In this document: positions 1 to 64,000 of the stretch, piece after piece
Layout of the letters: every line of letters starts with the position of its first letter
How positions within the stretch are numbered: position 1 is the first letter of the stretch
DNA from: Petrimonas mucosa
Lineage (GTDB): Bacteria; Bacteroidota; Bacteroidia; Bacteroidales; Dysgonomonadaceae
DNA length: 64,000 nucleotides
Reading direction: 5' to 3'
Assembly: GCF_900095795.1 (NCBI RefSeq)
Contig: NZ_LT608328.1
Span: 3,527,001-3,591,000, forward strand
Translations under genes and position numbers: made by a program
The notes under the pieces: model-generated
The model's input: the letters and a program-made list of their open reading frames with translations, nothing else
Told to the model about the DNA's origin: nothing
The model's database searches: none

Positions 1-606
1 CGACTCTATATCCTCGATGTTAAGTTCATCCATGCTACGCTCAAACCCATCGACCAGGATAAGCGCGCTGGAGCTGCCACCGAAGGTGGAGATACCGCGG
101 ATCCAGAACTCGGAGGTGTTGGAACCGGGCTGTCCTGACCGCTGCATGGCCATAACACCGGCCACGTTACCGGCCAGCGCGTTGGTCAGACTCGAAACGG
201 GCGTTTTCAGGGTCCCCACCTCCACGGTGGTGATCGCACCCGTCACGGTCACCTTCTTCTGCGGTCCCACACCGGTAACGGTCACCTCATCGAGGGCAGT
301 GGCCTTCGATTCCTGCATGATTATATTCAATACGGTGTTTTCATCCTTGACCAGGTGTTCCTGAGTTTCATAGCCGAGATAGGAAAACACAAGGTACTGG
401 AAAGCTTCCATCTTGATTTTATAATTTCCGTCGATGTCGGAAGCCACACCCAAACCGGGTTTCTCCTTGACCACAACCGTTGCACCGATCAGTGGTTCAC
501 CCTTCTCATCGACGATGGTACCGGTAACCTCTACAGTTTTTTGCTGGGCAAAGATGCTCCAGGTGCCGATCACGGTACATACAATAAGTAGGATATATTT
601 TTTCAT
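1..606 (-). CDS. SusC/RagA-type TonB-dependent outer-membrane receptor, N-terminal part
   Basis: This is the first 202 codons of a receptor that runs off the left edge of the window. It opens with a signal peptide (MKKYILLIVCTVIG, ending near FAQQ). A carboxypeptidase-D-like beta-sandwich follows at about residues 23-95 (GTIVDEKGEPLIGATV, then SYLGYET). The TonB box/plug then starts with LDEVTVTGVG and continues with ALAGNVAGVMAMQRSGQPG and the RGISTF motif. These are standard SusC-family landmarks. SusC proteins import glycans or peptides across the outer membrane with a SusD lipoprotein, which would be expected just outside the window. The substrate cannot be told. It lies 23 nt after the NHL lipoprotein gene and probably shares its transcript. 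Confidence 0.93.
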   Translation of the reverse strand, partial: MKKYILLIVCTVIGTWSIFAQQKTVEVTGTIVDEKGEPLIGATVVVKEKPGLGVASDIDGNYKIKMEAFQYLVFSYLGYETQEHLVKDENTVLNIIMQESKATALDEVTVTGVGPQKKVTVTGAITTVEVGTLKTPVSSLTNALAGNVAGVMAMQRSGQPGSNTSEFWIRGISTFGGSSSALILVDGFERSMDELNIEDIES

Positions 607-629
607 GTTTTCAGTCAATTAATTGTCAG

Positions 630-2081
630 TTATTCTACCGAGATGGTCCTGATTCGCTTGTTGCTGCGATCGGCCACGTAGAAGACCTCTTCCTCTTCAT
701 CGTAGCAGATACCTGTTGGATCCCAAAAACGGGCCGTGGCACGGGCATCACCGTCGATCCAGCCCTCCACCTTACCGTCGATCCCGACGCTGCCCCTACC
801 GGCAAACGTGCTCACCTCGCCATCGGGTGTAATTTTCCGGATGGCATGGTTGTAGTGATCGCAGACATAGAAATCGTAGACATCCTCCTTGCCCTGGGCC
901 ACATACTCCTTGTTCTTCACGAAGACGCCCTGACGGGGACGGTTGAAACGGGCGGATGTACCCGGCGCGTCCACATAGCCAGACCCGCCGCCGATATCAC
1001 CCACATGGAGTACCGACGACACCAGCTCCTTCTTCTCCCTGTCATAGGCACAACGGTAGATGCCGTTGAAACCGGTCATGTAGACATAGAGGTCCTCGGG
1101 GTGACGGAACATGAAGACATGGTCGTTGGAGTTGCTTTTGACGCTGAAGAGCGCCTTCCCGTCCCACATCCCGCTGGGAGCATCATAGATCTGACGGGCC
1201 TTGTAGACCATCGAGGTCTCCCAGGTGTTGTAGAAGATGGTGCCATCCTGCATGGAGACGGCCGAATAGGAACATTGACCGTAGAGATAGGGATAGACCT
1301 TGCGGAAACCTTCGCTGCGCAGGGCATAGAACATATTGGGCATCTGATGGCGGTCGTTCCAGTTGCCACGGCCGTTGTCATCCACCAGGAAGAGGGTGTC
1401 GCGCGTGGGGGTGTCGAACAGCATCGACTTCACCTGATGCACACCTGCCTGACCTTTCATGAAGACGGTAGAGACTTCGCGGGTAGTGAGGTTGATCTTC
1501 CGCAACGCTGCCAGGTTCTCCTCATCGATACAGTAGATGATCTTGTTGCCCTCCTCGTCGACATCGAACTCCAGCCACCAGGGGTTCTGGAACTCGGCCT
1601 CCTCGAAGGTGCCGTTGACAATGCTCGACGAGTTGGTCTGCGGATCTATCTTACCGGTGAGGGTGTTGACCTGCAGTGCCGAGTTGAGGGTGAATTTCTC
1701 ATCAAATGTATACTCCTTCTGGAGTCTGCCAGACTGGTCCATGATCCGGACCATCACATCGCCACGTTCGGAACGGCGGGGAACCATCGCACAGATTCTG
1801 GTACCCGACGAACCGATCACGGGAGCAGGCACGCCACCGATAATCACTTCAATCTTCGAAATGTCGGTGCCGAAATTGCTCCCTTCACAAAAGATCAAGG
1901 TGCGCACACTTCCCTTCTTCGGGAAGAAATCGGTGAATGTTATCGGTTTGGAGGGGTCGGTTGCTTCAACCTTTTTCGGACCCTCATAACCGCCCTCGTC
2001 ACTGCATCCGATGATTGCCACGGACACAATTAGGCTGAGGAGCAACATTCGGACAAAACAATAGGTGCTTTCTCTGAACAT
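630..2081 (-). CDS. IPT/TIG-NHL repeat surface lipoprotein of a SusC locus
   Basis: A 483-residue lipoprotein with lipobox AIIGC (Cys26) followed by SDE, an acidic stretch typical of surface-exported Bacteroidetes lipoproteins. Residues about 45-130 look like an IPT/TIG immunoglobulin-like domain (ITFTDFFPKKG, SNFGTDISKIEVIIGG). The rest reads as a beta-propeller with NHL-type blades: RKINLTTREVSTV, DHYNHAIRKITPDGEVSTFAG and, at the end, YVADRSNKRIRTISVE. Such IPT-NHL proteins are commonly encoded beside SusCD pairs and are thought to help bind glycan at the surface. It is the first gene of the transcript leading into the SusC gene. The first ATG gives a long N-region; a second ATG at codon 12 (2048) would give a more typical signal peptide. 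The exact ligand is unknown. Confidence 0.8.
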   Translation of the reverse strand: MFRESTYCFVRMLLLSLIVSVAIIGCSDEGGYEGPKKVEATDPSKPITFTDFFPKKGSVRTLIFCEGSNFGTDISKIEVIIGGVPAPVIGSSGTRICAMVPRRSERGDVMVRIMDQSGRLQKEYTFDEKFTLNSALQVNTLTGKIDPQTNSSSIVNGTFEEAEFQNPWWLEFDVDEEGNKIIYCIDEENLAALRKINLTTREVSTVFMKGQAGVHQVKSMLFDTPTRDTLFLVDDNGRGNWNDRHQMPNMFYALRSEGFRKVYPYLYGQCSYSAVSMQDGTIFYNTWETSMVYKARQIYDAPSGMWDGKALFSVKSNSNDHVFMFRHPEDLYVYMTGFNGIYRCAYDREKKELVSSVLHVGDIGGGSGYVDAPGTSARFNRPRQGVFVKNKEYVAQGKEDVYDFYVCDHYNHAIRKITPDGEVSTFAGRGSVGIDGKVEGWIDGDARATARFWDPTGICYDEEEEVFYVADRSNKRIRTISVE

Positions 2082-2211
2082 TTTACTAATAATTAGGTTA
2101 ATAAAATAAAAATTTGGATCGTGTCTCTAATATTATAACTATCTGTCTAAACACCCGGCTACAAAAAGCTCTGGCGTCTTTCACAGCGTGCAGTTATTTC
2201 AATACAGTTTG

Positions 2212-2242
2212 CAAATTTAGCAAATTTTACGTGTGATGCAAA
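2212..2242 (-). promoter_or_regulatory. Promoter of the IPT/NHL-SusC transcript
   Basis: Read on the minus strand, TTTG (2242-2239), 19 nt, then TAAATTTG (2219-2212). This matches the Bacteroidetes housekeeping promoter (TTTG, N19-21, TAnnTTTG). It predicts a start near 2205 and a leader of about 120 nt before the ATG at 2081. The adjacent IS element ends about 70 bp upstream of the -33 box, so this promoter is intact. Confidence 0.75.
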
Positions 2243-2300
2243 CACTTTTTGCATAATTTACAAAATGGATGCATTGTCAATTACCCATTATCACTCTACT

Positions 2301-2310
2301 ATTATGTTAT
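2301..2310. repeat. Target-site duplication, left copy (ATTATGTTAT)
   Basis: The 10 bp ATTATGTTAT directly precede the left terminal repeat of the IS element and recur at 3897-3906 directly after the right one. This is the expected footprint of a DDE transposase insertion with a 10-bp stagger. Confidence 0.95.
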
Positions 2311-2325
2311 TCAAGTTTCGCAAGT
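2311..2325. repeat. Left terminal inverted repeat of the IS4-type element
   Basis: TCAAGTTTCGCAAGT, an exact reverse complement of 3882-3896. The bases after it (TGCTAACTTGC) also pair with part of the repeat (CAAGT/ACTTG), which could give a subterminal binding site. Confidence 0.93.
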
Positions 2326-2327
2326 TG

Positions 2328-3776
2328 CTAACTTGCCGGTTTTAGTTCATAAAAGTTGATAAAGTGAGCCAGATTATCCGATTTGTTAATGATTGCATCG
2401 AAGATCTCTTCCTCTTCAATGGAGAAGATCCCGGTCATGATTTTCACCATTTCAAGGATAATGCCCCATATCCTCTCCGTTACGGAGAGCTCCATGCCAG
2501 AGTGTTGCACATCCCTGAAGATTCCGCCAATGGTCTCATAACTGGTGAACCTTTTGGCCAGGGAAAGCAAATTGTATTGCAATGCCGTGATCGTGGTTGC
2601 GGCAAGCTGCGCCGCGAAGTTCCGGGATTGACACTTGCCCATACCCAGCAACCCCTTGGTTTCCTTGAAGAAGACCTCGAGGGACCAACGCATGGCATAA
2701 ATCCGATAGGCTTCCAGGAACTCCAGGGAGAGGTTGGTCGTCATTATTCCATTCCAGGACTCCTTTTTTCTCTTCACAAAATAGAGACGTACATCTGTGC
2801 CTGCAAAGCGAACGTCAGCGGTAATATACTGACAACCAAGCTTGCGGCTCCTTCTGGCTTCACCCCTGGCTTCAAGCAGATTGATCAGTGCCCGGGCGGT
2901 GAGTTCCTTCCCTTCAAAACCGTACCTGGTAACTCCCTTCTTCCCGATCTTGATCATACCCAGGTAATGGCACTTGATGTGCCGGGCACGTATGAAGCGA
3001 ATCACCTCCGAGCAGGTGAACCAGCTGTCGGCAAGCAGGTAGTCAAAGCGGATGCCCTTGTTAATGGCTCGCTTTATCATGGTTATCATCAACTGGATCT
3101 TGCTCTCCCCGTACTCTTTTGCCCGCGTTACAACGGGGGACGCTTCATCTCTATCCTTGGTAAACCGCGATTCGAGCTCCTTGTCGCTCATGCTGAAGTT
3201 GTTCTTCCTGCCCTTCTCCCCGAGGATGGCGAAGTCGAGGATGAACTGGCTCTTGCCATCCGTGATGCCCAGAAAGAGAGATTTGAAACCAAGGATCGTC
3301 TTGTGTCCCAGGTGGGAATAGACCCTACCGATGTTTTCAATACGCCTTCCCGTTTTGGGAAAGTCGGTATCGTCCACCATCAGGCAAACAGTTTGATGCT
3401 TGTGGTCACTTCTCACGCGAACCTTGTTCCATATTTGAATGGTGAAGTGGTAGAGTATCTTGCGCCAATCATAAATTTCGTTGTTTACGAAACGGTAGAA
3501 AACATCCTTTTCGCAGCCAAAGAAGCCGCTTAGGGATGATCGACAATAATTGTAAGGATTCTTGATCATGAAACAGGGGAACATAATCAGCAACTCGAGC
3601 ACCTGCAGCAGGGAATACTTGCTGTTGCATTTGCTCCTGCTCCCGAAGAGGACCTTCTCCGACATGTTGAAACCTTTTAGCATATCCGTCAGGGTAAAAA
3701 GGGCACTGTTTGAATCATCTTTCTTGAAAAAAACGCTGATTTCTGATAAAATGGAGTTACTTTTGTATATCGGCAT
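2328..3776 (-). CDS. IS4-family DDE transposase
   Basis: A 482-residue transposase that fills the IS element. RNase-H-fold catalytic motifs are visible: the first Asp pair in VDDTDFPKTG, the second in LLADSWFT, and the IS4 signature Y-(2)-R-(3)-E-(6)-K in YAMRWSLEVFFKETKG, which contains the catalytic Glu. The length suits the family. There is no frameshift or stop, so it is likely active. The gene ends 2 bp from the left terminal repeat. A downstream in-frame ATG exists (MLKGFNMSEK), but the first ATG leaves a normal-length N-terminus. Confidence 0.92.
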   Translation of the reverse strand: MPIYKSNSILSEISVFFKKDDSNSALFTLTDMLKGFNMSEKVLFGSRSKCNSKYSLLQVLELLIMFPCFMIKNPYNYCRSSLSGFFGCEKDVFYRFVNNEIYDWRKILYHFTIQIWNKVRVRSDHKHQTVCLMVDDTDFPKTGRRIENIGRVYSHLGHKTILGFKSLFLGITDGKSQFILDFAILGEKGRKNNFSMSDKELESRFTKDRDEASPVVTRAKEYGESKIQLMITMIKRAINKGIRFDYLLADSWFTCSEVIRFIRARHIKCHYLGMIKIGKKGVTRYGFEGKELTARALINLLEARGEARRSRKLGCQYITADVRFAGTDVRLYFVKRKKESWNGIMTTNLSLEFLEAYRIYAMRWSLEVFFKETKGLLGMGKCQSRNFAAQLAATTITALQYNLLSLAKRFTSYETIGGIFRDVQHSGMELSVTERIWGIILEMVKIMTGIFSIEEEEIFDAIINKSDNLAHFINFYELKPAS

Positions 3777-3881
3777 AGGGCTGTTAGTATTTTTGGTTTT
3801 GACGCTTAAATATACTAATAATCTGTGAATTACAGAAGCATCTATGCCGTTTTTTTATGCGATTATTTTTACTGAATTTTT

Positions 3882-3896
3882 ACTTGCGAAACTTGA
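3882..3896. repeat. Right terminal inverted repeat of the IS4-type element
   Basis: ACTTGCGAAACTTGA, the exact reverse complement of the left terminal repeat. It is followed at once by the second copy of the target duplication. Confidence 0.93.
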
Positions 3897-3906
3897 ATTA
3901 TGTTAT
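3897..3906. repeat. Target-site duplication, right copy (ATTATGTTAT)
   Basis: Exact copy of 2301-2310. It ends 3 bp before the start codon of the XRE gene, so the insertion lies inside what should be that gene's translation-initiation region. Confidence 0.95.
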
Positions 3907-3909
3907 TTC

Positions 3910-4239
3910 ATGGATTATAGTGAAGAGAAAATTACTGCCAACATTGTTCAGCTGCGCAAACTGAAACAACTCTCCCAATCGGCGGTAGCCAACATCCTCC
4001 AGGTGGATGTGGCAACCATCAGCCGGATAGAGCGGGGAAAAATCGCACTCACCTACCACGCTCTTGCAGATATTGCAAATATGTTCGGCATGTCGGTAAT
4101 CGACCTGATTACCTACCCCGAGGTATACTCGCGGGTGAATCAGCCCTGGGTCAAGGTCAGGGTGGAGCTGGAGCTCACTACCGAAGAGTGGGAAAAGTTT
4201 GGAATGAAGGATAAGGTGAAGAACCTTCTCGAACAGTAG
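3910..4239 (+). CDS. XRE-family helix-turn-helix regulator
   Basis: 109 residues. An HTH_3/Cro-C1 domain fills residues about 8-65: IVQLRKLKQLSQSAVANIL, then VDVATISRIERGK, the turn and recognition helix. A short C-terminal tail follows. The start is taken as ATG 3910 (MDYSEEK). An in-frame ATG at 3844 would add 22 residues, but those bases belong to the IS end and the result looks like random hydrophobic sequence. The IS insertion leaves only the duplicated 10 bp plus 3 bp of native leader, so the original promoter is now 1.6 kb away. Expression, if any, would have to start inside the IS. Its targets are unknown. Confidence 0.8.
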   Translation: MDYSEEKITANIVQLRKLKQLSQSAVANILQVDVATISRIERGKIALTYHALADIANMFGMSVIDLITYPEVYSRVNQPWVKVRVELELTTEEWEKFGMKDKVKNLLEQ

Positions 4240-4328
4240 CGACAGGACCAGGAGGAAGATCTATCTGTCACACTGTATTTTATTTGAAAAAAAATGGCAA
4301 TTTGATGCTTGTTTTGTTATAAAATTGA

Positions 4329-4336
4329 TACCTTTG
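4329..4336 (+). promoter_or_regulatory. -7 box of the small lipoprotein gene
   Basis: TACCTTTG matches TAnnTTTG and lies 32 nt before ATG 4369. No TTTG at the standard spacing is clear, so only the -7 half is supported. Confidence 0.5.
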
Positions 4337-4368
4337 CGGTAAGAATCTACAACCTCAAAAGAAGTATC

Positions 4369-4803
4369 ATGAAAAAGAGATACGAATCGATTTTACCGCT
4401 TATCTTTGTGGCAATGTGTGCAATCTGCCTGATCGGCTGTAGCCGGGAGAAGGAGGAGGAGGGACTGGGCGGCTCCCGCCCCAACTACAACATGCTGTCT
4501 GACCTGTCGCAACCCGATGCCATGCTCTATACCACCGAATGGCAATGGCCCTACCCAAATTCTGAGGTGTATACCCTCATTTTCGACAGGACGGAGTGTA
4601 CCTTCACCGACAGGAATAGTGGGACGAACGCGACCTATTCCTACAGCTTCAACTTTCCTGCCATTATCCTGACGCCGGTAAGCGAGGGGGGTGAGGTGAT
4701 CACCGGAACCATCACCGGCGGTACCGCTACCCGGGCAGACAAGGTGAACTTCAAGAACGCCAAGGGTGAGCAGGTGTGGAAAGAGATGACCCGGAGAAAG
4801 TGA
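4369..4803 (+). CDS. Small lipoprotein of unknown function
   Basis: 144 residues. The start is placed at ATG 4369 (MKKRYESI), which gives a proper lipoprotein signal: basic N-region, hydrophobic core, lipobox LIGC at about Cys24. Acidic residues follow the cysteine (SREKEEEG). An in-frame ATG at 4309 lies upstream of the -7 box and is not credible. The mature part is rich in Thr and aromatic residues and looks like a small beta-sandwich or barrel (TLIFDRTECTFTDR). I recognise no family. It converges with the MltF-like gene, with 3 nt between their stops. Confidence 0.75.
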   Translation: MKKRYESILPLIFVAMCAICLIGCSREKEEEGLGGSRPNYNMLSDLSQPDAMLYTTEWQWPYPNSEVYTLIFDRTECTFTDRNSGTNATYSYSFNFPAIILTPVSEGGEVITGTITGGTATRADKVNFKNAKGEQVWKEMTRRK

Positions 4804-4806
4804 CCA

Positions 4807-6195
4807 TCACTTCACCCTCTCCCGATAAGCCTGCCAGAGCGTGACCACGTCGTGCACGTAGTTCACAGTCTCGTCGCCCCTGAAATAGCCAGCCTTGCAG
4901 ACGGGATCGTTGTAGTACTGCTCCAGCCGCTTCAGCTGGATAAACCGCTCCACATTCCCGTCCCATACATCTTTATTGGCGCCATACTTCTCCGCCAGCG
5001 CGCGGGCATCGCCTACATGCCCCATCCCTCCGTTGTAGGATGCCAGCGCCAGCTTCACCTGCTCCATCTCGTTCCCGACGGAGGCAAAGGTGTCGATCAG
5101 CCGTTTCAGGTATTGAGCCCCCGCACGGATATTCTTCTCCGGCAGAAAGAGGTCGGTGCCCGACAGACCCAGCGATGCGGCGGTGGCAGGCATCAGTCCC
5201 ATCAATCCGCCGGCACCGGCCCACGACCTCCCGTCGGGGTCGAAGGTCGACTCATGGAAGGCGACCGAGGCGAGCAGCCGCCAGTCGACTCCAAACTGCT
5301 TCCCGTACTCCTTGAAGTAGCTATCCCAGGGAGAGAGCTGTCCGGGAGCGAACATCGCGATAAAGGTGGAGGCATTTTCGGCGTGAAAACCCTTGGCCTC
5401 CTCGAAATAGCGCTTGGTCAGCCGCAGGTAGTGGGGTGCCCGGTTGACCCGAGCGAACCAGGCATTCAGCGAGTCGGCAAGAACAGGTGTCTCTCTCCGT
5501 ACCGCCCAGGAGGTGCGCTGATCGAAACTGACCACCAGTCCCACATCGATGTTCCGGAAATAGGTATGGTTGAGCCGGGCCACCTGGCCGTTGGCCACGG
5601 TGTAGCGGATCTCACCGCGGGAGACCATGCGGATCAGGTCCTCCTCCACCAGCGTGTCGCCGTCGAGATACCGCAAACGCAATCCCCCGCCCAGCTCCCG
5701 GTTCAGGTTGTTCATCCGCTGCTCGTACTTGGAGCCGCGCAGCACGTAGATATCCTTGCCGATCAGCTCCGTCACGTCGCGAAGCAACGTATCACCCCGT
5801 TCGGCCCGTTGCACCAGCACCTGGTGGGAGACATCCGACGGCCCGCAATAGAGCAGCTGCTCCTTGAGCGCACTCTCCACCGGCACGTTGTAGGCAATCA
5901 GATCGCCCCGGTTGCTACGGAGCATGTCGACCAGCGATGAGACATTCCGGGCCACGACTACCTGCAGCTCCAACCCATGCTCGTCGCTGAACTCCCTGAT
6001 CATGTCGTAGTGGTAACCCATCTCCTGATCGCGGTAGATAAAATAGGAGGTGGAGGTGTTGAGCGTGATCACCGTGAGTGTATCTCTCTCGAGGATCTGA
6101 GGAAAATCGTACATGGTGCTCCGGGAACAGGCACAGGTGATGAGGATCAGCTGGGCGATCAAGAGTTGCCGGCAAAGTTTGAACATGGTTGTCAC
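4807..6195 (-). CDS. mltF: MltF-like membrane-bound lytic murein transglycosylase
   Basis: 462 residues with the two-domain layout of MltF. After a lipoprotein-like signal (ITCACS), a periplasmic solute-binding (SBP_bac_3) domain spans about residues 35-275 (LTVITLNTSTSYFIYRD, GDLIAYNVPV). An SLT lysozyme-like domain follows at about 290-430. The catalytic Glu lies in ASVAFHESTFDP, followed by GAGGLMGLMPATA and LASYNGG, all signature SLT motifs. MltF cleaves peptidoglycan glycan strands with 1,6-anhydro products, and its N-domain responds to muropeptides. The gene is 12 nt after the Ca/Na exchanger gene and likely co-transcribed. ATG 6195 and 6186 are both possible starts. Confidence 0.88.
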   Translation of the reverse strand: MTTMFKLCRQLLIAQLILITCACSRSTMYDFPQILERDTLTVITLNTSTSYFIYRDQEMGYHYDMIREFSDEHGLELQVVVARNVSSLVDMLRSNRGDLIAYNVPVESALKEQLLYCGPSDVSHQVLVQRAERGDTLLRDVTELIGKDIYVLRGSKYEQRMNNLNRELGGGLRLRYLDGDTLVEEDLIRMVSRGEIRYTVANGQVARLNHTYFRNIDVGLVVSFDQRTSWAVRRETPVLADSLNAWFARVNRAPHYLRLTKRYFEEAKGFHAENASTFIAMFAPGQLSPWDSYFKEYGKQFGVDWRLLASVAFHESTFDPDGRSWAGAGGLMGLMPATAASLGLSGTDLFLPEKNIRAGAQYLKRLIDTFASVGNEMEQVKLALASYNGGMGHVGDARALAEKYGANKDVWDGNVERFIQLKRLEQYYNDPVCKAGYFRGDETVNYVHDVVTLWQAYRERVK

Positions 6196-6207
6196 TGGTA
6201 TTAAACG

Positions 6208-7143
6208 TTACAATGCCGAGAATTTGATGAAGAAATAGATCAGGTAGATGACCAGGAAGATTACTCCCTGCCAACGTCTGATCCGGGTGCCGATCTTCAT
6301 GAAAAACCAGAGCAGAAGGCTGATCCCGACGACAAAGAGACTGTCTGCCAGATTGATATCCGGAGTATCTATCGGATGGATCAGGCCGGCAACACCCAGG
6401 ATCAGGAGCAGGTTGAAGATATTGGAGCCCACCACATTTCCGATCGCAATATCTGAACGTTTCTTCAGGGCGGCCACCACCGACGTGGCCAGCTCGGGCA
6501 TGCTGGTGCCGGCAGCGACAATGGTCAGCCCGATCAAGGCTTCCGACATGCCTAATTTCTGGGCGATGACAATGGCATTGTCCACCAACAGGTTTGAACC
6601 GTAAACCAGTCCCACAAGACCCACCCCAATCAACAGCACGTCGATCGCCCAATGCTTGTATTGCTTGATGACTTCGTCGCCCTCGCCGGCCCGGTGTTTG
6701 TTTTTCAGCGAAGTGACAAAAAGATAGGCCATGTAGGCCAAAAAGAGGAACACGAAGATCAAGGCTTCGGGATAGGAAATTTTTCCGTCGAGGAACAACA
6801 CGAAGAACAGTACCGCCGTGAGCACCATCACCGGAGCGTCGAACTTTAACAGCTGCCTCTTGATGGCCAGCGGATAGATGAGCGCCGAAATGCCCAAAAT
6901 GACTCCGACGTTAAACAGGTTGGAGCCCAGGACATTTCCAATCGACAAGGCGCTCTGCCCGTTCATCGCGGCTTTTACGCTAACCACAAGCTCGGGAGCG
7001 CTCGTCCCCATGGAAACAATGGTCAGCCCGATGATCAGGGGGGAGACTCCCAGCCTCGCGGCAAACGAGGAGGCACCGGAGACTAGCCATTCGGCACCGA
7101 AATAGAGTATGACGAGTGAAACCAATAACCAAACAACTTCCAT
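6208..7143 (-). CDS. Calcium/sodium antiporter (CaCA family)
   Basis: 311 residues, about ten transmembrane helices. The two alpha-repeats that define the family are clear: GLTIVSMGTSAPELVVS with GNVLGSNLFNVGVILG in the first half, and GLTIVAAGTSMPELATS with GNVVGSNIFNLLLILG in the second. The conserved Glu and Asn residues form the cation site. It exchanges Ca2+ for Na+ (or H+) at the inner membrane, as in YrbG. It is the first gene of a short minus-strand unit with the transglycosylase. A terminator upstream separates it from the sigma factor gene. Confidence 0.92.
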   Translation of the reverse strand: MEVVWLLVSLVILYFGAEWLVSGASSFAARLGVSPLIIGLTIVSMGTSAPELVVSVKAAMNGQSALSIGNVLGSNLFNVGVILGISALIYPLAIKRQLLKFDAPVMVLTAVLFFVLFLDGKISYPEALIFVFLFLAYMAYLFVTSLKNKHRAGEGDEVIKQYKHWAIDVLLIGVGLVGLVYGSNLLVDNAIVIAQKLGMSEALIGLTIVAAGTSMPELATSVVAALKKRSDIAIGNVVGSNIFNLLLILGVAGLIHPIDTPDINLADSLFVVGISLLLWFFMKIGTRIRRWQGVIFLVIYLIYFFIKFSAL

Positions 7144-7200
7144 CTACTGTTCTTTTAGGGTGTAGCGGCATAAGCCTCCAGATTCTTAATAACAATAAAA

Positions 7201-7231
7201 AACCTCTTTGGTTCAATCGGCCAAAGAGGTT
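7201..7231 (-). terminator. Terminator of the ECF sigma gene
   Basis: A perfect 11-bp stem, AACCTCTTTGG (7201-7211) and CCAAAGAGGTT (7221-7231), with a 9-nt loop. On the minus strand it is followed by a T-rich run (complement of 7188-7200). It lies 24 nt after the sigma factor stop codon. Confidence 0.85.
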
Positions 7232-7254
7232 TTCAGTTAAGGTTTTATAGAGGT

Positions 7255-7773
7255 TTATTCGGTGTAGTACCTGAAATCTTTCAGCATCTCCTGCAAACGT
7301 TTACGGGCAAAAAAGATGCGGCTTTTTACCGTTCCGATGGGCAGACCCAACTGTTGGGCGATCTCCTCATACTTATATCCTGAAACATGCATCGAGAAAG
7401 GCACCTTGTACTCATCGGTAAAACTGGCAATCGCCTTGTTGATCTCCTTGATGGTGTAGGCACCGTCGGGAGTGTTGAAACCGGAGTCTTGCGGCAGGTT
7501 CAGGTGATAGAGGTTCTCCGTCTTGTCGATGATGGTCTGGCTCCTGACAATTTTGCGGTAATTGTTTACAAATATATTGTGCATGATGGTGAAAACCCAT
7601 CCCTTGAAATTGACATTCTCATAATATTTCTCCCGGTTATCCAAAACTCGGAGGGTTGTTTCCTGCAAAAGATCTTTTGCATCCTCACGATCTGCTGTCA
7701 ACGTCAGTGCGAAGTTAAACATATTGTCTTGCAAACCGAGCAATCTGTTTTCGAAAGAGCTTTTTGTCTTCAT
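7255..7773 (-). CDS. ECF-type RNA polymerase sigma factor
   Basis: 172 residues. Region 2 covers about residues 10-80 (FALTLTADREDAKDLLQETTLRVL and KGWVFTIMHNIFVNNYRK, the -10 recognition part). Region 4 is at about 110-165 (VPFSMHVSGYKYEEIAQQLGLPIGTVKSRIFFARKRLQE, the -35 helix-turn-helix). The start at ATG 7773 (MKTKSS) begins just before region 2. An ATG 18 codons upstream lies over the promoter and is unlikely. No anti-sigma gene is adjacent. The target regulon is unknown. It is divergent from htpG across 350 bp. Confidence 0.88.
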   Translation of the reverse strand: MKTKSSFENRLLGLQDNMFNFALTLTADREDAKDLLQETTLRVLDNREKYYENVNFKGWVFTIMHNIFVNNYRKIVRSQTIIDKTENLYHLNLPQDSGFNTPDGAYTIKEINKAIASFTDEYKVPFSMHVSGYKYEEIAQQLGLPIGTVKSRIFFARKRLQEMLKDFRYYTE

Positions 7774-8123
7774 CGCGTAATTTTTTGATAGTGTTGTTTT
7801 GCAAATATAAGAACATAATCCACGCACCGAACATTTTTTCAGTTCAAAAACAATTAATTAGTGTTAATGGATATTTTATCTATATATTACTCATTGATAA
7901 CTAGTATTTTAAATCGGTAAAAAATGTCCATTTTTTCCACATATGGTCAATAAATAGTATTTATAGGACAATTTGGGTAATTTAGAAAGGCTATAATTAT
8001 GGCCCGTTTCGATTTTAAAACAGGTCTAAATAAAGCGGTTTGAGACAAAAAACCGCCCCCCTTTTATGGCATACTATTTGCAGACAGGATGGGAGAAAGA
8101 TAAAATTAACACCATATATAATT
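7774..8123. other. Divergent intergenic region between ECF sigma and htpG
   Basis: 350 bp, strongly AT-rich in the middle. It holds the sigma -7 box on the minus strand. Near htpG there is a 7-bp hairpin (GCGGTTT 8035-8041 with AAACCGC 8050-8056). A degenerate -7-like TACTATTTG occurs at 8072-8080. No reading frame with coding character and no RNA gene was recognised. Confidence 0.5.
7802..7809 (-). promoter_or_regulatory. -7 box of the ECF sigma gene
   Basis: TATATTTG on the minus strand, about 29 nt before ATG 7773. A -33 TTTG at normal spacing is not evident. Confidence 0.5.
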
Positions 8124-10013
8124 ATGATAAAAGAAGGACAAATTGGGGTATCAACCGGAAATATTTTCCCCATCATCAAGAAATTTCTCTACAGCGATCA
8201 TGAAATTTTTCTACGCGAAGTGATCTCGAACGCGGTGGATGCAACGCAGAAACTGAAGACATTGTCGGATGTAGGCGAGTTCAAGGGAGAACAGGGCGAC
8301 CTCTCGGTACGGGTCTCGGTGGACAAGGAGGCCAGGACGTTAACCGTCTCCGACCGAGGCATCGGCATGACTGCCGAAGAGGTGGAGAACTATATCAACC
8401 AGATAGCCCTCTCCTCTGCAAACGATTTTCTCGACAAGTACAAGGAGAGTGCCAACGCCATCATCGGCCACTTCGGCCTCGGTTTCTACTCCACCTTCAT
8501 GGTGGCCAGCAAGGTGGAGATCATCACCAAATCCTACAAGGATGAGCCGGCCGTGAAGTGGTCGTGCAACGGCGACCCTGCCTATACGATGGAGGAGTGC
8601 GACAAGAGCGACCGCGGTACCGACATCATCCTCCATATCGACGAGGAGAACGGGGAGTTCCTGGAGAAGGGGAAGATCGAGTCGCTGCTGGAGAAGTACT
8701 GCAAGTTCCTGCCGGTGCCCATCGTCTTCGGGAAGAAGCAGGAGTGGAAGGATGGAAAGTATGTCGATACCGACGAGGATAAGGTGGTCAACGACGTGAA
8801 TCCGCTCTGGAAGCAGAAGCCTGCGGGACTGAAGGATGAGGATTACCAGGCGTTCTACCGCAAGCTCTATCCGATGAGCCTCGACGAACCGCTCTTCTGG
8901 ATCCACCTCAATGTGGATTATCCGTTCAACCTCACCGGGATCCTCTACTTCCCCAGGATCAAGAACAATATCGAACTGCAACGCAACAAGATACAGCTTT
9001 ACTGCAACCAGGTTTTCGTGACCGACTCGGTGGAGGGGATCGTGCCGGAGTTCCTGACGCTGCTGCACGGCGTGATCGATTCGCCCGACATTCCGCTCAA
9101 CGTGTCGCGCTCCTACCTGCAGAGCGACAGCAACGTGAAGAAGATCTCCAACCACATCACCAAGAAGGTGGCCGACAAGCTGGAGGAGATCTTCAAGAAG
9201 GAGCGCACCCAGTTTGAAGAGAAGTGGGATAGCCTGAAGATCTTCGTGGAGTATGGCATGCTCACCGAGGAGCGTTTTTACGACAGGGCGGCCAAGTTCT
9301 CGCTGCTCAAGAACATGGAGGATAAATATTTCACCCTGGAGGAGTACAAGAGAGTGATCGAAGGAAGCCAGACCGACAAGCACGGGACCCTGGTATACCT
9401 CTACGCCAACAACAAGGAGGAGCAGTACACCTTTATCGACGCCGCAAAAGGGAAAGGGTACGACGTGCTGATGATGGACGGACAGCTGGACGTGCACTGG
9501 ATGGGACTCCTTGAGCAGAAGCTGGAGAAGACCCGGTTCGTACGGGTGGACAGCGACACGGTGGAGCACCTGATCGAGAAGGAGGAGAAGAGCACGGTGG
9601 AGCTGACCGACAAGGAGAAGGAGAACCTGACCGAAGCGGTGAAGTCGTTGGTTCCCCCCATTGCCAAGACGGAGTTCAATGTCGACTTCAAGTCGCTGGG
9701 TGAAGCGGGCAGGCCGATCCAGATCACGCAGAACGAGTTCTCCAGGAGAATGAAGGAGATGTCGGCGATGCAGCCGGGGATGGCCTTCTATGGCGAGATG
9801 CCCGACATGTACCAGATGGTGGTCAACATGGATCACCCGATGATGCGGCAACTGAAACAGGAGATCGGCGAGAAGTCGAAGGAGGAGGCTGCAGCTTTCG
9901 CGGCAGGAGATTCAAAACTGAAACAGGTGGTAGACCTGGCGCTGCTGGCCAACGGCATGCTGAAGGGAGAGGCGCTTAACAACTTCATCAAAAGAAGCGT
10001 TGAGCTGCTGTAG
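8124..10013 (+). CDS. htpG: Molecular chaperone HtpG (Hsp90)
   Basis: 629 residues. The GHKL ATPase domain fills about residues 1-220: FLREVISNAVDA with the catalytic Glu and the nucleotide-binding Asn/Asp, DRGIGM, GHFGLGFYS, and GTDIILHI. The middle domain contains LFWIHLNVDYPFNL and the conserved Arg/Gln switch LNVSRSYLQSD. The C-terminal dimerisation domain ends at VELL. ATG 8124 (MIKEGQIGVSTGNI) is the start because Bacteroidales HtpG begins with this motif; the extra 28 codons upstream are not conserved-looking. It is an ATP-driven cytosolic chaperone and stands alone downstream of the sigma gene's divergent region. Confidence 0.97.
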   Translation: MIKEGQIGVSTGNIFPIIKKFLYSDHEIFLREVISNAVDATQKLKTLSDVGEFKGEQGDLSVRVSVDKEARTLTVSDRGIGMTAEEVENYINQIALSSANDFLDKYKESANAIIGHFGLGFYSTFMVASKVEIITKSYKDEPAVKWSCNGDPAYTMEECDKSDRGTDIILHIDEENGEFLEKGKIESLLEKYCKFLPVPIVFGKKQEWKDGKYVDTDEDKVVNDVNPLWKQKPAGLKDEDYQAFYRKLYPMSLDEPLFWIHLNVDYPFNLTGILYFPRIKNNIELQRNKIQLYCNQVFVTDSVEGIVPEFLTLLHGVIDSPDIPLNVSRSYLQSDSNVKKISNHITKKVADKLEEIFKKERTQFEEKWDSLKIFVEYGMLTEERFYDRAAKFSLLKNMEDKYFTLEEYKRVIEGSQTDKHGTLVYLYANNKEEQYTFIDAAKGKGYDVLMMDGQLDVHWMGLLEQKLEKTRFVRVDSDTVEHLIEKEEKSTVELTDKEKENLTEAVKSLVPPIAKTEFNVDFKSLGEAGRPIQITQNEFSRRMKEMSAMQPGMAFYGEMPDMYQMVVNMDHPMMRQLKQEIGEKSKEEAAAFAAGDSKLKQVVDLALLANGMLKGEALNNFIKRSVELL

Positions 10014-10032
10014 TGACTTCGGAAATTCCTTT

Positions 10033-10040
10033 TATCTTTG
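10033..10040 (+). promoter_or_regulatory. -7 box of coaA
   Basis: TATCTTTG, a full match to TAnnTTTG, 23 nt before ATG 10064. It lies just after the htpG stop, so coaA can be transcribed separately. Confidence 0.6.
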
Positions 10041-10063
10041 CAGGACGATAAAATGGAATTTCT

Positions 10064-11017
10064 ATGATTTTTAAGCCTTACGAAGTGACCTACTCGCCGT
10101 TCCGGAGCTTCACTCGACAGGAGTGGAGCATGCTCGAAGATCATCCACAATTTCCGATAGCAGGGATCGACCTGACACGGCTGCAGGCACTCAATGAGCC
10201 GCTCACCATGGAGGAGGTGGAGATGATCTACATCCCCCTGATCCGGCTGCTGCAGATCCATATCACCCATTACCGGAACCTGCACCACGAACGGGAGGAT
10301 TTCTTCAGGAACCCAAGCCAGACCATACCCTATATCATTGGCATAGCAGGAAGCGTGGCAGTGGGCAAGAGCACCACTGCCCGCGTACTGCAGAAACTCC
10401 TGTCGATGCTACCCGAAAAACCGAAGGTGGAGCTGATCACTACCGACGGCTTCCTCTATCCGAACGCCGAACTCGAAAGGCGGGGGATCCTGAACAAGAA
10501 GGGATTTCCGGAAAGTTATGACGCCAAAAGTCTCCTCGCCTTCCTGGCCGGCGTGAAGTCGGGCAAGGAGCTGCTGGAAGCGCCCGTCTACTCGCACCTC
10601 TACTACGACATCATACCCGGCAAGACACAACTGATTACGAAACCCGACATCCTGATCGTGGAGGGGGTCAACGTGCTGCAGGTGTCGCTGGACAGAAAAC
10701 CCCGCAGAAGGGTCTTTGTCTCCGATTTCTTTGATTTTTCAATTTTTGTGGATGCAGCGGAAAAGGATATCCGCCAATGGTACCTCGAAAGGTTCAAAAC
10801 ATTACAGAAAACCGCATTTACCGACCCCAACTCCTATTTCCATAAATATGCTTCATACAGCGACGAGGAGCTGCTGAGGTTTGCCAATGAGGTGTGGGAG
10901 GAGATCAACCTGCCCAACCTGGAGCGGAATATTCTGCCCACCCGGTTCCGGGCCGATCTGATTCTGGAAAAGAGCGAGCACCACTGTGTACGGGGGGTGC
11001 GGATCCGGAAGATCTGA
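10064..11017 (+). CDS. coaA: Type I pantothenate kinase
   Basis: 317 residues. It phosphorylates pantothenate, the first and controlling step of coenzyme A synthesis. A P-loop GIAGSVAVGKST lies at about residues 91-102, followed by ITTDGFLYPN and RGILNKKGFPESYD, both typical of CoaA and of its pantothenate site. The length matches the E. coli enzyme family (about 316). Its stop codon directly abuts the stop of the convergent HIT gene with no spacer. Confidence 0.95.
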   Translation: MIFKPYEVTYSPFRSFTRQEWSMLEDHPQFPIAGIDLTRLQALNEPLTMEEVEMIYIPLIRLLQIHITHYRNLHHEREDFFRNPSQTIPYIIGIAGSVAVGKSTTARVLQKLLSMLPEKPKVELITTDGFLYPNAELERRGILNKKGFPESYDAKSLLAFLAGVKSGKELLEAPVYSHLYYDIIPGKTQLITKPDILIVEGVNVLQVSLDRKPRRRVFVSDFFDFSIFVDAAEKDIRQWYLERFKTLQKTAFTDPNSYFHKYASYSDEELLRFANEVWEEINLPNLERNILPTRFRADLILEKSEHHCVRGVRIRKI

Positions 11018-11413
11018 TTACCGCAGCTGACTGGCGATCTTCCGGGCTATCTCTTCAAACTCCTCTTGGGTGAGCTTGACCCGAGGGTTGGAGAGGTTCA
11101 TGTCACCCTCCCGCTGAAGGGGTATCAGGTGAATATGCGCGTGGGGCACCTCCATGCCGATGACCATCACGCCCACACGGTTGCATGGAATGGCCGCCTG
11201 GATGGCACTCGCCACCTGCTTCGAAAAGAGGATCATACCCGACAGCAGCTCGTCGTCGAGGTCGAAGATGTAGTCGGTCTCCTGCTTCGGGACCACCAAC
11301 GTATGCCCCTTCGCCATGGGGTTGATGTCGAGAAAGGCAAAGAACCTGTCGTTTTCGGCTATCTTGTACGACGGGATCTCGCCGGCGATGATGCGGCTGA
11401 AAATGGTTGCCAT
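11018..11413 (-). CDS. HIT-family (histidine triad) nucleotide hydrolase
   Basis: 131 residues covering a single HIT domain: ATIFSRIIAGEIPSYK at the N-terminus, FLDINPMAKGHTLVVPK, and the triad HAHIHLIPL near residue 95. HIT proteins of the HINT branch hydrolyse purine nucleoside phosphoramidates. It lies 4 nt after greA, so it is the second gene of the greA transcript. Its substrate in the cell is not known. Confidence 0.92.
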   Translation of the reverse strand: MATIFSRIIAGEIPSYKIAENDRFFAFLDINPMAKGHTLVVPKQETDYIFDLDDELLSGMILFSKQVASAIQAAIPCNRVGVMVIGMEVPHAHIHLIPLQREGDMNLSNPRVKLTQEEFEEIARKIASQLR

Positions 11414-11417
11414 AGGA

Positions 11418-11888
11418 TCAGATTGAGATGTCCAACACTTCGAAACTCAATGTGCCCGACGGCACCTGGATATCTACCTTGTCTCCCACCTTCTTCCCCA
11501 GCAAACCTTGTGCAATGGGCGTGTTGACGGAGATTTTGCCGCTCTTCAGATCGGCCTCGCTCTCCGACACCAGGGTGTAGGTCATGTCCTTCTTCGTCTT
11601 CAGGTTCTTGATGGTCACCTTGTTCATGATCTGGATCTCATCGGTGCTGATGGAGCTCTCGTCGATGATCCGGGCCGACGCGATCAGACTTTTTAGCTGC
11701 GCGATCTTTCCTTCAAGTATACCCTGAGCCTCTTTCGCTGCATCGTACTCAGCGTTTTCCGATAAATCGCCCTTGTCGCGGGCTTCAGCAATCTGACGCG
11801 AAATCTCCGGCCTCTGCACAGATTCCAGATGTACGAGCTCTTCTTTCAGTTTTCGAAGACCTTCTTCGGTCATATAGGTAATTGTCAT
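11418..11888 (-). CDS. greA: Transcription elongation factor GreA
   Basis: 156 residues. The N-terminal coiled coil reaches into the polymerase secondary channel; its acidic tip is visible as DKGDLSENAEYDAAKEAQ. The C-terminal FKBP-like domain contains the GKKVGD and VDIQVPSG segments. It stimulates RNA cleavage in backtracked complexes. The length matches the family. The gene has its own strong promoter (12003-12033) and a leader of about 107 nt with a long hairpin (11940-11984). Confidence 0.95.
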   Translation of the reverse strand: MTITYMTEEGLRKLKEELVHLESVQRPEISRQIAEARDKGDLSENAEYDAAKEAQGILEGKIAQLKSLIASARIIDESSISTDEIQIMNKVTIKNLKTKKDMTYTLVSESEADLKSGKISVNTPIAQGLLGKKVGDKVDIQVPSGTLSFEVLDISI

Positions 11889-11939
11889 AGTAAAAATCTC
11901 CTTTTATTCTTTTAATGTTTGACACAGATATAGATTAAA

Positions 11940-11984
11940 GAAAAAGAATTCCGGCCGCTTCACAGACCGGAATCCCCCTTTTTC
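11940..11984 (-). promoter_or_regulatory. Hairpin in the greA leader (possible attenuator)
   Basis: ATTCCGG (11948-11954) pairs with CCGGAAT (11967-11973). The stem is extended by GAAAAA (11940-11945) with TTTTTC (11979-11984). On the minus strand the hairpin is followed by a U-rich run. It lies downstream of the greA promoter and upstream of the greA start codon. It may be a leader attenuator, or simply the terminator of the upstream DUF4369 gene. Confidence 0.55.
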
Positions 11985-12002
11985 AATCTTTTACACTCTC
12001 TG

Positions 12003-12033
12003 CAAAGATATTCTATTCTCTGCAATTAACAAA
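12003..12033 (-). promoter_or_regulatory. Promoter of greA
   Basis: On the minus strand TTTG (12033-12030), exactly 19 nt, then TATCTTTG (12010-12003): a full consensus Bacteroidetes promoter. The predicted start is near 11996. It lies between the stop of the DUF4369 gene and the leader hairpin. Confidence 0.75.
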
Positions 12034-12049
12034 ATATTTCCGCCAAATT

Positions 12050-13207
12050 TTATAACAGTTTCGCCACTTCACTTGCCAGGGTGGCATAGTTCTCCACACG
12101 TGCCACCACATCGCCCTCGCGGTTGAATACGAAAGCGGTAGGTATCTCGCGCACGTTGTAGAGCGAAAGCAGGCTGGAGTAGACGCTTTGCGGGTCGCGT
12201 ACCGTGATCCAGGGCAGGTTGCTTGCCGCGTTTTTCCAGAAATGCTCGTCCGAATCGAACGATATCTGGTAGATCTCCAGACCCTGTGACCTGTATTTCG
12301 TGTAGAGCTTGTTCAGTTCGATGTTGTGTGCCGGCGAGAAATCGGACCGGTAGACGGTGAAGTCGACCACAACCACCTTCCCCTTCTGTGAGGCGAGTGA
12401 CCTCTTCTCACCGTTGATAGTGGAGAGAACGATATCTGGCAATGCAGATCCGGTAACCACCGAAGCATTCTCCAGCAGGGCGGCCTGCTTCTCCTGCAGC
12501 TTCCGCGTCTTCAGGGCATTCATGGTGAAGTCGTAGAGATGTTTTGTACGCTGGGTGCCCGGATAGTAGCGGTCCCACGAGGTTGCCACCGCACCAAACA
12601 TGGCGTAATCCTGCTTGCTGTAGGGATCAAAGATAAGGTAATTCCTCACCTTCTGAAAGACCGCATAGTAGGCCGCCGCACTTGAGGGGTTACCCAAAAT
12701 GAGCCTGGAGATCTCCGACTTGTAGCTCTTGAGGATGGTATCGACCTCCTCCAGATAGGTGAGGTCGTCGATCTTCTTGGCCTCGTGCCGCCTCTCCGCA
12801 TCATCGAGCTTTTCGTTCACGAGACGGGTCTGTTCGTCGATCCGTCTGATCTGGTCGTTCACCGGCGAGTTCTCCACAGTGAAAGTAGCCGCCAGGTCGT
12901 TGGCATCGCCCTTTACCTGCAGGGTCTCCAACGAATCGACGGCAAAGAGGGCCACCTGGCTGCCTATCCGCAACTGGTAGAATTCGGGATTTTCGGGAGC
13001 CGCCTGCTTGAAGGTGAATGTGCCCTTCCCTTTAAGCGTTACCGAATCGAGCAGTTCAACGCCGCCCAGGCCGCGGTGCTCGAGATAGAGGGTCTGCTCT
13101 TCGGCCGAAGAGAACTCCCCTTTTACAATAAACCGCGACTCCCGCTGGCAGGAGTAGTGAAAGGCAACTGTCAACAACAGCGCGGGCAACAAGATATACT
13201 TTTTCAT
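12050..13207 (-). CDS. DUF4369/thioredoxin-fold envelope protein lacking the CXXC site
   Basis: 385 residues. The start is set at ATG 13207 (MKKYILLPALL), giving a signal peptide with a weak lipobox (HYSC). Residues about 28-125 resemble DUF4369 (FIVKGEFSSAEEQTLYLEHRGLGG). The C-terminal 140 residues are a TlpA/AhpC-like thioredoxin fold: GKVVVVDFTVYRSDFSPAHNIELNKL, then the cis-proline loop REIPTAFVF. At the position of the usual WCxxC it reads TVYRSDFSPAH, so both redox cysteines are absent. Family members usually act as periplasmic thiol-disulfide oxidoreductases. This one cannot use that chemistry and may be a binding or structural relative. Confidence 0.8.
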   Translation of the reverse strand: MKKYILLPALLLTVAFHYSCQRESRFIVKGEFSSAEEQTLYLEHRGLGGVELLDSVTLKGKGTFTFKQAAPENPEFYQLRIGSQVALFAVDSLETLQVKGDANDLAATFTVENSPVNDQIRRIDEQTRLVNEKLDDAERRHEAKKIDDLTYLEEVDTILKSYKSEISRLILGNPSSAAAYYAVFQKVRNYLIFDPYSKQDYAMFGAVATSWDRYYPGTQRTKHLYDFTMNALKTRKLQEKQAALLENASVVTGSALPDIVLSTINGEKRSLASQKGKVVVVDFTVYRSDFSPAHNIELNKLYTKYRSQGLEIYQISFDSDEHFWKNAASNLPWITVRDPQSVYSSLLSLYNVREIPTAFVFNREGDVVARVENYATLASEVAKLL

Positions 13208-13237
13208 ATCAACCGGTGCATAAGAATTTTCAGGTCG

Positions 13238-13245
13238 CAAACTTA
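13238..13245 (-). promoter_or_regulatory. -7 box of the DUF4369 gene
   Basis: TAAGTTTG on the minus strand, about 31 nt before ATG 13207. It fits TAnnTTTG, and no -33 box at normal spacing is visible. Confidence 0.45.
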
Positions 13246-13365
13246 ACAATTTTTCCGCAATTATCGAAGATTGTTCCCCTTATTCTATGCTTGCGAGCTC
13301 ATGAAAAGATTGGAGGGTTAAACGAAATCGAACGACTTTTTACATGAATGAAGAAAAAAAAACGC

Positions 13366-13373
13366 TACTTTTG
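13366..13373 (+). promoter_or_regulatory. -7 box of hpt
   Basis: TACTTTTG, a full match to TAnnTTTG, 22 nt before the hpt start codon. A -33 box is not clear. Confidence 0.55.
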
Positions 13374-13394
13374 TGCTTTTAAATTCCTCATCAC

Positions 13395-13934
13395 ATGAAT
13401 GAAATTGTAACCATCAAGGATAAGCAGTTTGAAAAGTTCATCGAATTCGGGCAGATTCAAGCCGCTATCCGCCGGATTGCCGGAGAGATCGACCGCGATC
13501 TTCGCGACAAGGATCCGATTTTTATTGCCGTGCTGAACGGCGCCTTTATGTTTGCAGGGGAACTGATGAAAGAGGTCACTGTTCCCTGCGAGATTACATT
13601 TGTCCGCCTGGCTTCCTACCAGGGGACAACCACAACCAACAAGGTCCAGGAGGTGCTGGGCCTGAACGAGAGTATCGAAAACCGTACGGTAGTTGTGGTG
13701 GAGGACATCGTGGACTCCGGAAACACGATGGTGGCCCTCAAGAAGGAGCTCAACAAATTCAACCCCAAAGAGATAAAAATAGCTACGCTGCTGCTGAAAC
13801 CGGATGCATTGAAACAGGAGCTGGAGCTGGACTATGTGGCACTGGAGATTCCCAACGATTTCATCGTGGGCTACGGATTGGACTACGACGGTTACGGCCG
13901 GAATCTGAAGGATATCTACAAGATCAAGCCCTGA
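13395..13934 (+). CDS. hpt: Hypoxanthine phosphoribosyltransferase
   Basis: 179 residues, the normal length. It converts hypoxanthine (and usually guanine) with PRPP to the nucleotide in purine salvage. The PRPP-binding motif VVVVEDIVDSGNTM is at about residues 95-108. The N-terminal IFIAVLNGAFMFAGEL segment and the C-terminal hood DFIVGYGLDYDGYGRNL are also typical. It is a single-gene unit divergent from the DUF4369 gene. Confidence 0.95.
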   Translation: MNEIVTIKDKQFEKFIEFGQIQAAIRRIAGEIDRDLRDKDPIFIAVLNGAFMFAGELMKEVTVPCEITFVRLASYQGTTTTNKVQEVLGLNESIENRTVVVVEDIVDSGNTMVALKKELNKFNPKEIKIATLLLKPDALKQELELDYVALEIPNDFIVGYGLDYDGYGRNLKDIYKIKP

Positions 13935-14311
13935 GGAAACCGAAATTCCTGCCTGTAGGATGTCGCCCCTACAAACCGGAAACAGCTTGCTGTTTGCGGA
14001 GTGGTTGCTGCGCGCATGTTAAAATTAGACAAAATTAACCGCCTGCCTCTCAATTTCAGCCTATTTAATCAAGTGTAGGATAAAACGGAGGATATTTTGA
14101 CAATATTTCATTAAAACAATGGCTCCTCTCTGGAGTCAAAGTCGTACATTTGGAGATGGTAGCAGAGGCGATGTAAGGAAATTGACTATTTTTTGAGAAA
14201 ATTATCGGGCAAACATAACAGTGTAAAAAAAAATGCCTATTTTTGCATCCAGTGTCATGGTTTGCTCAGTCAGTAAAAACACATATATAAAAAAGTAAAA
14301 GTAGAATCAAA
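13935..14311. other. Intergenic region hpt-tonB
   Basis: 377 bp. Directly after hpt there is a short perfect hairpin (AAACAGC 13980-13986 with GCTGTTT 13989-13995) without a clear T-run. A second -7-like box TACATTTG is at 14145-14152, and the tonB -7 box is at 14238-14245. A 25-codon frame at 14119-14196 starts with ATG but shows no recognisable features. No RNA gene was recognised. Confidence 0.4.
14238..14245 (+). promoter_or_regulatory. -7 box of tonB
   Basis: TATTTTTG matches TAnnTTTG and lies 66 nt before the tonB start. Confidence 0.55.
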
Positions 14312-15007
14312 ATGAATGATGAAGTAAAAAAATCACCCAAAGCGAATATTGACGCACTCAAGCTGACTTCCATCCTGATGGGTATGGTGGTAGGCATCTC
14401 GGTGCTATTTTTCGCCTTTGAATGGTCTTCCAAAACCAAGAAACTGGACGAGAGCATTATCGTTCAGGATGTTCTGGCCGAGGAAGAGATTGAAATCACT
14501 CGTCGCGATCCGGCTCCACCACCACCGCCACCACCACCGGCACCGGAAACTCCGGAAATCATCCAGGTAGTGGAAGAGAAAGTGGAAACAAGAATCGAGA
14601 TCAACACCGAGGATGATGCGAGCAAGAGACAGATGGAGACCTTTGTTCCACCCCCACCCCCAAAACCTAAAGTTGAAGAGGTTACCGAAGAGATCTTCGT
14701 CGTGGTGGAGGAACAACCCGAGTTCCCCGGTGGAAATGCAGCCATGATGAAGTTCCTGAGCGACAACATCAAGTATCCGGTCATTGCACAGGAAAACGGT
14801 ATCCAGGGACGCGTCATCACCAACTTCGTGGTTGAGAGAGACGGAAGCATCACCGACGTTCAAGTGGTCCGCGGAGTTGACCCGTCGCTCGACAAGGAGG
14901 CTGTCCGCGTGATCCAGTCGATGCCGAAATGGAAACCCGGCAAGCAACGTGGTTCTGCCGTACGTGTACGATTCACACTGCCCGTTGTGTTCCGCCTACA
15001 GCAATAA
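14312..15007 (+). CDS. tonB: TonB-family energy transducer
   Basis: 231 residues. A short cytoplasmic N-terminus is followed by one transmembrane helix (about residues 17-38, ILMGMVVGISVLFFAFEW). Then come proline-rich periplasmic linkers (APPPPPPPPAPETPE and PPPPPKPK). The C-terminal TonB domain covers about residues 145-231 (FPGGNAAMMKFLSDNIKYP, GRVITNFVVERDGSITDV, MPKWKPGKQRG). It couples the ExbBD proton channel to outer-membrane receptors such as the SusC protein at the window start. It is followed by a strong terminator. The exbBD genes are nearby (17919-20342) but on a separate transcript. Confidence 0.95.
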   Translation: MNDEVKKSPKANIDALKLTSILMGMVVGISVLFFAFEWSSKTKKLDESIIVQDVLAEEEIEITRRDPAPPPPPPPPAPETPEIIQVVEEKVETRIEINTEDDASKRQMETFVPPPPPKPKVEEVTEEIFVVVEEQPEFPGGNAAMMKFLSDNIKYPVIAQENGIQGRVITNFVVERDGSITDVQVVRGVDPSLDKEAVRVIQSMPKWKPGKQRGSAVRVRFTLPVVFRLQQ

Positions 15008-15035
15008 TAGGCCACACTCCTTTTTTCAGATAACG

Positions 15036-15066
15036 AAAGCTGCCTTTTGAACAAAGGCAGCTTTTT
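15036..15066 (+). terminator. Terminator of tonB
   Basis: A perfect 12-bp stem, AAAGCTGCCTTT (15036-15047) and AAAGGCAGCTTT (15053-15064), with loop TGAAC and a following T-run. The stem lies 28 nt after the tonB stop. Confidence 0.9.
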
Positions 15067-15098
15067 GTCTAAAGTAGAAATTCAACAACAAGATTACA

Positions 15099-16076
15099 AT
15101 GTTACACAGTGCCGAAACATTGAGCAAGAGGATCGACGAAGCGATCCGGCAGATCCCGTTCGACTTGAAACCCGCCACCCTTTTCGATCCCATCCGCTAT
15201 GCCCTGTCGGTGGGAGGAAAGAGGATACGCCCCTTGCTGGTACTGATGGCCACCGACCTCTTTGGCAAGGAGCTGGAATCCTCACTCGGACCGGCTATCG
15301 GGATCGAGATCTTCCATAACTTCACCCTGCTGCACGACGACCTGATGGACAATTCCGACATACGCAGGGGCAAACCCACCGTCCACAGGAAATATGGAAC
15401 CAACAGCGCCATCCTCTCGGGTGATGCCATGCTGATTGAATCGTACCGCTACATGGCCACCGCACCTCCGGCTATCCTGCCCGAACTGCTGGCACTTTTC
15501 ACAAAAACGGCAATGGAGGTGTGCCAGGGACAACAGCTCGACATGGACTTCGAAAAACGGTCTGACGTCACCGAATCGGAGTACCTGGAGATGATCAGAT
15601 TGAAGACTGCCGTCCTGCTGGGCTGCGCGCTGAAGATGGGCGCCATGATAGGCGGAGCCACATCGCAGGATGCTGAACTGCTCTACGATTTCGGCATCAA
15701 TATCGGGCTGGCCTTCCAGCTGAAAGATGATCTGCTGGACGTTTATGGTGATCCACGGACTTTCGGCAAGAATATTGGCGGGGATATTGTCTGCAACAAA
15801 AAGACCTACCTGCTGATAAAAGCGTTGAAAACCTCCCGAGGCAGCCAGCATGAGGAGTTGCAGAGATGGATTGCCGCCACCCAATTCGACAGGGAGGAAA
15901 AGATAGCATCCGTTAAAAATATTTACAATGATTTAAATCTTCGGGACATTTCGGAGAATCTCATCGAAAAATATTATCTTGCGGCATTGGATGCCCTCTC
16001 ATCGATTCTCATATCTGACGAGAGAAAAAAAGAACTGGTTTCCCTGGCAGAAAACCTGATGTACAGAGTAAAATAA
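15099..16076 (+). CDS. Polyprenyl (trans-isoprenyl) diphosphate synthase
   Basis: 325 residues. It condenses isopentenyl diphosphate onto allylic diphosphates to make quinone or other long prenyl chains. The first Asp-rich motif LLHDDLMDNSDIRRG is at about residues 80-94 and the second, FQLKDDLLDVYGD, at about 208-220. GGKRIRPLL near the N-terminus binds the substrate diphosphate. Chain length cannot be read with confidence. It is the first gene of an operon with the unknown gene 16086 (9-nt gap) and tatD. Confidence 0.92.
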   Translation: MLHSAETLSKRIDEAIRQIPFDLKPATLFDPIRYALSVGGKRIRPLLVLMATDLFGKELESSLGPAIGIEIFHNFTLLHDDLMDNSDIRRGKPTVHRKYGTNSAILSGDAMLIESYRYMATAPPAILPELLALFTKTAMEVCQGQQLDMDFEKRSDVTESEYLEMIRLKTAVLLGCALKMGAMIGGATSQDAELLYDFGINIGLAFQLKDDLLDVYGDPRTFGKNIGGDIVCNKKTYLLIKALKTSRGSQHEELQRWIAATQFDREEKIASVKNIYNDLNLRDISENLIEKYYLAALDALSSILISDERKKELVSLAENLMYRVK

Positions 16077-16085
16077 GATCCAGTA

Positions 16086-16781
16086 ATGCCCTATCGCAGA
16101 TTACCCAATACAGACTTGTCACGGATAAAAGCGTTGAAGACAGCCATTGAGAAGGCTGGCAGTACCGATTTTCAGCACGTCGCCATATCCATGAGAACGT
16201 TGTCGCGGGCAAGAAGCGCAGTGAGTAAATTCGAGCGGCTCTGCCTCAAATACCAGCAAACGCTCGACACCCAGGTCAAGGCGAACATCGCCTTTCAGAA
16301 CAGGGTGAAAAATGCCAGGATGTATATCTCCCACTTTATCCAGGTTCTCTATATGTGTGTGATGCGAGCCGAGATCAAACCGGAACTGCTTGAACTTTAC
16401 GGGTTGCAGAAGAGGTCGCTGATCCTCCCCGATCTGAGTTCAAACGAGCAGCTGCTGCAATGGGGCCAGCAGATCATTGCGGGTGAGAACCGGAGGATCG
16501 CGCAGGGAGGCGTGCCGATCTACAATCCGGGCATCGCCAAGGTGAAGGTGATGTATACCCTGTTCAAGGAGGGCTACCAGACACAACAGCTTCACCAGAA
16601 AGCTACAGCGAGAACGTTGAACGAAGTGGCGGTGTACCGGAACGAGGTGGATGCCATTATCCTGGATATCTGGGAAGAGGTGGAGCAGTTCCATGCCGGA
16701 TTGCCGCCCAACGAACGGTTGCAGAAGAACAGGGAGTACGGATTAATCTACTATTATCGTAAAGGAGAGACCATTGTATGA
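16086..16781 (+). CDS. Conserved-looking protein of unknown function
   Basis: 231 residues, soluble, largely helical, no signal peptide or membrane span. Residues 1-120 are rich in Lys/Arg and Gln and could form an extended helix bundle (RTLSRARSAVSKFERLCLKYQQTL, KARMYISHFIQVLYMCVMRAEIK cut short here as a description). A second helical part (about residues 130-220) ends in EYGLIYYYRKGE. I do not recognise a family. The last 4 bases (ATGA) overlap the tatD start, so the two are translationally coupled. Its place between a prenyl synthase and TatD gives no clear role. Confidence 0.75.
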   Translation: MPYRRLPNTDLSRIKALKTAIEKAGSTDFQHVAISMRTLSRARSAVSKFERLCLKYQQTLDTQVKANIAFQNRVKNARMYISHFIQVLYMCVMRAEIKPELLELYGLQKRSLILPDLSSNEQLLQWGQQIIAGENRRIAQGGVPIYNPGIAKVKVMYTLFKEGYQTQQLHQKATARTLNEVAVYRNEVDAIILDIWEEVEQFHAGLPPNERLQKNREYGLIYYYRKGETIV

Positions 16782-17560
16782 GCATTGTTGACACGCACGC
16801 ACACCTCTATCTCGATGCCTTTGAAGATGATCTTGACGAAGTGGTGGCGAGAGCCGGGGCAGTTGGCGTGGAAAAGGTACTGCTGCCCAATATCGACGAA
16901 ACAACCATACAGCCATTGAGGAGCAGCGTCGACCGTTACCCGTCGTTTTTTCTACCGATGATGGGGCTTCACCCTACAAACGTCGGGGAGGAGTGGGAAG
17001 AGCAGCTGGAGATTATCCGGAAAGAGCTGGAGCGTCCGGGTTATGTCGCCATTGGGGAGATAGGTATCGACCTCTATTGGGATAAAAGCACGAAGCAGCG
17101 TCAGGTGGCCGCTTTTGAACGTCAACTTGAATGGAGCATCGAAAAAGGGTTACCGGTAGCCATCCATTCCCGGGAGGCGATACCCGAGGTGATCCAGTCG
17201 ATCAGAAACGTTGGGGAGAGGGAACTTTTCGGCGTTTTCCACAGCTTCGGCGGAACCGTTGCAGAACTGGAGGCGATTCTGGAGCTCGGCAATTTTCTCA
17301 TCGGCATCAACGGCGTGGTCACCTTCAAGAAATCGGGGTTACCTGAAACATTGAAGGGATGCGGAGTGGAAAAAATCATCCTGGAAACCGATTCACCCTA
17401 CCTTGCTCCAACGCCTTACCGGGGCAAACGCAACGAACCCTCATATCTGACGGAGGTGATACGGCAACTGGCGGCCATATACGGGAAAGAGGCAGAGGAG
17501 ATTGCGTCAATCACCAGGGAGAACGCATTCAAGTTGTTTGGCTTGAATTCTTTAAAATAG
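16778..17560 (+). CDS. tatD: TatD-family metal-dependent hydrolase/DNase
   Basis: 260 residues, TIM-barrel metallohydrolase. Metal ligands appear in order: DTHAHLYLD (two His), GEIGIDLYWD (Glu), AIHSRE (His), VFHSFGG (His), ETDSPYLAP (Asp). Family members are 3'-5' exonucleases/DNases in repair and stress. The start overlaps the preceding gene by ATGA. It is the last gene of its operon, with tRNA-Ser 158 bp downstream. Confidence 0.93.
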   Translation: MSIVDTHAHLYLDAFEDDLDEVVARAGAVGVEKVLLPNIDETTIQPLRSSVDRYPSFFLPMMGLHPTNVGEEWEEQLEIIRKELERPGYVAIGEIGIDLYWDKSTKQRQVAAFERQLEWSIEKGLPVAIHSREAIPEVIQSIRNVGERELFGVFHSFGGTVAELEAILELGNFLIGINGVVTFKKSGLPETLKGCGVEKIILETDSPYLAPTPYRGKRNEPSYLTEVIRQLAAIYGKEAEEIASITRENAFKLFGLNSLK

Positions 17561-17718
17561 GGAGGTGTGCCATTTTTTCACAAGAAACGCATTTTTTTGA
17601 AATAATTTGCACTAGGAATAGCAATTAATCGATAAATTCTGTAATTTTGCCGGACAAAAGAGGGGCAAGTGATTTTTTTTTTGTAATTTGCGCCCGTTTT
17701 ATGAAATTGTCTCCCAAT

Positions 17719-17806
17719 GGAGAGATGCTCGAGTGGTTGAAGAGGCACGCCTGGAAAGCGTGTATACGCCAAAAGTGTATCGCGGGTTCGAATCCCGCTC
17801 TCTCCG
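17719..17806 (+). tRNA. tRNA-Ser (anticodon GGA)
   Basis: An 88-nt class II tRNA. The acceptor stem is GGAGAGA (17719-17725) with TCTCTCC (17799-17805) and discriminator G. The anticodon stem is CACGC/GCGTG with loop CTGGAAA, so the anticodon is GGA (17753-17755). A long variable arm follows, and the T arm contains GGTTCGAATCC. The CCA end is not encoded. Confidence 0.96.
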
Positions 17807-17918
17807 CGTTAACAGTATGGTGAATTACGTATAAGAGTAGATCCCAAACGTTTAAATAATAAAAATAAAGCAATTAAAATCAAATCAAATTCATTAATCC
17901 AACAAAATTGAACACACA

Positions 17919-18707
17919 ATGAAAAAGTTATTTGCAATTTTAGCAATCTTCGGCCTTATGTCTGTAGGATTGCCGACAATTCTTTCAGCTCAAGACGCTC
18001 CCGCTGAACCGGCAGTAGAAGAAACAGCTCCAGCAGCAGTGACGGTTGCCGAAACTGATGGAGGTGGATTTCACCAGGCACTTAAAACCAAATTTATTGA
18101 AGGTGGTGCAGGATTTATGGCCTTGATCGCAATCTGTTTGATTCTGGGTCTCTCGTTTGCTCTGGAAAGAATTATTTACCTCAGTTTGGCAGACGTTAAT
18201 CCAAAGGCATTGTTGAGTGGGGTTGGTGAAGCTCTCGACAGAGGAGACATCGAAGCTGCAAAAGACATTGCCCGCAACACCCGCGGCCCGATCGCCTCAA
18301 TTGCATACCAGGGATTGCTCCGTCTGGACCAGGGACCCGATGCAGTAGAACGAGCCATCGTCTCTTACGGAGGTGTGCAGAGTGGATTACTGGAAAAGAA
18401 TCTCTCCTGGATTACCCTCTTTATCGCCCTTGCTCCCTCGCTTGGATTCTTGGGAACAGTAGTAGGTATGGTTCAGGCTTTCGATGATATCCAACGTGCA
18501 GGAGACATGAGCCCGACAATCGTTGCCGGTGGTATGAAGGTTGCTCTTATCACCACTGTAGGAGGTCTTATCGTTGCTCTTATTCTCCAGGTATTCTACA
18601 ACTACATCCTTTCTAAACTGGAAGGCATACTCAACAAAATGGAGGATGCTTCCATCACCCTGCTCGACCAGGTAGTAAAATACAACGTTAAATATAAAAA
18701 ATTATAA
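17919..18707 (+). CDS. exbB: MotA/TolQ/ExbB proton-channel protein
   Basis: 262 residues. The N-terminus has a cleavable-looking signal (MKKLFAILAIFGLMSVG ... LSAQ) and an Ala/Glu-rich linker. Three further membrane spans follow: about residues 62-85 (GFMALIAICLILGLSFALE), 165-190 (ITLFIALAPSLGFLGTVVGMVQAF, the ExbB/TolQ signature) and 205-232. It forms the pentameric inner-membrane channel that powers TonB. First gene of a four-gene operon; the next start is 5 nt away. The extra signal-like N-terminus is common in Bacteroidetes ExbB. Confidence 0.93.
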   Translation: MKKLFAILAIFGLMSVGLPTILSAQDAPAEPAVEETAPAAVTVAETDGGGFHQALKTKFIEGGAGFMALIAICLILGLSFALERIIYLSLADVNPKALLSGVGEALDRGDIEAAKDIARNTRGPIASIAYQGLLRLDQGPDAVERAIVSYGGVQSGLLEKNLSWITLFIALAPSLGFLGTVVGMVQAFDDIQRAGDMSPTIVAGGMKVALITTVGGLIVALILQVFYNYILSKLEGILNKMEDASITLLDQVVKYNVKYKKL

Positions 18708-18712
18708 TTGAC

Positions 18713-19192
18713 ATGGCTGTAACTAAAATACGGAGAACCTCCAGTTTAGCCTTCCTCGCTACCATTATCGTTACGTTGGTAGTATTGGGGTTATTCCTGT
18801 TTGGAGGTCAGGTAGCGCCAGAACAGAAGATCGTCGCCGACATGTCCCAGCCGGCATTTACCGATATAATGTTGTATTGGGCATACTTCCTGTTGGCGGT
18901 AACTGTTGTGGTCCTGATCCTGTTTGCCATATTTGGATTTTTCAGGAGCCTCAAGACAAACCCCAAAAGTGCACTGGGTAGATTATTGGTACTAGTAGCA
19001 GTAGTTGTTGTTCTGGGAGGATCATATGCTCTCGGAAGCGGAGAACTGTTGAATATTCCGGGTTATGACGGTCCCGACAATAATCCCGCGACACTGAGAA
19101 TGACCGACATGTGGATCTTCAGCATGTACATCATGCTTGGTCTCAGCATCGTTGCGATTATTGTATCGCCGTTATTAGGAAAAAGAAAGTAA
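18713..19192 (+). CDS. Four-helix membrane protein of the exb operon
   Basis: 159 residues with four predicted transmembrane helices (about residues 12-34, 54-80, 87-108 and 130-153). They are separated by short loops, and the protein ends in a basic GKRK tail. No catalytic motif is visible and I cannot name a family. It is tightly packed between exbB (5 nt) and exbD (54 nt), so a role in assembling or tuning the Ton motor is a reasonable inference only. Confidence 0.75.
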   Translation: MAVTKIRRTSSLAFLATIIVTLVVLGLFLFGGQVAPEQKIVADMSQPAFTDIMLYWAYFLLAVTVVVLILFAIFGFFRSLKTNPKSALGRLLVLVAVVVVLGGSYALGSGELLNIPGYDGPDNNPATLRMTDMWIFSMYIMLGLSIVAIIVSPLLGKRK

Positions 19193-19246
19193 CAGTTGGT
19201 TTTCCTCACCACAAAATTGCCTGAGGAATAAATAAAGAAAAAATCT

Positions 19247-19882
19247 ATGTCTAAGAAAAAGAGAAAAGTTCCTGCACTGAATGCAAGTTCAATGGCGGAC
19301 ATTTCGTTTCTTTTGCTTACCTTCTTCCTGCTTGTTTCGAGTATGGATACCGACAGCGGGCTGGCAAGACGTTTGCCGCCACCGCCGCAAGATGAAGACC
19401 ATCAACAGACGGTCGACGTGCAGCGGCGTAACCTGCTGGTGGTTCTGGTGAACTCCAAAGATGAGACGATGGTTACATCGCAGGTTGAGACAGAATGGTA
19501 TCAAAATGAGAACGAACTGCTCGGCAAGGGGAGTAAAGTAAGTCTGAAGGATAAAGTGAAAGAGTTTGTATTGAATACTAACAATAATCCGTTGTTGCCC
19601 GAACTGATGGAGGAGGATTTCGGTGCTCCCATCGGAACAGTACCGGTAACCGGAGACCACGTTATCTCGTTGCAGAACGACGCTACCACCAGCTATAAGA
19701 CCTATATATCGGTACAGAATGAGCTGGTAAAGGCATACAATGAATTGCGTCAGGAGGCAGCAAGAAAGTATTTCAATATGGACTATGAAAATCTGACCGA
19801 AGATCAGAAGAATCAGATAAACAAGTTGTATCCGCAGAGAATTTCTGAGGCCGAACCGAAAAACTTTATGGGAGGGAATTAA
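19247..19882 (+). CDS. exbD: ExbD/TolR-family biopolymer transport protein (first copy)
   Basis: 211 residues. The N-terminus is basic (KKKRKVPALNASSMADISF), followed by one membrane helix (about residues 20-40). The SMADISFLLLTFFLL segment carries the Asp that takes part in proton flow. The periplasmic part is longer than usual ExbD (about 130-140), with a predicted helical C-terminus. It partners ExbB and TonB. A second exbD starts 1 nt after its stop; paired ExbDs are usual in Bacteroidetes Ton systems. Confidence 0.9.
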   Translation: MSKKKRKVPALNASSMADISFLLLTFFLLVSSMDTDSGLARRLPPPPQDEDHQQTVDVQRRNLLVVLVNSKDETMVTSQVETEWYQNENELLGKGSKVSLKDKVKEFVLNTNNNPLLPELMEEDFGAPIGTVPVTGDHVISLQNDATTSYKTYISVQNELVKAYNELRQEAARKYFNMDYENLTEDQKNQINKLYPQRISEAEPKNFMGGN

Positions 19883-19883
19883 T

Positions 19884-20342
19884 ATGGGAAAATTTAGTAA
19901 AAGCGGCGGGCGTGAAATGCCCGAATTGAACACAGCTTCAATGCCTGACTTGGTATTCGCCATCTTATTCTTCTTCATGGTTACGACCACCATGCGCTCC
20001 GAAGAGCTAATGGTAAGACTGAAATTGCCTACTGCCACGGAAATTCAGAAGCTGGAGAAAAAGTCGCTGGTGACCTACATCAATATTGGACCCGCCATGG
20101 ATCCAAAATATGGTACGGGAACCCAGATGCAGTTGAACGACAAGTTCGCGCAGGTTGAAGATATCCAGGATTACATTGCCCAGGAAAAGTCGAGCCTGAA
20201 CGAAGCCGATCAACAGTTGATGACGGTATCCATCAAAGCGGACGAAGATACCCGGATGCGCTATATCAGCGATGTGAAGCAAGCACTCCGAAAAGCATAT
20301 GCGTTGAAGATCAGTTACTCGGCAAGAAAGTCTGAAAACTGA
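19884..20342 (+). CDS. exbD: ExbD/TolR-family biopolymer transport protein (second copy)
   Basis: 152 residues with a single N-terminal membrane helix (ELNTASMPDLVFAILFFFMV, containing the conserved Asp). The periplasmic domain ends in IKADEDTRMRYISDVKQALRKA, a typical ExbD pattern. It is the last gene of the operon and is followed by a strong terminator. Confidence 0.92.
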   Translation: MGKFSKSGGREMPELNTASMPDLVFAILFFFMVTTTMRSEELMVRLKLPTATEIQKLEKKSLVTYINIGPAMDPKYGTGTQMQLNDKFAQVEDIQDYIAQEKSSLNEADQQLMTVSIKADEDTRMRYISDVKQALRKAYALKISYSARKSEN

Positions 20343-20370
20343 TATTGAGGGAGGCTCATCCGATTAAAAA

Positions 20371-20400
20371 AACCGGTACACACAGGTGTGCCGGTTTTTT
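20371..20400 (+). terminator. Terminator of the exb operon
   Basis: Stem AACCGGTACAC (20371-20381) with GTGTGCCGGTT (20386-20396, one G-T pair), loop ACAG, then eight T. The stem lies 28 nt after the last exbD. Confidence 0.9.
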
Positions 20401-20566
20401 TTCTTTAAAAAGCGAGATATCAAAAAAATTTATGAGACAAATATAAACAATTTGCGCAGTTTTGCAGTTTAGGGCATGTATAATCTTTTAGACTAAAGTT
20501 TTGTAATATGAAACATCCATGTTGAGAATTTAAAACATCCAAGGGAATGAAAATGGAAGATTTCCG

Positions 20567-20574
20567 TACATTTG
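20567..20574 (+). promoter_or_regulatory. -7 box of the IS110-type transposase (copy 1; repeated at 22223-22230)
   Basis: TACATTTG, a full TAnnTTTG match, 25 nt before the transposase start. It lies in the left end of the element. Two direct AAACATCCA repeats (20511 and 20533) precede it. Confidence 0.5.
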
Positions 20575-20599
20575 CCGTACTCATTGAACGGAATAATTT

Positions 20600-21861
20600 A
20601 TGGAATCACAAGTGTCATTCAACCAGGTCGTCTCCCGGGGATGCGGGATTGACGTCCACAAGAAGATGTTAGTGGCCACCATAAGTGGCGAAGGACTTAA
20701 TACGGAAACCCGTGAATTCGGGACCGTGACGCGCTCTTTGACAGAATTGAAAGACTGGTTATTGGAAAACAGGGTAACCCACGTTGTAATGGAGAGTACG
20801 GGAGTCTACTGGAAGCCTGTCTATCATGTCCTCGAACCCTCGGGATTGACGGTCTGGATAGTCAATGCCCGCCACGTGAAGAACGTCCCGGGGCATAAGA
20901 CGGACAAGCAGGACAGCAGGTGGCTGTGCAAGTTATTGCTTGCCGGCTTGCTAAAACCCAGTTATATTCCCCCTCGTGAACAACGGGAGTTACGGGATTT
21001 GACGCGTTACCGGAGCAAACTGGTACAGGATATCTCCTCGAACAAGAACCGTATCATCCGCATCCTGGAAGACTGCAATGTGAAACTTTCGAGCGTGTTA
21101 AGCGATACCTCGGGAGTAACGGCAACCAGACTGATCGACAAGTTGTGTCAGGGGAAAGAAGTTACCATGGGCGATATTGAAGAGGTATACCACAAAAAGA
21201 TAGAAGCCACCAAAGAGGAGCTTTTTGAAGCCTGTAACGGTTACATCACCGACCACCACATCTACCTGCTGGGCACTATCCGGGGGGACAACCACCACCT
21301 GGAGTCTCTCATACGGGATTTGGATGAAAAGATCAAACATGCCCTTGCCCCTTATGAGAATGCCCTGGAACGCCTGCGGGAGATCCCGGGATTGAACCGC
21401 AAGAGCGTGGAGGACCTTATCGCCGAGATCGGGCTGGATATGGATGTCTTCCCCAATGAGAATCATCTAAGCAGTTGGGTGGGCGTTTCACCGGGTAACA
21501 ACGAGAGTGCCGGTAAAAAAAAAACGGACGCACCACCCACGGGAACAAGCAGGCCAAATCCATCCTGAGCCAATCGGCATGGGCGGCGTCGCGGACAAAA
21601 GGCACGTTCTACCACGCCCGGTACCATCGCCTGGCAGCCCGCCGCGGCAAGAAAAGGGCCATAGTGGCCGTGGCCCACTCCATCCTCAAGTCGGTGTATC
21701 ATGTCTTAAAAGACGAAGTCCCTTACAATGAACTGGGAGCCGATTATTTAAACAGCCGGGTGGAAGCAAGGCGCAAAAGGTATCTGAAGGCAGAGTTGGA
21801 AAAGATGGGATATTGCGTCGAGCTTGTCCCGCATAATCCCGTCAGTCCTGCCGGAAGTTGA
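20600..21861 (+). pseudogene. IS110-family DEDD transposase, broken by a 1-bp deletion in a poly-A run
   Basis: The first 308 or so codons are the same as the intact copy. At 21515-21524 this copy has ten A where copy 2 has eleven, so the frame shifts after ESAGKKK and stops at 21568. The remaining C-terminal part stays readable in another frame to 21861. The lost part contains the SQSAWA motif that holds the catalytic serine of the Tnp20 domain, so the short product should be inactive. A sequencing or assembly error, or RNA polymerase slippage restoring the frame, are alternatives. Confidence 0.85.
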
Positions 21862-21894
21862 AAGTCTCCAACCCTGACATAAACGGGAAACAAG

Positions 21895-22035
21895 TACCAA
21901 AGGTCGATTTTTACTGGCGTACGGCGCGACAAGGCGTCTAAGTCGAATATGAAACTGACCTCAACAGGTAAGCACCCAAAGTTGTTGCACAAGAGCACGC
22001 ATATGAAATTTTAAACCCTTCTTACCTGTTTGTCT
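21895..22035 (+). ncRNA. Candidate bridge (seek) RNA of IS110-type element, copy 1
   Basis: The noncoding 3' part folds into two successive stem-loops. Loop 1 is closed by AGGTC (21901-21905) and GACCT (21957-21961), with an inner CGAC/GTCG stem. On its 3' side it contains AATATGAAAC (21946-21955). Loop 2 is closed by a perfect 10-bp stem AACAGGTAAG (21963-21972) and CTTACCTGTT (22021-22030), with an inner TTGT/ACAA hairpin. It contains CATATGAAA (22000-22008). AATATGAAA equals the reconstructed target at doxX and CATATGAAA equals the element's own right-left junction. In the IS110 family a structured RNA with a target loop and a donor loop guides recombination. Ends of the RNA are estimates. 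Confidence 0.65.
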
Positions 22036-22255
22036 TTCCGATAACCGGTGCATTTGTCCAAAAGATGAGTGCTGTCTTTTGTTTTGTCAAAACGAAGAAA
22101 TATAATTTTTAAAATGAATTAAATCATTAATTAATAGATATTTATATATCGAACAATTTACATATGAAACATCCATGTTGAGAATTTAAAACATCCAAGG
22201 GAATGAAAATGGAAGATTTCCGTACATTTGCCGTACTCATTGAACGGAATAATTT

Positions 22256-23518
22256 ATGGAATCACAAGTGTCATTCAACCAGGTCGTCTCCCGGGGATGC
22301 GGGATTGACGTCCACAAGAAGATGTTAGTGGCCACCATAAGTGGCGAAGGACTTAATACGGAAACCCGTGAATTCGGGACCGTGACGCGCTCTTTGACAG
22401 AATTGAAAGACTGGTTATTGGAAAACAGGGTAACCCACGTTGTAATGGAGAGTACGGGAGTCTACTGGAAGCCTGTCTATCATGTCCTCGAACCCTCGGG
22501 ATTGACGGTCTGGATAGTCAATGCCCGCCACGTGAAGAACGTCCCGGGGCATAAGACGGACAAGCAGGACAGCAGGTGGCTGTGCAAGTTATTGCTTGCC
22601 GGCTTGCTAAAACCCAGTTATATTCCCCCTCGTGAACAACGGGAGTTACGGGATTTGACGCGTTACCGGAGCAAACTGGTACAGGATATCTCCTCGAACA
22701 AGAACCGTATCATCCGCATCCTGGAAGACTGCAATGTGAAACTTTCGAGCGTGTTAAGCGATACCTCGGGAGTAACGGCAACCAGACTGATCGACAAGTT
22801 GTGTCAGGGGAAAGAAGTTACCATGGGCGATATTGAAGAGGTATACCACAAAAAGATAGAAGCCACCAAAGAGGAGCTTTTTGAAGCCTGTAACGGTTAC
22901 ATCACCGACCACCACATCTACCTGCTGGGCACTATCCGGGGGGACAACCACCACCTGGAGTCTCTCATACGGGATTTGGATGAAAAGATCAAACATGCCC
23001 TTGCCCCTTATGAGAATGCCCTGGAACGCCTGCGGGAGATCCCGGGATTGAACCGCAAGAGCGTGGAGGACCTTATCGCCGAGATCGGGCTGGATATGGA
23101 TGTCTTCCCCAATGAGAATCATCTAAGCAGTTGGGTGGGCGTTTCACCGGGTAACAACGAGAGTGCCGGTAAAAAAAAAAACGGACGCACCACCCACGGG
23201 AACAAGCAGGCCAAATCCATCCTGAGCCAATCGGCATGGGCGGCGTCGCGGACAAAAGGCACGTTCTACCACGCCCGGTACCATCGCCTGGCAGCCCGCC
23301 GCGGCAAGAAAAGGGCCATAGTGGCCGTGGCCCACTCCATCCTCAAGTCGGTGTATCATGTCTTAAAAGACGAAGTCCCTTACAATGAACTGGGAGCCGA
23401 TTATTTAAACAGCCGGGTGGAAGCAAGGCGCAAAAGGTATCTGAAGGCAGAGTTGGAAAAGATGGGATATTGCGTCGAGCTTGTCCCGCATAATCCCGTC
23501 AGTCCTGCCGGAAGTTGA
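22256..23518 (+). CDS. IS110-family DEDD transposase (intact)
   Basis: 420 residues. The N-terminal RuvC-like DEDD domain shows GCGIDVHKKMLVATI (first Asp), VMESTGVYW (Glu) and KTDKQDSRWLCKLL (Asp pair). A central helical region follows. The C-terminal Tnp20 domain contains LREIPGLNRKSVEDLIAEIG, then SWVGVSPG and SQSAWAASR with the nucleophilic serine. Such enzymes recombine DNA with the help of a bridge RNA. The reading frame passes through eleven A (23171-23181) as GKKKNGR. Confidence 0.93.
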   Translation: MESQVSFNQVVSRGCGIDVHKKMLVATISGEGLNTETREFGTVTRSLTELKDWLLENRVTHVVMESTGVYWKPVYHVLEPSGLTVWIVNARHVKNVPGHKTDKQDSRWLCKLLLAGLLKPSYIPPREQRELRDLTRYRSKLVQDISSNKNRIIRILEDCNVKLSSVLSDTSGVTATRLIDKLCQGKEVTMGDIEEVYHKKIEATKEELFEACNGYITDHHIYLLGTIRGDNHHLESLIRDLDEKIKHALAPYENALERLREIPGLNRKSVEDLIAEIGLDMDVFPNENHLSSWVGVSPGNNESAGKKKNGRTTHGNKQAKSILSQSAWAASRTKGTFYHARYHRLAARRGKKRAIVAVAHSILKSVYHVLKDEVPYNELGADYLNSRVEARRKRYLKAELEKMGYCVELVPHNPVSPAGS

Positions 23519-23551
23519 AAGTCTCCAACCCTGACATAAACGGGAAACAAG

Positions 23552-23692
23552 TACCAAAGGTCGATTTTTACTGGCGTACGGCGCGACAAGGCGTCTAAGT
23601 CGAATATGAAACTGACCTCAACAGGTAAGCACCCAAAGTTGTTGCACAAGAGCACGCATATGAAATTTTAAACCCTTCTTACCTGTTTGTCT
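23552..23692 (+). ncRNA. Candidate bridge (seek) RNA of IS110-type element, copy 2
   Basis: Same structure as in copy 1, shifted by 1657 bp. Loop 1 guide AATATGAAAC is at 23603-23612 between AGGTC (23558-23562) and GACCT (23614-23618). Loop 2 guide CATATGAAA is at 23657-23665 between AACAGGTAAG (23620-23629) and CTTACCTGTT (23678-23687). The 126 bp from here to doxX are AT-rich and contain no reading frame. Confidence 0.65.
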
Positions 23693-23820
23693 TTCCGATA
23701 ACCGGTGCATTTGTCCAAAAGATGAGTGCTGTCTTTTGTTTTGTCAAAACGAAGAAATATAATTTTTAAAATGAATTAAATCATTAATTAATAGATATTT
23801 ATATATCGAACAATTTACAT

Positions 23821-24237
23821 ATGAAAAGAGAGAAAAATTTATTAGATGCAGGTTTGCTCCTGCTTAGGATAGGTATCGGTATTTCGATCTTCTTTCACGG
23901 ATTGCCCAAGATCATGGCGGGGCCGGAGATGTGGACCGCCATCGGCGGCACGATGTCGAACCTGGGAATCACCTTTGCCCCCACCTTCTGGGGATTCATG
24001 GCGGCATTTGCCGAAACGGTAGGCGGAATACTGTTCGCACTGGGACTCTTCTTCCGACCGGCGGCCTTGCTGCTGATCGGAACCATGGTGGTGGCGCTGG
24101 TGATGCACTTTTCGCAAGGGGATGATTTCATGAAGTATGGGCATGCACTCGACCTGCTGATCGTCTTCATTGCCGGCCTTGTTACCGGTCCCGGCAACTA
24201 CTCCTTCGATGCCAAGTTTCTGCCGAAGCTAGCCTGA
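23821..24237 (+). CDS. DoxX-family inner-membrane protein
   Basis: 138 residues with four membrane helices: LLLRIGIGISIFFHGLPKI at the N-terminus, WGFMAAFAETVGGILFALGLFF, PAALLLIGTMVVALVMHF, and LDLLIVFIAGLVTGPG. The RIGIG...HGLPK and AETVGG segments are typical of DoxX/YphA proteins, whose biochemical role is poorly defined. The start codon lies within the ATATGAAA shared with the IS ends. The tandem insertion separates the gene from its former leader (before 20506) but leaves the protein intact. Confidence 0.9.
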   Translation: MKREKNLLDAGLLLLRIGIGISIFFHGLPKIMAGPEMWTAIGGTMSNLGITFAPTFWGFMAAFAETVGGILFALGLFFRPAALLLIGTMVVALVMHFSQGDDFMKYGHALDLLIVFIAGLVTGPGNYSFDAKFLPKLA

Positions 24238-24266
24238 GGAGTTTTGTCGTGAGACAAAATAAAAAA

Positions 24267-24362
24267 GGGTAAGCTTACTATATCGCGCCGCTACAACCAA
24301 TTACCCTTGCTTCGGTCAAGACCTGGGGGATTCATTGGGAGCTGGCCGTATAGGACTTACCC
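24267..24362 (-). ncRNA. ffs: Signal recognition particle RNA, small bacterial (4.5S) type
   Basis: On the minus strand a roughly 96-nt RNA with terminal pairing GGGTAAG (24362-24356) and CTTACCC (24273-24267). Its apical part reads CCAGGTCTTGACCGAAGCAAGGG. This looks like helix 8, with the GAAGCA asymmetric-loop motif bound by Ffh and an AGGT/ACC hairpin capped by CTTG. A run of six T follows the 3' end. A well-placed promoter precedes it. I identify it by motif and size, not by covariance search. Confidence 0.75.
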
Positions 24363-24367
24363 GACTG

Positions 24368-24397
24368 CAAAGATAACACTTTTTTTTTACCCGCAAA
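24368..24397 (-). promoter_or_regulatory. Promoter of the SRP RNA
   Basis: On the minus strand TTTG (24397-24394), 18 nt including nine A, then TATCTTTG (24375-24368). Transcription would begin almost exactly at the predicted RNA 5' end (24362). Confidence 0.7.
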
Positions 24398-24434
24398 AGG
24401 GTAGAATTGATTTTCTGGAATAAAAGCCTTTTGC

Positions 24435-24442
24435 TATCTTTG
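24435..24442 (+). promoter_or_regulatory. -7 box of pepT
   Basis: TATCTTTG, a full TAnnTTTG match, 22 nt before ATG 24464. It is divergent from the SRP RNA promoter. Confidence 0.6.
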
Positions 24443-24463
24443 CGGCTAATAAAAGAAAAAGGA

Positions 24464-25687
24464 ATGAATATTGTCGAACGATTTTTCAAGTATGTAAAAA
24501 TTGATACCCAGTCGGACGAGAACAGCTCGCAGACCCCAAGCACACAAAAACAGTTCAACCTGGCAAAAGAGTTGGAGTATGAGATGGTTGAGATGGGGCT
24601 GACCGATGTCTCCCTCGACAACAACTGCTACCTGATGGCAACCCTGCCATCCAATACCGACAAGAAGGTACCCACCATAGGATTTATTGCCCACCTGGAT
24701 ACCAGTCCCGACATGAGCGGCGAAAGGGTAAATCCACGTATCGTAAAGAACTACGACGGCAAGCCGATCGTACTCAATGAAGCACAACAGATCATCACCT
24801 CGCCCGAAGATTTTCCCGAACTGCTGAAGTTTGTGGGGGACGACCTTATCGTCACCGACGGAACCACCCTGCTCGGGGCGGATGACAAGGCTGGAATCGC
24901 CGAGATCATGACCGCCATGGAGTACCTGATCGCACACCCCGAAATCAAACATGGAAAGATCAGGATCGGGTTTACGCCGGACGAGGAGATCGGCCGTGGT
25001 GCCGACAAGTTCGATGTGGCCAAGTTCGGTGCGGAGTGGGCCTATACAATGGATGGCAGCGAGATTGGCGAACTGGAGTATGAGAACTTCAACGCTGCCT
25101 CGGCAAAGATTACCATCCAGGGAAGAAACGTCCACCCCGGATACGCCAAGAACAAGATGGTCAATGCGCTACATCTGGCCAACGAACTGGTACAGTTGCT
25201 CCCGGTAAATGAGCGGCCCGAGTTTACCGAAAAGTATGAAGGGTTTTTCCACCTGATCGCGATCAACGGCACGGTGGACGAGGCGACAGTCTCATTTATC
25301 ATCCGCGACCACGACAGGGAGCTCTTCGAAGAGCGGAAAAAGATCATGGAGAATGTGGTAGCATTTCTGAACAGCCGGTACAACAACCGCCTGAACCTGG
25401 AGCTTCGCGACCAGTACTACAACATGCGTGAAAAGGTGGAACCGGTGAAGCATGTGGTAGATTACGCCTTCCAGGCGATGGAAGAGGCGGGTATCACGCC
25501 GATCGTCAAACCAATCCGTGGCGGCACAGACGGGGCCAGACTCTCCTTCATGGGATTGCCCTGTCCGAACATCTTTGCCGGAGGGATGAATTTTCACGGC
25601 CGGCACGAGTTTATTCCCGTGAGGGCAATGGAAAAAGCTACCGAAGTGATCGTACGGATTGCCGAACTGGTAGCCCGGAAAGCGTAA
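24464..25687 (+). CDS. pepT: Peptidase T (tripeptide aminopeptidase)
   Basis: 407 residues, M20B metallopeptidase that removes the N-terminal residue of tripeptides. Zinc-site motifs in order: [18 protein letters not shown] (bridging Asp), TPDEEIGRG (catalytic and metal Glu), [11 protein letters not shown], and the last His in [14 protein letters not shown] 24464 ([10 protein letters not shown]) matches the family N-terminus. An in-frame ATG at 24407 lies before the -7 box. gcvT starts 17 nt downstream, so they probably form one operon. Confidence 0.95.
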
Positions 25688-25704
25688 ACAGAGGAGACAA
25701 CAAT

Positions 25705-26790
25705 ATGAAAACGACAGCTTTTACAGATATACACATCGCACTGGGTGCAAAAATGCACGAGTTTGCAGGTTACAACATGCCCATCGAATATTCGGGCATT
25801 ATCGACGAACATATGACGGTGGTGAACGGCGTGGGGGTGTTCGACGTTTCACATATGGGCGAATTTTGGGTAAAGGGACCCAAGGCGCTGGAGTTTATCC
25901 AGAAAGTGACCTCCAACGACGCATCGAAACTACCGGTGGGAAAGGTTCAGTACACCTGCTTTCCTAACGAGCTGGGGGGCATAAAGGATGACCTGCTGCT
26001 CTACCGTTACGGACCGGAGAAATATATGCTGGTGGTCAACGCCGCCAATATCGAGAAGGATTGGGAGTGGTGCCTGAAACAGAACAGCATGGGTGCGGTT
26101 ATCGAGGACGCTTCTGCCCACACCGCACTGCTTGCCCTGCAGGGACCCAAGGCGAAAGCCACGCTGCAAAAACTGACCGACACCGACCTCGACTCGATCC
26201 CCTACTACGCATTTACTACCGGGAAGGTAGCCGGCGTGGAGCAGGTGATCATCTCCAATACCGGCTATACCGGTGCCGGCGGATTCGAACTCTATTTCTA
26301 TCCCGAAGAGGGGATCAGGATCTGGAACGCCCTCTTTGAAGCCGGGGCGGAGTTCGGCATCAAGCCAATAGGTCTGGGGGCCCGCGACACCCTGCGGCTC
26401 GAGATGGGCTTCTGTCTCTACGGAAACGACCTCGACGAGACCACCACCCCCCTAGAGGCAGGATTGGGCTGGATTACCAAACTGACCGACGGAAACAACT
26501 TCGTGGGAAGGGAGATCATCGAGAAGCAGAAATCGGATGGGGTAACCCGAAAACTGTGCGGTTTCACACTGCTGGAGAAAGGGATTCCACGTCACGGTTA
26601 CGAGATTGTCAACATGGATGAGGAGCCCATCGGCGTGGTCACCTCCGGAACGATCTCTCCCGTGTTAAAGACTGGGATTGGCCTGGGATACGTGAAGCCC
26701 GAATTTGCAAAGGCGGGAACCGTCATCGGCATCAGGGTACGCAACAAGAGCCTGAAAGCGGAAGTTACCCAGCTGCCGTTCAGAAAATAA
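25705..26790 (+). CDS. gcvT: Aminomethyltransferase, T protein of the glycine cleavage system
   Basis: 361 residues. It transfers the methylene group from the aminomethyl-lipoyl H protein to tetrahydrofolate and releases ammonia. Typical segments are [45 protein letters not shown], and [22 protein letters not shown]; the C-terminal barrel contains [12 protein letters not shown]. Length is standard. The other glycine-cleavage genes (gcvH, gcvP) are not in this window. Followed after 41 nt by a membrane protein gene. Confidence 0.95.
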
Positions 26791-26831
26791 TCGATGTGGT
26801 TTCAGGCACTGCCTGACTACAGTTGAGAACT

Positions 26832-27824
26832 ATGAGCAAGACAAAAATCGCCACCAACCTCTTTTTTCTGCTCGGATTCATCATCTTGGGATTCATGGTC
26901 TACAGGACCGGCATAGATGTGATCTGGAGAAATATCAAGTTGACCAACTGGTGGTTTGTAGCAATCATCGGCATCTGGGCCGTGGTCTATTTCATCAATG
27001 CCCTGGCGTTCCACACCATTATCCGTGACGGCAGTCAAGAAGCCAGGTCCATCGGCTTCCTGCGTACACTGAAGCTGACCATCAGCGGGTACGCCATCAA
27101 CCTGATTACCCCGTTCGGACTGATGGGAGGTGAGCCCTACAAGATTATCGAATTGCAGCCTGCACTGGGCATACAGAAAGCCACCTCCACCGTGTTGCTC
27201 TACATGATGATGCATTTTGTGTCGCACTTCATCTTCTGGATGATCTCAATCCCGCTGCTCTTCCTGATCGTTCCCAATGTGGGCCCCTCCGTCAGGATCA
27301 TCCTGGCCATTGCCGGCATAGCCTCGCTGCTGCTGCTCTGGTGGTCGTTCACGGTCTACTCCAAGGGTTTTGTAAGCAAAGCCTTGTCGTTTGCCGGAAA
27401 ACTGCCCTTTGCCGGGAAACGGGTAAAGGCCTACAAACAAAAACACCTGGAGAAGATCGAACAGATGGATTTTCTGATCGCCAACCTCTACAAGAACCGG
27501 AAGCGCGATTTCTTCACCTCGCTGCTGCTGGAGCTGGCCTCGCGGTTCGTACTCTGTACCGAGATCATCTTCATGATGCACGCCATCCGCTTTCCTGTCA
27601 ACTTTTCTCAGAGTGTCATCGTGGAGTCGATCCAGTCGATGGTAGGGAATCTATTCTTCTTTATGCCGATGCAGCTGGGCGCCCGTGAAGGGGGTTTTAT
27701 CCTGGTCTTCGGCATCCTTTCATTGCCTGCCGCGCACGCCGTCTACGTGAGCCTCTGTATCCGCATCCGCGAAATTTGCTGGACCCTGCTCGGACTGGGG
27801 CTGATTCAGGTAGGGAAACGGTAA
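26832..27824 (+). CDS. LPG-synthase-TM/YbhN-like flippase-fold membrane protein
   Basis: 330 residues with about seven or eight membrane helices, matching the lysylphosphatidylglycerol synthase TM/UPF0104 (YbhN) fold. Indicative segments are TISGYAINLITPFGLMGGEPYK near residue 100 and MQLGAREGGFILVFGIL near residue 275, both conserved glycine-rich motifs. The role in Bacteroidetes is unsettled. The start at ATG 26832 is preferred over a TTG 9 bases upstream. It sits between gcvT and rlmN, both co-directional. Confidence 0.82.
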   Translation: MSKTKIATNLFFLLGFIILGFMVYRTGIDVIWRNIKLTNWWFVAIIGIWAVVYFINALAFHTIIRDGSQEARSIGFLRTLKLTISGYAINLITPFGLMGGEPYKIIELQPALGIQKATSTVLLYMMMHFVSHFIFWMISIPLLFLIVPNVGPSVRIILAIAGIASLLLLWWSFTVYSKGFVSKALSFAGKLPFAGKRVKAYKQKHLEKIEQMDFLIANLYKNRKRDFFTSLLLELASRFVLCTEIIFMMHAIRFPVNFSQSVIVESIQSMVGNLFFFMPMQLGAREGGFILVFGILSLPAAHAVYVSLCIRIREICWTLLGLGLIQVGKR

Positions 27825-27832
27825 ATTCTGCT

Positions 27833-27840
27833 TATCTTTG
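27833..27840 (+). promoter_or_regulatory. -7 box of rlmN
   Basis: TATCTTTG, a full TAnnTTTG match, 16 nt before the rlmN start. Confidence 0.55.
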
Positions 27841-27855
27841 CATCTCTAAAACAAC

Positions 27856-28878
27856 ATGGCAATGAACCAACAACACCTGCTGGGCATGACGCTCACCGAA
27901 CTCCAAGAGGCTGTTACCGAACTGGGACTGCCGAAGTATGCCGCTAGGCAGATTGCCGACTGGGTTTATGTGAAACGGGTCAGGAGCATCGACGAAATGA
28001 CCAACATCTCGGTCCGGAACCGGGATATCCTGAAGAAGAAGTTCGATGTGGGACGGGTGGAGCCGGTGGATATCAAAACGTCGGTCGACGGTACGCAGAA
28101 GATGCTTTTCCCGGTGAAAAACGGCAAGTTCATCGAGTCGGTCAACATTCCCGAGGATGAGCGCCTCACCATTTGCGTCTCCTCTCAGGTGGGCTGCAAA
28201 ATGAACTGCAGTTTCTGCATGACCGGCAGGATGGGATTCCTGGGAAGCCTCTCGGCAAACGAGATCCTGAACCAGGTCTACTCCGTTCCCAATGCCGAGT
28301 CGATTACCAACCTGGTCTTCATGGGCATGGGTGAACCGTTGAACAATTACGACAATGTGATGAAGGCGATCGAACTGCTGACCGCCGACTATGGTCTGGC
28401 CTGGAGCCCCAAGCGGATCACTCTCTCTACCATAGGGGTAATACCCAACATAAGGCGATTCCTGGCAGAGAGCAAATGTCACCTGGCGATCAGCCTGCAC
28501 AGCCCCGTCTCCTCCCAGCGAGAGACATTGATGCCGATAGAGAAGACCTTTAAGGCCGCCGACATCATCGAACTGCTTAGGGAGCACGACTGGAGCCATC
28601 AGCGCCGTCTCTCGTTCGAATATATCATGTTCGACGGTCTAAACGACTCGCTTCTCTACGCCCGCGAACTGAGCAGACTGCTGGCAGGACTCGACTGCCG
28701 CGTCAATCTGATCCGTTTCCACAAGATTCCCGACAGCGACCTCTCCCCGTCGACCGAGGAGACGATGGTCCGTTTCCGTGACTTCCTGACGGCAAAAGGG
28801 TTCACCTGTACCATCCGGGCGTCGCGGGGCGAGGATATCTATGCCGCCTGCGGCATGCTCTCGACAGCAAAAATATAA
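27856..28878 (+). CDS. rlmN: Dual-specificity 23S rRNA/tRNA A37/A2503 C2-methyltransferase
   Basis: 340 residues, radical-SAM enzyme that methylates C2 of A2503 in 23S rRNA and A37 in some tRNAs. The CxxxCxxC cluster is in VGCKMNCSFCMTG (about residues 113-125). VFMGMGEPLNNYDNV binds SAM. The C-terminal catalytic cysteine is in EDIYAACGML. Normal length. Confidence 0.96.
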   Translation: MAMNQQHLLGMTLTELQEAVTELGLPKYAARQIADWVYVKRVRSIDEMTNISVRNRDILKKKFDVGRVEPVDIKTSVDGTQKMLFPVKNGKFIESVNIPEDERLTICVSSQVGCKMNCSFCMTGRMGFLGSLSANEILNQVYSVPNAESITNLVFMGMGEPLNNYDNVMKAIELLTADYGLAWSPKRITLSTIGVIPNIRRFLAESKCHLAISLHSPVSSQRETLMPIEKTFKAADIIELLREHDWSHQRRLSFEYIMFDGLNDSLLYARELSRLLAGLDCRVNLIRFHKIPDSDLSPSTEETMVRFRDFLTAKGFTCTIRASRGEDIYAACGMLSTAKI

Positions 28879-28925
28879 ATAATCATAAATCGGCACGATT
28901 TGTTTCATTTACAATCAAATCGTTG

Positions 28926-28933
28926 TAATTTTG
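28926..28933 (+). promoter_or_regulatory. -7 box of the DUF4837 gene, with an inverted repeat just upstream
   Basis: TAATTTTG matches TAnnTTTG. An 8-bp inverted repeat, ACGATTTG (28895-28902) and CAAATCGT (28915-28922), lies directly upstream. It includes a TTTG at 23 nt from the -7 box. It may be an rlmN terminator or an operator. Confidence 0.45.
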
Positions 28934-28995
28934 TTCAGGTTGCAGATATGCCGCCGTTTCGAAAGTTGAGTATTACACCTTAAAATTAGAACAGT

Positions 28996-29982
28996 ATGAA
29001 ACAAATTTACCTTTTTCTGTTGCCGGTTTTGGCAATACTTCTGCTCCCCTCGTGCGACGGCAGCGGTTTCCTTTCGGCCTCATCCATGGCAAGCGAGGTG
29101 TTGGTCGTCATGAATGACGATGAATGGGAAGGAGAAACAGGGCGTGCTCTTTTCGACGTACTCAACTCACCGGTCAAGGGGTTGCCTCAGGTTGAGCCCA
29201 ATTTCAAGGTGATACAGCTCACACCGGAGAACTTCACCAGCACATTCAAGGTAGCACGGAACATCATCATGAGCGAGATATCGCCCATATACAGCACCGC
29301 CAAGCTTGCGTCTGAACTCAACAAATATGCATCGGGGCAGGTGATCATGACAGTCAGGGCTCCAGATACCGTTTCGTACATCAACTTCTTGAGGGAAAAC
29401 AAGGAGGGTATCGTAAACTACATCCTGAACAAGGAGATGGAGCGCATGGCCGAGTGGCTCATCAAGGATAACGGTGCGCCGGTGTCGCGCATCAGGCAGC
29501 TGTTCGGCTTCAATATCTACTACCCGAAGGGGTTGTCCAACATTACCGAGCATCCCGATTTTTACTGGGCTACAAACAATGCGCCCAGAGCGAGAAAAGA
29601 TATCGTGATCTACCAGTTCCCCTACACCTCCGAATCGGTTTTCGAGAAAGACTCACTGATTGCCATTCGCAACCGGGTGATGGGTAAATATATCACCGGA
29701 TCGTTCGACTCCCATATGACAACCGCTGTACACTCATACAACCCCGACTACCGGAAATTGGAGTATAACGGCATCTTCCGTGCCGAACTGCGCGGATTGT
29801 GGGAGATGACCAGCGACATGATGGGTGGCCCGTTCGTTTCACACGCCTTCGTGAACGAAAAGACCAACATGGTGGTGGTAACGGAGGTCTTTGTCTTTGC
29901 TCCCGAAACCGACAAACGGAACCTTATCCGTAACCTGGAAGGGGCGCTCTACACCATCAGTTTTCCAACTGAGGAGGAGTAA
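28996..29982 (+). CDS. DUF4837-family lipoprotein
   Basis: 328 residues. Lipoprotein signal with LLPSC (Cys20). The body matches the DUF4837 pattern of Bacteroidetes: EVLVVMNDDEWEGETGRALFDVL, QLFGFNIYYPKGL near residue 165, and GLWEMTSDMMGGPFVSHAFVNE near residue 260. No enzymatic motif is visible and the function is unknown. It is co-directional with pdxA, 73 nt upstream of it. Confidence 0.85.
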   Translation: MKQIYLFLLPVLAILLLPSCDGSGFLSASSMASEVLVVMNDDEWEGETGRALFDVLNSPVKGLPQVEPNFKVIQLTPENFTSTFKVARNIIMSEISPIYSTAKLASELNKYASGQVIMTVRAPDTVSYINFLRENKEGIVNYILNKEMERMAEWLIKDNGAPVSRIRQLFGFNIYYPKGLSNITEHPDFYWATNNAPRARKDIVIYQFPYTSESVFEKDSLIAIRNRVMGKYITGSFDSHMTTAVHSYNPDYRKLEYNGIFRAELRGLWEMTSDMMGGPFVSHAFVNEKTNMVVVTEVFVFAPETDKRNLIRNLEGALYTISFPTEEE

Positions 29983-30055
29983 CCGCCCGGTCAGCTTGGG
30001 CAGATTGTAAGGCGACAGATAATCATGTTGAAATGCGTTATAAAAAGATTGAACA

Positions 30056-31156
30056 ATGTCAGAACAGATAAGAGTAGGCATCACTCACGGCGATATTAAC
30101 GGAGTAGGATACGAGATACTGTTGAAAACCTTTGCCGACGAGCGGATGCAGGAACTTTTCACACCTATCATCTACGGCTCATCCAAATCGGCTTCATACC
30201 ACAGGAAGGTGCTGGACTACAGCCCCATCAGCTTCCATTTCATCAACCATGCAGAGGAGTGCAGCCAGAGAAAGATCAACCTGCTGAACTGTGTCAAGGA
30301 GGAGGTACGGATCGAGCTGGGGAGTGCGACGCCGGAAGCGGGCGAGTCGGCATTCATCGCGCTCGACGCTGCCGTCAGGGACCTGCAAGCAAAGAAGATT
30401 GACGTGCTGGTGACCTTGCCGATCAACAAGGAGACCATCCAGAACGAACAGTTCCGTTTTCCCGGGCATACCGAATTTTTACAGGATCGGTTTGGGGGAA
30501 GCGACAAGGCCTTGATGATCATGGCCAGCGAGTCGCTGCGGATTGCGTTGGCCACCACCCATGTCCCAATCTCGGAGGTCCCGGGAAAGCTGTCAAAGGA
30601 GCTGATCGTTGAAAAGCTGACTACACTCGACTTCTCACTGAAACGGGATTTCCGTATCGAGCTGCCACGCATCGCGGTGCTAGGCCTCAACCCACACGCC
30701 GGGGAAAACGGCCTGCTGGGCGATGAGGAGCTCCAAATCATCGCGCCCGCCGTAAAAGCGGCGCAGGAGGCAGGGATACTCTGTGCAGGACCTTTTGCTG
30801 CCGACGGCTTCTTCGGAACCGGCAGGTATCGCGAGTTTGATGCGGTGCTGGCGATGTATCACGACCAGGGCCTGGTTCCCTTCAAGACCATCGCCATGGA
30901 TTCGGGCGTGAACTTCACGGCGGGACTCTCCGTGGTTCGCACCTCGCCCGACCACGGTACGGCATACGATATTGCCGGTCAGAACAGGGCGTCGGAGGAG
31001 TCGTTCAGGCAGGCTATCTACATGGCGATAGACATATACAATAACCGGCGCGCCTACGACGAAGCCCGGGAGAATCCGCTGCAGAAGATGTTCTTCGATC
31101 GCGGCAAGGATGATGTGAGGCTAGATCTGACACAGGAAGAGGAAGATAAGGTGTAA
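30056..31156 (+). CDS. pdxA: 4-hydroxythreonine-4-phosphate dehydrogenase
   Basis: 366 residues. It oxidises 4-phosphohydroxy-L-threonine in the DXP-dependent pyridoxal phosphate pathway. The N-terminal THGDINGVGYEI resembles the family GDPAGIGPE motif. The three metal-binding histidines are seen in FPGHTEFL, LNPHAGENG and YHDQGL. The C-terminal TSPDHGTAYDIAG motif is also conserved. A slightly longer C-terminus (after NPL) is highly charged. pdxJ is not nearby. Confidence 0.95.
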   Translation: MSEQIRVGITHGDINGVGYEILLKTFADERMQELFTPIIYGSSKSASYHRKVLDYSPISFHFINHAEECSQRKINLLNCVKEEVRIELGSATPEAGESAFIALDAAVRDLQAKKIDVLVTLPINKETIQNEQFRFPGHTEFLQDRFGGSDKALMIMASESLRIALATTHVPISEVPGKLSKELIVEKLTTLDFSLKRDFRIELPRIAVLGLNPHAGENGLLGDEELQIIAPAVKAAQEAGILCAGPFAADGFFGTGRYREFDAVLAMYHDQGLVPFKTIAMDSGVNFTAGLSVVRTSPDHGTAYDIAGQNRASEESFRQAIYMAIDIYNNRRAYDEARENPLQKMFFDRGKDDVRLDLTQEEEDKV

Positions 31157-31186
31157 CAGGTCGGCAGATGGGAGGAATTTGACAAG

Positions 31187-33406
31187 ATGAAAAAAGTTCT
31201 CTCCATATTTCTGATCACTTGCTGTCTCACGGCAACCCTGGCGGGACAAGAGTTGCAACGCAAGAAGGTGGGGGTAGTACTCAGCGGAGGCGGAGCAAAA
31301 GGATTTGCACACGTGGGTGTGCTGAGGGTGCTGGAGGAGGCCGGAATCCCGATCGATTTCATTGCCGGCACCAGCATGGGTGCCGTTGTGGGGGGACTTT
31401 ACGCGGCGGGCTACTCCAGCCACATGATCGATTCGCTGGTCAAGGTACAGGATTGGAGCTACCTGATGCGCGACGATATCTACCGCAAGAACCAGCATGT
31501 CTTCATGAGGGACCGCAGGGAGAGATACCTCATCTCCCTACCCTACCAATTGCAGTTCAGGGGGAAGAGAGGCAAGGTTACCCTACCGCCGGGAGTCTAT
31601 GAAGGGCAGAACATCTACGCCCTTTTTCTGAAGTTGACCGCCGGCTATCACCAGAATATCGATTTTGATCAACTTCCCATTCCTTTTGGCTGTGTGGCTG
31701 CCGACGTCCGCACCGGCAGGGAGGTGGTACTCAGGGAGGGAAACCTTCCGGAGGCGATTCGGGCCAGCATGGCCATCCCGGGGGTCTTCACCCCGGTAGA
31801 AAAGGACAGCATGCTGCTGATCGACGGTGGAGTGATTAACAACTTCCCGGTGGACCTGGTGCGGGAGATGGGGGCAGACCTGGTGATCGGGGTCATCTTT
31901 CCACCCGACAGGGAGCAGATTGAAAAACAGAAGGGGAGCATCAACGAGGTGACAGGACAGCTCTGGAACTTCATCGGCCAGGGGAAACTGCGCCGGAACA
32001 TGGCGGATACCGACCTGCTGATCACTCCCGACGTCAACTCCTTCGGAATGCTGGAGTTCCAGCGACCGGCAATCGACACCATCATCTCACGGGGCAGGGA
32101 GGCTGCTGAAGGAAAATGGAAAGAGCTGATCGAACTGAAAGAGTCGTTGACTCCCGACGGGAGCATCCCAGTGGCCAAACCGGGGAAAAACCCCTATTTG
32201 GGTCTCGACACGCTTCGGATCAACACCATCCGGATCGAAGGGATTCCGCAGCAGGAGACAAGCCATATCGCCCGCTGGATCGATCTCCAGAAGCAGAGTG
32301 TAACCAGGGAGGAGCTGGACAGGATGACTGCCCGCATCTACGGCAGTGGCTGGTTCTCCAAGGTGAGTTACCGGCTGGAGGGGGAGAACCCGTTCGACCT
32401 GGTTTTTATGGTGGAGGTGAAGGAGTCGAACAACCTCAACCTGGGCATCTATTTCGACACCAACGACATGGCTGCAATTCTGGCCAATACCACCATCCGG
32501 CTGAACACCTCGCTCAACTCCCTCTTTGATCTCTCGGCCAGGCTGAGCCGCAACCCCTACCTGATGATCGACTACTCCATCAACAAGGGGATCTTCTACA
32601 GGGGTGGGCTCAACTACACCATCAGCAGCAACGACATCAGCATCTACCGGAGGGGCGACATCATCCATAACCTGGGCATCACCCGCAACGCACTCGACCT
32701 GGTCTTTTCGGAGTTCTATTTCGGCAACATCATGCTGCAATTGAAGGGGGGAATGGAGCATTTCCACTTTTTCAAGGCGTTGCAAAGCAGGTCCGATCCC
32801 CGGCAGACGGAACCGGACAACCAGCTCTTCTTCAGCTACAGGCTAAACGGGGTGTACGACAACCTCAACCGGATCAATTTTCCAACGTCGGGACTCTACT
32901 TTGCCTTCCAGTATTCGCTGCATACCGACAATTTCGTGGGCATGAGGAACAATACTCCCCTGAGCGTACTGAAGATGGACTTTTACAAGCCGCTGCCGGT
33001 AAACGATAAGTTCTGCATTACTCCCCGCATCAACGCAAGGTATGTGATGAACGACAGTGTGCCTTACATGTACCGGAACATTGTTGGCGGCAAGTTCGAC
33101 GGTCAATACCTGCAACAACAGATCTCCCTGCAGGGATCGGCCGGAATGGAGTTGATGCAGAACGCACTCCTGGCAGCCGATCTGATGCTGCACTACAGAT
33201 TCTCGGCGAAGAGCCACCTCTACACCAACATCAATTTCACCACAGACAGTGGTCGGCTACAGACCCTCTTTAAGGGAGATGCCTATACGGGGGTAAATGT
33301 GGGATACTCCAGCCTTACGGTGGCCGGTCCGTTGCGGGTGGAACTGGGTTATTCGGGGCTCTCCCGTAAATTTCACCCCTTTGTAAGTTTCGGATACTTC
33401 TTCTGA
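31187..33406 (+). CDS. Patatin-like phospholipase fused to a POTRA and outer-membrane beta-barrel
   Basis: 739 residues: signal peptide (cleavage near LAGQ), patatin domain at about 25-300, POTRA-like domain at about 340-410, and a BamA/Omp85-type barrel to the C-terminal Phe (FVSFGYFF). The lipase oxyanion loop is SGGGAKGFAHVGVL, the nucleophile elbow GTSMG with Ser63, and the Asp of the dyad is in IDGGVINNFPVD. The layout is that of PlpD-type proteins, in which the patatin domain is linked to its own outer-membrane barrel. Substrate unknown. It lies 30 nt after pdxA and may share its transcript. Confidence 0.92.
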   Translation: MKKVLSIFLITCCLTATLAGQELQRKKVGVVLSGGGAKGFAHVGVLRVLEEAGIPIDFIAGTSMGAVVGGLYAAGYSSHMIDSLVKVQDWSYLMRDDIYRKNQHVFMRDRRERYLISLPYQLQFRGKRGKVTLPPGVYEGQNIYALFLKLTAGYHQNIDFDQLPIPFGCVAADVRTGREVVLREGNLPEAIRASMAIPGVFTPVEKDSMLLIDGGVINNFPVDLVREMGADLVIGVIFPPDREQIEKQKGSINEVTGQLWNFIGQGKLRRNMADTDLLITPDVNSFGMLEFQRPAIDTIISRGREAAEGKWKELIELKESLTPDGSIPVAKPGKNPYLGLDTLRINTIRIEGIPQQETSHIARWIDLQKQSVTREELDRMTARIYGSGWFSKVSYRLEGENPFDLVFMVEVKESNNLNLGIYFDTNDMAAILANTTIRLNTSLNSLFDLSARLSRNPYLMIDYSINKGIFYRGGLNYTISSNDISIYRRGDIIHNLGITRNALDLVFSEFYFGNIMLQLKGGMEHFHFFKALQSRSDPRQTEPDNQLFFSYRLNGVYDNLNRINFPTSGLYFAFQYSLHTDNFVGMRNNTPLSVLKMDFYKPLPVNDKFCITPRINARYVMNDSVPYMYRNIVGGKFDGQYLQQQISLQGSAGMELMQNALLAADLMLHYRFSAKSHLYTNINFTTDSGRLQTLFKGDAYTGVNVGYSSLTVAGPLRVELGYSGLSRKFHPFVSFGYFF

Positions 33407-33410
33407 AAGG

Positions 33411-34289
33411 TTATTTCATCTGGTCGAATCCCTTCCCATAGACGCCTACCACATTGCTCTGCGAGATGAAGGCATCCTTGTCGATCTGTTTGACCAGCCG
33501 GAAAATGGGGGTAGATTCTGTTTTCCGGGCCAGGACGACAAGCACCTTCTGTGGTTTCTTGGAGTACCATCCGGTGCCGTCGATGACGGTGCAACCGCGG
33601 TGCAGCTCGCTGTTGATATGGGAGGCGATCTCATCGTACTTCGTCGAGAAGATGAGGAACTGGACCGACTGGCGTGAGCCGCTGATCACCAAGTCTACCA
33701 CGTAGTAGAGGACGGCAATGATGATCAGCCCGTAGATGATCGTCTCGAGACTCTGAAACAGAAACCAGGAGCTGAGGATGATGACCACGTCGACATACAT
33801 CAGCCCGCGCCCCATGCTGACATAGCGGTACTTGGTGATGATGGCCCCGACGATATCGGTGCCGCCGGTAGTGCTGTTTACCGAGTAGACAAGACCGAGA
33901 CCGGCGCCGCAGCAGATGGCCCCGATAATGCTCGCCATAAGCGGATCGGCACTGGGCAACAGCGAATGGGTAAGGTACTTCTCGGCGATCCCGATCATCA
34001 AGGTGAGGCCGAATGCCCCGAAGAGGGTTTTAATCACGAACTTCCGTCCCAATATGAACCAGGCGATCACCAGCAGGCAGCAGTTGATCACCAGGATGGA
34101 GACCCAGACAGGAATACCGGTCGAGTAGTTGATCAACACGGAGACTCCCGCCAATCCTCCCGTCACAATCTTGTTGGGTACCAGAAAGCCGGTGAGTCCG
34201 ATGGCGTAAAGCATCAGACCAATGACTACCAGCAGGTAATCGCGCCACTCAAACGTCTTCAGATATTTCTTCGCAGGCAGGCTCATCAA
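33411..34289 (-). CDS. YitT-family membrane protein (DUF161/DUF2179)
   Basis: 292 residues. Five or six membrane helices in the first 210 residues carry the YitT features GLTGFLVPNKIVTGGLAGVSVL and YSVNSTTGGTDIVGAII. The C-terminal soluble DUF2179 domain follows (LIFSTKYDEIASHINSELHRGCTVIDGTGWYS). The function is unknown. It begins 2 nt after leuS and is surely co-transcribed with it. Confidence 0.9.
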   Translation of the reverse strand: MMSLPAKKYLKTFEWRDYLLVVIGLMLYAIGLTGFLVPNKIVTGGLAGVSVLINYSTGIPVWVSILVINCCLLVIAWFILGRKFVIKTLFGAFGLTLMIGIAEKYLTHSLLPSADPLMASIIGAICCGAGLGLVYSVNSTTGGTDIVGAIITKYRYVSMGRGLMYVDVVIILSSWFLFQSLETIIYGLIIIAVLYYVVDLVISGSRQSVQFLIFSTKYDEIASHINSELHRGCTVIDGTGWYSKKPQKVLVVLARKTESTPIFRLVKQIDKDAFISQSNVVGVYGKGFDQMK

Positions 34290-34291
34290 TA

Positions 34292-37045
34292 TCAGATGAC
34301 TACATTTACAATTTTACGTGGTACGATGATCACCTTTTTCGGAGCTTTTCCATCGAGCCACTTCTGCGATTGGGGGTGTTCCAGCACCACCTTCTCGATC
34401 TCGGCGTTGGTGGCGTCGGCTCCAAACTCGAGTACGAAACGGGATTTTCCGTTGAACGAGATGGCGTAGGCAAAGGTATCCTCCTTCAGGTAGGCTTCGT
34501 TCACCTCGGGGAAGGTGGCGTCGCAGATGGTCTCCCGGTTTCCCAGCTTATGCCACAGCTCCTCGGCAATGTGCGGGGCAAAGGGCGCCAGGCAGATCAG
34601 CAGATCGCCAAGGATGGCCCGCTTGTTGCACTTCAGTTGCGACAGTTCGTTGACGCAGATCATAAAGGCCGACACCGAGGTGTTGAACGAGAAATTCTCG
34701 ATATCGAAAGTCACCTTCCGGATCAGCTTGTGCAGCGACTTCAACTCCTCCCTGGTCGGCTCTTCATCCGAAACCGAGAACTCCCCGTTGGCATGAAACA
34801 GGTTCCAGAGCTTGCGCAGGAAACGGTGTACCCCGTCGATACCGTTGGTATCCCACGGTTTGGAAAGCTCAAGGGGACCGAGAAACATCTCATAGAGGCG
34901 GAGTGTGTCGGCACCGTACTTCTCCACGATCACATCGGGGTTCACCACGTTGAACATCGATTTCGACATCTTCTCTACCGCCCATCCACAGATATACTTG
35001 CCATCCTCCAGGATAAACTCCGCATCGCTATATTCGGGATTCCAGCTTCGGAACGCCTTCAGGTCCAGCAGATCGTTATGGACGATGTTGACATCCACAT
35101 GGATGGGGGTGACGTCGTACTCACCCTTCAGGTTGTAGGAGACGAAAGTGTTGGTACCCTTGATCCGGTAAACGAAGTTGCTCCTTCCCTGGATCATTCC
35201 CTGGTTGACCAGCTTCTTGAACGGTTCCTCTTCGCACGAGACGCCGATATCGAAGAGGAACTTGTTCCAGAAGCGGCTGTAGATCAGGTGACCGGTAGCA
35301 TGCTCCGTACCGCCGATATAGAGGTCGACATTCCGCCAGTAGCGGTTGGCCTCTTCCGACACCAATGTCTGGTCGTTCCTCGGATCCATGTACCGCAGGT
35401 AGTAGGCCGACGAACCGGCGAATCCGGGCATCGTACTCAGTTCCAGCGGGTATCCCTCCTTCGTTTTCCAGTTCTTGGCACGGCCCAGCGGCGGTTCCCC
35501 CGTCTCGGTAGGCAGGTACTTGTCCACTTCGGGCAGTTCGAGTGGCAGTTCGCTCTCGTCGAGCGTGTAGGGCATCCCATCCTTGTAGTAGACGGGAAAG
35601 GGTTCGCCCCAATAGCGTTGGCGGGAGAAGATGGCGTCCCTGAGCCGGAAGTTCACCTTCCGGTATCCGAGATTGCGATTCTCCACCTCCTCGATCGCTT
35701 TGGTGATGGCCTCCTTCACGGTGAGCCCGTTCAGAAAACCGGAATTTATCATGATCCCCTCCTTGGCGTCGAAACTCTCTTCCGACACGTCGCACCCCTC
35801 GATCAGGGGGATGATGGGGAGGTTGAAATGTTTGGCAAAGGCGTAGTCGCGGCTGTCGTGCGCGGGCACTGCCATGATGGCTCCTGTTCCGTAGCCGGCC
35901 AGTACGTAGTCGGAGATCCAGATGGGTAGCTTTTCGCCGGTAAAGGGGTGCAGCGCGTAGGAGCCGGAGAAGACTCCGCTAACCGACTTGTCGGCGATCC
36001 TTTCCCGTTCGGTCCGCTTTTTCGTCCGCAGCAGGTAGGCATCCACAGCCTCCCGCTGACCGGGGGTAGTGAGCCGGTCCACCAGTTCGCTCTCCGGAGC
36101 CAGCACCATGAAGGTTACGCCGAAGATGGTGTCGGCACGGGTGGTAAAGATATCGAAGGAGAAGTCATCGGCCGTCTTGAAGTTGATCACGGCGCCGACC
36201 GAACGTCCGATCCAGTTCCGTTGCGTCTCTTTCAGCGAGTCGGACCAGTCGAGCCCGTCGAGCCCGTCGAGCAGCCGTTGCGCGTAGGCGGAGACCCGGA
36301 GACACCACTGGCGCATCTTCTTCTGCTCCACCGGATAGCCTCCCCGGATGGAGAGCCCTTCACTCACCTCATCATTGGCAAGCACCGTCCCCAGCTGCGG
36401 ACACCAGTTGACCAGGGTGTCGCCCAGGTAGGCGATGCGGTAGTTCATCAGTATCTCCTGTTGATCTTTCTCGCTCTTGCCGTTCCACTCGGCGGCTGTA
36501 AAACTCATCGGTTCGCTGCAGGCCAGATCGAGTCCTTCAGTACCCTGCCGGGAGAAGAGCTCCACCAGTTCGGAGATGGGGCGAGCCTGCTGCGCCTGGT
36601 TGCAGTAATAGGAATGGAACATCCGGATAAAGGCCCACTGCGTCCACTTGTAGTATTGCGGGTCGCAGGTCTGAACCTCACGGCTCCAGTCGTACGAGAA
36701 TCCCAGTTTATCGAGTTGCTCGCGATAGCGGGCGATATTGTTGCGGGTGGTGATGGCCGGATGCTGACCGGTCTGGATTGCATACTGCTCCGCAGGGAGT
36801 CCGTAGGCGTCGTACCCCATGGGGTGAAGCACGTTGAACCCCTTCAGCCGTTTGTATCTCGAATAGATGTCGGAGGCGATATACCCCAGCGGATGCCCCA
36901 CGTGCAACCCTGCTCCCGAGGGATAGGGAAACATGTCGAGCACGTAAAACTTGGGTTTGGAAGTTTCTTCCGTTACCCGGTATACCTCATGTTCATTCCA
37001 GTACTGTTGCCACCGTTTTTCTATTTCTCCGAAATTGTATTCCAT
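34292..37045 (-). CDS. leuS: Leucyl-tRNA synthetase
   Basis: 917 residues, class I synthetase. The HIGH-type motif is in [16 protein letters not shown] (about residues 35-50) and the KMSKS loop in [10 protein letters not shown]. The CP1 editing domain shows [11 protein letters not shown] and [19 protein letters not shown], with the Asp that clears mischarged tRNA. ATG 37045 ([16 protein letters not shown]) is the family start; a start 16 codons upstream would overlap the -7 box. Three GTCGAGCCC-like 9-bp repeats near 36250-36275 encode GLDGLD. Confidence 0.97.
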
Positions 37046-37068
37046 CTTTTCACTTTTAAAAAACGGTG

Positions 37069-37076
37069 CAAAGATA
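37069..37076 (-). promoter_or_regulatory. -7 box of leuS-yitT
   Basis: TATCTTTG on the minus strand, 23 nt before ATG 37045, within the 51-bp gap after the acyl-CoA ligase gene. Confidence 0.55.
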
Positions 37077-37096
37077 ATGATTTTTCCACCCAAAAG

Positions 37097-38902
37097 CTAC
37101 TCTTCATACATTTTTCCGATCTCGTCGGCATAGTGTTGAAGAATGATCTTGCGTCTCAGTTTCAGCGTATTGGTCAACTCTCCCGACTCCAGGGTGAAGG
37201 GTTGGGGCAGCAATGTGATCTTCTTGATCTTTTCGTAGGAGGTAAACTGCGCCTGCAACAGTTCGATCCGACCAAAGAGGTAGTCGTGAACCGCCTTGTT
37301 TCCGACCAGCTCCTCATTCGTCTCGCAAGGAAGCTGATGCTCCAGGGCATACTGCTTCAGGAGCTCGTAATTGGGCACGATCAGTGCGCTCACAAATTTC
37401 CGCTCATCGCCAATGACGGCTATCTGATCGATGTACCTGTCCTCGCTCATCCGGGTCTCGATCATCTGCGGGGCGATATATTTCCCGTTCGAGGTCTTGT
37501 AGAGATCCTTGATGCGATCGGTCAGGACGATCTCATTGTTGTCGGTCAGCCTGCCCGCATCGCCGGTCCTGAAAAACCCATCTTCGGTAAATACCGCGGC
37601 TGTCTCGGCCGGCTCGTTGTAGTACCCCTTCATCACGGTCCGCCCCTTCACCAGTATCTCGTTGTCCGGCCCGATCTTCACCTCCACTTCCGGCATCACC
37701 TTTCCAACGGTTCCAATGGTAAAGCCGGTGTCGGGGAAGCAGCTGACCGTCGCGGTGGTTTCAGAGAGCCCATACCCGTAGATCAGGTGTACGTCGATCG
37801 ACTGCATGAACTCGTTGATCTTGTCCGACAGGGGTGCGCCCGCCACGGGAAAGAAGTTGCCCTTGTCGATTCCCACCACCCGCTTGATCAGGAAGAAGAT
37901 GGTCTGCCTGTAGAGGAAAAATTTCAGGGTGTTGCCGATTGGCGGCCGCTTCCCCTGGTTCTTGTAAAGGAGGTTATGCTTACGTCCCGCCCTGACGCTG
38001 TCTTCGAACAGCCATTTCAGGATGCCGCTCGACTTCTCGATCTTCTGCTGGATGCCGTCGTATACCTTTTCCCAGAAGCGTGGCACATTGCTCATCAGAG
38101 TAGGACGAATCTGCCTGAGGGTTTCCTGGATCTTTGTAGGATCACGATTCACGGCAACCGTTATCCCCCTGTGGAGGCAGTAGTAGGTCCACGCTTTCTC
38201 AAAGATATGGGTCAACGGCAGGAAGCACATCGAGAGATCCTTGTCGGAGATCTGGTTGAGGCGGGCATCGTGAATGATGAACGCCTGAACATAGTTGTCG
38301 TGCGTCAACATCACCCCTTTGGGCTCGCCCGTTGTTCCCGAGGTGTAGATGATGGTGGCCAGATCGCCGCCGTGAAGATGGCGCAACCGGGCATTGACCA
38401 GCGCCAGCGATTCGGAATTGTCGCCCGTGGCGATAAAGTCATCGAAGTAGATGGAGCTCTTGTCCTCCGGTTTCAGCACCACATTCCGGTCGAGCACAAT
38501 GATCTTCTCCAGGACCGGACACTCCTGCTGTACCTTGTAGGCGTTGTTGTACTGGAACTGCTCGCCCACGAAAAGCACCCTGATCTTCGCATCGTTCACG
38601 ATATACTCCACCTGCGACGGCGAGGCAGTAGCATACATGGGTACCATTACTGCACGGTTGGCATATGCGGCAAAATCGGTAATCAGATACTTCGCCATGT
38701 TCTGGGAGTAGATCCCCACGTTCTCTTCCGGCTCGATCTGCAGTTCTGCCATTGCACGGGCAGTCTGCATGATCTTTCCCGAGAGCTCCTCCCACGACAT
38801 CTGCATCCATTTCCCTTCGGACGACAGGTATTTCAGCGCCGTTCTCCCCTTGTATTTCTCGGCCTGATGGTGAATCATCTCACCCAAATGATAGTATGCC
38901 AT
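37097..38902 (-). CDS. Long-chain acyl-CoA synthetase (AMP-forming)
   Basis: 601 residues, cytosolic/membrane-associated ligase that activates fatty acids with ATP and CoA. The AMP-binding signature is IIYTSGTTGEPKGVMLTHDN (about residues 181-200). YGYGLSETTA and RTGDAGRL follow, and DRIKDLYKTSNGKYIAPQ is near the C-terminal hinge. It belongs to the FAA1/FadD15-like group common in Bacteroidetes. Single gene with its own -7 box, upstream of leuS. Confidence 0.93.
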   Translation of the reverse strand: MAYYHLGEMIHHQAEKYKGRTALKYLSSEGKWMQMSWEELSGKIMQTARAMAELQIEPEENVGIYSQNMAKYLITDFAAYANRAVMVPMYATASPSQVEYIVNDAKIRVLFVGEQFQYNNAYKVQQECPVLEKIIVLDRNVVLKPEDKSSIYFDDFIATGDNSESLALVNARLRHLHGGDLATIIYTSGTTGEPKGVMLTHDNYVQAFIIHDARLNQISDKDLSMCFLPLTHIFEKAWTYYCLHRGITVAVNRDPTKIQETLRQIRPTLMSNVPRFWEKVYDGIQQKIEKSSGILKWLFEDSVRAGRKHNLLYKNQGKRPPIGNTLKFFLYRQTIFFLIKRVVGIDKGNFFPVAGAPLSDKINEFMQSIDVHLIYGYGLSETTATVSCFPDTGFTIGTVGKVMPEVEVKIGPDNEILVKGRTVMKGYYNEPAETAAVFTEDGFFRTGDAGRLTDNNEIVLTDRIKDLYKTSNGKYIAPQMIETRMSEDRYIDQIAVIGDERKFVSALIVPNYELLKQYALEHQLPCETNEELVGNKAVHDYLFGRIELLQAQFTSYEKIKKITLLPQPFTLESGELTNTLKLRRKIILQHYADEIGKMYEE

Positions 38903-38922
38903 ATGTTATCTGTTTTGTTATT

Positions 38923-38930
38923 CAAAGGTA
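38923..38930 (-). promoter_or_regulatory. -7 box of the acyl-CoA ligase gene
   Basis: TACCTTTG on the minus strand, 20 nt before ATG 38902. Confidence 0.55.
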
Positions 38931-39059
38931 ATCGAAATTGGAGGAAAACGGGTAAAAAAAAGGCCTTTTTTGCGCAACTCTTATCATTAACAATCCCTAA
39001 ATAGAGAATTGATTAACTACACTTAACGAGTTTTTAGAGTATAAATAAAACAATAATAG

Positions 39060-39067
39060 TATATTTG
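39060..39067 (+). promoter_or_regulatory. -7 box of the DUF4294 gene
   Basis: TATATTTG ends only 10 nt before ATG 39078, predicting a very short leader of a few bases. Confidence 0.5.
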
Positions 39068-39077
39068 CCCCGGATTC

Positions 39078-39713
39078 ATGAGACGATTTATTCCCATATC
39101 ACTCTTTCTTTCCATCCTCTTTGTCTGCCAGACAAAGGGGCAGGAGTTTATTGCCGAAAACAGGGGTGCCAACAGTCAGCAGAGAACGATCTACCTGTTA
39201 CCCAACGTCTATCCGGCGGTGGTGATCAATGGCGATACGGTGGTCTGCATGAGTCTGCACGACTTCATCAAGTATTCTCCCCTCCGTTTTAACAGCACCA
39301 GGGAGCAGGCACAGTATGCCAGACTGATTCGCGATGTGAAGGTTACCCTTCCCTACGCCAAGCAGATTGCCCGGATCATTACCGAAACCTACGAGTATAT
39401 GGAGACGCTGCCCGACGACAAGGCCCGCCAGAAGCACCTGAACCAGATGGAGAAGTACCTGATGGATGCCTATACCCCCAAGATGAAGAAACTGACCCGC
39501 TCGCAGGGACAGCTGCTGATGAAGCTGGTGGACCGCGAAACCAACTCCTCGTCGTACCATATCATCGACGCCTACATGGGCAGCGCCAAGGCATTCCTCT
39601 ATAACGCATTTGCCAACATGTTCGGCAACAGCCTCAAGAAACGGTACGATCCCTACAACGAAGACCGCATGACAGAGCGAGTTTGCGTGCTGGTGGAACA
39701 GGGTCTGTTCTGA
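39078..39713 (+). CDS. DUF4294-family exported protein
   Basis: 211 residues with a signal peptide (MRRFIPISLFLSILFVCQTKGQ). The mature part has the DUF4294 pattern: VYPAVVINGDTVVCMSLHDF, RDVKVTLPYAKQIA, and LTRSQGQLLMKLVDRET near residue 140, ending in a helical domain. Function unknown; the family occurs in Bacteroidetes. Confidence 0.85.
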   Translation: MRRFIPISLFLSILFVCQTKGQEFIAENRGANSQQRTIYLLPNVYPAVVINGDTVVCMSLHDFIKYSPLRFNSTREQAQYARLIRDVKVTLPYAKQIARIITETYEYMETLPDDKARQKHLNQMEKYLMDAYTPKMKKLTRSQGQLLMKLVDRETNSSSYHIIDAYMGSAKAFLYNAFANMFGNSLKKRYDPYNEDRMTERVCVLVEQGLF

Positions 39714-39753
39714 TTTTTACCACATTTACTTTCTTTTTTACACGCAAAATGGT

Positions 39754-39761
39754 TAATTTTG
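39754..39761 (+). promoter_or_regulatory. -7 box of sulP-ygiQ
   Basis: TAATTTTG, 18 nt before ATG 39780. Confidence 0.5.
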
Positions 39762-39779
39762 CAACCAATTTTCGAGTGT

Positions 39780-41507
39780 ATGCAAAGAGACTTTCTAAAA
39801 GATTTTCAACCCACCCTTTTCTTATCGTTAAAAAAGTATACCCGGGAGAAGCTCATGGCCGACCTGATGGCGGGCCTTATCGTAGGGATCGTCGCCTTGC
39901 CGCTGGCCATCGCTTTCGGGATCTCTTCCGGCGTAACACCGGAGAAGGGTATCATCACGGCCATCATTGCCGGCTTTATCATCTCGTTTCTGGGCGGTAG
40001 CCATGTACAGATAGGCGGCCCCACCGGTGCATTCATCGTAATCGTCTACGGGATCGTGGAGCAGTTTGGTGTGACGGGACTGGCCATTGCCACTCTCCTT
40101 GCCGGCATCATGCTGGTACTGATGGGCGTACTCAAGCTGGGCACGGTGATCAGGTTCATCCCCTACCCCATTGTGGTGGGTTTCACCAGTGGAATTGCCC
40201 TCACCATCTTTTCCACCCAGATAAAGGATCTCTTCGGATTGAGCATCGCCAAGGTGCCTTCCGACTTCTTTGCCAAGTGGGGAGTCTATTTTCAACAACT
40301 GGAGACCATCAATTGGTGGGCGACCGGCATCGGGCTATTGAGCGTGGTGATCATCTTCATCACCCCCCGCTTTTCGAGGAAAATCCCCGGATCGCTGATA
40401 GCGATCGTGCTGACGACACTTATCGCGCTGGTGATGAAAAACTATTTCGGAATTGGCGCTATCGAGACGATTGGCGACCGGTTCCATATCGACAATCATC
40501 TGCCCCAAGCTACGCCGATCGGGTTCAATCTCGACACCATCCGGCTGCTCTTTCCCTCCGCATTTACCATTGCCATGCTGGGCGCCATCGAATCGCTGCT
40601 CTCGGCAACGGTTGCCGACGGTGTGACCGGCAAACGCCACAACTCCAACATGGAGCTGGTGGCCCAGGGTGTGGCCAACATCGTCACCCCCTTCTTCGGT
40701 GGGATACCGGCCACCGGTGCCATTGCCAGGACCATGACCAATATCAACAACGGCGGCCGTACGCCGATAGCGGGAATTATCCACGCCATAGTGTTGCTGC
40801 TGATCCTGCTCTCTTTGGGCGACCTCACCAAGCATATTCCGATGGCCTGTCTGGCCGGCGTGCTGGTTGTGGTGTCGTACAACATGAGTGAGTGGCGCAA
40901 CTTCGTCTCGCTCCTCAAGCAGTCGGGCGGAACAATGGCCGTACTGCTGACCACTTTCATCCTGACGGTGGTGTTCGACCTTACCGTGGCCATCGAGGTG
41001 GGTCTGCTGCTGGCAATCTTCCTCTTCCTGAAACGGATGAGCGAAAGCACACATATGTCGGTAACAACAGGGAAGATTGAGATGTCGAAAGAGATCGAAT
41101 CGCACACCGGAAACCTGCAGGAGGAGGTACTGCACCTGCCTAAGGGGGTGGAGGTGTATGAGATCGACGGACCCTTTTTCTTCGGAGTGGCCAACAAGTT
41201 CGACGACCTGATGCGCGAGATTGGTGAACGGGCAAAGATCAGGATTATCCGGATGCGGAAGGTTCCCTTTATCGATGCGACCGGGTTGAACAACCTCCAG
41301 AACCTCTGCAAGAAATCGAAACGGGAGAAGATCCAGGTGATCCTTTCGGGAGTGAACGACGATGTCAGGGCAAAGATCAGTAATTCCAGCATACCGGAGA
41401 TCATCGGCGAAGAGAATATCTGTTCGAACATCCACCTGGCTGTGGAGAGAGCCAACGAGCTCAATAACAGGATCGAAGAGGATAGAATCAAAAAGCATAA
41501 ATCGTGA
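39780..41507 (+). CDS. SulP-family anion transporter with STAS domain
   Basis: 575 residues. A ten- to fourteen-helix transporter core fills about residues 1-400: KLMADLMAGLIVGIVALPLAIAFGIS is the SulP signature and QIGGPTGAFIVIVYG the substrate-site region. A C-terminal STAS domain lies at about 450-560 (FFFGVANKFDDL, VPFIDATGLNNL). Family members carry sulfate, bicarbonate or other anions with H+ or Na+; the substrate cannot be read here. ATG 39780 (MQRDFLKDF) is preferred to a TTG 7 codons upstream that lies in the -7 box. ygiQ starts 4 nt after the stop. Confidence 0.9.
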   Translation: MQRDFLKDFQPTLFLSLKKYTREKLMADLMAGLIVGIVALPLAIAFGISSGVTPEKGIITAIIAGFIISFLGGSHVQIGGPTGAFIVIVYGIVEQFGVTGLAIATLLAGIMLVLMGVLKLGTVIRFIPYPIVVGFTSGIALTIFSTQIKDLFGLSIAKVPSDFFAKWGVYFQQLETINWWATGIGLLSVVIIFITPRFSRKIPGSLIAIVLTTLIALVMKNYFGIGAIETIGDRFHIDNHLPQATPIGFNLDTIRLLFPSAFTIAMLGAIESLLSATVADGVTGKRHNSNMELVAQGVANIVTPFFGGIPATGAIARTMTNINNGGRTPIAGIIHAIVLLLILLSLGDLTKHIPMACLAGVLVVVSYNMSEWRNFVSLLKQSGGTMAVLLTTFILTVVFDLTVAIEVGLLLAIFLFLKRMSESTHMSVTTGKIEMSKEIESHTGNLQEEVLHLPKGVEVYEIDGPFFFGVANKFDDLMREIGERAKIRIIRMRKVPFIDATGLNNLQNLCKKSKREKIQVILSGVNDDVRAKISNSSIPEIIGEENICSNIHLAVERANELNNRIEEDRIKKHKS

Positions 41508-41511
41508 GCGT

Positions 41512-43350
41512 ATGGTAAGGCAGCCCTATCCGTTGACCCGATTCCTGCCCACCACGCGGAAAGAGATGGATCTGCTCGGCTGGGACCGGGCAGATGTGAT
41601 CCTCTTTTCGGGTGATGCCTATATCGACCACCCCTCGTTCGGGACCGCGGTGATTGGGCGGCTGCTGGAGAAGCTGGGATTGCGCGTGGCGATTGTTCCC
41701 CAACCAAACTGGCGCGACGACCTGCGCGACTTCAAGAAGCTGGGCACCCCCAGGATGTTCTTCGCAGTGACCGCCGGCGTGATGGATTCGATGATCAACC
41801 GCTACACCGCAAACAGGCGATTGCGGTCGCAGGATGCCTACACTCCCGATGGAAGGGCCGATATGCGTCCCGACCGGGCTGTTACGGTCTACTCCCGGAT
41901 TGTGAAGTCGCTCTATCCCGACGTTCCGCTGATCATCGGCGGCGTGGAGGCTTCGCTCCGCCGGGTAACCCACTACGATTACTGGAGCGACTCGCTTCAC
42001 AAGACGATACTGGTCGACAGCAACGCCGATCTGCTGGTTTACGGGATGGGCGAACAGCCGATCACCCGTATAGTAAAGGAGCTGCAAGGAGGAAGGGGCA
42101 TCTCCGGAATGCACGATGTGCCGCAGACCGCCTTCCTTGCCGAAAAGGGGATGGTACCTGAAAACCGTTTTGCCGACGAGGTGAGGCTCTTTTCTCACGA
42201 GGAGTGCCTGAAGGATAAATTGAAACAGGCAAAGAATTTCAAGATCGTGGAAGAGCAGTCCAACCGGATGGAGGCAGCCCGCATCCTGCAGGATGTGGAG
42301 GAGAAGACGCTGGTGGTGAATCCCCCCTTTCCGCCGATGAGTGAAGTGGAGATCGACGCCTCCTTCGACCTGCCATACACCCGCCTGCCTCATCCCAGAT
42401 ACAAGGAGAAGAGTATTGCGGCCTACGAGATGATCAAGTTCTCGGTCAATCTCCACCGGGGCTGTTTCGGTGGATGCGCCTTCTGCACCATATCGGCGCA
42501 CCAGGGGAAGTTCATCGCTTCCCGCTCGAAGGGATCGATCCTGCGGGAGGTGGAACAGATCACCCGGATGCCCGGATTCAAGGGTTATATCAGCGATCTG
42601 GGCGGTCCGTCGGCCAACATGTACAAGATGCAGGGCCGCGACCTTTCGGTCTGCGCCAAATGTAAACGCCCCTCATGCATCTTTCCCGCCGTCTGCCCCA
42701 ACCTCAACGCAGACCACACACCGTTGCTGGATATCTACCGGTCGGTCGACAGCATGCCGGGCATCAGGAAATCATTCGTGGGCAGCGGCGTCCGTTACGA
42801 CATGCTGCTGCATCGGGGAAAGGAGCAGAAGGCCAACAGGGCGGCTGAAGAGTATACCAGGGAGTTGATTCTCAATCACGTTTCGGGTCGGCTCAAGGTG
42901 GCACCCGAGCACACGTCTGACCGCACACTGAATGTGATGCGGAAACCGTCGTTCAACCTCTTCCAGCAGTTCAAGAAGATCTTTGATACCGAGAACCGGA
43001 AACATAACCTCAATCAGCAACTGATCCCCTACTTCATCTCATCCCACCCGGGCTGCACCGAGGAGGATATGGCTGAACTGGCCGCCATCACCAAGGAGCT
43101 GAACTTCAAGCTGGAACAGGTACAGGACTTCACCCCGTCACCCATGACACTGGCCACCGAGATCTATTACACCGGTTATCACCCCTACACGCTCGAGAAG
43201 GTCTATACCGCCACCACCCCCGCACAAAAAACGGCCCAACGACAGTTCTTCTTCTGGTACGACAAGAGCAACCGGGCGAAACTGATTGCGGCCCTGAAAC
43301 GGCTCCGCCGCACCGACCTGATCAAAAAACTTCACCTAGACGTTAAATAA
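41512..43350 (+). CDS. ygiQ: YgiQ-family radical SAM protein
   Basis: 612 residues. N-terminal cobalamin-binding-like UPF0313 part (FLPTTRKEMDLLGWDRADVILFSGDAYIDHPSFG, IIGGVEASLRRVTHYDYWSD). The radical-SAM core has the cluster CFGGCAFCT (about residue 320). A further cysteine group (CAKCKRPSC near 380) precedes the C-terminal DUF3362 part. Reaction unknown. Start ATG 41512 (MVRQPYPLTRFLPTTRKEMD) matches the family N-terminus. It probably shares the sulP transcript. Confidence 0.92.
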   Translation: MVRQPYPLTRFLPTTRKEMDLLGWDRADVILFSGDAYIDHPSFGTAVIGRLLEKLGLRVAIVPQPNWRDDLRDFKKLGTPRMFFAVTAGVMDSMINRYTANRRLRSQDAYTPDGRADMRPDRAVTVYSRIVKSLYPDVPLIIGGVEASLRRVTHYDYWSDSLHKTILVDSNADLLVYGMGEQPITRIVKELQGGRGISGMHDVPQTAFLAEKGMVPENRFADEVRLFSHEECLKDKLKQAKNFKIVEEQSNRMEAARILQDVEEKTLVVNPPFPPMSEVEIDASFDLPYTRLPHPRYKEKSIAAYEMIKFSVNLHRGCFGGCAFCTISAHQGKFIASRSKGSILREVEQITRMPGFKGYISDLGGPSANMYKMQGRDLSVCAKCKRPSCIFPAVCPNLNADHTPLLDIYRSVDSMPGIRKSFVGSGVRYDMLLHRGKEQKANRAAEEYTRELILNHVSGRLKVAPEHTSDRTLNVMRKPSFNLFQQFKKIFDTENRKHNLNQQLIPYFISSHPGCTEEDMAELAAITKELNFKLEQVQDFTPSPMTLATEIYYTGYHPYTLEKVYTATTPAQKTAQRQFFFWYDKSNRAKLIAALKRLRRTDLIKKLHLDVK

Positions 43351-43432
43351 GGTTAAATATTCAATTTTCAACTCTTTCCGTGCAGCGTTTTTCCATTTTT
43401 TGCATCTAATCGGTATAGAAGCATAATAAGAT

Positions 43433-44164
43433 ATGAATCGTACCGCTTTGAGAATCGCCTTTGTCTCCATTCTACTTTCTGCTGTTGCGTGCAACAAGAA
43501 GGAGGATCACTCGTTGGGCGCGTTTCATATTGACATTGCAACGGTAATTCCCACCGGGGAAAGTGGATACCGGTTACTGCTCGACAACGGCAAGCAGCTC
43601 TGGCCGGTAGCTACCGACGTATACTATCTGCCGTCGGACGACCAGCGGGTCTTTGTGAACTATACGGTATTGTCGGGTCGCCAGGGTAATTATGATCACT
43701 ACGTGAAGGTGAACGACATCTGGAACGTGCTGACCAAAAAGATCATCGGGCCGGCAACAGAGCATGCCGACAGTATCGGCAACGATCCGATAATCATCAA
43801 CGATGCCTGGATAGGGAACGACTACCTGAATATCGATTTCCTGTTCAACTACGGCGGGGTCAGGCCTCACGCCATCAATCTGGTGACCGCACCGAAGCCC
43901 GCGGCAAGCGTCCCCGACACCATTGAACTGGAACTCCGCCACAACGCTTTCGGCAGTACAAGCCAAAGACTTTATGAGGGGTTTGTCTGCTTCGACCTGA
44001 AACCGCTGCAACGGGCAGATACCGACTCGGTCATCCTGGCTCTAAAAGCAAGGGAGGGAGAGGAGACCAAGAGAGTCGACCTGGTCTACAGGTATAATCA
44101 GATGCTGGTTGAAGCCAGGCTAACAACACCCATACCGGTTGTCTCATCCAATGAATACTATTAG
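43433..44164 (+). CDS. NigD-like lipoprotein
   Basis: 243 residues, lipobox AVAC (Cys20), then NKKEDHS. Two small domains follow the NigD layout: an N-terminal OB-like part (LLLDNGKQLWPVATDVYYLPSDDQRVFVNYTVL) and a C-terminal beta part (FLFNYGGVRPHAINLV, IELELRHNA). NigD proteins are envelope lipoproteins of Bacteroidetes without an assigned biochemical role. A terminator follows. Confidence 0.85.
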   Translation: MNRTALRIAFVSILLSAVACNKKEDHSLGAFHIDIATVIPTGESGYRLLLDNGKQLWPVATDVYYLPSDDQRVFVNYTVLSGRQGNYDHYVKVNDIWNVLTKKIIGPATEHADSIGNDPIIINDAWIGNDYLNIDFLFNYGGVRPHAINLVTAPKPAASVPDTIELELRHNAFGSTSQRLYEGFVCFDLKPLQRADTDSVILALKAREGEETKRVDLVYRYNQMLVEARLTTPIPVVSSNEYY

Positions 44165-44217
44165 ATAACCATAACTTAATTAGTTCTATTTCTTATATGA
44201 CTTTTTGATTTTCCATG

Positions 44218-44256
44218 ACCGGCAAGACTCTGTGAAGAGCTTTGTCGGTTTTTTTA
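44218..44256 (+). terminator. Terminator of the NigD-like gene
   Basis: Stem ACCGGCAAG (44218-44226) with CTTTGTCGGT (44240-44249, one bulge), capped by CTCT/AGAG, followed by a run of T. It separates this gene from the fucose operon. Confidence 0.8.
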
Positions 44257-44262
44257 TGTTTT

Positions 44263-44277
44263 ATAACATATGAATCT
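44263..44277 (+). promoter_or_regulatory. Operator-like site upstream of fucR (shared 15-bp motif, copy 1)
   Basis: ATAACATATGAATCT, identical to 55667-55681 upstream of the GH29-GH110-GH95 genes. In both places the motif ends 25 nt before a TAnnTTTG box and occupies the area just upstream of the -33 position. The core contains the palindrome CATATG. Likely bound by FucR or a global carbon regulator. Confidence 0.6.
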
Positions 44278-44302
44278 GGCGCCAGTATAGGCAATAAACA
44301 GA

Positions 44303-44310
44303 TACCTTTG
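44303..44310 (+). promoter_or_regulatory. -7 box of the fucRIUP operon
   Basis: TACCTTTG, 31 nt before the fucR start. No TTTG is found at the -33 position (GGCGCCA instead), which suggests dependence on an activator or relief of repression at the adjacent motif. Confidence 0.6.
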
Positions 44311-44341
44311 CAATCAGAACAGAGCAGGATACTGGCATATC

Positions 44342-45325
44342 ATGGAATTGGAATTCAACAACAGGAACACGAAAGTGAAGCAGTTGGCAGATCATATCCA
44401 ACGGTCTGTCTCTATGAACGAGCTGATGCCGGGCGACAAGTTACCGTCTATCAACACCTTGAGCCAGAAATACCACATTTCGCGCGACACCGTGTTCAAG
44501 GCATTCAACGAGCTGAGGGCACGGGGAGTGATTGAATCCATTCACGGCAAGAACTACTATGTCAGCCATCGGTTGAAGAATGTACTGCTTCTTCTCGACG
44601 AGTACACGCCGTTCAAGGATGTGCTCTACAACGCACTGGTATCGCGACTCCCCTCCAACTACAAGATCGATCTCTGGTTTCACCAGTATAACGAACAGCT
44701 CTTCAACACCATTGTCAGGGAGTCGTACGGCATGTACAACAGTTACCTGATCATGAACTACAGCAACGAGGTGCTGGCCGGGTCGGTATCGAGAATCGAC
44801 CCGAAACGGCTGCTGCTGCTCGATTTTGGCAATTTCGACAAGCAGGGGCTGTCGTACGTCTGTCAGGATTTCGACCAGGGTTTTTACGATGCGCTGGATC
44901 AGACAAGGGTAGATTTCGGCAAATACAGGAAGATCATCTTCCTCTTCAATAAGGGGCACAAGCATCCGCAGAGCAGCAAGGAGCATTTTGTCCGGTTCTG
45001 TAGGGAGAACGGACTTGCATTCGAGATCATCGATGTTTTTCCTCCCGGCAAGCCGGTGGAGGAGAACGCCCTGTACATCATCATCAAACAGACCGACGTG
45101 GTTGAGGTGATCAAACGGAGCAAGGTCGACCGGCTCACGGTGGGCAGGCAGTTCGGTATTATCGGGTATAACGACAACCCGTTTTACGAGGTGATCGAAA
45201 ACGGGATTTCGGCGATCAGTATCGACTGGGAGGAGATGGGCAATCTGGCCGCCGATTTTGTGCTGACCGGCAAGCCGATTTCCTGCTATCTGCCCACGAA
45301 GATTATACGGCGGGGTTCATTTTGA
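44342..45325 (+). CDS. fucR: GntR-family regulator of fucose use (FucR-like)
   Basis: 327 residues. A GntR winged helix-turn-helix covers residues about 8-78 (LMPGDKLPSINTLSQKYHISRDTVFKAFNELRARGVIES). The C-terminal 240 residues resemble a LacI-type periplasmic-binding-fold sensor (LLLLDEYTPFKDVLYNAL, IGYNDNPFYEVIENGISAISIDW). It heads the fucI-fucU-fucP operon, as in Bacteroides where the fucose operon regulator has this design and responds to L-fucose. The 15-bp motif upstream of its own promoter and of the fucosidase genes is a candidate binding site. Confidence 0.9.
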   Translation: MELEFNNRNTKVKQLADHIQRSVSMNELMPGDKLPSINTLSQKYHISRDTVFKAFNELRARGVIESIHGKNYYVSHRLKNVLLLLDEYTPFKDVLYNALVSRLPSNYKIDLWFHQYNEQLFNTIVRESYGMYNSYLIMNYSNEVLAGSVSRIDPKRLLLLDFGNFDKQGLSYVCQDFDQGFYDALDQTRVDFGKYRKIIFLFNKGHKHPQSSKEHFVRFCRENGLAFEIIDVFPPGKPVEENALYIIIKQTDVVEVIKRSKVDRLTVGRQFGIIGYNDNPFYEVIENGISAISIDWEEMGNLAADFVLTGKPISCYLPTKIIRRGSF

Positions 45326-45403
45326 TCTTTTTTTACTGCCGTGCCAGCACTGTTCAGACTTCAGCAATCCATATAATAAATAGTCAATAAAAGAGAAAAG
45401 ATC

Positions 45404-47173
45404 ATGAAAACTTATCCAAAAATCGGTATCCGTCCCACTATCGACGGACGTCAGGGAGGCGTAAGAGAGAGCCTCGAGGAAAAGACCATGAACCTGGCAA
45501 AAGCAGTTGCCAACCTGATCAGTTCAAACCTGAAAAATGGCGACGGTTCCCCGGTCGAGTGCGTGATTGCCGACACCACGATAGGGCGTGTGGGTGAGAG
45601 TGCCGCATGTGCCGCAAAGTTCGAGCGGGAAGGTGTGGGTGCTACCATTACCGTAACCTCCTGCTGGTGCTACGGGTCGGAAACGATGGACATGAACCCA
45701 CATTACCCCAAGGCAGTATGGGGTTTCAACGGGACCGAACGTCCGGGAGCCGTGTATCTGGCAGCAGTCCTGGCAGCTCATGCCCAGAAGGGATTGCCCG
45801 CCTTCGGCATCTATGGCCGTGATGTCCAGGATCTGGACGACAATACCATTCCCGATGACGTGGCAGAAAAGCTGCTGCGCTTTGCCCGTGCCGCACAGGC
45901 GGTTGCAACCATGAGAGGAAAGTCATACCTCTCGATTGGCAGCGTCTCCATGGGGATTGCCGGCTCTATCGTCAATCCCGACTTCTTCCAGGAGTACCTG
46001 GGCATGCGGAACGAACAGGTGGAATCGGTCGAGATTCTCCGCCGCATGGAGGAGGGAATCTACGACAAGGAGGAGTTTGCCAGGGCGATGGCCTGGACAA
46101 AAAAATATTGTATCCCCAACGAGGCGGCCGACCTCAACCGGACCGACAAGGTCAAAAGCCGCGCAGAGAAGGATGCCGACTGGGAGTTTGTGGTGAAGAT
46201 GACCATCATCATCCGTGACCTGATGACCGGAAACCCCAAACTTGAGGAGATGGGATTCAAGGAGGAGGCAATCGGCCACAACGCCATTGCCGGCGGCTTC
46301 CAGGGTCAACGGCAGTGGACCGACTACAAGCCGAACGGCGACTTCACCGAAGCACTGCTCTGCTCGTCGTTCGACTGGAACGGTATCCGCGAAGCCTATG
46401 TGCTGGCTACCGAAAACGATGCCTGCAACGGTATCGCTATGCTCTTTGGACACCTCCTCACCAATAGTTCACAGATCTTCTCCGATGTTCGCACATACTG
46501 GAGTCCCGAGGCCGTAAAACGGGTTACCGGAAAAGAGCTCACCGGCATGGCCAGCAACGGGATCATCCACCTCATCAACTCGGGAGCCACCACCCTCGAT
46601 GCCACCGGGAAACAGCGGAAGGATGGCAAGCCGGCAATGAAACCCTTCTGGGAGATCAACGAAAAAGAGGTGGAGGATTGCCTGGCAGCCACCAACTGGT
46701 GTCCGGCAAACCGCGACTATTTCCGGGGCGGTGGCTTCTCCTCCAATTTCCTCTCCGAAGGCGGCATGCCTGTCACCATGTCCCGCCTGAACCTGGTGAA
46801 GGGGCTTGGACCGGTACTGCAGATTGCGGAAGGGTGGACCGTGGAGATCGATCCGGAGATCCACAAGGTGCTTAACGAACGGACCGACCAGACCTGGCCT
46901 ACCACATGGTTTGTTCCCAGGCTGAGCGACAAGCCGGCCTTCAGGGATGTCTACTCGGTGATGAACAACTGGGGAGCCAATCATGGAGCCATCAGCTACG
47001 GACATATCGGTCAGGACCTGATCACGCTGGCTTCGATCTTGCGCATTCCGGTCTGCATGCATAACGTGGATGATGAGAAGATCTTCCGTCCCGCCGCATG
47101 GAACGCATTCGGCATGGAGAAGGAGGGAGCCGACTATCGCGCCTGCGCCACATTCGGCCCGATCTACAAATAG
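45404..47173 (+). CDS. fucI: L-fucose isomerase
   Basis: 589 residues. It converts L-fucose to L-fuculose (and often D-arabinose to D-ribulose) in the cytosol with Mn2+. The N-terminus [21 protein letters not shown] and the C-terminal [18 protein letters not shown], which holds a metal-binding His, are diagnostic. The length matches the E. coli enzyme (591). It follows fucR by 78 nt and is followed by fucU after 26 nt. Confidence 0.97.
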
Positions 47174-47199
47174 AATTGCAACCTCATATAACTTAGAGT

Positions 47200-47625
47200 A
47201 TGCTGAAAAAAATACCCAAATCCCTCTCCCCTCAGTTGGTAAAGACCCTCATGGAGATGGGGCACGGCGATGAGATTGTTCTTGGCGATGCCAATTTTCC
47301 GAGCAGCAGTGTATCGTCAAATGTGATCCGGGCGGACGGCCTCAGTGGAGCCGTCCTGCTGGAGGCGATTCTGGAGCTCTTCCCGCTCGACAGCTATGCC
47401 GATCCGTCGGTCATCTTGATGGAGGTGGTTCCTGGCGACGATTACAAACCGGAGATCTGGGAGGATTACAAGGCCATTCTGGGTGCTTCCGGAGAACCCT
47501 TCTCCATCGGCTACCTGGAACGGTTCGACTTTTACGAAAGGGCGAAAAAGGCCTATGCTGTGGTAGCGACCGGCGAGGAGGCACTCTATGCCAATATCAT
47601 CTTGAAAAAAGGAGTGGTAAGATGA
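47200..47625 (+). CDS. fucU: L-fucose mutarotase (RbsD/FucU family)
   Basis: 141 residues. It speeds exchange between the alpha and beta anomers of L-fucose so that FucI and FucP work at full rate. The family start LKKIPKSLSPQLVKTLMEMGHGDEIVLGDANFP includes the catalytic His in GHGDE. The Arg/Tyr segment near the C-terminus (ATGEEALYANIILKKGV) is also typical. Its stop overlaps the fucP start by ATGA. Confidence 0.94.
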   Translation: MLKKIPKSLSPQLVKTLMEMGHGDEIVLGDANFPSSSVSSNVIRADGLSGAVLLEAILELFPLDSYADPSVILMEVVPGDDYKPEIWEDYKAILGASGEPFSIGYLERFDFYERAKKAYAVVATGEEALYANIILKKGVVR

Positions 47626-48932
47626 AACAGGGCGCATCACCTTCCAAGCCGGTTATCGAAAAGCGGTACCTGCTTCCGTTTATTCTTATCACCAGCCTGT
47701 TCGCACTGTGGGGTTTTGCCAACGACATCACCAACCCGTTGGTGGCGGCATTCCAGACCATCATGGAGCTTCCGGCCTCCGAAGCGGCGCTGATACAGTT
47801 TGCCTTCTACGGCGGCTACGGCACCATGGCCATCCCGGCGGCACTGTTCGTACGGCGATACAGCTATAAGAAAGGGATACTCCTGGGTCTGGCACTCTAT
47901 GCCGCAGGGGCATTCCTCTTCATTCCCGCGGCCCAGTTCGAGCAATTCTCCTACTTCCTGTTGTCGCTCTATATCCTGACTTTCGGACTGGCCTTCCTGG
48001 AGACAACCGCCAACCCCTACATCATCTCGATGGGGGATGAGGCCACCTCCACCCGCAGGTTGAACTTTGCCCAGTCGTTCAACCCGATGGGATCGCTGCT
48101 GGGAATGTTTGTAGCATCGAACTACGTGCTCACCTCCCTCAGCTCCGAGAAACGGGATGCGGCCGGCAACCTGATCTTCTACACGCTGAGCGATGCAGAA
48201 AAAGCTGTTGTCCGCACCCACGACCTGGCCATTATCCGGAATCCCTATGTGATTATCGGGGGGGTGGTCCTGCTGGTATTTGTCGTCATTGCGTTGACAA
48301 AGATGCCCAGGACACAGTCGGCCGAGGCAAAGAACATCCGGACCCGCGATTCGGCCAGACGGCTGATCAGGAACTCCAACTACCGCGAAGGGGTCATTGC
48401 CCAGTTCTTCTATGTGGCGGCACAAATCATGTGCTGGACATTTATCATCCAATATGCAGAGAACATTGGCATTCCAAAGGCTGTAGGTCAACGCTGGAAC
48501 ATCCTGGCCATGGTGCTGTTCCTGTCGAGCCGCTTCATCAGTACCTACCTGATGAAATACCTGAGACCGTCACTGATGCTGACCCTCTTTGCCATAGGGG
48601 CGATGTCGACCACCCTGGGGGTTATCTTCATCGGGGGAACCATTGGACTCTACTGCCTGGTAGCCACCTCCATCTTCATGTCGCTGATGTTCCCCACCAT
48701 ATACGGGATTGCACTGAAAGGGCTGGGTGACGATTCAACGCTGGGAGCTGCAGGGCTGGTGATGGCGATCGTTGGTGGTGCACTGATGCCCCCACTGCAG
48801 GGAGCCATTATTGATCTGGGGCGTGTGGCATGGCTACCCGCTGTGAATGCCTCGTTCATACTGCCGTTCATCTGTTTTCTCGCCGTCTCGCTGTACGGCA
48901 TACGGACAAACCGGAGGAGAATCACGGGATGA
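47622..48932 (+). CDS. fucP: L-fucose:H+ symporter (MFS)
   Basis: 436 residues with 12 membrane helices, FucP branch of the major facilitator superfamily. Characteristic segments are LFALWGFANDITNPLVAAFQ in helix 1 (the Asp equals the proton/substrate residue of FucP), FYGGYGTMAIPAAL in helix 2, and LGLALYAAGAFLFIPAA in helix 3. GLAFLETTANPYI in helix 4 contains the conserved Glu. It imports the monosaccharide across the inner membrane. Overlaps fucU and is followed by GH109 after 82 nt. Confidence 0.95.
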   Translation: MKQGASPSKPVIEKRYLLPFILITSLFALWGFANDITNPLVAAFQTIMELPASEAALIQFAFYGGYGTMAIPAALFVRRYSYKKGILLGLALYAAGAFLFIPAAQFEQFSYFLLSLYILTFGLAFLETTANPYIISMGDEATSTRRLNFAQSFNPMGSLLGMFVASNYVLTSLSSEKRDAAGNLIFYTLSDAEKAVVRTHDLAIIRNPYVIIGGVVLLVFVVIALTKMPRTQSAEAKNIRTRDSARRLIRNSNYREGVIAQFFYVAAQIMCWTFIIQYAENIGIPKAVGQRWNILAMVLFLSSRFISTYLMKYLRPSLMLTLFAIGAMSTTLGVIFIGGTIGLYCLVATSIFMSLMFPTIYGIALKGLGDDSTLGAAGLVMAIVGGALMPPLQGAIIDLGRVAWLPAVNASFILPFICFLAVSLYGIRTNRRRITG

Positions 48933-49014
48933 AAAGGGGCTTGGCGAATGCAGTAGATCCCGGTTAGCAAATATATCATTACAACTCATAAATAACTAAA
49001 CTGTTTAAATAATA

Positions 49015-50427
49015 ATGAAGAAACTGTTCACTTTATCAATCATTGCTGCTGCTCTTCTTTTTGCATCCTGCACCAATGGATCGCAACAAGGCAAGGGCGC
49101 AGGAAGTTACCAACCTATCGAGACTCCGGTGCCTGCCCGGCCAGCCGGACAGAAGCATGTCCTGGGATTGAGAGCACCCAAGCTGGATACTGTCCGTGTG
49201 GGATTCATCGGTCTGGGCATGCGCGGACGAGGCGCAGTAGAGCGATTCACTCATATTCCGGGCACAAAGATAGTGGCGCTGTGCGACCTCCATGCCGACA
49301 GGGTTGAACGGTCACAAGAGATACTCGAGAAGGCCGGTCTTCCCCGCGCCGCAGCATACAGCGGCAGCGAAGAGGCCTGGAAGGAACTCTGCAAGAGGGA
49401 GGATATCGATCTGGTATATATCGCGACCGACTGGGTACATCACGCCCCGATGCTGATCTATGCCATGGAGCAGGGGAAGCACGCTGCCAGCGAAGTTCCC
49501 GCCGCCATGACGTTGGAGGAGATCTGGGACGTCATCAATACGGCCGAACGCACCCAGAAGCACTGCATGCAGCTCGAAAACTGCGTGTACGACTTCTTTG
49601 AACTGACCACACTCAACATGGCCCAGCAGGGAGTACTTGGAGAGATCCTCTATGCCGAGGGTGCCTATATCCACATGCTGGAAGATTTCTGGGAAGAGTA
49701 CGAAGGCGACTGGCGCATGGAGTACAACAAGAAACACCGGGGCGACATCTACGCCACGCACGGCATGGGACCCGCCTGCCAGGTGCTTGACATCCACCGG
49801 GGCGACAAGATGAACTACCTGGTAGCCATGGACAGCAAGCCGGTAAGTATCCCGGCCTACCTGAAAGCGAAACGGGGCGAGGAGGTTACCGACTTCCAGA
49901 ACGGTCAACACACCATGACCATGATCCGCACCGAAAAGGGAAAAACGATCCATATCCAGCACGATGTTGCCTCTCCCCGTCCCTACAGCCGCATGTACCA
50001 GGTACAGGGCACCAAGGGATTTGCCAGCAAGTATCCACGTGAGGGTTATGCCCTGAAAGCTGATGCCGTGGAGAAGGATGCAGTTCCCAACCACGAAAAG
50101 ATCACCGGTCACTCCTATGTACCGGAAGAGGTAAAAAGAGGATTGATGGAGAAGTACAAACATCCGATCCATATTGAAATTGAAGAGACCGCCAAGAAGG
50201 TGGGCGGACATGGCGGGATGGATTATGTCATGGACTATCGACTTATCTACTGCCTGCAGAACGGACTCCCGCTCGACATGGATGTATACGACCTGGCAGA
50301 ATGGTGCTGCCTGGCTCCGCTGACCGCGTTATCGCTCGAAAACAATTCCGCTCCGGTAGCGGTTCCCGACTTCACGCGGGGACACTGGAATGATGTAAAA
50401 GGATTCAGGCACGCGTTTGCAAATTAG
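49015..50427 (+). CDS. GH109-type glycosidase (Gfo/Idh/MocA fold), likely alpha-N-acetylgalactosaminidase
   Basis: 470 residues. Lipoprotein signal (LLFASC, Cys19). The NAD-binding Rossmann motif VGFIGLGMRGRGAVERF is at about residues 62-78. GH109 features include IATDWVHHAPM, GDIYATHGMGPACQVLDIHRGD (the Tyr and His thought to act in catalysis) and GHGGMDYVMDYRLI. GH109 enzymes use tightly bound NAD+ to remove alpha-1,3-linked GalNAc, as on blood group A antigen. As an exported lipoprotein at the end of the fucose operon it would expose fucose on A-type mucin glycans. Activity on other sugars remains possible. Confidence 0.88.
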   Translation: MKKLFTLSIIAAALLFASCTNGSQQGKGAGSYQPIETPVPARPAGQKHVLGLRAPKLDTVRVGFIGLGMRGRGAVERFTHIPGTKIVALCDLHADRVERSQEILEKAGLPRAAAYSGSEEAWKELCKREDIDLVYIATDWVHHAPMLIYAMEQGKHAASEVPAAMTLEEIWDVINTAERTQKHCMQLENCVYDFFELTTLNMAQQGVLGEILYAEGAYIHMLEDFWEEYEGDWRMEYNKKHRGDIYATHGMGPACQVLDIHRGDKMNYLVAMDSKPVSIPAYLKAKRGEEVTDFQNGQHTMTMIRTEKGKTIHIQHDVASPRPYSRMYQVQGTKGFASKYPREGYALKADAVEKDAVPNHEKITGHSYVPEEVKRGLMEKYKHPIHIEIEETAKKVGGHGGMDYVMDYRLIYCLQNGLPLDMDVYDLAEWCCLAPLTALSLENNSAPVAVPDFTRGHWNDVKGFRHAFAN

Positions 50428-50460
50428 GCTATTAATTGATCACTGTTTTTATATTGTTTA

Positions 50461-50495
50461 ACAAGGCCGCTCAACTGAGCCGGCCTTGTTTTTTT
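50461..50495 (+). terminator. Terminator of the fucRIUP-GH109 operon
   Basis: Stem ACAAGGCCGCTC (50461-50472) with GAGCCGGCCTTGT (50477-50489, one bulged base), loop AACT, then seven or more T. Confidence 0.9.
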
Positions 50496-50582
50496 GCCCC
50501 TATTTTTGTCGGTTTTGTCCATTTTTTGTGAATCCAAAAGATTTTTTTGTCTATTTGGGAAAAAACTCCTGCCGGTTAACAC

Positions 50583-50590
50583 TATTTTTG
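50583..50590 (+). promoter_or_regulatory. -7 box of the BACON/fimbrillin-like pair
   Basis: TATTTTTG, 31 nt before ATG 50622. A TTTG occurs 25 nt upstream, wider than the usual spacing. Confidence 0.45.
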
Positions 50591-50621
50591 CTGCCACGCC
50601 ACGGCGCCAGCCGTTAGATAA

Positions 50622-51620
50622 ATGAAGCATCAACACTTGAGAAATATCATGCAATCATCAACACTCGCACTATCTGTCATAGCCTTGATTCTATTCTTCC
50701 TGTCAGGCTGCGGTAAGGAAGAGGTCCCCGGTGGAGGGGGAAATGGGAATGGAAATAAAACAATCACCCTGGAGGTAACCGACACACCCATCCACTTTCC
50801 TGCTGAGGGGGGGAGCAAGGAGATCACAGTCACGACCAATGCTAAAAGTTGGAACGTCACGTCCAGCAAGACCTGGTGCACGGTCAGCAAGGGAGCCTCC
50901 AACTTCACGGTAACTGCAACTGAAAACAAGGCTTTCGCTCCTCCGGAGAATGCCATGTTAACCGTCACAGCAGAAGGGACTACCAAAAAGGTGACCATCG
51001 AGGTGACGCAGGATGCGGCCGTCGAACCGGCGGAAGCTTTCATCAAACCGGTTACCGATAAGGTGATCATGAATTATCAGGGGGGTTCTAACGGAATTGG
51101 GATTAAAACCAACATAACCGGGTGGAGTTGCCGCTCCGATCAGTCCTGGTGCCGGACAGAAAAAAATTCGGACGAAGGCATTAGCATCACCGTTGATGAA
51201 AGTTGGACGGGCAACATTCCCCGACAAGCCTTGGTCACCCTCTATGGGAATGAGGGCGACTCGCTCGCTTCCATCACGGTGTACCAGGATCCTTTGCCGG
51301 AGCTCTTCCTCTTCTCCCCTGTTGGGAACACCAACATACCCCTCCCCTCATATGGAGGAACCATCGTCGTTACGGTGATAACCAACGTGACCGAGTTCAC
51401 CCTGGGATATGTTGGAGAGTGGTTGCAGGTGAATAAGATCAACGATACGCAGTTCACCATCACCTCAACGCCCAACAACAGCACCCAGATGAGACCGGGG
51501 CAGGAGATTATTGTCTATGCCAGCACACTGACTCAAAAACTATGGGTATACGAAGAAGAGGCGGAAGAGGCTTCCGACAATGATGATTACGATTACAATG
51601 ACCCCACGGGATGGGATTAA
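50622..51620 (+). CDS. BACON-domain surface lipoprotein
   Basis: 332 residues with lipobox FLSGC (Cys30), a Gly/Asn linker, and three tandem beta-sandwich units. Units 1 and 2 fit BACON domains: ITLEVTDTPIHFPAEGGSKEITVTTNAKSWNVTSSKTWCTVS style spacing, then GWSCRSDQSWCRTEKNSDEG. A third unit starts near residue 222 (GGTIVVTVITNVTEFTLGYVGEWLQV). The C-terminus is very acidic (EEEAEEASDNDDYDYND). BACON domains are linked to mucin or carbohydrate binding. It is followed after 19 nt by a fimbrillin-like lipoprotein gene. Confidence 0.82.
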   Translation: MKHQHLRNIMQSSTLALSVIALILFFLSGCGKEEVPGGGGNGNGNKTITLEVTDTPIHFPAEGGSKEITVTTNAKSWNVTSSKTWCTVSKGASNFTVTATENKAFAPPENAMLTVTAEGTTKKVTIEVTQDAAVEPAEAFIKPVTDKVIMNYQGGSNGIGIKTNITGWSCRSDQSWCRTEKNSDEGISITVDESWTGNIPRQALVTLYGNEGDSLASITVYQDPLPELFLFSPVGNTNIPLPSYGGTIVVTVITNVTEFTLGYVGEWLQVNKINDTQFTITSTPNNSTQMRPGQEIIVYASTLTQKLWVYEEEAEEASDNDDYDYNDPTGWD

Positions 51621-51639
51621 CCACAAACAGCAACTGATC

Positions 51640-54174
51640 ATGAAAAGAACAAGAGATAGGAAAAACCTGCATAAATTCTCCCTGCTGGTGATTGGCCTCG
51701 CACTGCTTGGTTGTACCGCCGAACCGTTTGGACAGGGAGCAGCTCCCGGCGACAACGTATTGACAGCTACCATCATTGAGGGGGAAGAAACGACCCGAAC
51801 CGCAGTGATTGATCATCCCGGCATCAAGGCAGAAGTCCGTTGGGAGGTGAACGACCGGATCGGCGTCTTCGGCAAGGGAGGGGGTAGCAACCTGCTCTTC
51901 ACTGCCGGTGTGGATGACATCCTGGAAAACGGCAAAAAAGCCCGGTTCAGGACAACCGGCAGCATGCCCACGGGCGAGGTGACGGCCTATTACCCCTATC
52001 GGGAGGGAACTTCTATTGGCAACAACAGCGAGTTGACGCTCACCTTCCCGGCCACACAGCCCTATACCCTCAAGGAGCGGGTGTCGCAACCCTATGCCCC
52101 TGCTAACTTCATGGCCGGCAAGGGCAGTGCATCGGGCATCGGCTTCCGCAACCTCTTTGCGCTGCTCAAGGTGGGTTACAGCGGTACTGAGGGTGACCGT
52201 CTGCTCAAGGTACATTTCCGGGATCTCTCGGGCAAACCGGTGAGCGGGAGCTTCACGGTCGCCTGGAGCGACGGGATCCCCGATGCACGGTTTCCAGAGA
52301 GCGGCAGTGGAACCTCACTTACCCTTACCATCGACTGTGGTGAAGGAGTATTGCTCGATGGCACCCTGCACCATTTCTATCTCTTTATTCCTCCCCGCGA
52401 CTACACAAAGGGATTTGAGGTGAAATTCGTGATGGATGACGGCAGTGAAGTGATAAAGACGATCGGTACAACATCGGGAAAAATGATTGAGCGCAGCAGG
52501 GTATACCCGGTGGGAGAGACGGTCACTACATCGGACGAAGTAGAATACAAACTGCAGGAGGATGCTACCCTGGTCGATGCGGAAAGAATGGAATATATCG
52601 TAGATGCCCGGGTGGTAAGCTATGACGAATGGGTCAATATGGTCAAATTACAAACCCACACGCTCTTTATGACGGTGAAAAAAGAGTTTGAACCCAGGAT
52701 GGGTGAGGTATTGCTTTTCGATACTCCCTCCAAATTGTTCCCGGAAGGCTATATCGGCAGAATCGTCTCGGTGGGCAACCCCGAAAGCGAATACATTGCC
52801 GTGGTGGCTGAACCGGTGACCGATATCACCGAGGTGTTTGAAGAGCTCTCCCTGGGTGAACCGATCTGGAATGAAGATGGCACGATGAACGATGAGGGGG
52901 GCGTTGAGCTGGAACTCGGTGCCTACCTGAGCCGGGTGGAGACACCCGACGGGGAAACGGTGAGCTTCACCCAGAACGGTTCACAAATTGAACTTTCTTT
53001 GCCTACAACACGGGCCAGTGGAAGAAAAAGCTACAATTACTCCTCCGGCAACATGAGCTTTACGCTGGAGCCTGGCGACAACTCCGAAATTGAGGTTTCA
53101 GCCAGCATGGATCTCAGCATGCGGCTGCTGGTGGGCATCTTCGACAAGAAGCTGCACTATTTCCATGCCAGCATATCCCCCGACATCCAGCTTTCGGCCG
53201 ATATGAGCATCGAGGTGGAGGCCGATGCGGTGGACAAATCGTTCCACCTGCTAACCGCCTATTTTGCCCCCATCCCCGTACCGCCGCTCACCATCGTGCC
53301 GGTGATCCGTTTTTACGGTGTTGCCGGTGTGGGGGGAGAAGTAGAGATCAGGGCAGGCATGAGCTACAGCGCCGCGATGGACCTCGGATTCTCCTACAAC
53401 AGCAACGAGGGATTCAGAACCCGCAGCACCACCCGGGCATCCAGGTTCAGCGAGAATGGCCTCTCCTTCACAGGGGGTGAGTTGTCGGCCAATGTGCACA
53501 CCACTGCAGGCGTAAGGGTAGATGCGGGCATCAAGGTATGGGGCGTGATGGAAGCGCTTTGCAGTGCCGATGCACGCATGAAGATGGGATACTACTGGGA
53601 CTTCTTTGAACAGACCCAGAAGATGTCACTCAACACCGAGAGCAAGATCAAGGGATCGCTCACCACGCTGGGAGGTGTCTTCAATTACGAGACCGATGAG
53701 CTGACGCTGGAAGGAGATCCCATCTGGGAACGGTACTTCTCTCCCCTGTGCGATCCCCATGCCAGTGATGTCAACTTGTCGGCCGACAGCACACAGGTTC
53801 ATTGCAAGTTCAAAGTGATGCGCCACCTGTTGCAGCCGGTGCAGATCGGGGCCATCCTATACAGCGGTGTACCATACGGCTATTTTGCAGACGGGATGCC
53901 ATATGGCTTCAAACCCACAGAAAAGATCATGGAGGTTGATTTCGGACGAAGTTACATTGGATCGGGCATGTCGCGACGGGAGGACAACAGGGTTGTGTAC
54001 GATGATTTCGAGCTGTTTGAACATACCTTTCCCTTCACGCCCGAGCCGGGTGGTTATTACGGCATCCTGCCGGCTAAAGGAACTGTTGGCAGTGGACTTT
54101 TTGGGGACATGGCGGTAAACATAATAGACTACTATGGACTCAGGTATTTCACCTTCAGGGGGAGGAAAGAGTAA
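51640..54174 (+). CDS. Large fimbrillin-like lipoprotein with an unassigned C-terminal region
   Basis: 844 residues, lipobox LALLGC (Cys25). Start is ATG 51640 (MKRTRDRKNLHK), because the upstream in-frame ATG overlaps the BACON gene. Residues about 40-310 follow the fimbrillin pattern: EVRWEVNDRIGVFGKGG, the ATYP-like TAYYPYREGT, FRNLFALLKVGYSG, and LHHFYLFIPPRDYTKGF. The remaining 530 residues contain long amphipathic beta strands (MSFTLEPGDNSEIEVSASMDLSMRLL, GVGGEVEIRAGMSYSAAMDLG) that resemble no family I can name. Probably a surface adhesin or matrix-binding protein paired with the BACON protein. Confidence 0.7.
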   Translation: MKRTRDRKNLHKFSLLVIGLALLGCTAEPFGQGAAPGDNVLTATIIEGEETTRTAVIDHPGIKAEVRWEVNDRIGVFGKGGGSNLLFTAGVDDILENGKKARFRTTGSMPTGEVTAYYPYREGTSIGNNSELTLTFPATQPYTLKERVSQPYAPANFMAGKGSASGIGFRNLFALLKVGYSGTEGDRLLKVHFRDLSGKPVSGSFTVAWSDGIPDARFPESGSGTSLTLTIDCGEGVLLDGTLHHFYLFIPPRDYTKGFEVKFVMDDGSEVIKTIGTTSGKMIERSRVYPVGETVTTSDEVEYKLQEDATLVDAERMEYIVDARVVSYDEWVNMVKLQTHTLFMTVKKEFEPRMGEVLLFDTPSKLFPEGYIGRIVSVGNPESEYIAVVAEPVTDITEVFEELSLGEPIWNEDGTMNDEGGVELELGAYLSRVETPDGETVSFTQNGSQIELSLPTTRASGRKSYNYSSGNMSFTLEPGDNSEIEVSASMDLSMRLLVGIFDKKLHYFHASISPDIQLSADMSIEVEADAVDKSFHLLTAYFAPIPVPPLTIVPVIRFYGVAGVGGEVEIRAGMSYSAAMDLGFSYNSNEGFRTRSTTRASRFSENGLSFTGGELSANVHTTAGVRVDAGIKVWGVMEALCSADARMKMGYYWDFFEQTQKMSLNTESKIKGSLTTLGGVFNYETDELTLEGDPIWERYFSPLCDPHASDVNLSADSTQVHCKFKVMRHLLQPVQIGAILYSGVPYGYFADGMPYGFKPTEKIMEVDFGRSYIGSGMSRREDNRVVYDDFELFEHTFPFTPEPGGYYGILPAKGTVGSGLFGDMAVNIIDYYGLRYFTFRGRKE

Positions 54175-54188
54175 GGTAGCTTCCAGGC

Positions 54189-55355
54189 CTAAACCTGCTG
54201 TTTTCTATACTTGCCGGGGGGCATACCGTAATTTTTCTCAAACGCCCGGTAAAAAGTGCTGTTCCCTGAAAAGCCGGAGTGAAGGCCCACCTCATCAATG
54301 GTCAGATGGGCATATTCAGGCAGGGTGAGAATCCCTTCGGCGTAACGCACCCGGTATTCGTTCACGAAATCGCTGAAGTTCATGTCGCGTCTGGCGTGAA
54401 TCAACTTGGAGAGGTAGGTCCGGTTGGTACCTAACTCCAGTGCCACATCGGTCAGCCGCAGTTCCGGATTCTTGAAGATCTGGTCCACCTCGAAGAGTAT
54501 CTCCAGTTTGGAATAGAGCAGGTCATATTCAATACCGGTCATCGTCTCACTCTCAAACGGTGGCTCGCAACTCTCACCCTGTAACTGATCCTCTTTGAGG
54601 TTACGGACGGTAAATTGCTGACGGTAACCGACGTAACTGACTCCAAAAAGCGCGATGGAGTGAGTGATGGAAGGAATTGCAAGCAGCGCGGTGCTGCCCG
54701 AAAAGAGGTTTTTCCCCAGCAGATTGGAGATAAAAGAGATCAATGCGGTGAGCACCATAAAGAAGAGCATCTGTCTGATGGTGGACAACTCCCTATTCTC
54801 CACATTCGAGTAGAAAGCCTTCACCTTCTTGTTGAACTCCTTGACCAGACGAAGCCCGAAATAGAGGGTCAGCAACACTTCAGTTGCAAAGATCACCTTG
54901 AAGAGGAAAATCCGCACCGCCTGCAGGCGGACAAGCAGTGTATGCTCCGACCGGGGAGGGCGGTTATAAAAGAGGAGTTCATGCGTCAACGTATCCAGTT
55001 CGGCGGGACTCATCAGCAGATAACAGACACCGGAAAAGAGGGAGAGCAACAGTGCCGGGGCCAATATCCAGCACCATCTCCAGTCGGTCTTGGAGTCTAC
55101 CGTCAACAGGCGGATGTAGTAGTAGTAGATGGGATAGACTGCCAGTGAAGTGAAGACCCAGAAGCTGTCGATCAGACGGTATGCCGTATAATTGTGATTG
55201 AAATAGATCCAGTGTGCCGTATAATTCACCAGTGCGACGCCCAGAAAAAAGAGAAGAAAGCGCTTTGCAATATCGCTTGGCCTATCCAGCAAAAAGAGGA
55301 CCAGCCAGAACAATACCACAAACATGGGCATAACACTAAAGAAGCAGTGTATCAT
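54189..55355 (-). CDS. Membrane-anchored AraC-family regulator
   Basis: 388 residues. Six or seven hydrophobic helices fill the first 230 residues (MFVVLFWLVLFLLD, FLLFFLGVALVNYTAHWIYF, FFMVLTALISFISNLLG). The C-terminal 100 residues hold two AraC-type helix-turn-helix motifs: LRLTDVALELGTNRTYLSKLIH and LTIDEVGLHSGFSGNSTFYRAFEKNYGMPPGKYR. This is a 7TM-like sensor fused to a DNA-binding domain, seen in Bacteroidetes. It converges with the fimbrillin-like gene (14 nt) and is divergent from the GH29 operon, so either could be its target. Confidence 0.88.
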   Translation of the reverse strand: MIHCFFSVMPMFVVLFWLVLFLLDRPSDIAKRFLLFFLGVALVNYTAHWIYFNHNYTAYRLIDSFWVFTSLAVYPIYYYYIRLLTVDSKTDWRWCWILAPALLLSLFSGVCYLLMSPAELDTLTHELLFYNRPPRSEHTLLVRLQAVRIFLFKVIFATEVLLTLYFGLRLVKEFNKKVKAFYSNVENRELSTIRQMLFFMVLTALISFISNLLGKNLFSGSTALLAIPSITHSIALFGVSYVGYRQQFTVRNLKEDQLQGESCEPPFESETMTGIEYDLLYSKLEILFEVDQIFKNPELRLTDVALELGTNRTYLSKLIHARRDMNFSDFVNEYRVRYAEGILTLPEYAHLTIDEVGLHSGFSGNSTFYRAFEKNYGMPPGKYRKQQV

Positions 55356-55666
55356 TTTTCACGCATTGATAAACAGAGGTGTAAAAGTAGAAAAAAAAAT
55401 AATTCAATCCGATACAACCCGCGCCCGTACGGGACTTTTTAACCTTGTATGAGACCTATAACCTGGGTCATTACGTGGGGGAAGCGCCATAACGAATAGT
55501 CTACAATGCTGACCTTCAATATCCTGCAACAGACATCGCCATTTGAGCAAGGTAAAAGGCGAAAAGGATAGGAAGAGATTATTTAGCTCTTTTTAACATT
55601 TCACACGGGTAGATTTATCCTTTTTGTCAAAAAAAAAAGCCTTCACAAAACTGCTTATTATGCTTC

Positions 55667-55681
55667 ATAACATATGAATCT
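55667..55681 (+). promoter_or_regulatory. Operator-like site upstream of the GH29-GH110-GH95 genes (shared 15-bp motif, copy 2)
   Basis: ATAACATATGAATCT, identical to 44263-44277. Here it forms part of an inverted repeat TTCAT-N5-ATGAA (55665-55679). It ends 25 nt before the -7 box, exactly as at fucR. Confidence 0.6.
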
Positions 55682-55706
55682 TTACAAAGATGTAAATAAG
55701 ATAACT

Positions 55707-55714
55707 TATATTTG
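55707..55714 (+). promoter_or_regulatory. -7 box of the GH29-GH110-GH95 genes
   Basis: TATATTTG matches TAnnTTTG. The -33 position reads TTACAAA, not TTTG. A start near 55721 would give a leader of about 380 nt. Confidence 0.55.
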
Positions 55715-56008
55715 CATCATCTCAGTACAGTACAGGATACACTCCATAATTTGATAAATCCTAACAACAATGTGAAACCGTTACTTAACCCCTGCACCTG
55801 ATCTATCGCTTAATCGACGAAACATCAATAAACATTTAAGATACTAAATACAAGTTCATTACATAAACAACAAATGGTTCAGGCACAAAGCAACACTCAA
55901 ATATCACTCGATTTTACGGTAACAATTATACCAAAATATCACTTAACGGCGATAAATCTGCCAGATGTAACCAACCTAATCTGTATTAACTTGTAAAACG
56001 AGACCAGA

Positions 56009-56077
56009 ATGAGAGAGACTCGACTTATCAATGGAGAGGCGTGTTGTTCGCCATGCTGTGGAGAATGGTACTATTGA
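56009..56077 (+). CDS. Possible Cys-rich leader peptide (22 codons)
   Basis: ATG 56009 opens a 22-residue frame, MRETRLINGEACCSPCCGEWYY, ending 24 bp before the GH29 start. Four cysteines in a CCxPCC cluster and three aromatic residues at the end are unusual. It is too short to judge coding by composition and may be chance. If translated, it could act as an upstream control frame for the long GH29 leader. Confidence 0.2.
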   Translation: MRETRLINGEACCSPCCGEWYY

Positions 56078-56101
56078 TCAAATCTATAAATATCGAATAA
56101 A

Positions 56102-57565
56102 ATGAGACTATTTAGCACCAAGGGAATCATCTCTTTCTGTTTTATCGCTTCAATAGTTGTTTCATGTAAAACAGAAGTAAACGTTGCTCCTCCCGAACCG
56201 GTCTATCCTGTTCCTTCGGACAATCAGTTGGCCTGGCACGAGATGGAGATGAACGCCTTTATCCATTTCACCACAAATACATTCACCGACCTTGAGTGGG
56301 GTTACGGTGACGAGAAGGAGTCAATCTTCAATCCAACAGCATTGGATGTCGATCAATGGGTGACCAATATCAAGGAGACCGGTTTCAAGGGGATAATATT
56401 GACTTGCAAACATCACGACGGTTTTTGCTTATGGCCGTCACAATTCACCGAGCACTCAATAAAAAAGAGTCCCTACAAGAACGGACAGGGTGATATCGTG
56501 AAGGAGTTGAGTGACGCATGCAAGAGAGACGGCCTGAAGTTTGGAGTCTATCTCTCTCCCTGGGACAGGAATCATAAAGATTACGGAAACCCCGACTATA
56601 TTCTCTACTACCGCAATCAGATAAAAGAGCTGTTTACCAATTACGGTGATATTTTTGAAATGTGGTTTGACGGAGCAAACGGAGGAACTGGCTATTATGG
56701 AGGCGCAAGGGAAAGTAGAAGCATCGACCGGGAGACCTATTATGACTGGCCAACCACACTGCGTCAAATCAGAGAGCTTCAACCCAATGTACTCTTCTTC
56801 AGCGATGCCGGTCCCGATATCCGCTGGGTAGGGAATGAGCGGGGGTTCGTCAACGAGACAAATTGGAACACGATTACGCCCGATACATTATACGCGGGCA
56901 AGTCGGGCATCAACAAACTCTTGAATACGGGCTCAATCGACGGGACTAAATGGATACCGGCAGAAGTAGATGTCTCCATCAGACCGGGATGGTTTTATCA
57001 TGAAAAAGAGGATTCGATGGTTAAAACCCCGGAAGAGTTATTTGAGATCTATCTCACCTCCGTAGGACGAGGGTCACTCCTCCTGTTGAATATTCCTCCC
57101 GACAAGAGAGGCTTGATACACGAGAACGATATAAAGTCGCTTAAAGGATTCCGAAAAATTCTGGATGAGACTTTTGCTAACAACCTGGCCGCCGGATCCA
57201 AGATAATGGCAAGTAATTATCGCGGCAAATCAGAGAAGTATGCAGCGACAAATCTTATTGACAACAAGAAGGATAGCCATTGGGCAACTGACGACGATAC
57301 CATTGCCGCCAATCTGGAAATTTCGTTGAAAAAACCGCAACTTGTTTCATATATTCTATTGCAAGAGCAGATTAAACTGGGTCAACGGGTGAAATCGTTC
57401 TCAGTTGAAACCTGGGACGGTAAGAAATGGGTAGCGGCAGCCACCGGTACAACCATCGGGTACAAGAGAATCCTTAAAATTGACCCGGTAACGACATCGA
57501 AGATAAGAGTGAATATTCTCGAGGCCAAAGCCTCGCCGGTGTTGAACAATATTGAGCTCTACTGA
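56102..57565 (+). CDS. GH29 alpha-L-fucosidase lipoprotein with C-terminal F5/8-type domain
   Basis: 487 residues, lipobox VVSC (Cys22). The GH29 TIM barrel covers about residues 35-345: WHEMEMNAFIHFTTNTF, ILTCKHHDGFCLWPS, FGVYLSPWDRN, and the nucleophile Asp190 in EMWFDGANGG. The last 130 residues resemble a discoidin/F5-8C (CBM32-like) sugar-binding domain (KIMASNYRGKSEKYAATNLIDNKKDSHWATDD split by short loops). GH29 enzymes release alpha-linked L-fucose from host glycans with retention of configuration. It is first in a row with GH110 (181 nt) and GH95. Confidence 0.93.
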   Translation: MRLFSTKGIISFCFIASIVVSCKTEVNVAPPEPVYPVPSDNQLAWHEMEMNAFIHFTTNTFTDLEWGYGDEKESIFNPTALDVDQWVTNIKETGFKGIILTCKHHDGFCLWPSQFTEHSIKKSPYKNGQGDIVKELSDACKRDGLKFGVYLSPWDRNHKDYGNPDYILYYRNQIKELFTNYGDIFEMWFDGANGGTGYYGGARESRSIDRETYYDWPTTLRQIRELQPNVLFFSDAGPDIRWVGNERGFVNETNWNTITPDTLYAGKSGINKLLNTGSIDGTKWIPAEVDVSIRPGWFYHEKEDSMVKTPEELFEIYLTSVGRGSLLLLNIPPDKRGLIHENDIKSLKGFRKILDETFANNLAAGSKIMASNYRGKSEKYAATNLIDNKKDSHWATDDDTIAANLEISLKKPQLVSYILLQEQIKLGQRVKSFSVETWDGKKWVAAATGTTIGYKRILKIDPVTTSKIRVNILEAKASPVLNNIELY

Positions 57566-57746
57566 TCAAAACAAGATTGCCGGCTCTGTTGCCGGAAGAG
57601 AGAGCGTTTAAGACCGGGAGGTTGTTCCCTGGCAAACTGGTGATCTGGAACCTGCCTGGCCTCGCGGAATCATCCGATTTCCTCCACATATTTAGCAGAT
57701 CTGAGCTCTTTTTGATTATTTTTGTTTCTCGATTCATTTTCAAATT

Positions 57747-59423
57747 ATGCCAAGAAAGATCTATTTACTCGTTATCTCCTTGATAGTCTGTCTAGGATGC
57801 TCCACAAAAAAAACTGAGTATACATTTGATGTAAAACCCGACACAACGGTAGACGCATCAATTGCGGCTGTTAAGCTGATTGAACAGCTGAAAGCGCGAA
57901 AAGATACGGCACACGTTACGGTTGTTATCCCCAAAGGGCGGTACGATTTCTATCCCGACACTGCCTTCTCTCGCGAATATTACATCTCGAATCACGACCA
58001 GAGCAACCCCAGGAAGGTGGGGTTTGCACTCGAAAACCTGCAGAACGTAACCATCGACGGACAGGGTTCGGAGTTTATCTTTCACGGTCGGATGATCCCC
58101 TTTGCCATCCTGAAAGGGCAAAACATCACCTTGAAAAACTTCTCCATCGACTTTGAGATACCTGCCTTGCACCAGCTCAACATTGTTGAGGTGGATCCGG
58201 ACAAGGATGAGCTGCTGGCTGAGATCTATCCCGGCGGAAATTACCGCATTGACGACGGGAAGCTTGTTCTTTTGGGTGAAGGTTTCGAAGTGATTCCAAA
58301 GAGTTCAATGGCGTTCCGCCCGGACAAACACCTGACTTACAACCGTCAGGACATAAGTTTCAACCCAGAGTCGGTTACCGAAGCTTCACCCGATCATTTG
58401 TGCATCAGGGGGTGGGACCAGGTAAAGTTAACCTCACCGGGTGAACGGTATGTTCTCCGTTCGTGGGAACGTCCTGCTCCCGGCATCTTTATCGGTGAAA
58501 GCAGCAACACCGTCATTGAGAATGTTCAGGTACACTATGCCGAGGGGATGGGTCTGTTGGCACAAATGAGCGAAAATATCACCTTGGACCGGTTCTCCGT
58601 TTGCCTGAAAGAGAACGATTCCCTTCGCTATTTCACCACCCAGGCCGATGCAACTCACTTTTCGGCGTGCAAAGGGGTGATTCTCTCCCGAAACGGACTC
58701 TATGAAATGATGGCCGATGACGCCATCAATGTCCACGGGACCTACTTGCGGGTCACCAAACGTATAAACGACAACACAATACAGGCGAGGTACATGCACC
58801 CACAGGCTTGGGGATTCAAGTGGGGTGAAACTGGAAGATACGGAATTGAAAACCTCACCTGGACTCCCGAAGTGATTTTCTCTGACAACATCATCCGCAA
58901 CAACCGTGCGCGCGGTGCGCTCTTCAGCACACCTAAACGGGTAATCTGCGAGAACAACCTTTTCGACCATACCCACGGGACGGCAATTTTGCTATGCGGG
59001 GACTGCAATGGATGGTACGAAACCGGAGCCTGCAAGGAGGTGATCATCAGAAACAACCGCTTTATCAATGGCCTTACTGCATACTATCAGTTTACAAACG
59101 CCATTATCTCCATCTATCCCGAGATACCTAACCTCAAGGATCAACAGCGGTTCTTCCACTCGGGTATTCTCATTGAAAAGAATATATTCGAGACGTTCGA
59201 CCGTCCGCTCGTCTATGCCAAATCGACCGACGGGCTGACTATCCGAAACAACAGTGTCACCTACAATACAGATTTTGAACCGTTTCACTGGAACAAACAC
59301 CCGTTCTTCTTTGAACGGGTACGCAACGTTCTGATCGAAAACAACCACTTCGAGAGTGGATGGGATGCAGAGCGTGATATTCGGACAGAACTCTCGTCAA
59401 AAGATGCGGTTAGCGTAAAATAA
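57747..59423 (+). CDS. GH110-type alpha-1,3-galactosidase lipoprotein (parallel beta-helix)
   Basis: 558 residues, lipobox CLGC (Cys18). The right-handed beta-helix fold shows as repeated Asn/Val/Ile ladders (NVTIDGQGSEFIF, NTVIENVQVHYAEGMGLLAQ, VIFSDNIIRNNRARGALF). The start ARKDTAHVTVVIPKGRYDFYPD and SREYYISNHDQSNPRKVGF, plus MMADDAINVHGTYLRVT in the active-site zone, fit GH110 of Bacteroides. GH110 removes alpha-1,3-linked galactose from blood group B or linear B structures. The two subfamilies cannot be told apart here. GH95 follows 11 nt later. Confidence 0.87.
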   Translation: MPRKIYLLVISLIVCLGCSTKKTEYTFDVKPDTTVDASIAAVKLIEQLKARKDTAHVTVVIPKGRYDFYPDTAFSREYYISNHDQSNPRKVGFALENLQNVTIDGQGSEFIFHGRMIPFAILKGQNITLKNFSIDFEIPALHQLNIVEVDPDKDELLAEIYPGGNYRIDDGKLVLLGEGFEVIPKSSMAFRPDKHLTYNRQDISFNPESVTEASPDHLCIRGWDQVKLTSPGERYVLRSWERPAPGIFIGESSNTVIENVQVHYAEGMGLLAQMSENITLDRFSVCLKENDSLRYFTTQADATHFSACKGVILSRNGLYEMMADDAINVHGTYLRVTKRINDNTIQARYMHPQAWGFKWGETGRYGIENLTWTPEVIFSDNIIRNNRARGALFSTPKRVICENNLFDHTHGTAILLCGDCNGWYETGACKEVIIRNNRFINGLTAYYQFTNAIISIYPEIPNLKDQQRFFHSGILIEKNIFETFDRPLVYAKSTDGLTIRNNSVTYNTDFEPFHWNKHPFFFERVRNVLIENNHFESGWDAERDIRTELSSKDAVSVK

Positions 59424-59434
59424 TCTACAATATA

Positions 59435-61855
59435 ATGGGAAATCCGATGAAAATTACAGTCACTCTTCTGGCAGTAGTCACACTGCTTTCCTGCACGGCA
59501 TCTGCCGAAACGGCAAATGAACTTGCTCTGCGATACAACAAACCGGCGTCGACCTGGGAGGAGACACTTCCCCTGGGTAACGGACGCATCGGCATGATGC
59601 CGGATGGGGGAATAGATCGGGAACTTGTGGTGCTCAACGACATCACCATGTGGTCGGGCAGCGAGGACCCCGAAGCGATCAATCCCGAGGCAATCGGCTA
59701 TCTGCCGAAGATCCGTGAGCTGCTGCTTGCAGGAAAGAACGGGGATGCACAACGAATCATGTACGAACATTTCAGGTGTGGAGGTGTGGGCTCTTCAGGC
59801 GGTAAAAGCAAGAATGCCCCCTACGGCTGTTTCCAGATGCTGGGAAACCTCCGTATCAACTACCAATACCCTCATCAGGAAGCGGCAGACAACTACCAGC
59901 GGAAATTGTCGCTCAACGATGCGGTAGCATCGACCAGCTTCACCAGGGGTGGAATCACCTACAACCGCGAATATCTTGCATCGCACAGCGATGATGTGCT
60001 GGCTATCCGTGTGGCAGCCGACAGGAGAGGTGCTGTCTCATTCGAATTAGAACTGAGCCGCCCAGAGAGGGCTACCATCTCGGTGAAAGGGGAGAGCCTC
60101 ATCATGGAGGGACAACTCAATGATGGCCACAATGGCGACAAGGGTGTCAGATACCTGACCAAAGTAGAGATCGTGAATAAGGGTGGAACAGTGTCGGCAG
60201 GCAACAAAAGCCTCTCGCTATCCAATGCCGATGAAGCGATTATCCTCATCTCCACCTCGACCGACATGCTCGACAAGGAGTATCTGGCGACTGTTGACCG
60301 GTTACTCGAGCGGGCCAAAAGGTTTTCGTTCGTAAAGATGAAGCGGGCCCATACCGCACTCTACAAGGAGAAGTTCGACCGTGTGGAGCTCTGGCTTGGA
60401 GAACAGGACAACAGCAGAACTACCGACAAACGGCTAGCCGCTTTCCAAAAGGAGGAGGATCCTTCATTTGCCGCGCTCTACTTCCAGTATGGCCGCTATC
60501 TGATCATCTGCGGCACGAATGAACGGACGCTGCCGCTCAACCTTCAAGGGTTGTGGGCCAATCAGGTGCAGACTCCCTGGAATGGCGACTACCACCTCAA
60601 CATCAATGTACAGATGAATTACTGGCCGGTGGAGGTGTGTAACCTTTCTGAACTGCATCAACCGCTGATCACATTCACCCAGTCGCTTGTACCCTCGGGA
60701 GAGGCCACGGCAAAAGCTTTTTACGGAGCCGAAGGGTGGCTGGCCCATATGATGAGCAATCCGTGGAAATTCACTGCCCCGGGCGAACACGCATCGTGGG
60801 GGGCGACCAACACGGGGGGCGCATGGCTCTGTGCTCACCTTTGGGAGCACTTCGCCTTCTCGCAGGACAAGGAGTACCTGCGCACCATCTATCCGACACT
60901 TGCCGGAGCAGCCAAGTTCTTCCTCAGCGGCATGATTGCAGAACCCAAGAACGGATGGCTCGTTACCGCTCCCTCCTCTTCACCCGAAAACGGCTTCTAC
61001 ATTCCCGGGGATAAAGACCGGATCTTTGTATGCATGGGGCCTACCATGGATGTCCAACTGATAAAGGAACTCTTTACCAATGTTCTGTCGGCCGCATCAA
61101 TTCTGGGCATCGAGGACGGGACAACTGCCCGGATCCGGGAGACGCTGCCCAAGCTTCCCCCGATGCAGATCAGTTCCAGCGGTTATCTGCAGGAGTGGCT
61201 CGAAGACTACAGGGAGGCGGATCCCCAACATCGTCACGTTTCACATCTCTACGGTCTCTATCCGTCGAACCAGATATCACCCAACACCACACCTGAACTG
61301 GCAGCAGCCGCCCGCGAAACGCTGGAGCGTCGTGGTGACGGCGGCACCGGCTGGTCGCGCGCATGGAAGATCAACTTCTGGGCCCGCCTGCAAGATGGCA
61401 ACCGGGCCTACAAACTGCTGAAGAATCTGCTGGAACCTACTGCCGGTGACGAAATCAGCATGAGTAGCGGTGCAGGAACCTACGCCAACCTCTTTTGCGC
61501 CCATCCTCCATTTCAGATTGACGGCAACCTGGGAGGAACTGCAGGAATTGCCGAGATGCTGATCCAGAGCCAGGATGGGTATATCCAGCTGCTACCTGCC
61601 CTGCCCGACAGATGGGCCTCCGGAAGCTTCAAGGGGTTGAGGGTACGCGGCGGTGCCGAGGTGGATGCCAGCTGGAAAAACAGCCGCCTGTTATCTGCAA
61701 CTCTTCGCGCTGAAACCGGCGGAACCTTCAGGGTGAAAGTCCCCGATCACGTTACCGCTGTAAAACGGAACGGGAAAAGGATAACTGTTGAAAACGGATA
61801 TATCGCGCTCGAGTTGAAAAAGGGTCAGGAGGCAAGAGTGGAGTTTATCTCCTGA
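59435..61855 (+). CDS. GH95 alpha-1,2-L-fucosidase lipoprotein
   Basis: 806 residues. ATG 59435 is the first start; ATG 59447 (MKITVTLLAVV) would give a cleaner signal. Lipobox TLLSC. Family marks are LRYNKPASTWEETLPLGNGRIG at the N-terminal beta-domain, MWSGSEDPE, and the catalytic barrel with INVQMNYWPVEVCNLSELHQPL (catalytic Asn region). PSSSPENGF and the C-terminal FQIDGNLGGTAGIAEML, with the Asp thought to activate catalysis, complete the set. GH95 enzymes invert and cleave alpha-1,2-fucose, the H-antigen cap. Converges with the TPR gene (8 nt). Confidence 0.94.
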   Translation: MGNPMKITVTLLAVVTLLSCTASAETANELALRYNKPASTWEETLPLGNGRIGMMPDGGIDRELVVLNDITMWSGSEDPEAINPEAIGYLPKIRELLLAGKNGDAQRIMYEHFRCGGVGSSGGKSKNAPYGCFQMLGNLRINYQYPHQEAADNYQRKLSLNDAVASTSFTRGGITYNREYLASHSDDVLAIRVAADRRGAVSFELELSRPERATISVKGESLIMEGQLNDGHNGDKGVRYLTKVEIVNKGGTVSAGNKSLSLSNADEAIILISTSTDMLDKEYLATVDRLLERAKRFSFVKMKRAHTALYKEKFDRVELWLGEQDNSRTTDKRLAAFQKEEDPSFAALYFQYGRYLIICGTNERTLPLNLQGLWANQVQTPWNGDYHLNINVQMNYWPVEVCNLSELHQPLITFTQSLVPSGEATAKAFYGAEGWLAHMMSNPWKFTAPGEHASWGATNTGGAWLCAHLWEHFAFSQDKEYLRTIYPTLAGAAKFFLSGMIAEPKNGWLVTAPSSSPENGFYIPGDKDRIFVCMGPTMDVQLIKELFTNVLSAASILGIEDGTTARIRETLPKLPPMQISSSGYLQEWLEDYREADPQHRHVSHLYGLYPSNQISPNTTPELAAAARETLERRGDGGTGWSRAWKINFWARLQDGNRAYKLLKNLLEPTAGDEISMSSGAGTYANLFCAHPPFQIDGNLGGTAGIAEMLIQSQDGYIQLLPALPDRWASGSFKGLRVRGGAEVDASWKNSRLLSATLRAETGGTFRVKVPDHVTAVKRNGKRITVENGYIALELKKGQEARVEFIS

Positions 61856-61863
61856 CCAAACTA

Positions 61864-63936
61864 TCACTGCATCCGCTTGATGATACTGTAAGATTGTACC
61901 ACTCCCAGCTCTCCGGCTTTCCGGAGATCGTCGAGACCGGCTGCAGTATCTCCGATCGACAGACGCGACAATCCCCGGTTGAAATAGGCTTCGGCAAACT
62001 GCGGCTCGATCTTCAGCGCCTTGGTATAACTGTCGATCGCCGCCCGGTAATCCTTTTCGAGGCTGTAGATCTCTGCCATGTTGTAGTAGGCAAAAATGAA
62101 GTTGGGATCGAGTCGCAACACCGTCTCATAATCCTTGAGAATAGCATCGTACCGGAACGACTTGGTGGAGATTTCGGGCACTTTTGCACGGGGAACCTGT
62201 GGCAGCTCGTTCAGCCTGTCTGCCGGGTTCACTCCGACCGAGGGCTCCGGTTTAGTCGTTTCGGACGGCAACATTGGCTCGATTTCGAGCTGTTTGGTCA
62301 TGATCACCGCACGCACAAAATAGGATTGCATGAAGTCGGGCTGCAGTTCGATGGCCCGGTTGATATCTTTCAGGGCATTCTCGTAATCCTGGACCAGCAT
62401 GAAGTCCATCCCCCTGCCGAAATAGAGTCGGGCATCGTTGGGCCGTTCCACCATCAACCTCGAATAGTTGTCGATGGAACGGAAATGCGACTGCACCTGC
62501 AACTCGTTCAGCGCGGCCTCGTTGTTCACCGCCTTAAGCCTCCAGTTGAGGTTCAGCATCTCGTTGGCCCTCTCCAGCGATTCGGAGAAGTAGACCGGCC
62601 GGCTCACCTCGAATCCCTTGTCGTAATAGGTCAGCACAAACTTTGGCTCGAGCGCGATCTTGGCATTGAGATCCTGTACCCGGCCCCGCGACTCGCGCTG
62701 GTATCTGCTCCGGCTCTTCTCCGTTGCCTCCTTGTCGGCGACCACCAGCAGGTTGAACTTTTCAATATCCTTGTCGGTCTCCTCCCTGGTATCCTTCGCT
62801 TCTGCCGCCAGCTTCCTTCCATCCACCGCATCTACCGTTGCCCGTTGTTTGGCCTTGGCCTCCTCGTTGCGTGCAGTGAGGAAGTCCCGCTCAGCGCCGC
62901 GAAGATCATTCAGCTGCCGTTTCATCTCGGCACGCATGTAATAGCCCGAGAAGAAATCGGGATGCTCCTCGAGCACCACATCCATATCACGGATGGCGCT
63001 CAGATTGTCACCTATCTCGGCATAGAGCATCGCCCGGTTGATATAGGCCATCGTATTGTCGGGTTGAAGTTCGATAACCTTGTCGAAATCCTTGATCGCC
63101 CGGTTGTTGTCGGCCACCTGTGCACGCAGCAATCCGCGGTTGAAGCGGGCAATCAGGTTGTTTTCGTCCATCTCGATCACCCGGTCGTAATCGGCCATCG
63201 CTCCCCGCAGATCGTTCAGGTAATACTTCACCAGCCCCCGATTGATATAGTTCCCGGCAAAATAGGGATCGAGCCTGATCGCCTCATCCAGGTCGGCCAG
63301 CGCCTTGTTGTACTCCTTCAGCTGGAACTGCAACACACCGCGTGCTGCAAACGACTGAGCAGTATAGGGATCTATCTCGATCGCCTTATCGTAATCGGCC
63401 AGCGCCTTCAGCGTATCTTTCTGCTCGAGATACATCTGTCCGCGGGTCAGGTAGCCTGGAATATAGTCGGGAAAACGGCGCAGCAGCACCTCGAAAAATT
63501 TCTCCGCCACCTCATACTGCTTCAGCTCGACGTTCACGATGGCCATGTTCACCAACGTGAGCCGGTCTTCAGGAAAGAACTCCAGGCTTCGCTGATAGTC
63601 GGCAGCAGCCAGTTCGAATTTCTCCTGATTCTGCCTGGCTGCTCCGCGAAGCTGGTAGGCAGCCGTATAGTAGGGATTCCGTTCGATGCAGAGGTTGGCA
63701 TCCTCTTCTGCCCCCTTGAAGTCGTCGAGCATGAATTTCGACAAGGCACGGAAGTAGTAGGGATCGGCCAGGTAAGGCTTAGCGCCGATCACCTGGTTGA
63801 AATATTGTATGGCCAACACATAGTCCTCGAAGTAAAGGGCATTCTTGCCGATCATCATCACCCGGTCGGTATTCACCTGTGATGTGGCCAGCAGTGTGGA
63901 GAGAAACAAGCAAACGGATATGGCTATCTTTTTCAT
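61864..63936 (-). CDS. Exported TPR-repeat protein
   Basis: 690 residues with a signal peptide (MKKIAISVCLFLSTLLATSQV). About ten tetratricopeptide repeats occupy residues 25-355 (ALADYDKAIEIDPYTAQSFAARG and similar 34-residue units). A charged linker of about 90 residues (ARNEEAKAKQRATVDAVDGRK...) follows, then four to five more repeats to the C-terminus (YKTYTKALKIEPQFAEAYFNRG type). It probably acts as a periplasmic or envelope scaffold. No enzymatic domain is visible. Its start is 64 bp from the window edge and no clear -7 box is seen there. Confidence 0.85.
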   Translation of the reverse strand: MKKIAISVCLFLSTLLATSQVNTDRVMMIGKNALYFEDYVLAIQYFNQVIGAKPYLADPYYFRALSKFMLDDFKGAEEDANLCIERNPYYTAAYQLRGAARQNQEKFELAAADYQRSLEFFPEDRLTLVNMAIVNVELKQYEVAEKFFEVLLRRFPDYIPGYLTRGQMYLEQKDTLKALADYDKAIEIDPYTAQSFAARGVLQFQLKEYNKALADLDEAIRLDPYFAGNYINRGLVKYYLNDLRGAMADYDRVIEMDENNLIARFNRGLLRAQVADNNRAIKDFDKVIELQPDNTMAYINRAMLYAEIGDNLSAIRDMDVVLEEHPDFFSGYYMRAEMKRQLNDLRGAERDFLTARNEEAKAKQRATVDAVDGRKLAAEAKDTREETDKDIEKFNLLVVADKEATEKSRSRYQRESRGRVQDLNAKIALEPKFVLTYYDKGFEVSRPVYFSESLERANEMLNLNWRLKAVNNEAALNELQVQSHFRSIDNYSRLMVERPNDARLYFGRGMDFMLVQDYENALKDINRAIELQPDFMQSYFVRAVIMTKQLEIEPMLPSETTKPEPSVGVNPADRLNELPQVPRAKVPEISTKSFRYDAILKDYETVLRLDPNFIFAYYNMAEIYSLEKDYRAAIDSYTKALKIEPQFAEAYFNRGLSRLSIGDTAAGLDDLRKAGELGVVQSYSIIKRMQ

Positions 63937-64000
63937 CTATTCGGGTATTCTTTTTACTGAACTTGTTGGATTGCTTTCTGCCCGACGCGTTTAATTATCC

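What the first reader, a model, noticed from the sequence alone, without database searches (positions are those of the whole stretch)
21895..22035. Structured RNA candidate in the IS110-type element with two guide loops matching target and donor
Seen directly: two stem-loops in the 3' noncoding part (closing stems 21901-21905/21957-21961 and a perfect 10-bp 21963-21972/22021-22030). Each holds a copy of the junction sequence. Loop 1 has AATATGAAA(C), equal to the sequence recovered at doxX when the element is removed. Loop 2 has CATATGAAA, equal to the element's own right-left joint. From the known bridge/seek RNA mechanism of IS110/IS1111 elements, these would be the target-binding and donor-binding guides. 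The same is found in copy 2 (23552-23692). Because AATATGAAA matches common Bacteroidetes gene starts, such an element might favour start codons.
Basis: partly seen in the sequence, partly recalled or inferred. Interest (0 to 1): 0.82.

Follow-up and report, generated by a model that had tools for sequence, protein, structure and literature searches.

The report
Start-codon-targeting bridge-RNA insertion element
A small jumping gene in a Bacteroidota bacterium appears to carry an RNA with two guide loops, one matching the place it lands (gene start codons of the form ATGAAA) and one matching its own ends; relatives with other landing sites have correspondingly changed loops, and many also have a conserved run of A that splits the recombinase gene.

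Summary
Reading it as the bridge/seek RNA of an IS110-type element is strongly supported by comparison. In 25 aligned elements the stems covary. Loop 2 tracks the element's right end (29 of 29 at -1, 27 of 29 at -2); loop 1 tracks the left target flank (24 of 27, 19 of 27). A scan of all RNA columns has these loop columns as its best hits. The start-codon idea holds: 14 of 23 checkable sites begin a long ORF, against 82 of 437 background ATGAAA sites, and the doxX site aligns with uninterrupted doxX starts in congeners. Unexpected: a conserved A-run after the catalytic serine puts the recombinase C-terminus out of frame in 19 of 21 lineages with the run, window copy 1 included. Two relatives hold 31 and 36 pattern hits for tnp-less ~91-117 bp derivatives. 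Transcription, slippage and trans-mobilisation are untested. New variant of a known kind.

The parts
20508..20513 (+). left copy of the shared ATGAAA (target/donor core region) at the doxX site; left target flank ...TTTTGTAAT
   Evidence: left flank aligns with DNA upstream of doxX in congeners
20514..22163 (+). IS110-type element, copy 1 (LE starts CATCCATG; RE ends TTTACAT before ATGAAA)
20600..21568 (+). recombinase ORF of copy 1, frame 0 only (322 aa); the remaining part (to about 21861) is in the shifted frame beyond the A10 run
21515..21524 (+). A10 run after the catalytic Ser-Ala-Gly codons (copy 1)
21901..21961 (+). target-binding stem-loop (loop 1) of the predicted bridge/seek RNA
21907..21913 (+). 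5' side of loop 1, AUUUUUA: candidate top-strand (right target) guide, not demonstrated
   Evidence: no covariation signal on the right flank
21946..21955 (+). guide 1 AATATGAAAC: bottom-strand pairing with left target + ATGAAA; last C matches the donor left end
21963..22030 (+). donor-binding stem-loop (loop 2), closed by a perfect 10-bp stem
22000..22008 (+). guide 2 CATATGAAA: matches the element's own right end
22164..22169 (+). ATGAAA at the copy 1/copy 2 joint (right end-core-left end)
22170..23820 (+). IS110-type element, copy 2 (one A longer than copy 1)
22256..23518 (+). recombinase gene of copy 2, 420 aa, read through in one frame; D18, E65, D102, D105, S303 placed by motif
23171..23181 (+). 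A11 run (copy 2): in frame here
23552..23692 (+). same predicted RNA in copy 2 (guide 1 23603-23612, guide 2 23657-23665)
23821..24237 (+). doxX-like gene (name taken from the finding) whose start codon ATGAAA is the insertion site and stands again after the insertion

Best explanation
The segment is the guide (bridge/seek) RNA of an IS110-family element whose long noncoding region lies 3' of the recombinase gene. Loop 1 holds a bottom-strand guide (AAT-ATGAAA) for the target; loop 2 holds a bottom-strand guide (CAT-ATGAAA) for the RE-LE donor joint. The DEDD/serine recombinase uses this RNA to exchange strands inside the ATGAAA shared by target and donor, so ATGAAA stands at both ends after insertion. 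At the right end it keeps the host gene's start codon and frame; at each end it can again serve as an acceptor, which would give head-to-tail arrays such as copies 1 and 2 here. Shown by comparison: boundaries, insertion at the doxX start, RNA stems, guide-target and guide-donor covariation, the start-codon bias. Inferred: transcription, RNP formation, strand exchange, the crossover point, the origin of arrays. In most relatives with the A-run, and in window copy 1, full-length recombinase could be made only by slippage or frameshifting on that run.
For: Recombinase: Pfam DEDD_Tnp_IS110 and Transposase_20, NCBIfam IS110 RNA-guided transposase, phmmer to IS621 8wt6 E 2.9e-13 and ISCro4 9t56 E 2.3e-10. 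Donor vs loop 2 at -1 29/29, -2 27/29; target vs loop 1 at -1 24/27, -2 19/27; 0 of 20000 permutations of guides among lineages reach these. Where the two loops differ (positions -2, -1, 0), the donor base equals loop 2 in 22 and loop 1 in 0 of 23, the target base equals loop 1 in 14 and loop 2 in 3 of 22. Scan of all columns: best target hit column 67 in loop 1 (20 of 22, permuted mean 8.9); best donor right-end hits columns 166 and 165 in loop 2 (25/25, 23/25). Four outgroups with other targets match their own left junctions over 7, 9, 8 and 8 contiguous bases, first left-end base included. Stems covary. doxX upstream DNA of 7 of 7 congeners aligns with the left flank better than all of 300 shuffles each. 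Start-codon bias 14/23 vs 82/437, Fisher p 2e-5.
Against: No expression data. Single-sequence folding energy is ordinary. The right flank shows no covariation with the RNA (best z 2.1). Target matches are imperfect: 3 of 27 sites mismatch loop 1 at -1, 8 of 27 at -2, only 7 of 27 match at -3; -4 never matches in either loop. Relatedness is not fully removed: crossed comparisons also exceed chance (target vs loop 2 at -2/-1, 33 of 54, was likewise never reached in 20000 permutations; the other crossed tests p 0.0003-0.0011), and in the scan the second-best target hit is a loop-2 column (z 2.9), while target -2 with its loop-1 column reaches only z 2.2. The loops and ends were sought with [AG]TGAAA patterns, so the ATGAAA core itself is by construction; only the neighbouring bases are tests. 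9 of 23 checkable sites do not start long ORFs; against TATGAAA (30/96) the excess is weaker (p 0.009), and for the own copies against ATATGAAAA (8/16) not significant (p 0.10).
Confidence: 0.93

Rival explanations
1. The two copies of the junction sequence in the noncoding region are DNA-level recombinase-binding repeats or relics of the ends, not RNA guides.
For: The sequences resemble the ends, and no transcript has been seen here.
Against: Both copies sit at the same place inside stems kept by compensatory changes. Loop 1 follows each element's left junction, including non-ATGAAA ones. Architecture and order agree with the experimentally shown seekRNA of IS1111-type elements (PMC11187229, sections read).
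Confidence: 0.03
2. The start-codon pattern reflects mainly purifying selection and motif frequency: insertions elsewhere are lost, and the RNA merely recognises a common 8-9-mer that is often a start.
For: AATATGAAAA is a start codon in 6 of 9, and ATATGAAAA in 8 of 16, occurrences in 460 kb of the own genome. Own copies (4/4) do not differ significantly from that (p 0.10).
Against: Outgroup elements with the same RNA architecture have cores of the kind nnnAAAA, so the ATGAAA core is a choice of this clade that itself steers it to start codons. The two readings are complementary rather than exclusive.
Confidence: 0.45
3. The split reading frame at the A-run is decay or sequencing error rather than programmed recoding.
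For: Window copy 2 and one other own copy have A11 and read through, so A10 copies could be recent mutants. A8 in two lineages and A9 in L056 give a third frame. L131 and L133 have an interrupted run and read through.
Against: A run of 8-10 A is kept in 21 lineages of 50-100% identity, while lysine is AAA in only 222 of 445 codons in the N-terminal parts of 18 of them. The C-terminal part in its own frame has no stops in 12 of 12 lineages, and third-position differences are the most frequent in 11 of 11 comparisons, e.g. 14/4/40. Seven outgroups with runs of 2-5 A match in one frame.
Confidence: 0.15

Closest known systems
IS1111-type elements with seekRNA (ISEc11, ISPa11, ISKpn4; Siddiquee et al. 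2024, PMC11187229)
   Same: Noncoding region and guide RNA 3' of the transposase gene; bottom-strand guide on the 3' side; guide changes with target between relatives.
   Different: Transposase 420 aa here against 330-350 aa there (paper); no subterminal inverted repeat above chance at the own ends; shared core is the hexamer ATGAAA; conserved A-run with shifted C-terminus. The paper's main text has no hit for frameshift, Bacteroid or ATG, and its one 'start codon' concerns the tnp ORF.
IS621 bridge RNA system (Durrant et al. PMC11208160; Hiraizumi et al. PMC11208158)
   Same: Two separate guide loops for target and donor; DEDD + serine recombinase alignable to 8wt6; a guide base that follows the other DNA, reminiscent of the handshake guides (guide-1 +1 base vs donor left end, 23/24; handshake passages).
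   Different: RNA in the right end, not the left; [quoted passage not shown] handshake bases lie in the right guides in IS621; recombinase 420 aa against a 328-residue chain; donor and target share ATGAAA here, a CT core there. Main text of PMC11208160 has no hit for start codon, frameshift or slippage.
IS families with programmed frameshifting (IS1, IS3, IS5, IS630)
   Same: A-rich slippery run; C-terminal part in another frame.
   Different: The passage seen of PMC5009743 names IS1, IS3, IS5 and IS630; the held 300,000 of 475,107 characters have no hit for IS110.

Membership tests
IS110 family (broad sense) | DEDD RuvC-like domain plus C-terminal Tnp domain with conserved serine (G--P----S motif) | tested here: met
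   Pfam PF01548 and PF02371 above cut-off; NF033542 above cut-off; D18, E65, D102, D105, S303 placed by motif beside the IS621 alignment. The motif here reads ...P----SA, not SG
IS110 family (broad sense) | Long noncoding region with a two-loop guide RNA | tested here: met
   covarying stems and guide covariation; existence of the transcript not tested
IS1111 group | Noncoding region 3' of tnp | tested here: met
   about 300 nt after tnp against 86 nt before it in the window copies
IS1111 group | Subterminal inverted repeats (7-17 bp) | tested here: not met
   best inverted match between the first and last 40 nt of the own element is 5 bp (57 of 60 shuffles as good); of 22 relatives tested, four (L057, L064, L077, L139) have 9-11 bp matches reached by at most 4 of 60 shuffles, without a shared placement except L064/L077
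IS1111 group | Transposase of 330-350 aa close to IS1111 over its full length | tested here: not met
   420 aa; not compared with IS1111 itself
IS1111 group | Top-strand match 5' of bottom-strand match in the RNA | tested here: inconclusive
   [quoted passage not shown] top-strand match not demonstrated
Programmed frameshift / transcriptional slippage genes | Conserved slippery run with a downstream frame under purifying selection | tested here: met
Programmed frameshift / transcriptional slippage genes | Trans-frame product made | not testable with these tools
   needs protein or RNA data

The most novel reading that the evidence does not exclude
A Bacteroidota lineage of RNA-guided IS110 recombinases has specialised on the start-codon hexamer ATGAAA. 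It lands in front of genes while giving each gene back its own start codon. It gates its recombinase by slippage on an A-run just past the catalytic serine, and it supports swarms of about 90-bp tnp-less, RNA-less passengers that depend on the guide RNA and recombinase of full elements in trans.
Probability: 0.5. Interest if true: 0.78.

Novelty: new variant of a known kind. Interest (0 to 1): 0.66.

Why it matters
It would be a guide RNA whose programmed target is a functional site of genes, the translation start, so that insertion spares the reading frame. Natural retargeting between relatives gives ready-made guide/target pairs for testing bridge recombinases with a 3' RNA, and the A-run makes a direct test possible of whether such recombinases are dose-controlled by recoding.

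Tried and rejected
Folding energy of a single sequence as evidence: not significant. Rfam: nothing for the segment at gathering threshold; at a relaxed threshold two hits far below their gathering scores. Right-flank (top-strand) guide: no covariation. Pairing of the donor left end with the 5' side of loop 2: looked for by eye without a consistent register; in the scan the best left-end hit is the +1 base with loop 1. Subterminal inverted repeats: none above chance in the own element. Viral contigs: no stretch matched the peptide patterns; phages: no match at E 1e-40; plasmids: 87 records at E 1e-40, all under 60% identity, the 20 listed being 39.6-43.8% and none of those 20 Bacteroidota. Own genome: 6 of 6 left-end matches are the known copies. 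For precedents of short derivatives I opened two papers from a listing of 12: in PMC5896051 (passages) QMITE2 is a target of IS1111; in PMC9769881 (passages) the MITE is tied to an IS982-family element. PMC13199778 (passages) was looked at and gave nothing used here.

Rows dropped: of 37 locus entries put into the end/loop table, L120 was missing from the input and L092, L085, L086, L080 and L138 had no loops in the held DNA; 31 remain. The table's patterns demand [AG]TGAAA in loops and ends, and C or T after it in loop 1; elements without ATGAAA were handled as outgroups. Duplicates of the same contig: L071/L072/L075 for L057/L063/L064. By eye, L135 and L142 show no such loops; L117 and L123 are fragments. 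No left flank: L058, L059, L078; no right end: L003. The inner ends of the window tandem (L001 left, L002 right) were left out of the counts. Start-codon count: L003, L058, L059, L073, L078, L131 and L134 could not be judged; for L132 the right end used lies after a short tnp-less unit, for L063 after a duplicated end. A-run list: of 35 loci asked, L096 was not in the input set, no run was printed for L131, L133, L134, L081 and L084, and for L137 the pattern caught a wrong place; these are not counted. L084 (43% identity, no A-run) also matches in two frames.

Full report
The window lies at G000:C1:3527001-3591000 of a 3.72-Mb single-contig genome. Two head-to-tail copies of one element (20514-22163 and 22170-23820) stand in front of a doxX-like gene; they differ by one A in a poly-A run. 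The noncoding segment occurs 6 times in the genome, and the 6 left-end matches belong to the same copies. The recombinase (22256-23518, 420 aa in copy 2) is an IS110-family protein, alignable to the IS621 and ISCro4 chains.

The fold is not unusually stable by itself. To learn whether the loops are guides I collected relatives from samples of 61, 101 (family), 393 (order), 395 (phylum) and 291 genomes (order of G681), partly overlapping, and from GTDB contigs (58 loci). Boundaries could be read in many because ATGAAA stands at both ends.

Guides: 31 element copies had readable loops. The base before ATGAAA in loop 2 equals the base before ATGAAA at the right end in 29 of 29, and the next base out in 27 of 29 (24 lineages). 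The same positions in loop 1 equal the left target flank in 24 of 27 and 19 of 27 (22 lineages). Guides permuted among lineages never reached these in 20000 trials. Crossed comparisons are weaker but also above chance, one of them likewise never reached, so relatedness plays a part. I therefore compared the loops only where they differ: the donor base equals loop 2 in 22 cases and loop 1 in none (of 23), the target base equals loop 1 in 14 and loop 2 in 3 (of 22). A scan of every alignment column against every flank position, not told where the loops are, has these loop columns as its best hits for target and donor right end; lesser hits include columns of the other loop. The stems are supported on the same alignment of 25. 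ATGAAA itself was part of the search pattern, so it is not counted as evidence.

The sharpest cases are relatives with other ends. L133 has a donor end CGTGAAA with loop 2 CGTGAAA, while its target is CATGAAA with loop 1 CATGAAA. Four outgroup elements (L083, L087, L140, L141) do not use ATGAAA. Their loop 1 matches their own left junctions over 7, 9, 8 and 8 contiguous bases, counting the first left-end base; among the eight elements put into that comparison each loop 1 has its longest contiguous match with its own junction. For loop 2 of these outgroups a matching right end was found only for L140 (TAGAAAAA sought).

One more base stands out: the base after ATGAAA in loop 1 (C or U, by construction of the pattern) agrees with the first base of the donor left end in 23 of 24 elements (permuted mean 14.4). 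A guide base serving the exchanged product would do this, as described for handshake guides in IS621 (PMC11208158, passages); in IS621 those bases lie in the right guides, so the correspondence is an inference. The right target flank shows no covariation with any RNA column; the U-run on the 5' side of loop 1 remains a candidate only.

Start codons: 7 of 9 congeners searched have the doxX-like gene. In 7 of 7 the 100 nt upstream of it align with the 100 nt left of the insertion better than all of 300 shuffles each, the weakest (L170) only narrowly; the alignments end 0-28 nt before the start codon in six and 55 nt in L170. Four of these genes begin ATGAGA, two ATGAAA. Of 23 sites with both flanks readable, 14 open an ORF of at least 100 codons with an in-frame stop within 25 codons upstream; in 460 kb of the own genome 82 of 437 ATGAAA sites do (Fisher p 2e-5). 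Against TATGAAA (30/96) the excess is smaller (p 0.009), and the own copies (4 of 4) cannot be told from ATATGAAAA sites (8/16, p 0.10). The background comes from the own genome only, while most sites come from others.

The recombinase frame: copy 1 and three other own copies have A10 and a frame break; two own copies, window copy 2 among them, have A11 and read through. This is not a local accident. Twenty-one lineages (50-100% identity) have a run of 8-10 A directly after the Ser-Ala-Gly (or similar) codons, A9 in 17 of 21. In 19 of the 21 the C-terminal third matches in another frame; L130 is continuous and L092 is a degraded copy without a C-terminal match. L131 and L133 have an interrupted run and read through. 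In the N-terminal parts of 18 of these ORFs lysine is AAA in 222 of 445 codons. The C-terminal frame has no stop in 12 of 12 lineages, and third-position differences are the most frequent in 11 of 11 comparisons. I read this as programmed recoding, most simply transcriptional slippage because run length and required shift vary; which mechanism is open. Listings for IS110 with programmed or ribosomal frameshifting or slippage (the first empty, showing 20 of 289) showed no title describing it; opened for passages were PMC3196728, which gives the IS110 elements of Amoebophilus one ORF, and PMC5009743.

Short derivatives: near L132, L139 and L065 are units of 91-94 bp with ATGAAA at both ends and no gene. 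A pattern made from their left part hits 36 places in G284 and 31 in G681, none in five other genomes tried, and none with the backward control pattern. Thirty of these places were fetched and gave 24 distinct sites; a right end was found for 17, and 10 of the 24 are followed at the shared ATG by an ORF of at least 100 codons; units are spaced 90-117 bp. They look like tnp-less passengers of these elements; that the hits not fetched are complete units was not checked. I saw no report of such derivatives of IS110 elements in the one listing made for it.

Classification: IS110 family in the broad sense, with a 3' RNA as in the IS1111 group, but with a longer recombinase and no subterminal inverted repeat above chance in the own element. 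I do not file it as IS1111. What is new against the sections read (PMC11187229 section 5 parts 1-2, sections 12 and 13; PMC11208160 sections 6, 7, 12) and passages seen (PMC11208158) is the start-codon specialisation, the split recombinase and the short passengers. Listings searched for the start-codon part were, with 20 papers shown in each. The library holds open-licence papers only, so absence there is weak evidence.

Noticed in passing
window 21515-21524 and 23171-23181; relatives: Conserved A8-A11 run just after the catalytic serine codons puts the recombinase C-terminus out of frame in 19 of 21 lineages with such a run; looks like programmed slippage or frameshifting.
   Followed up: partly
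G284 and G681 (loci L171-L200): 36 and 31 pattern hits for tnp-less units of about 91-117 bp with ATGAAA at both ends, partly in head-to-tail arrays, often directly before genes.
   Followed up: partly
L005 (own copy at 1.83 Mb): Right end reads TTTATATATGAAA instead of TTTACATATGAAA; the left flank also reads TTTATATATGAAA, as if target bases had been copied into the right end.
   Followed up: no
L003 (own copy at 3.16 Mb): Right end lost inside TATATCG; a G run follows shortly after: a truncated copy.
   Followed up: no
L063/L072: A right-end stretch ending CGTATGAAAC is present twice in tandem at the right border.
   Followed up: no
window 24263-24369 (-) and 17719-17806 (+): Bacteroidales small SRP RNA and a tRNA, both at gathering threshold.
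   Followed up: no
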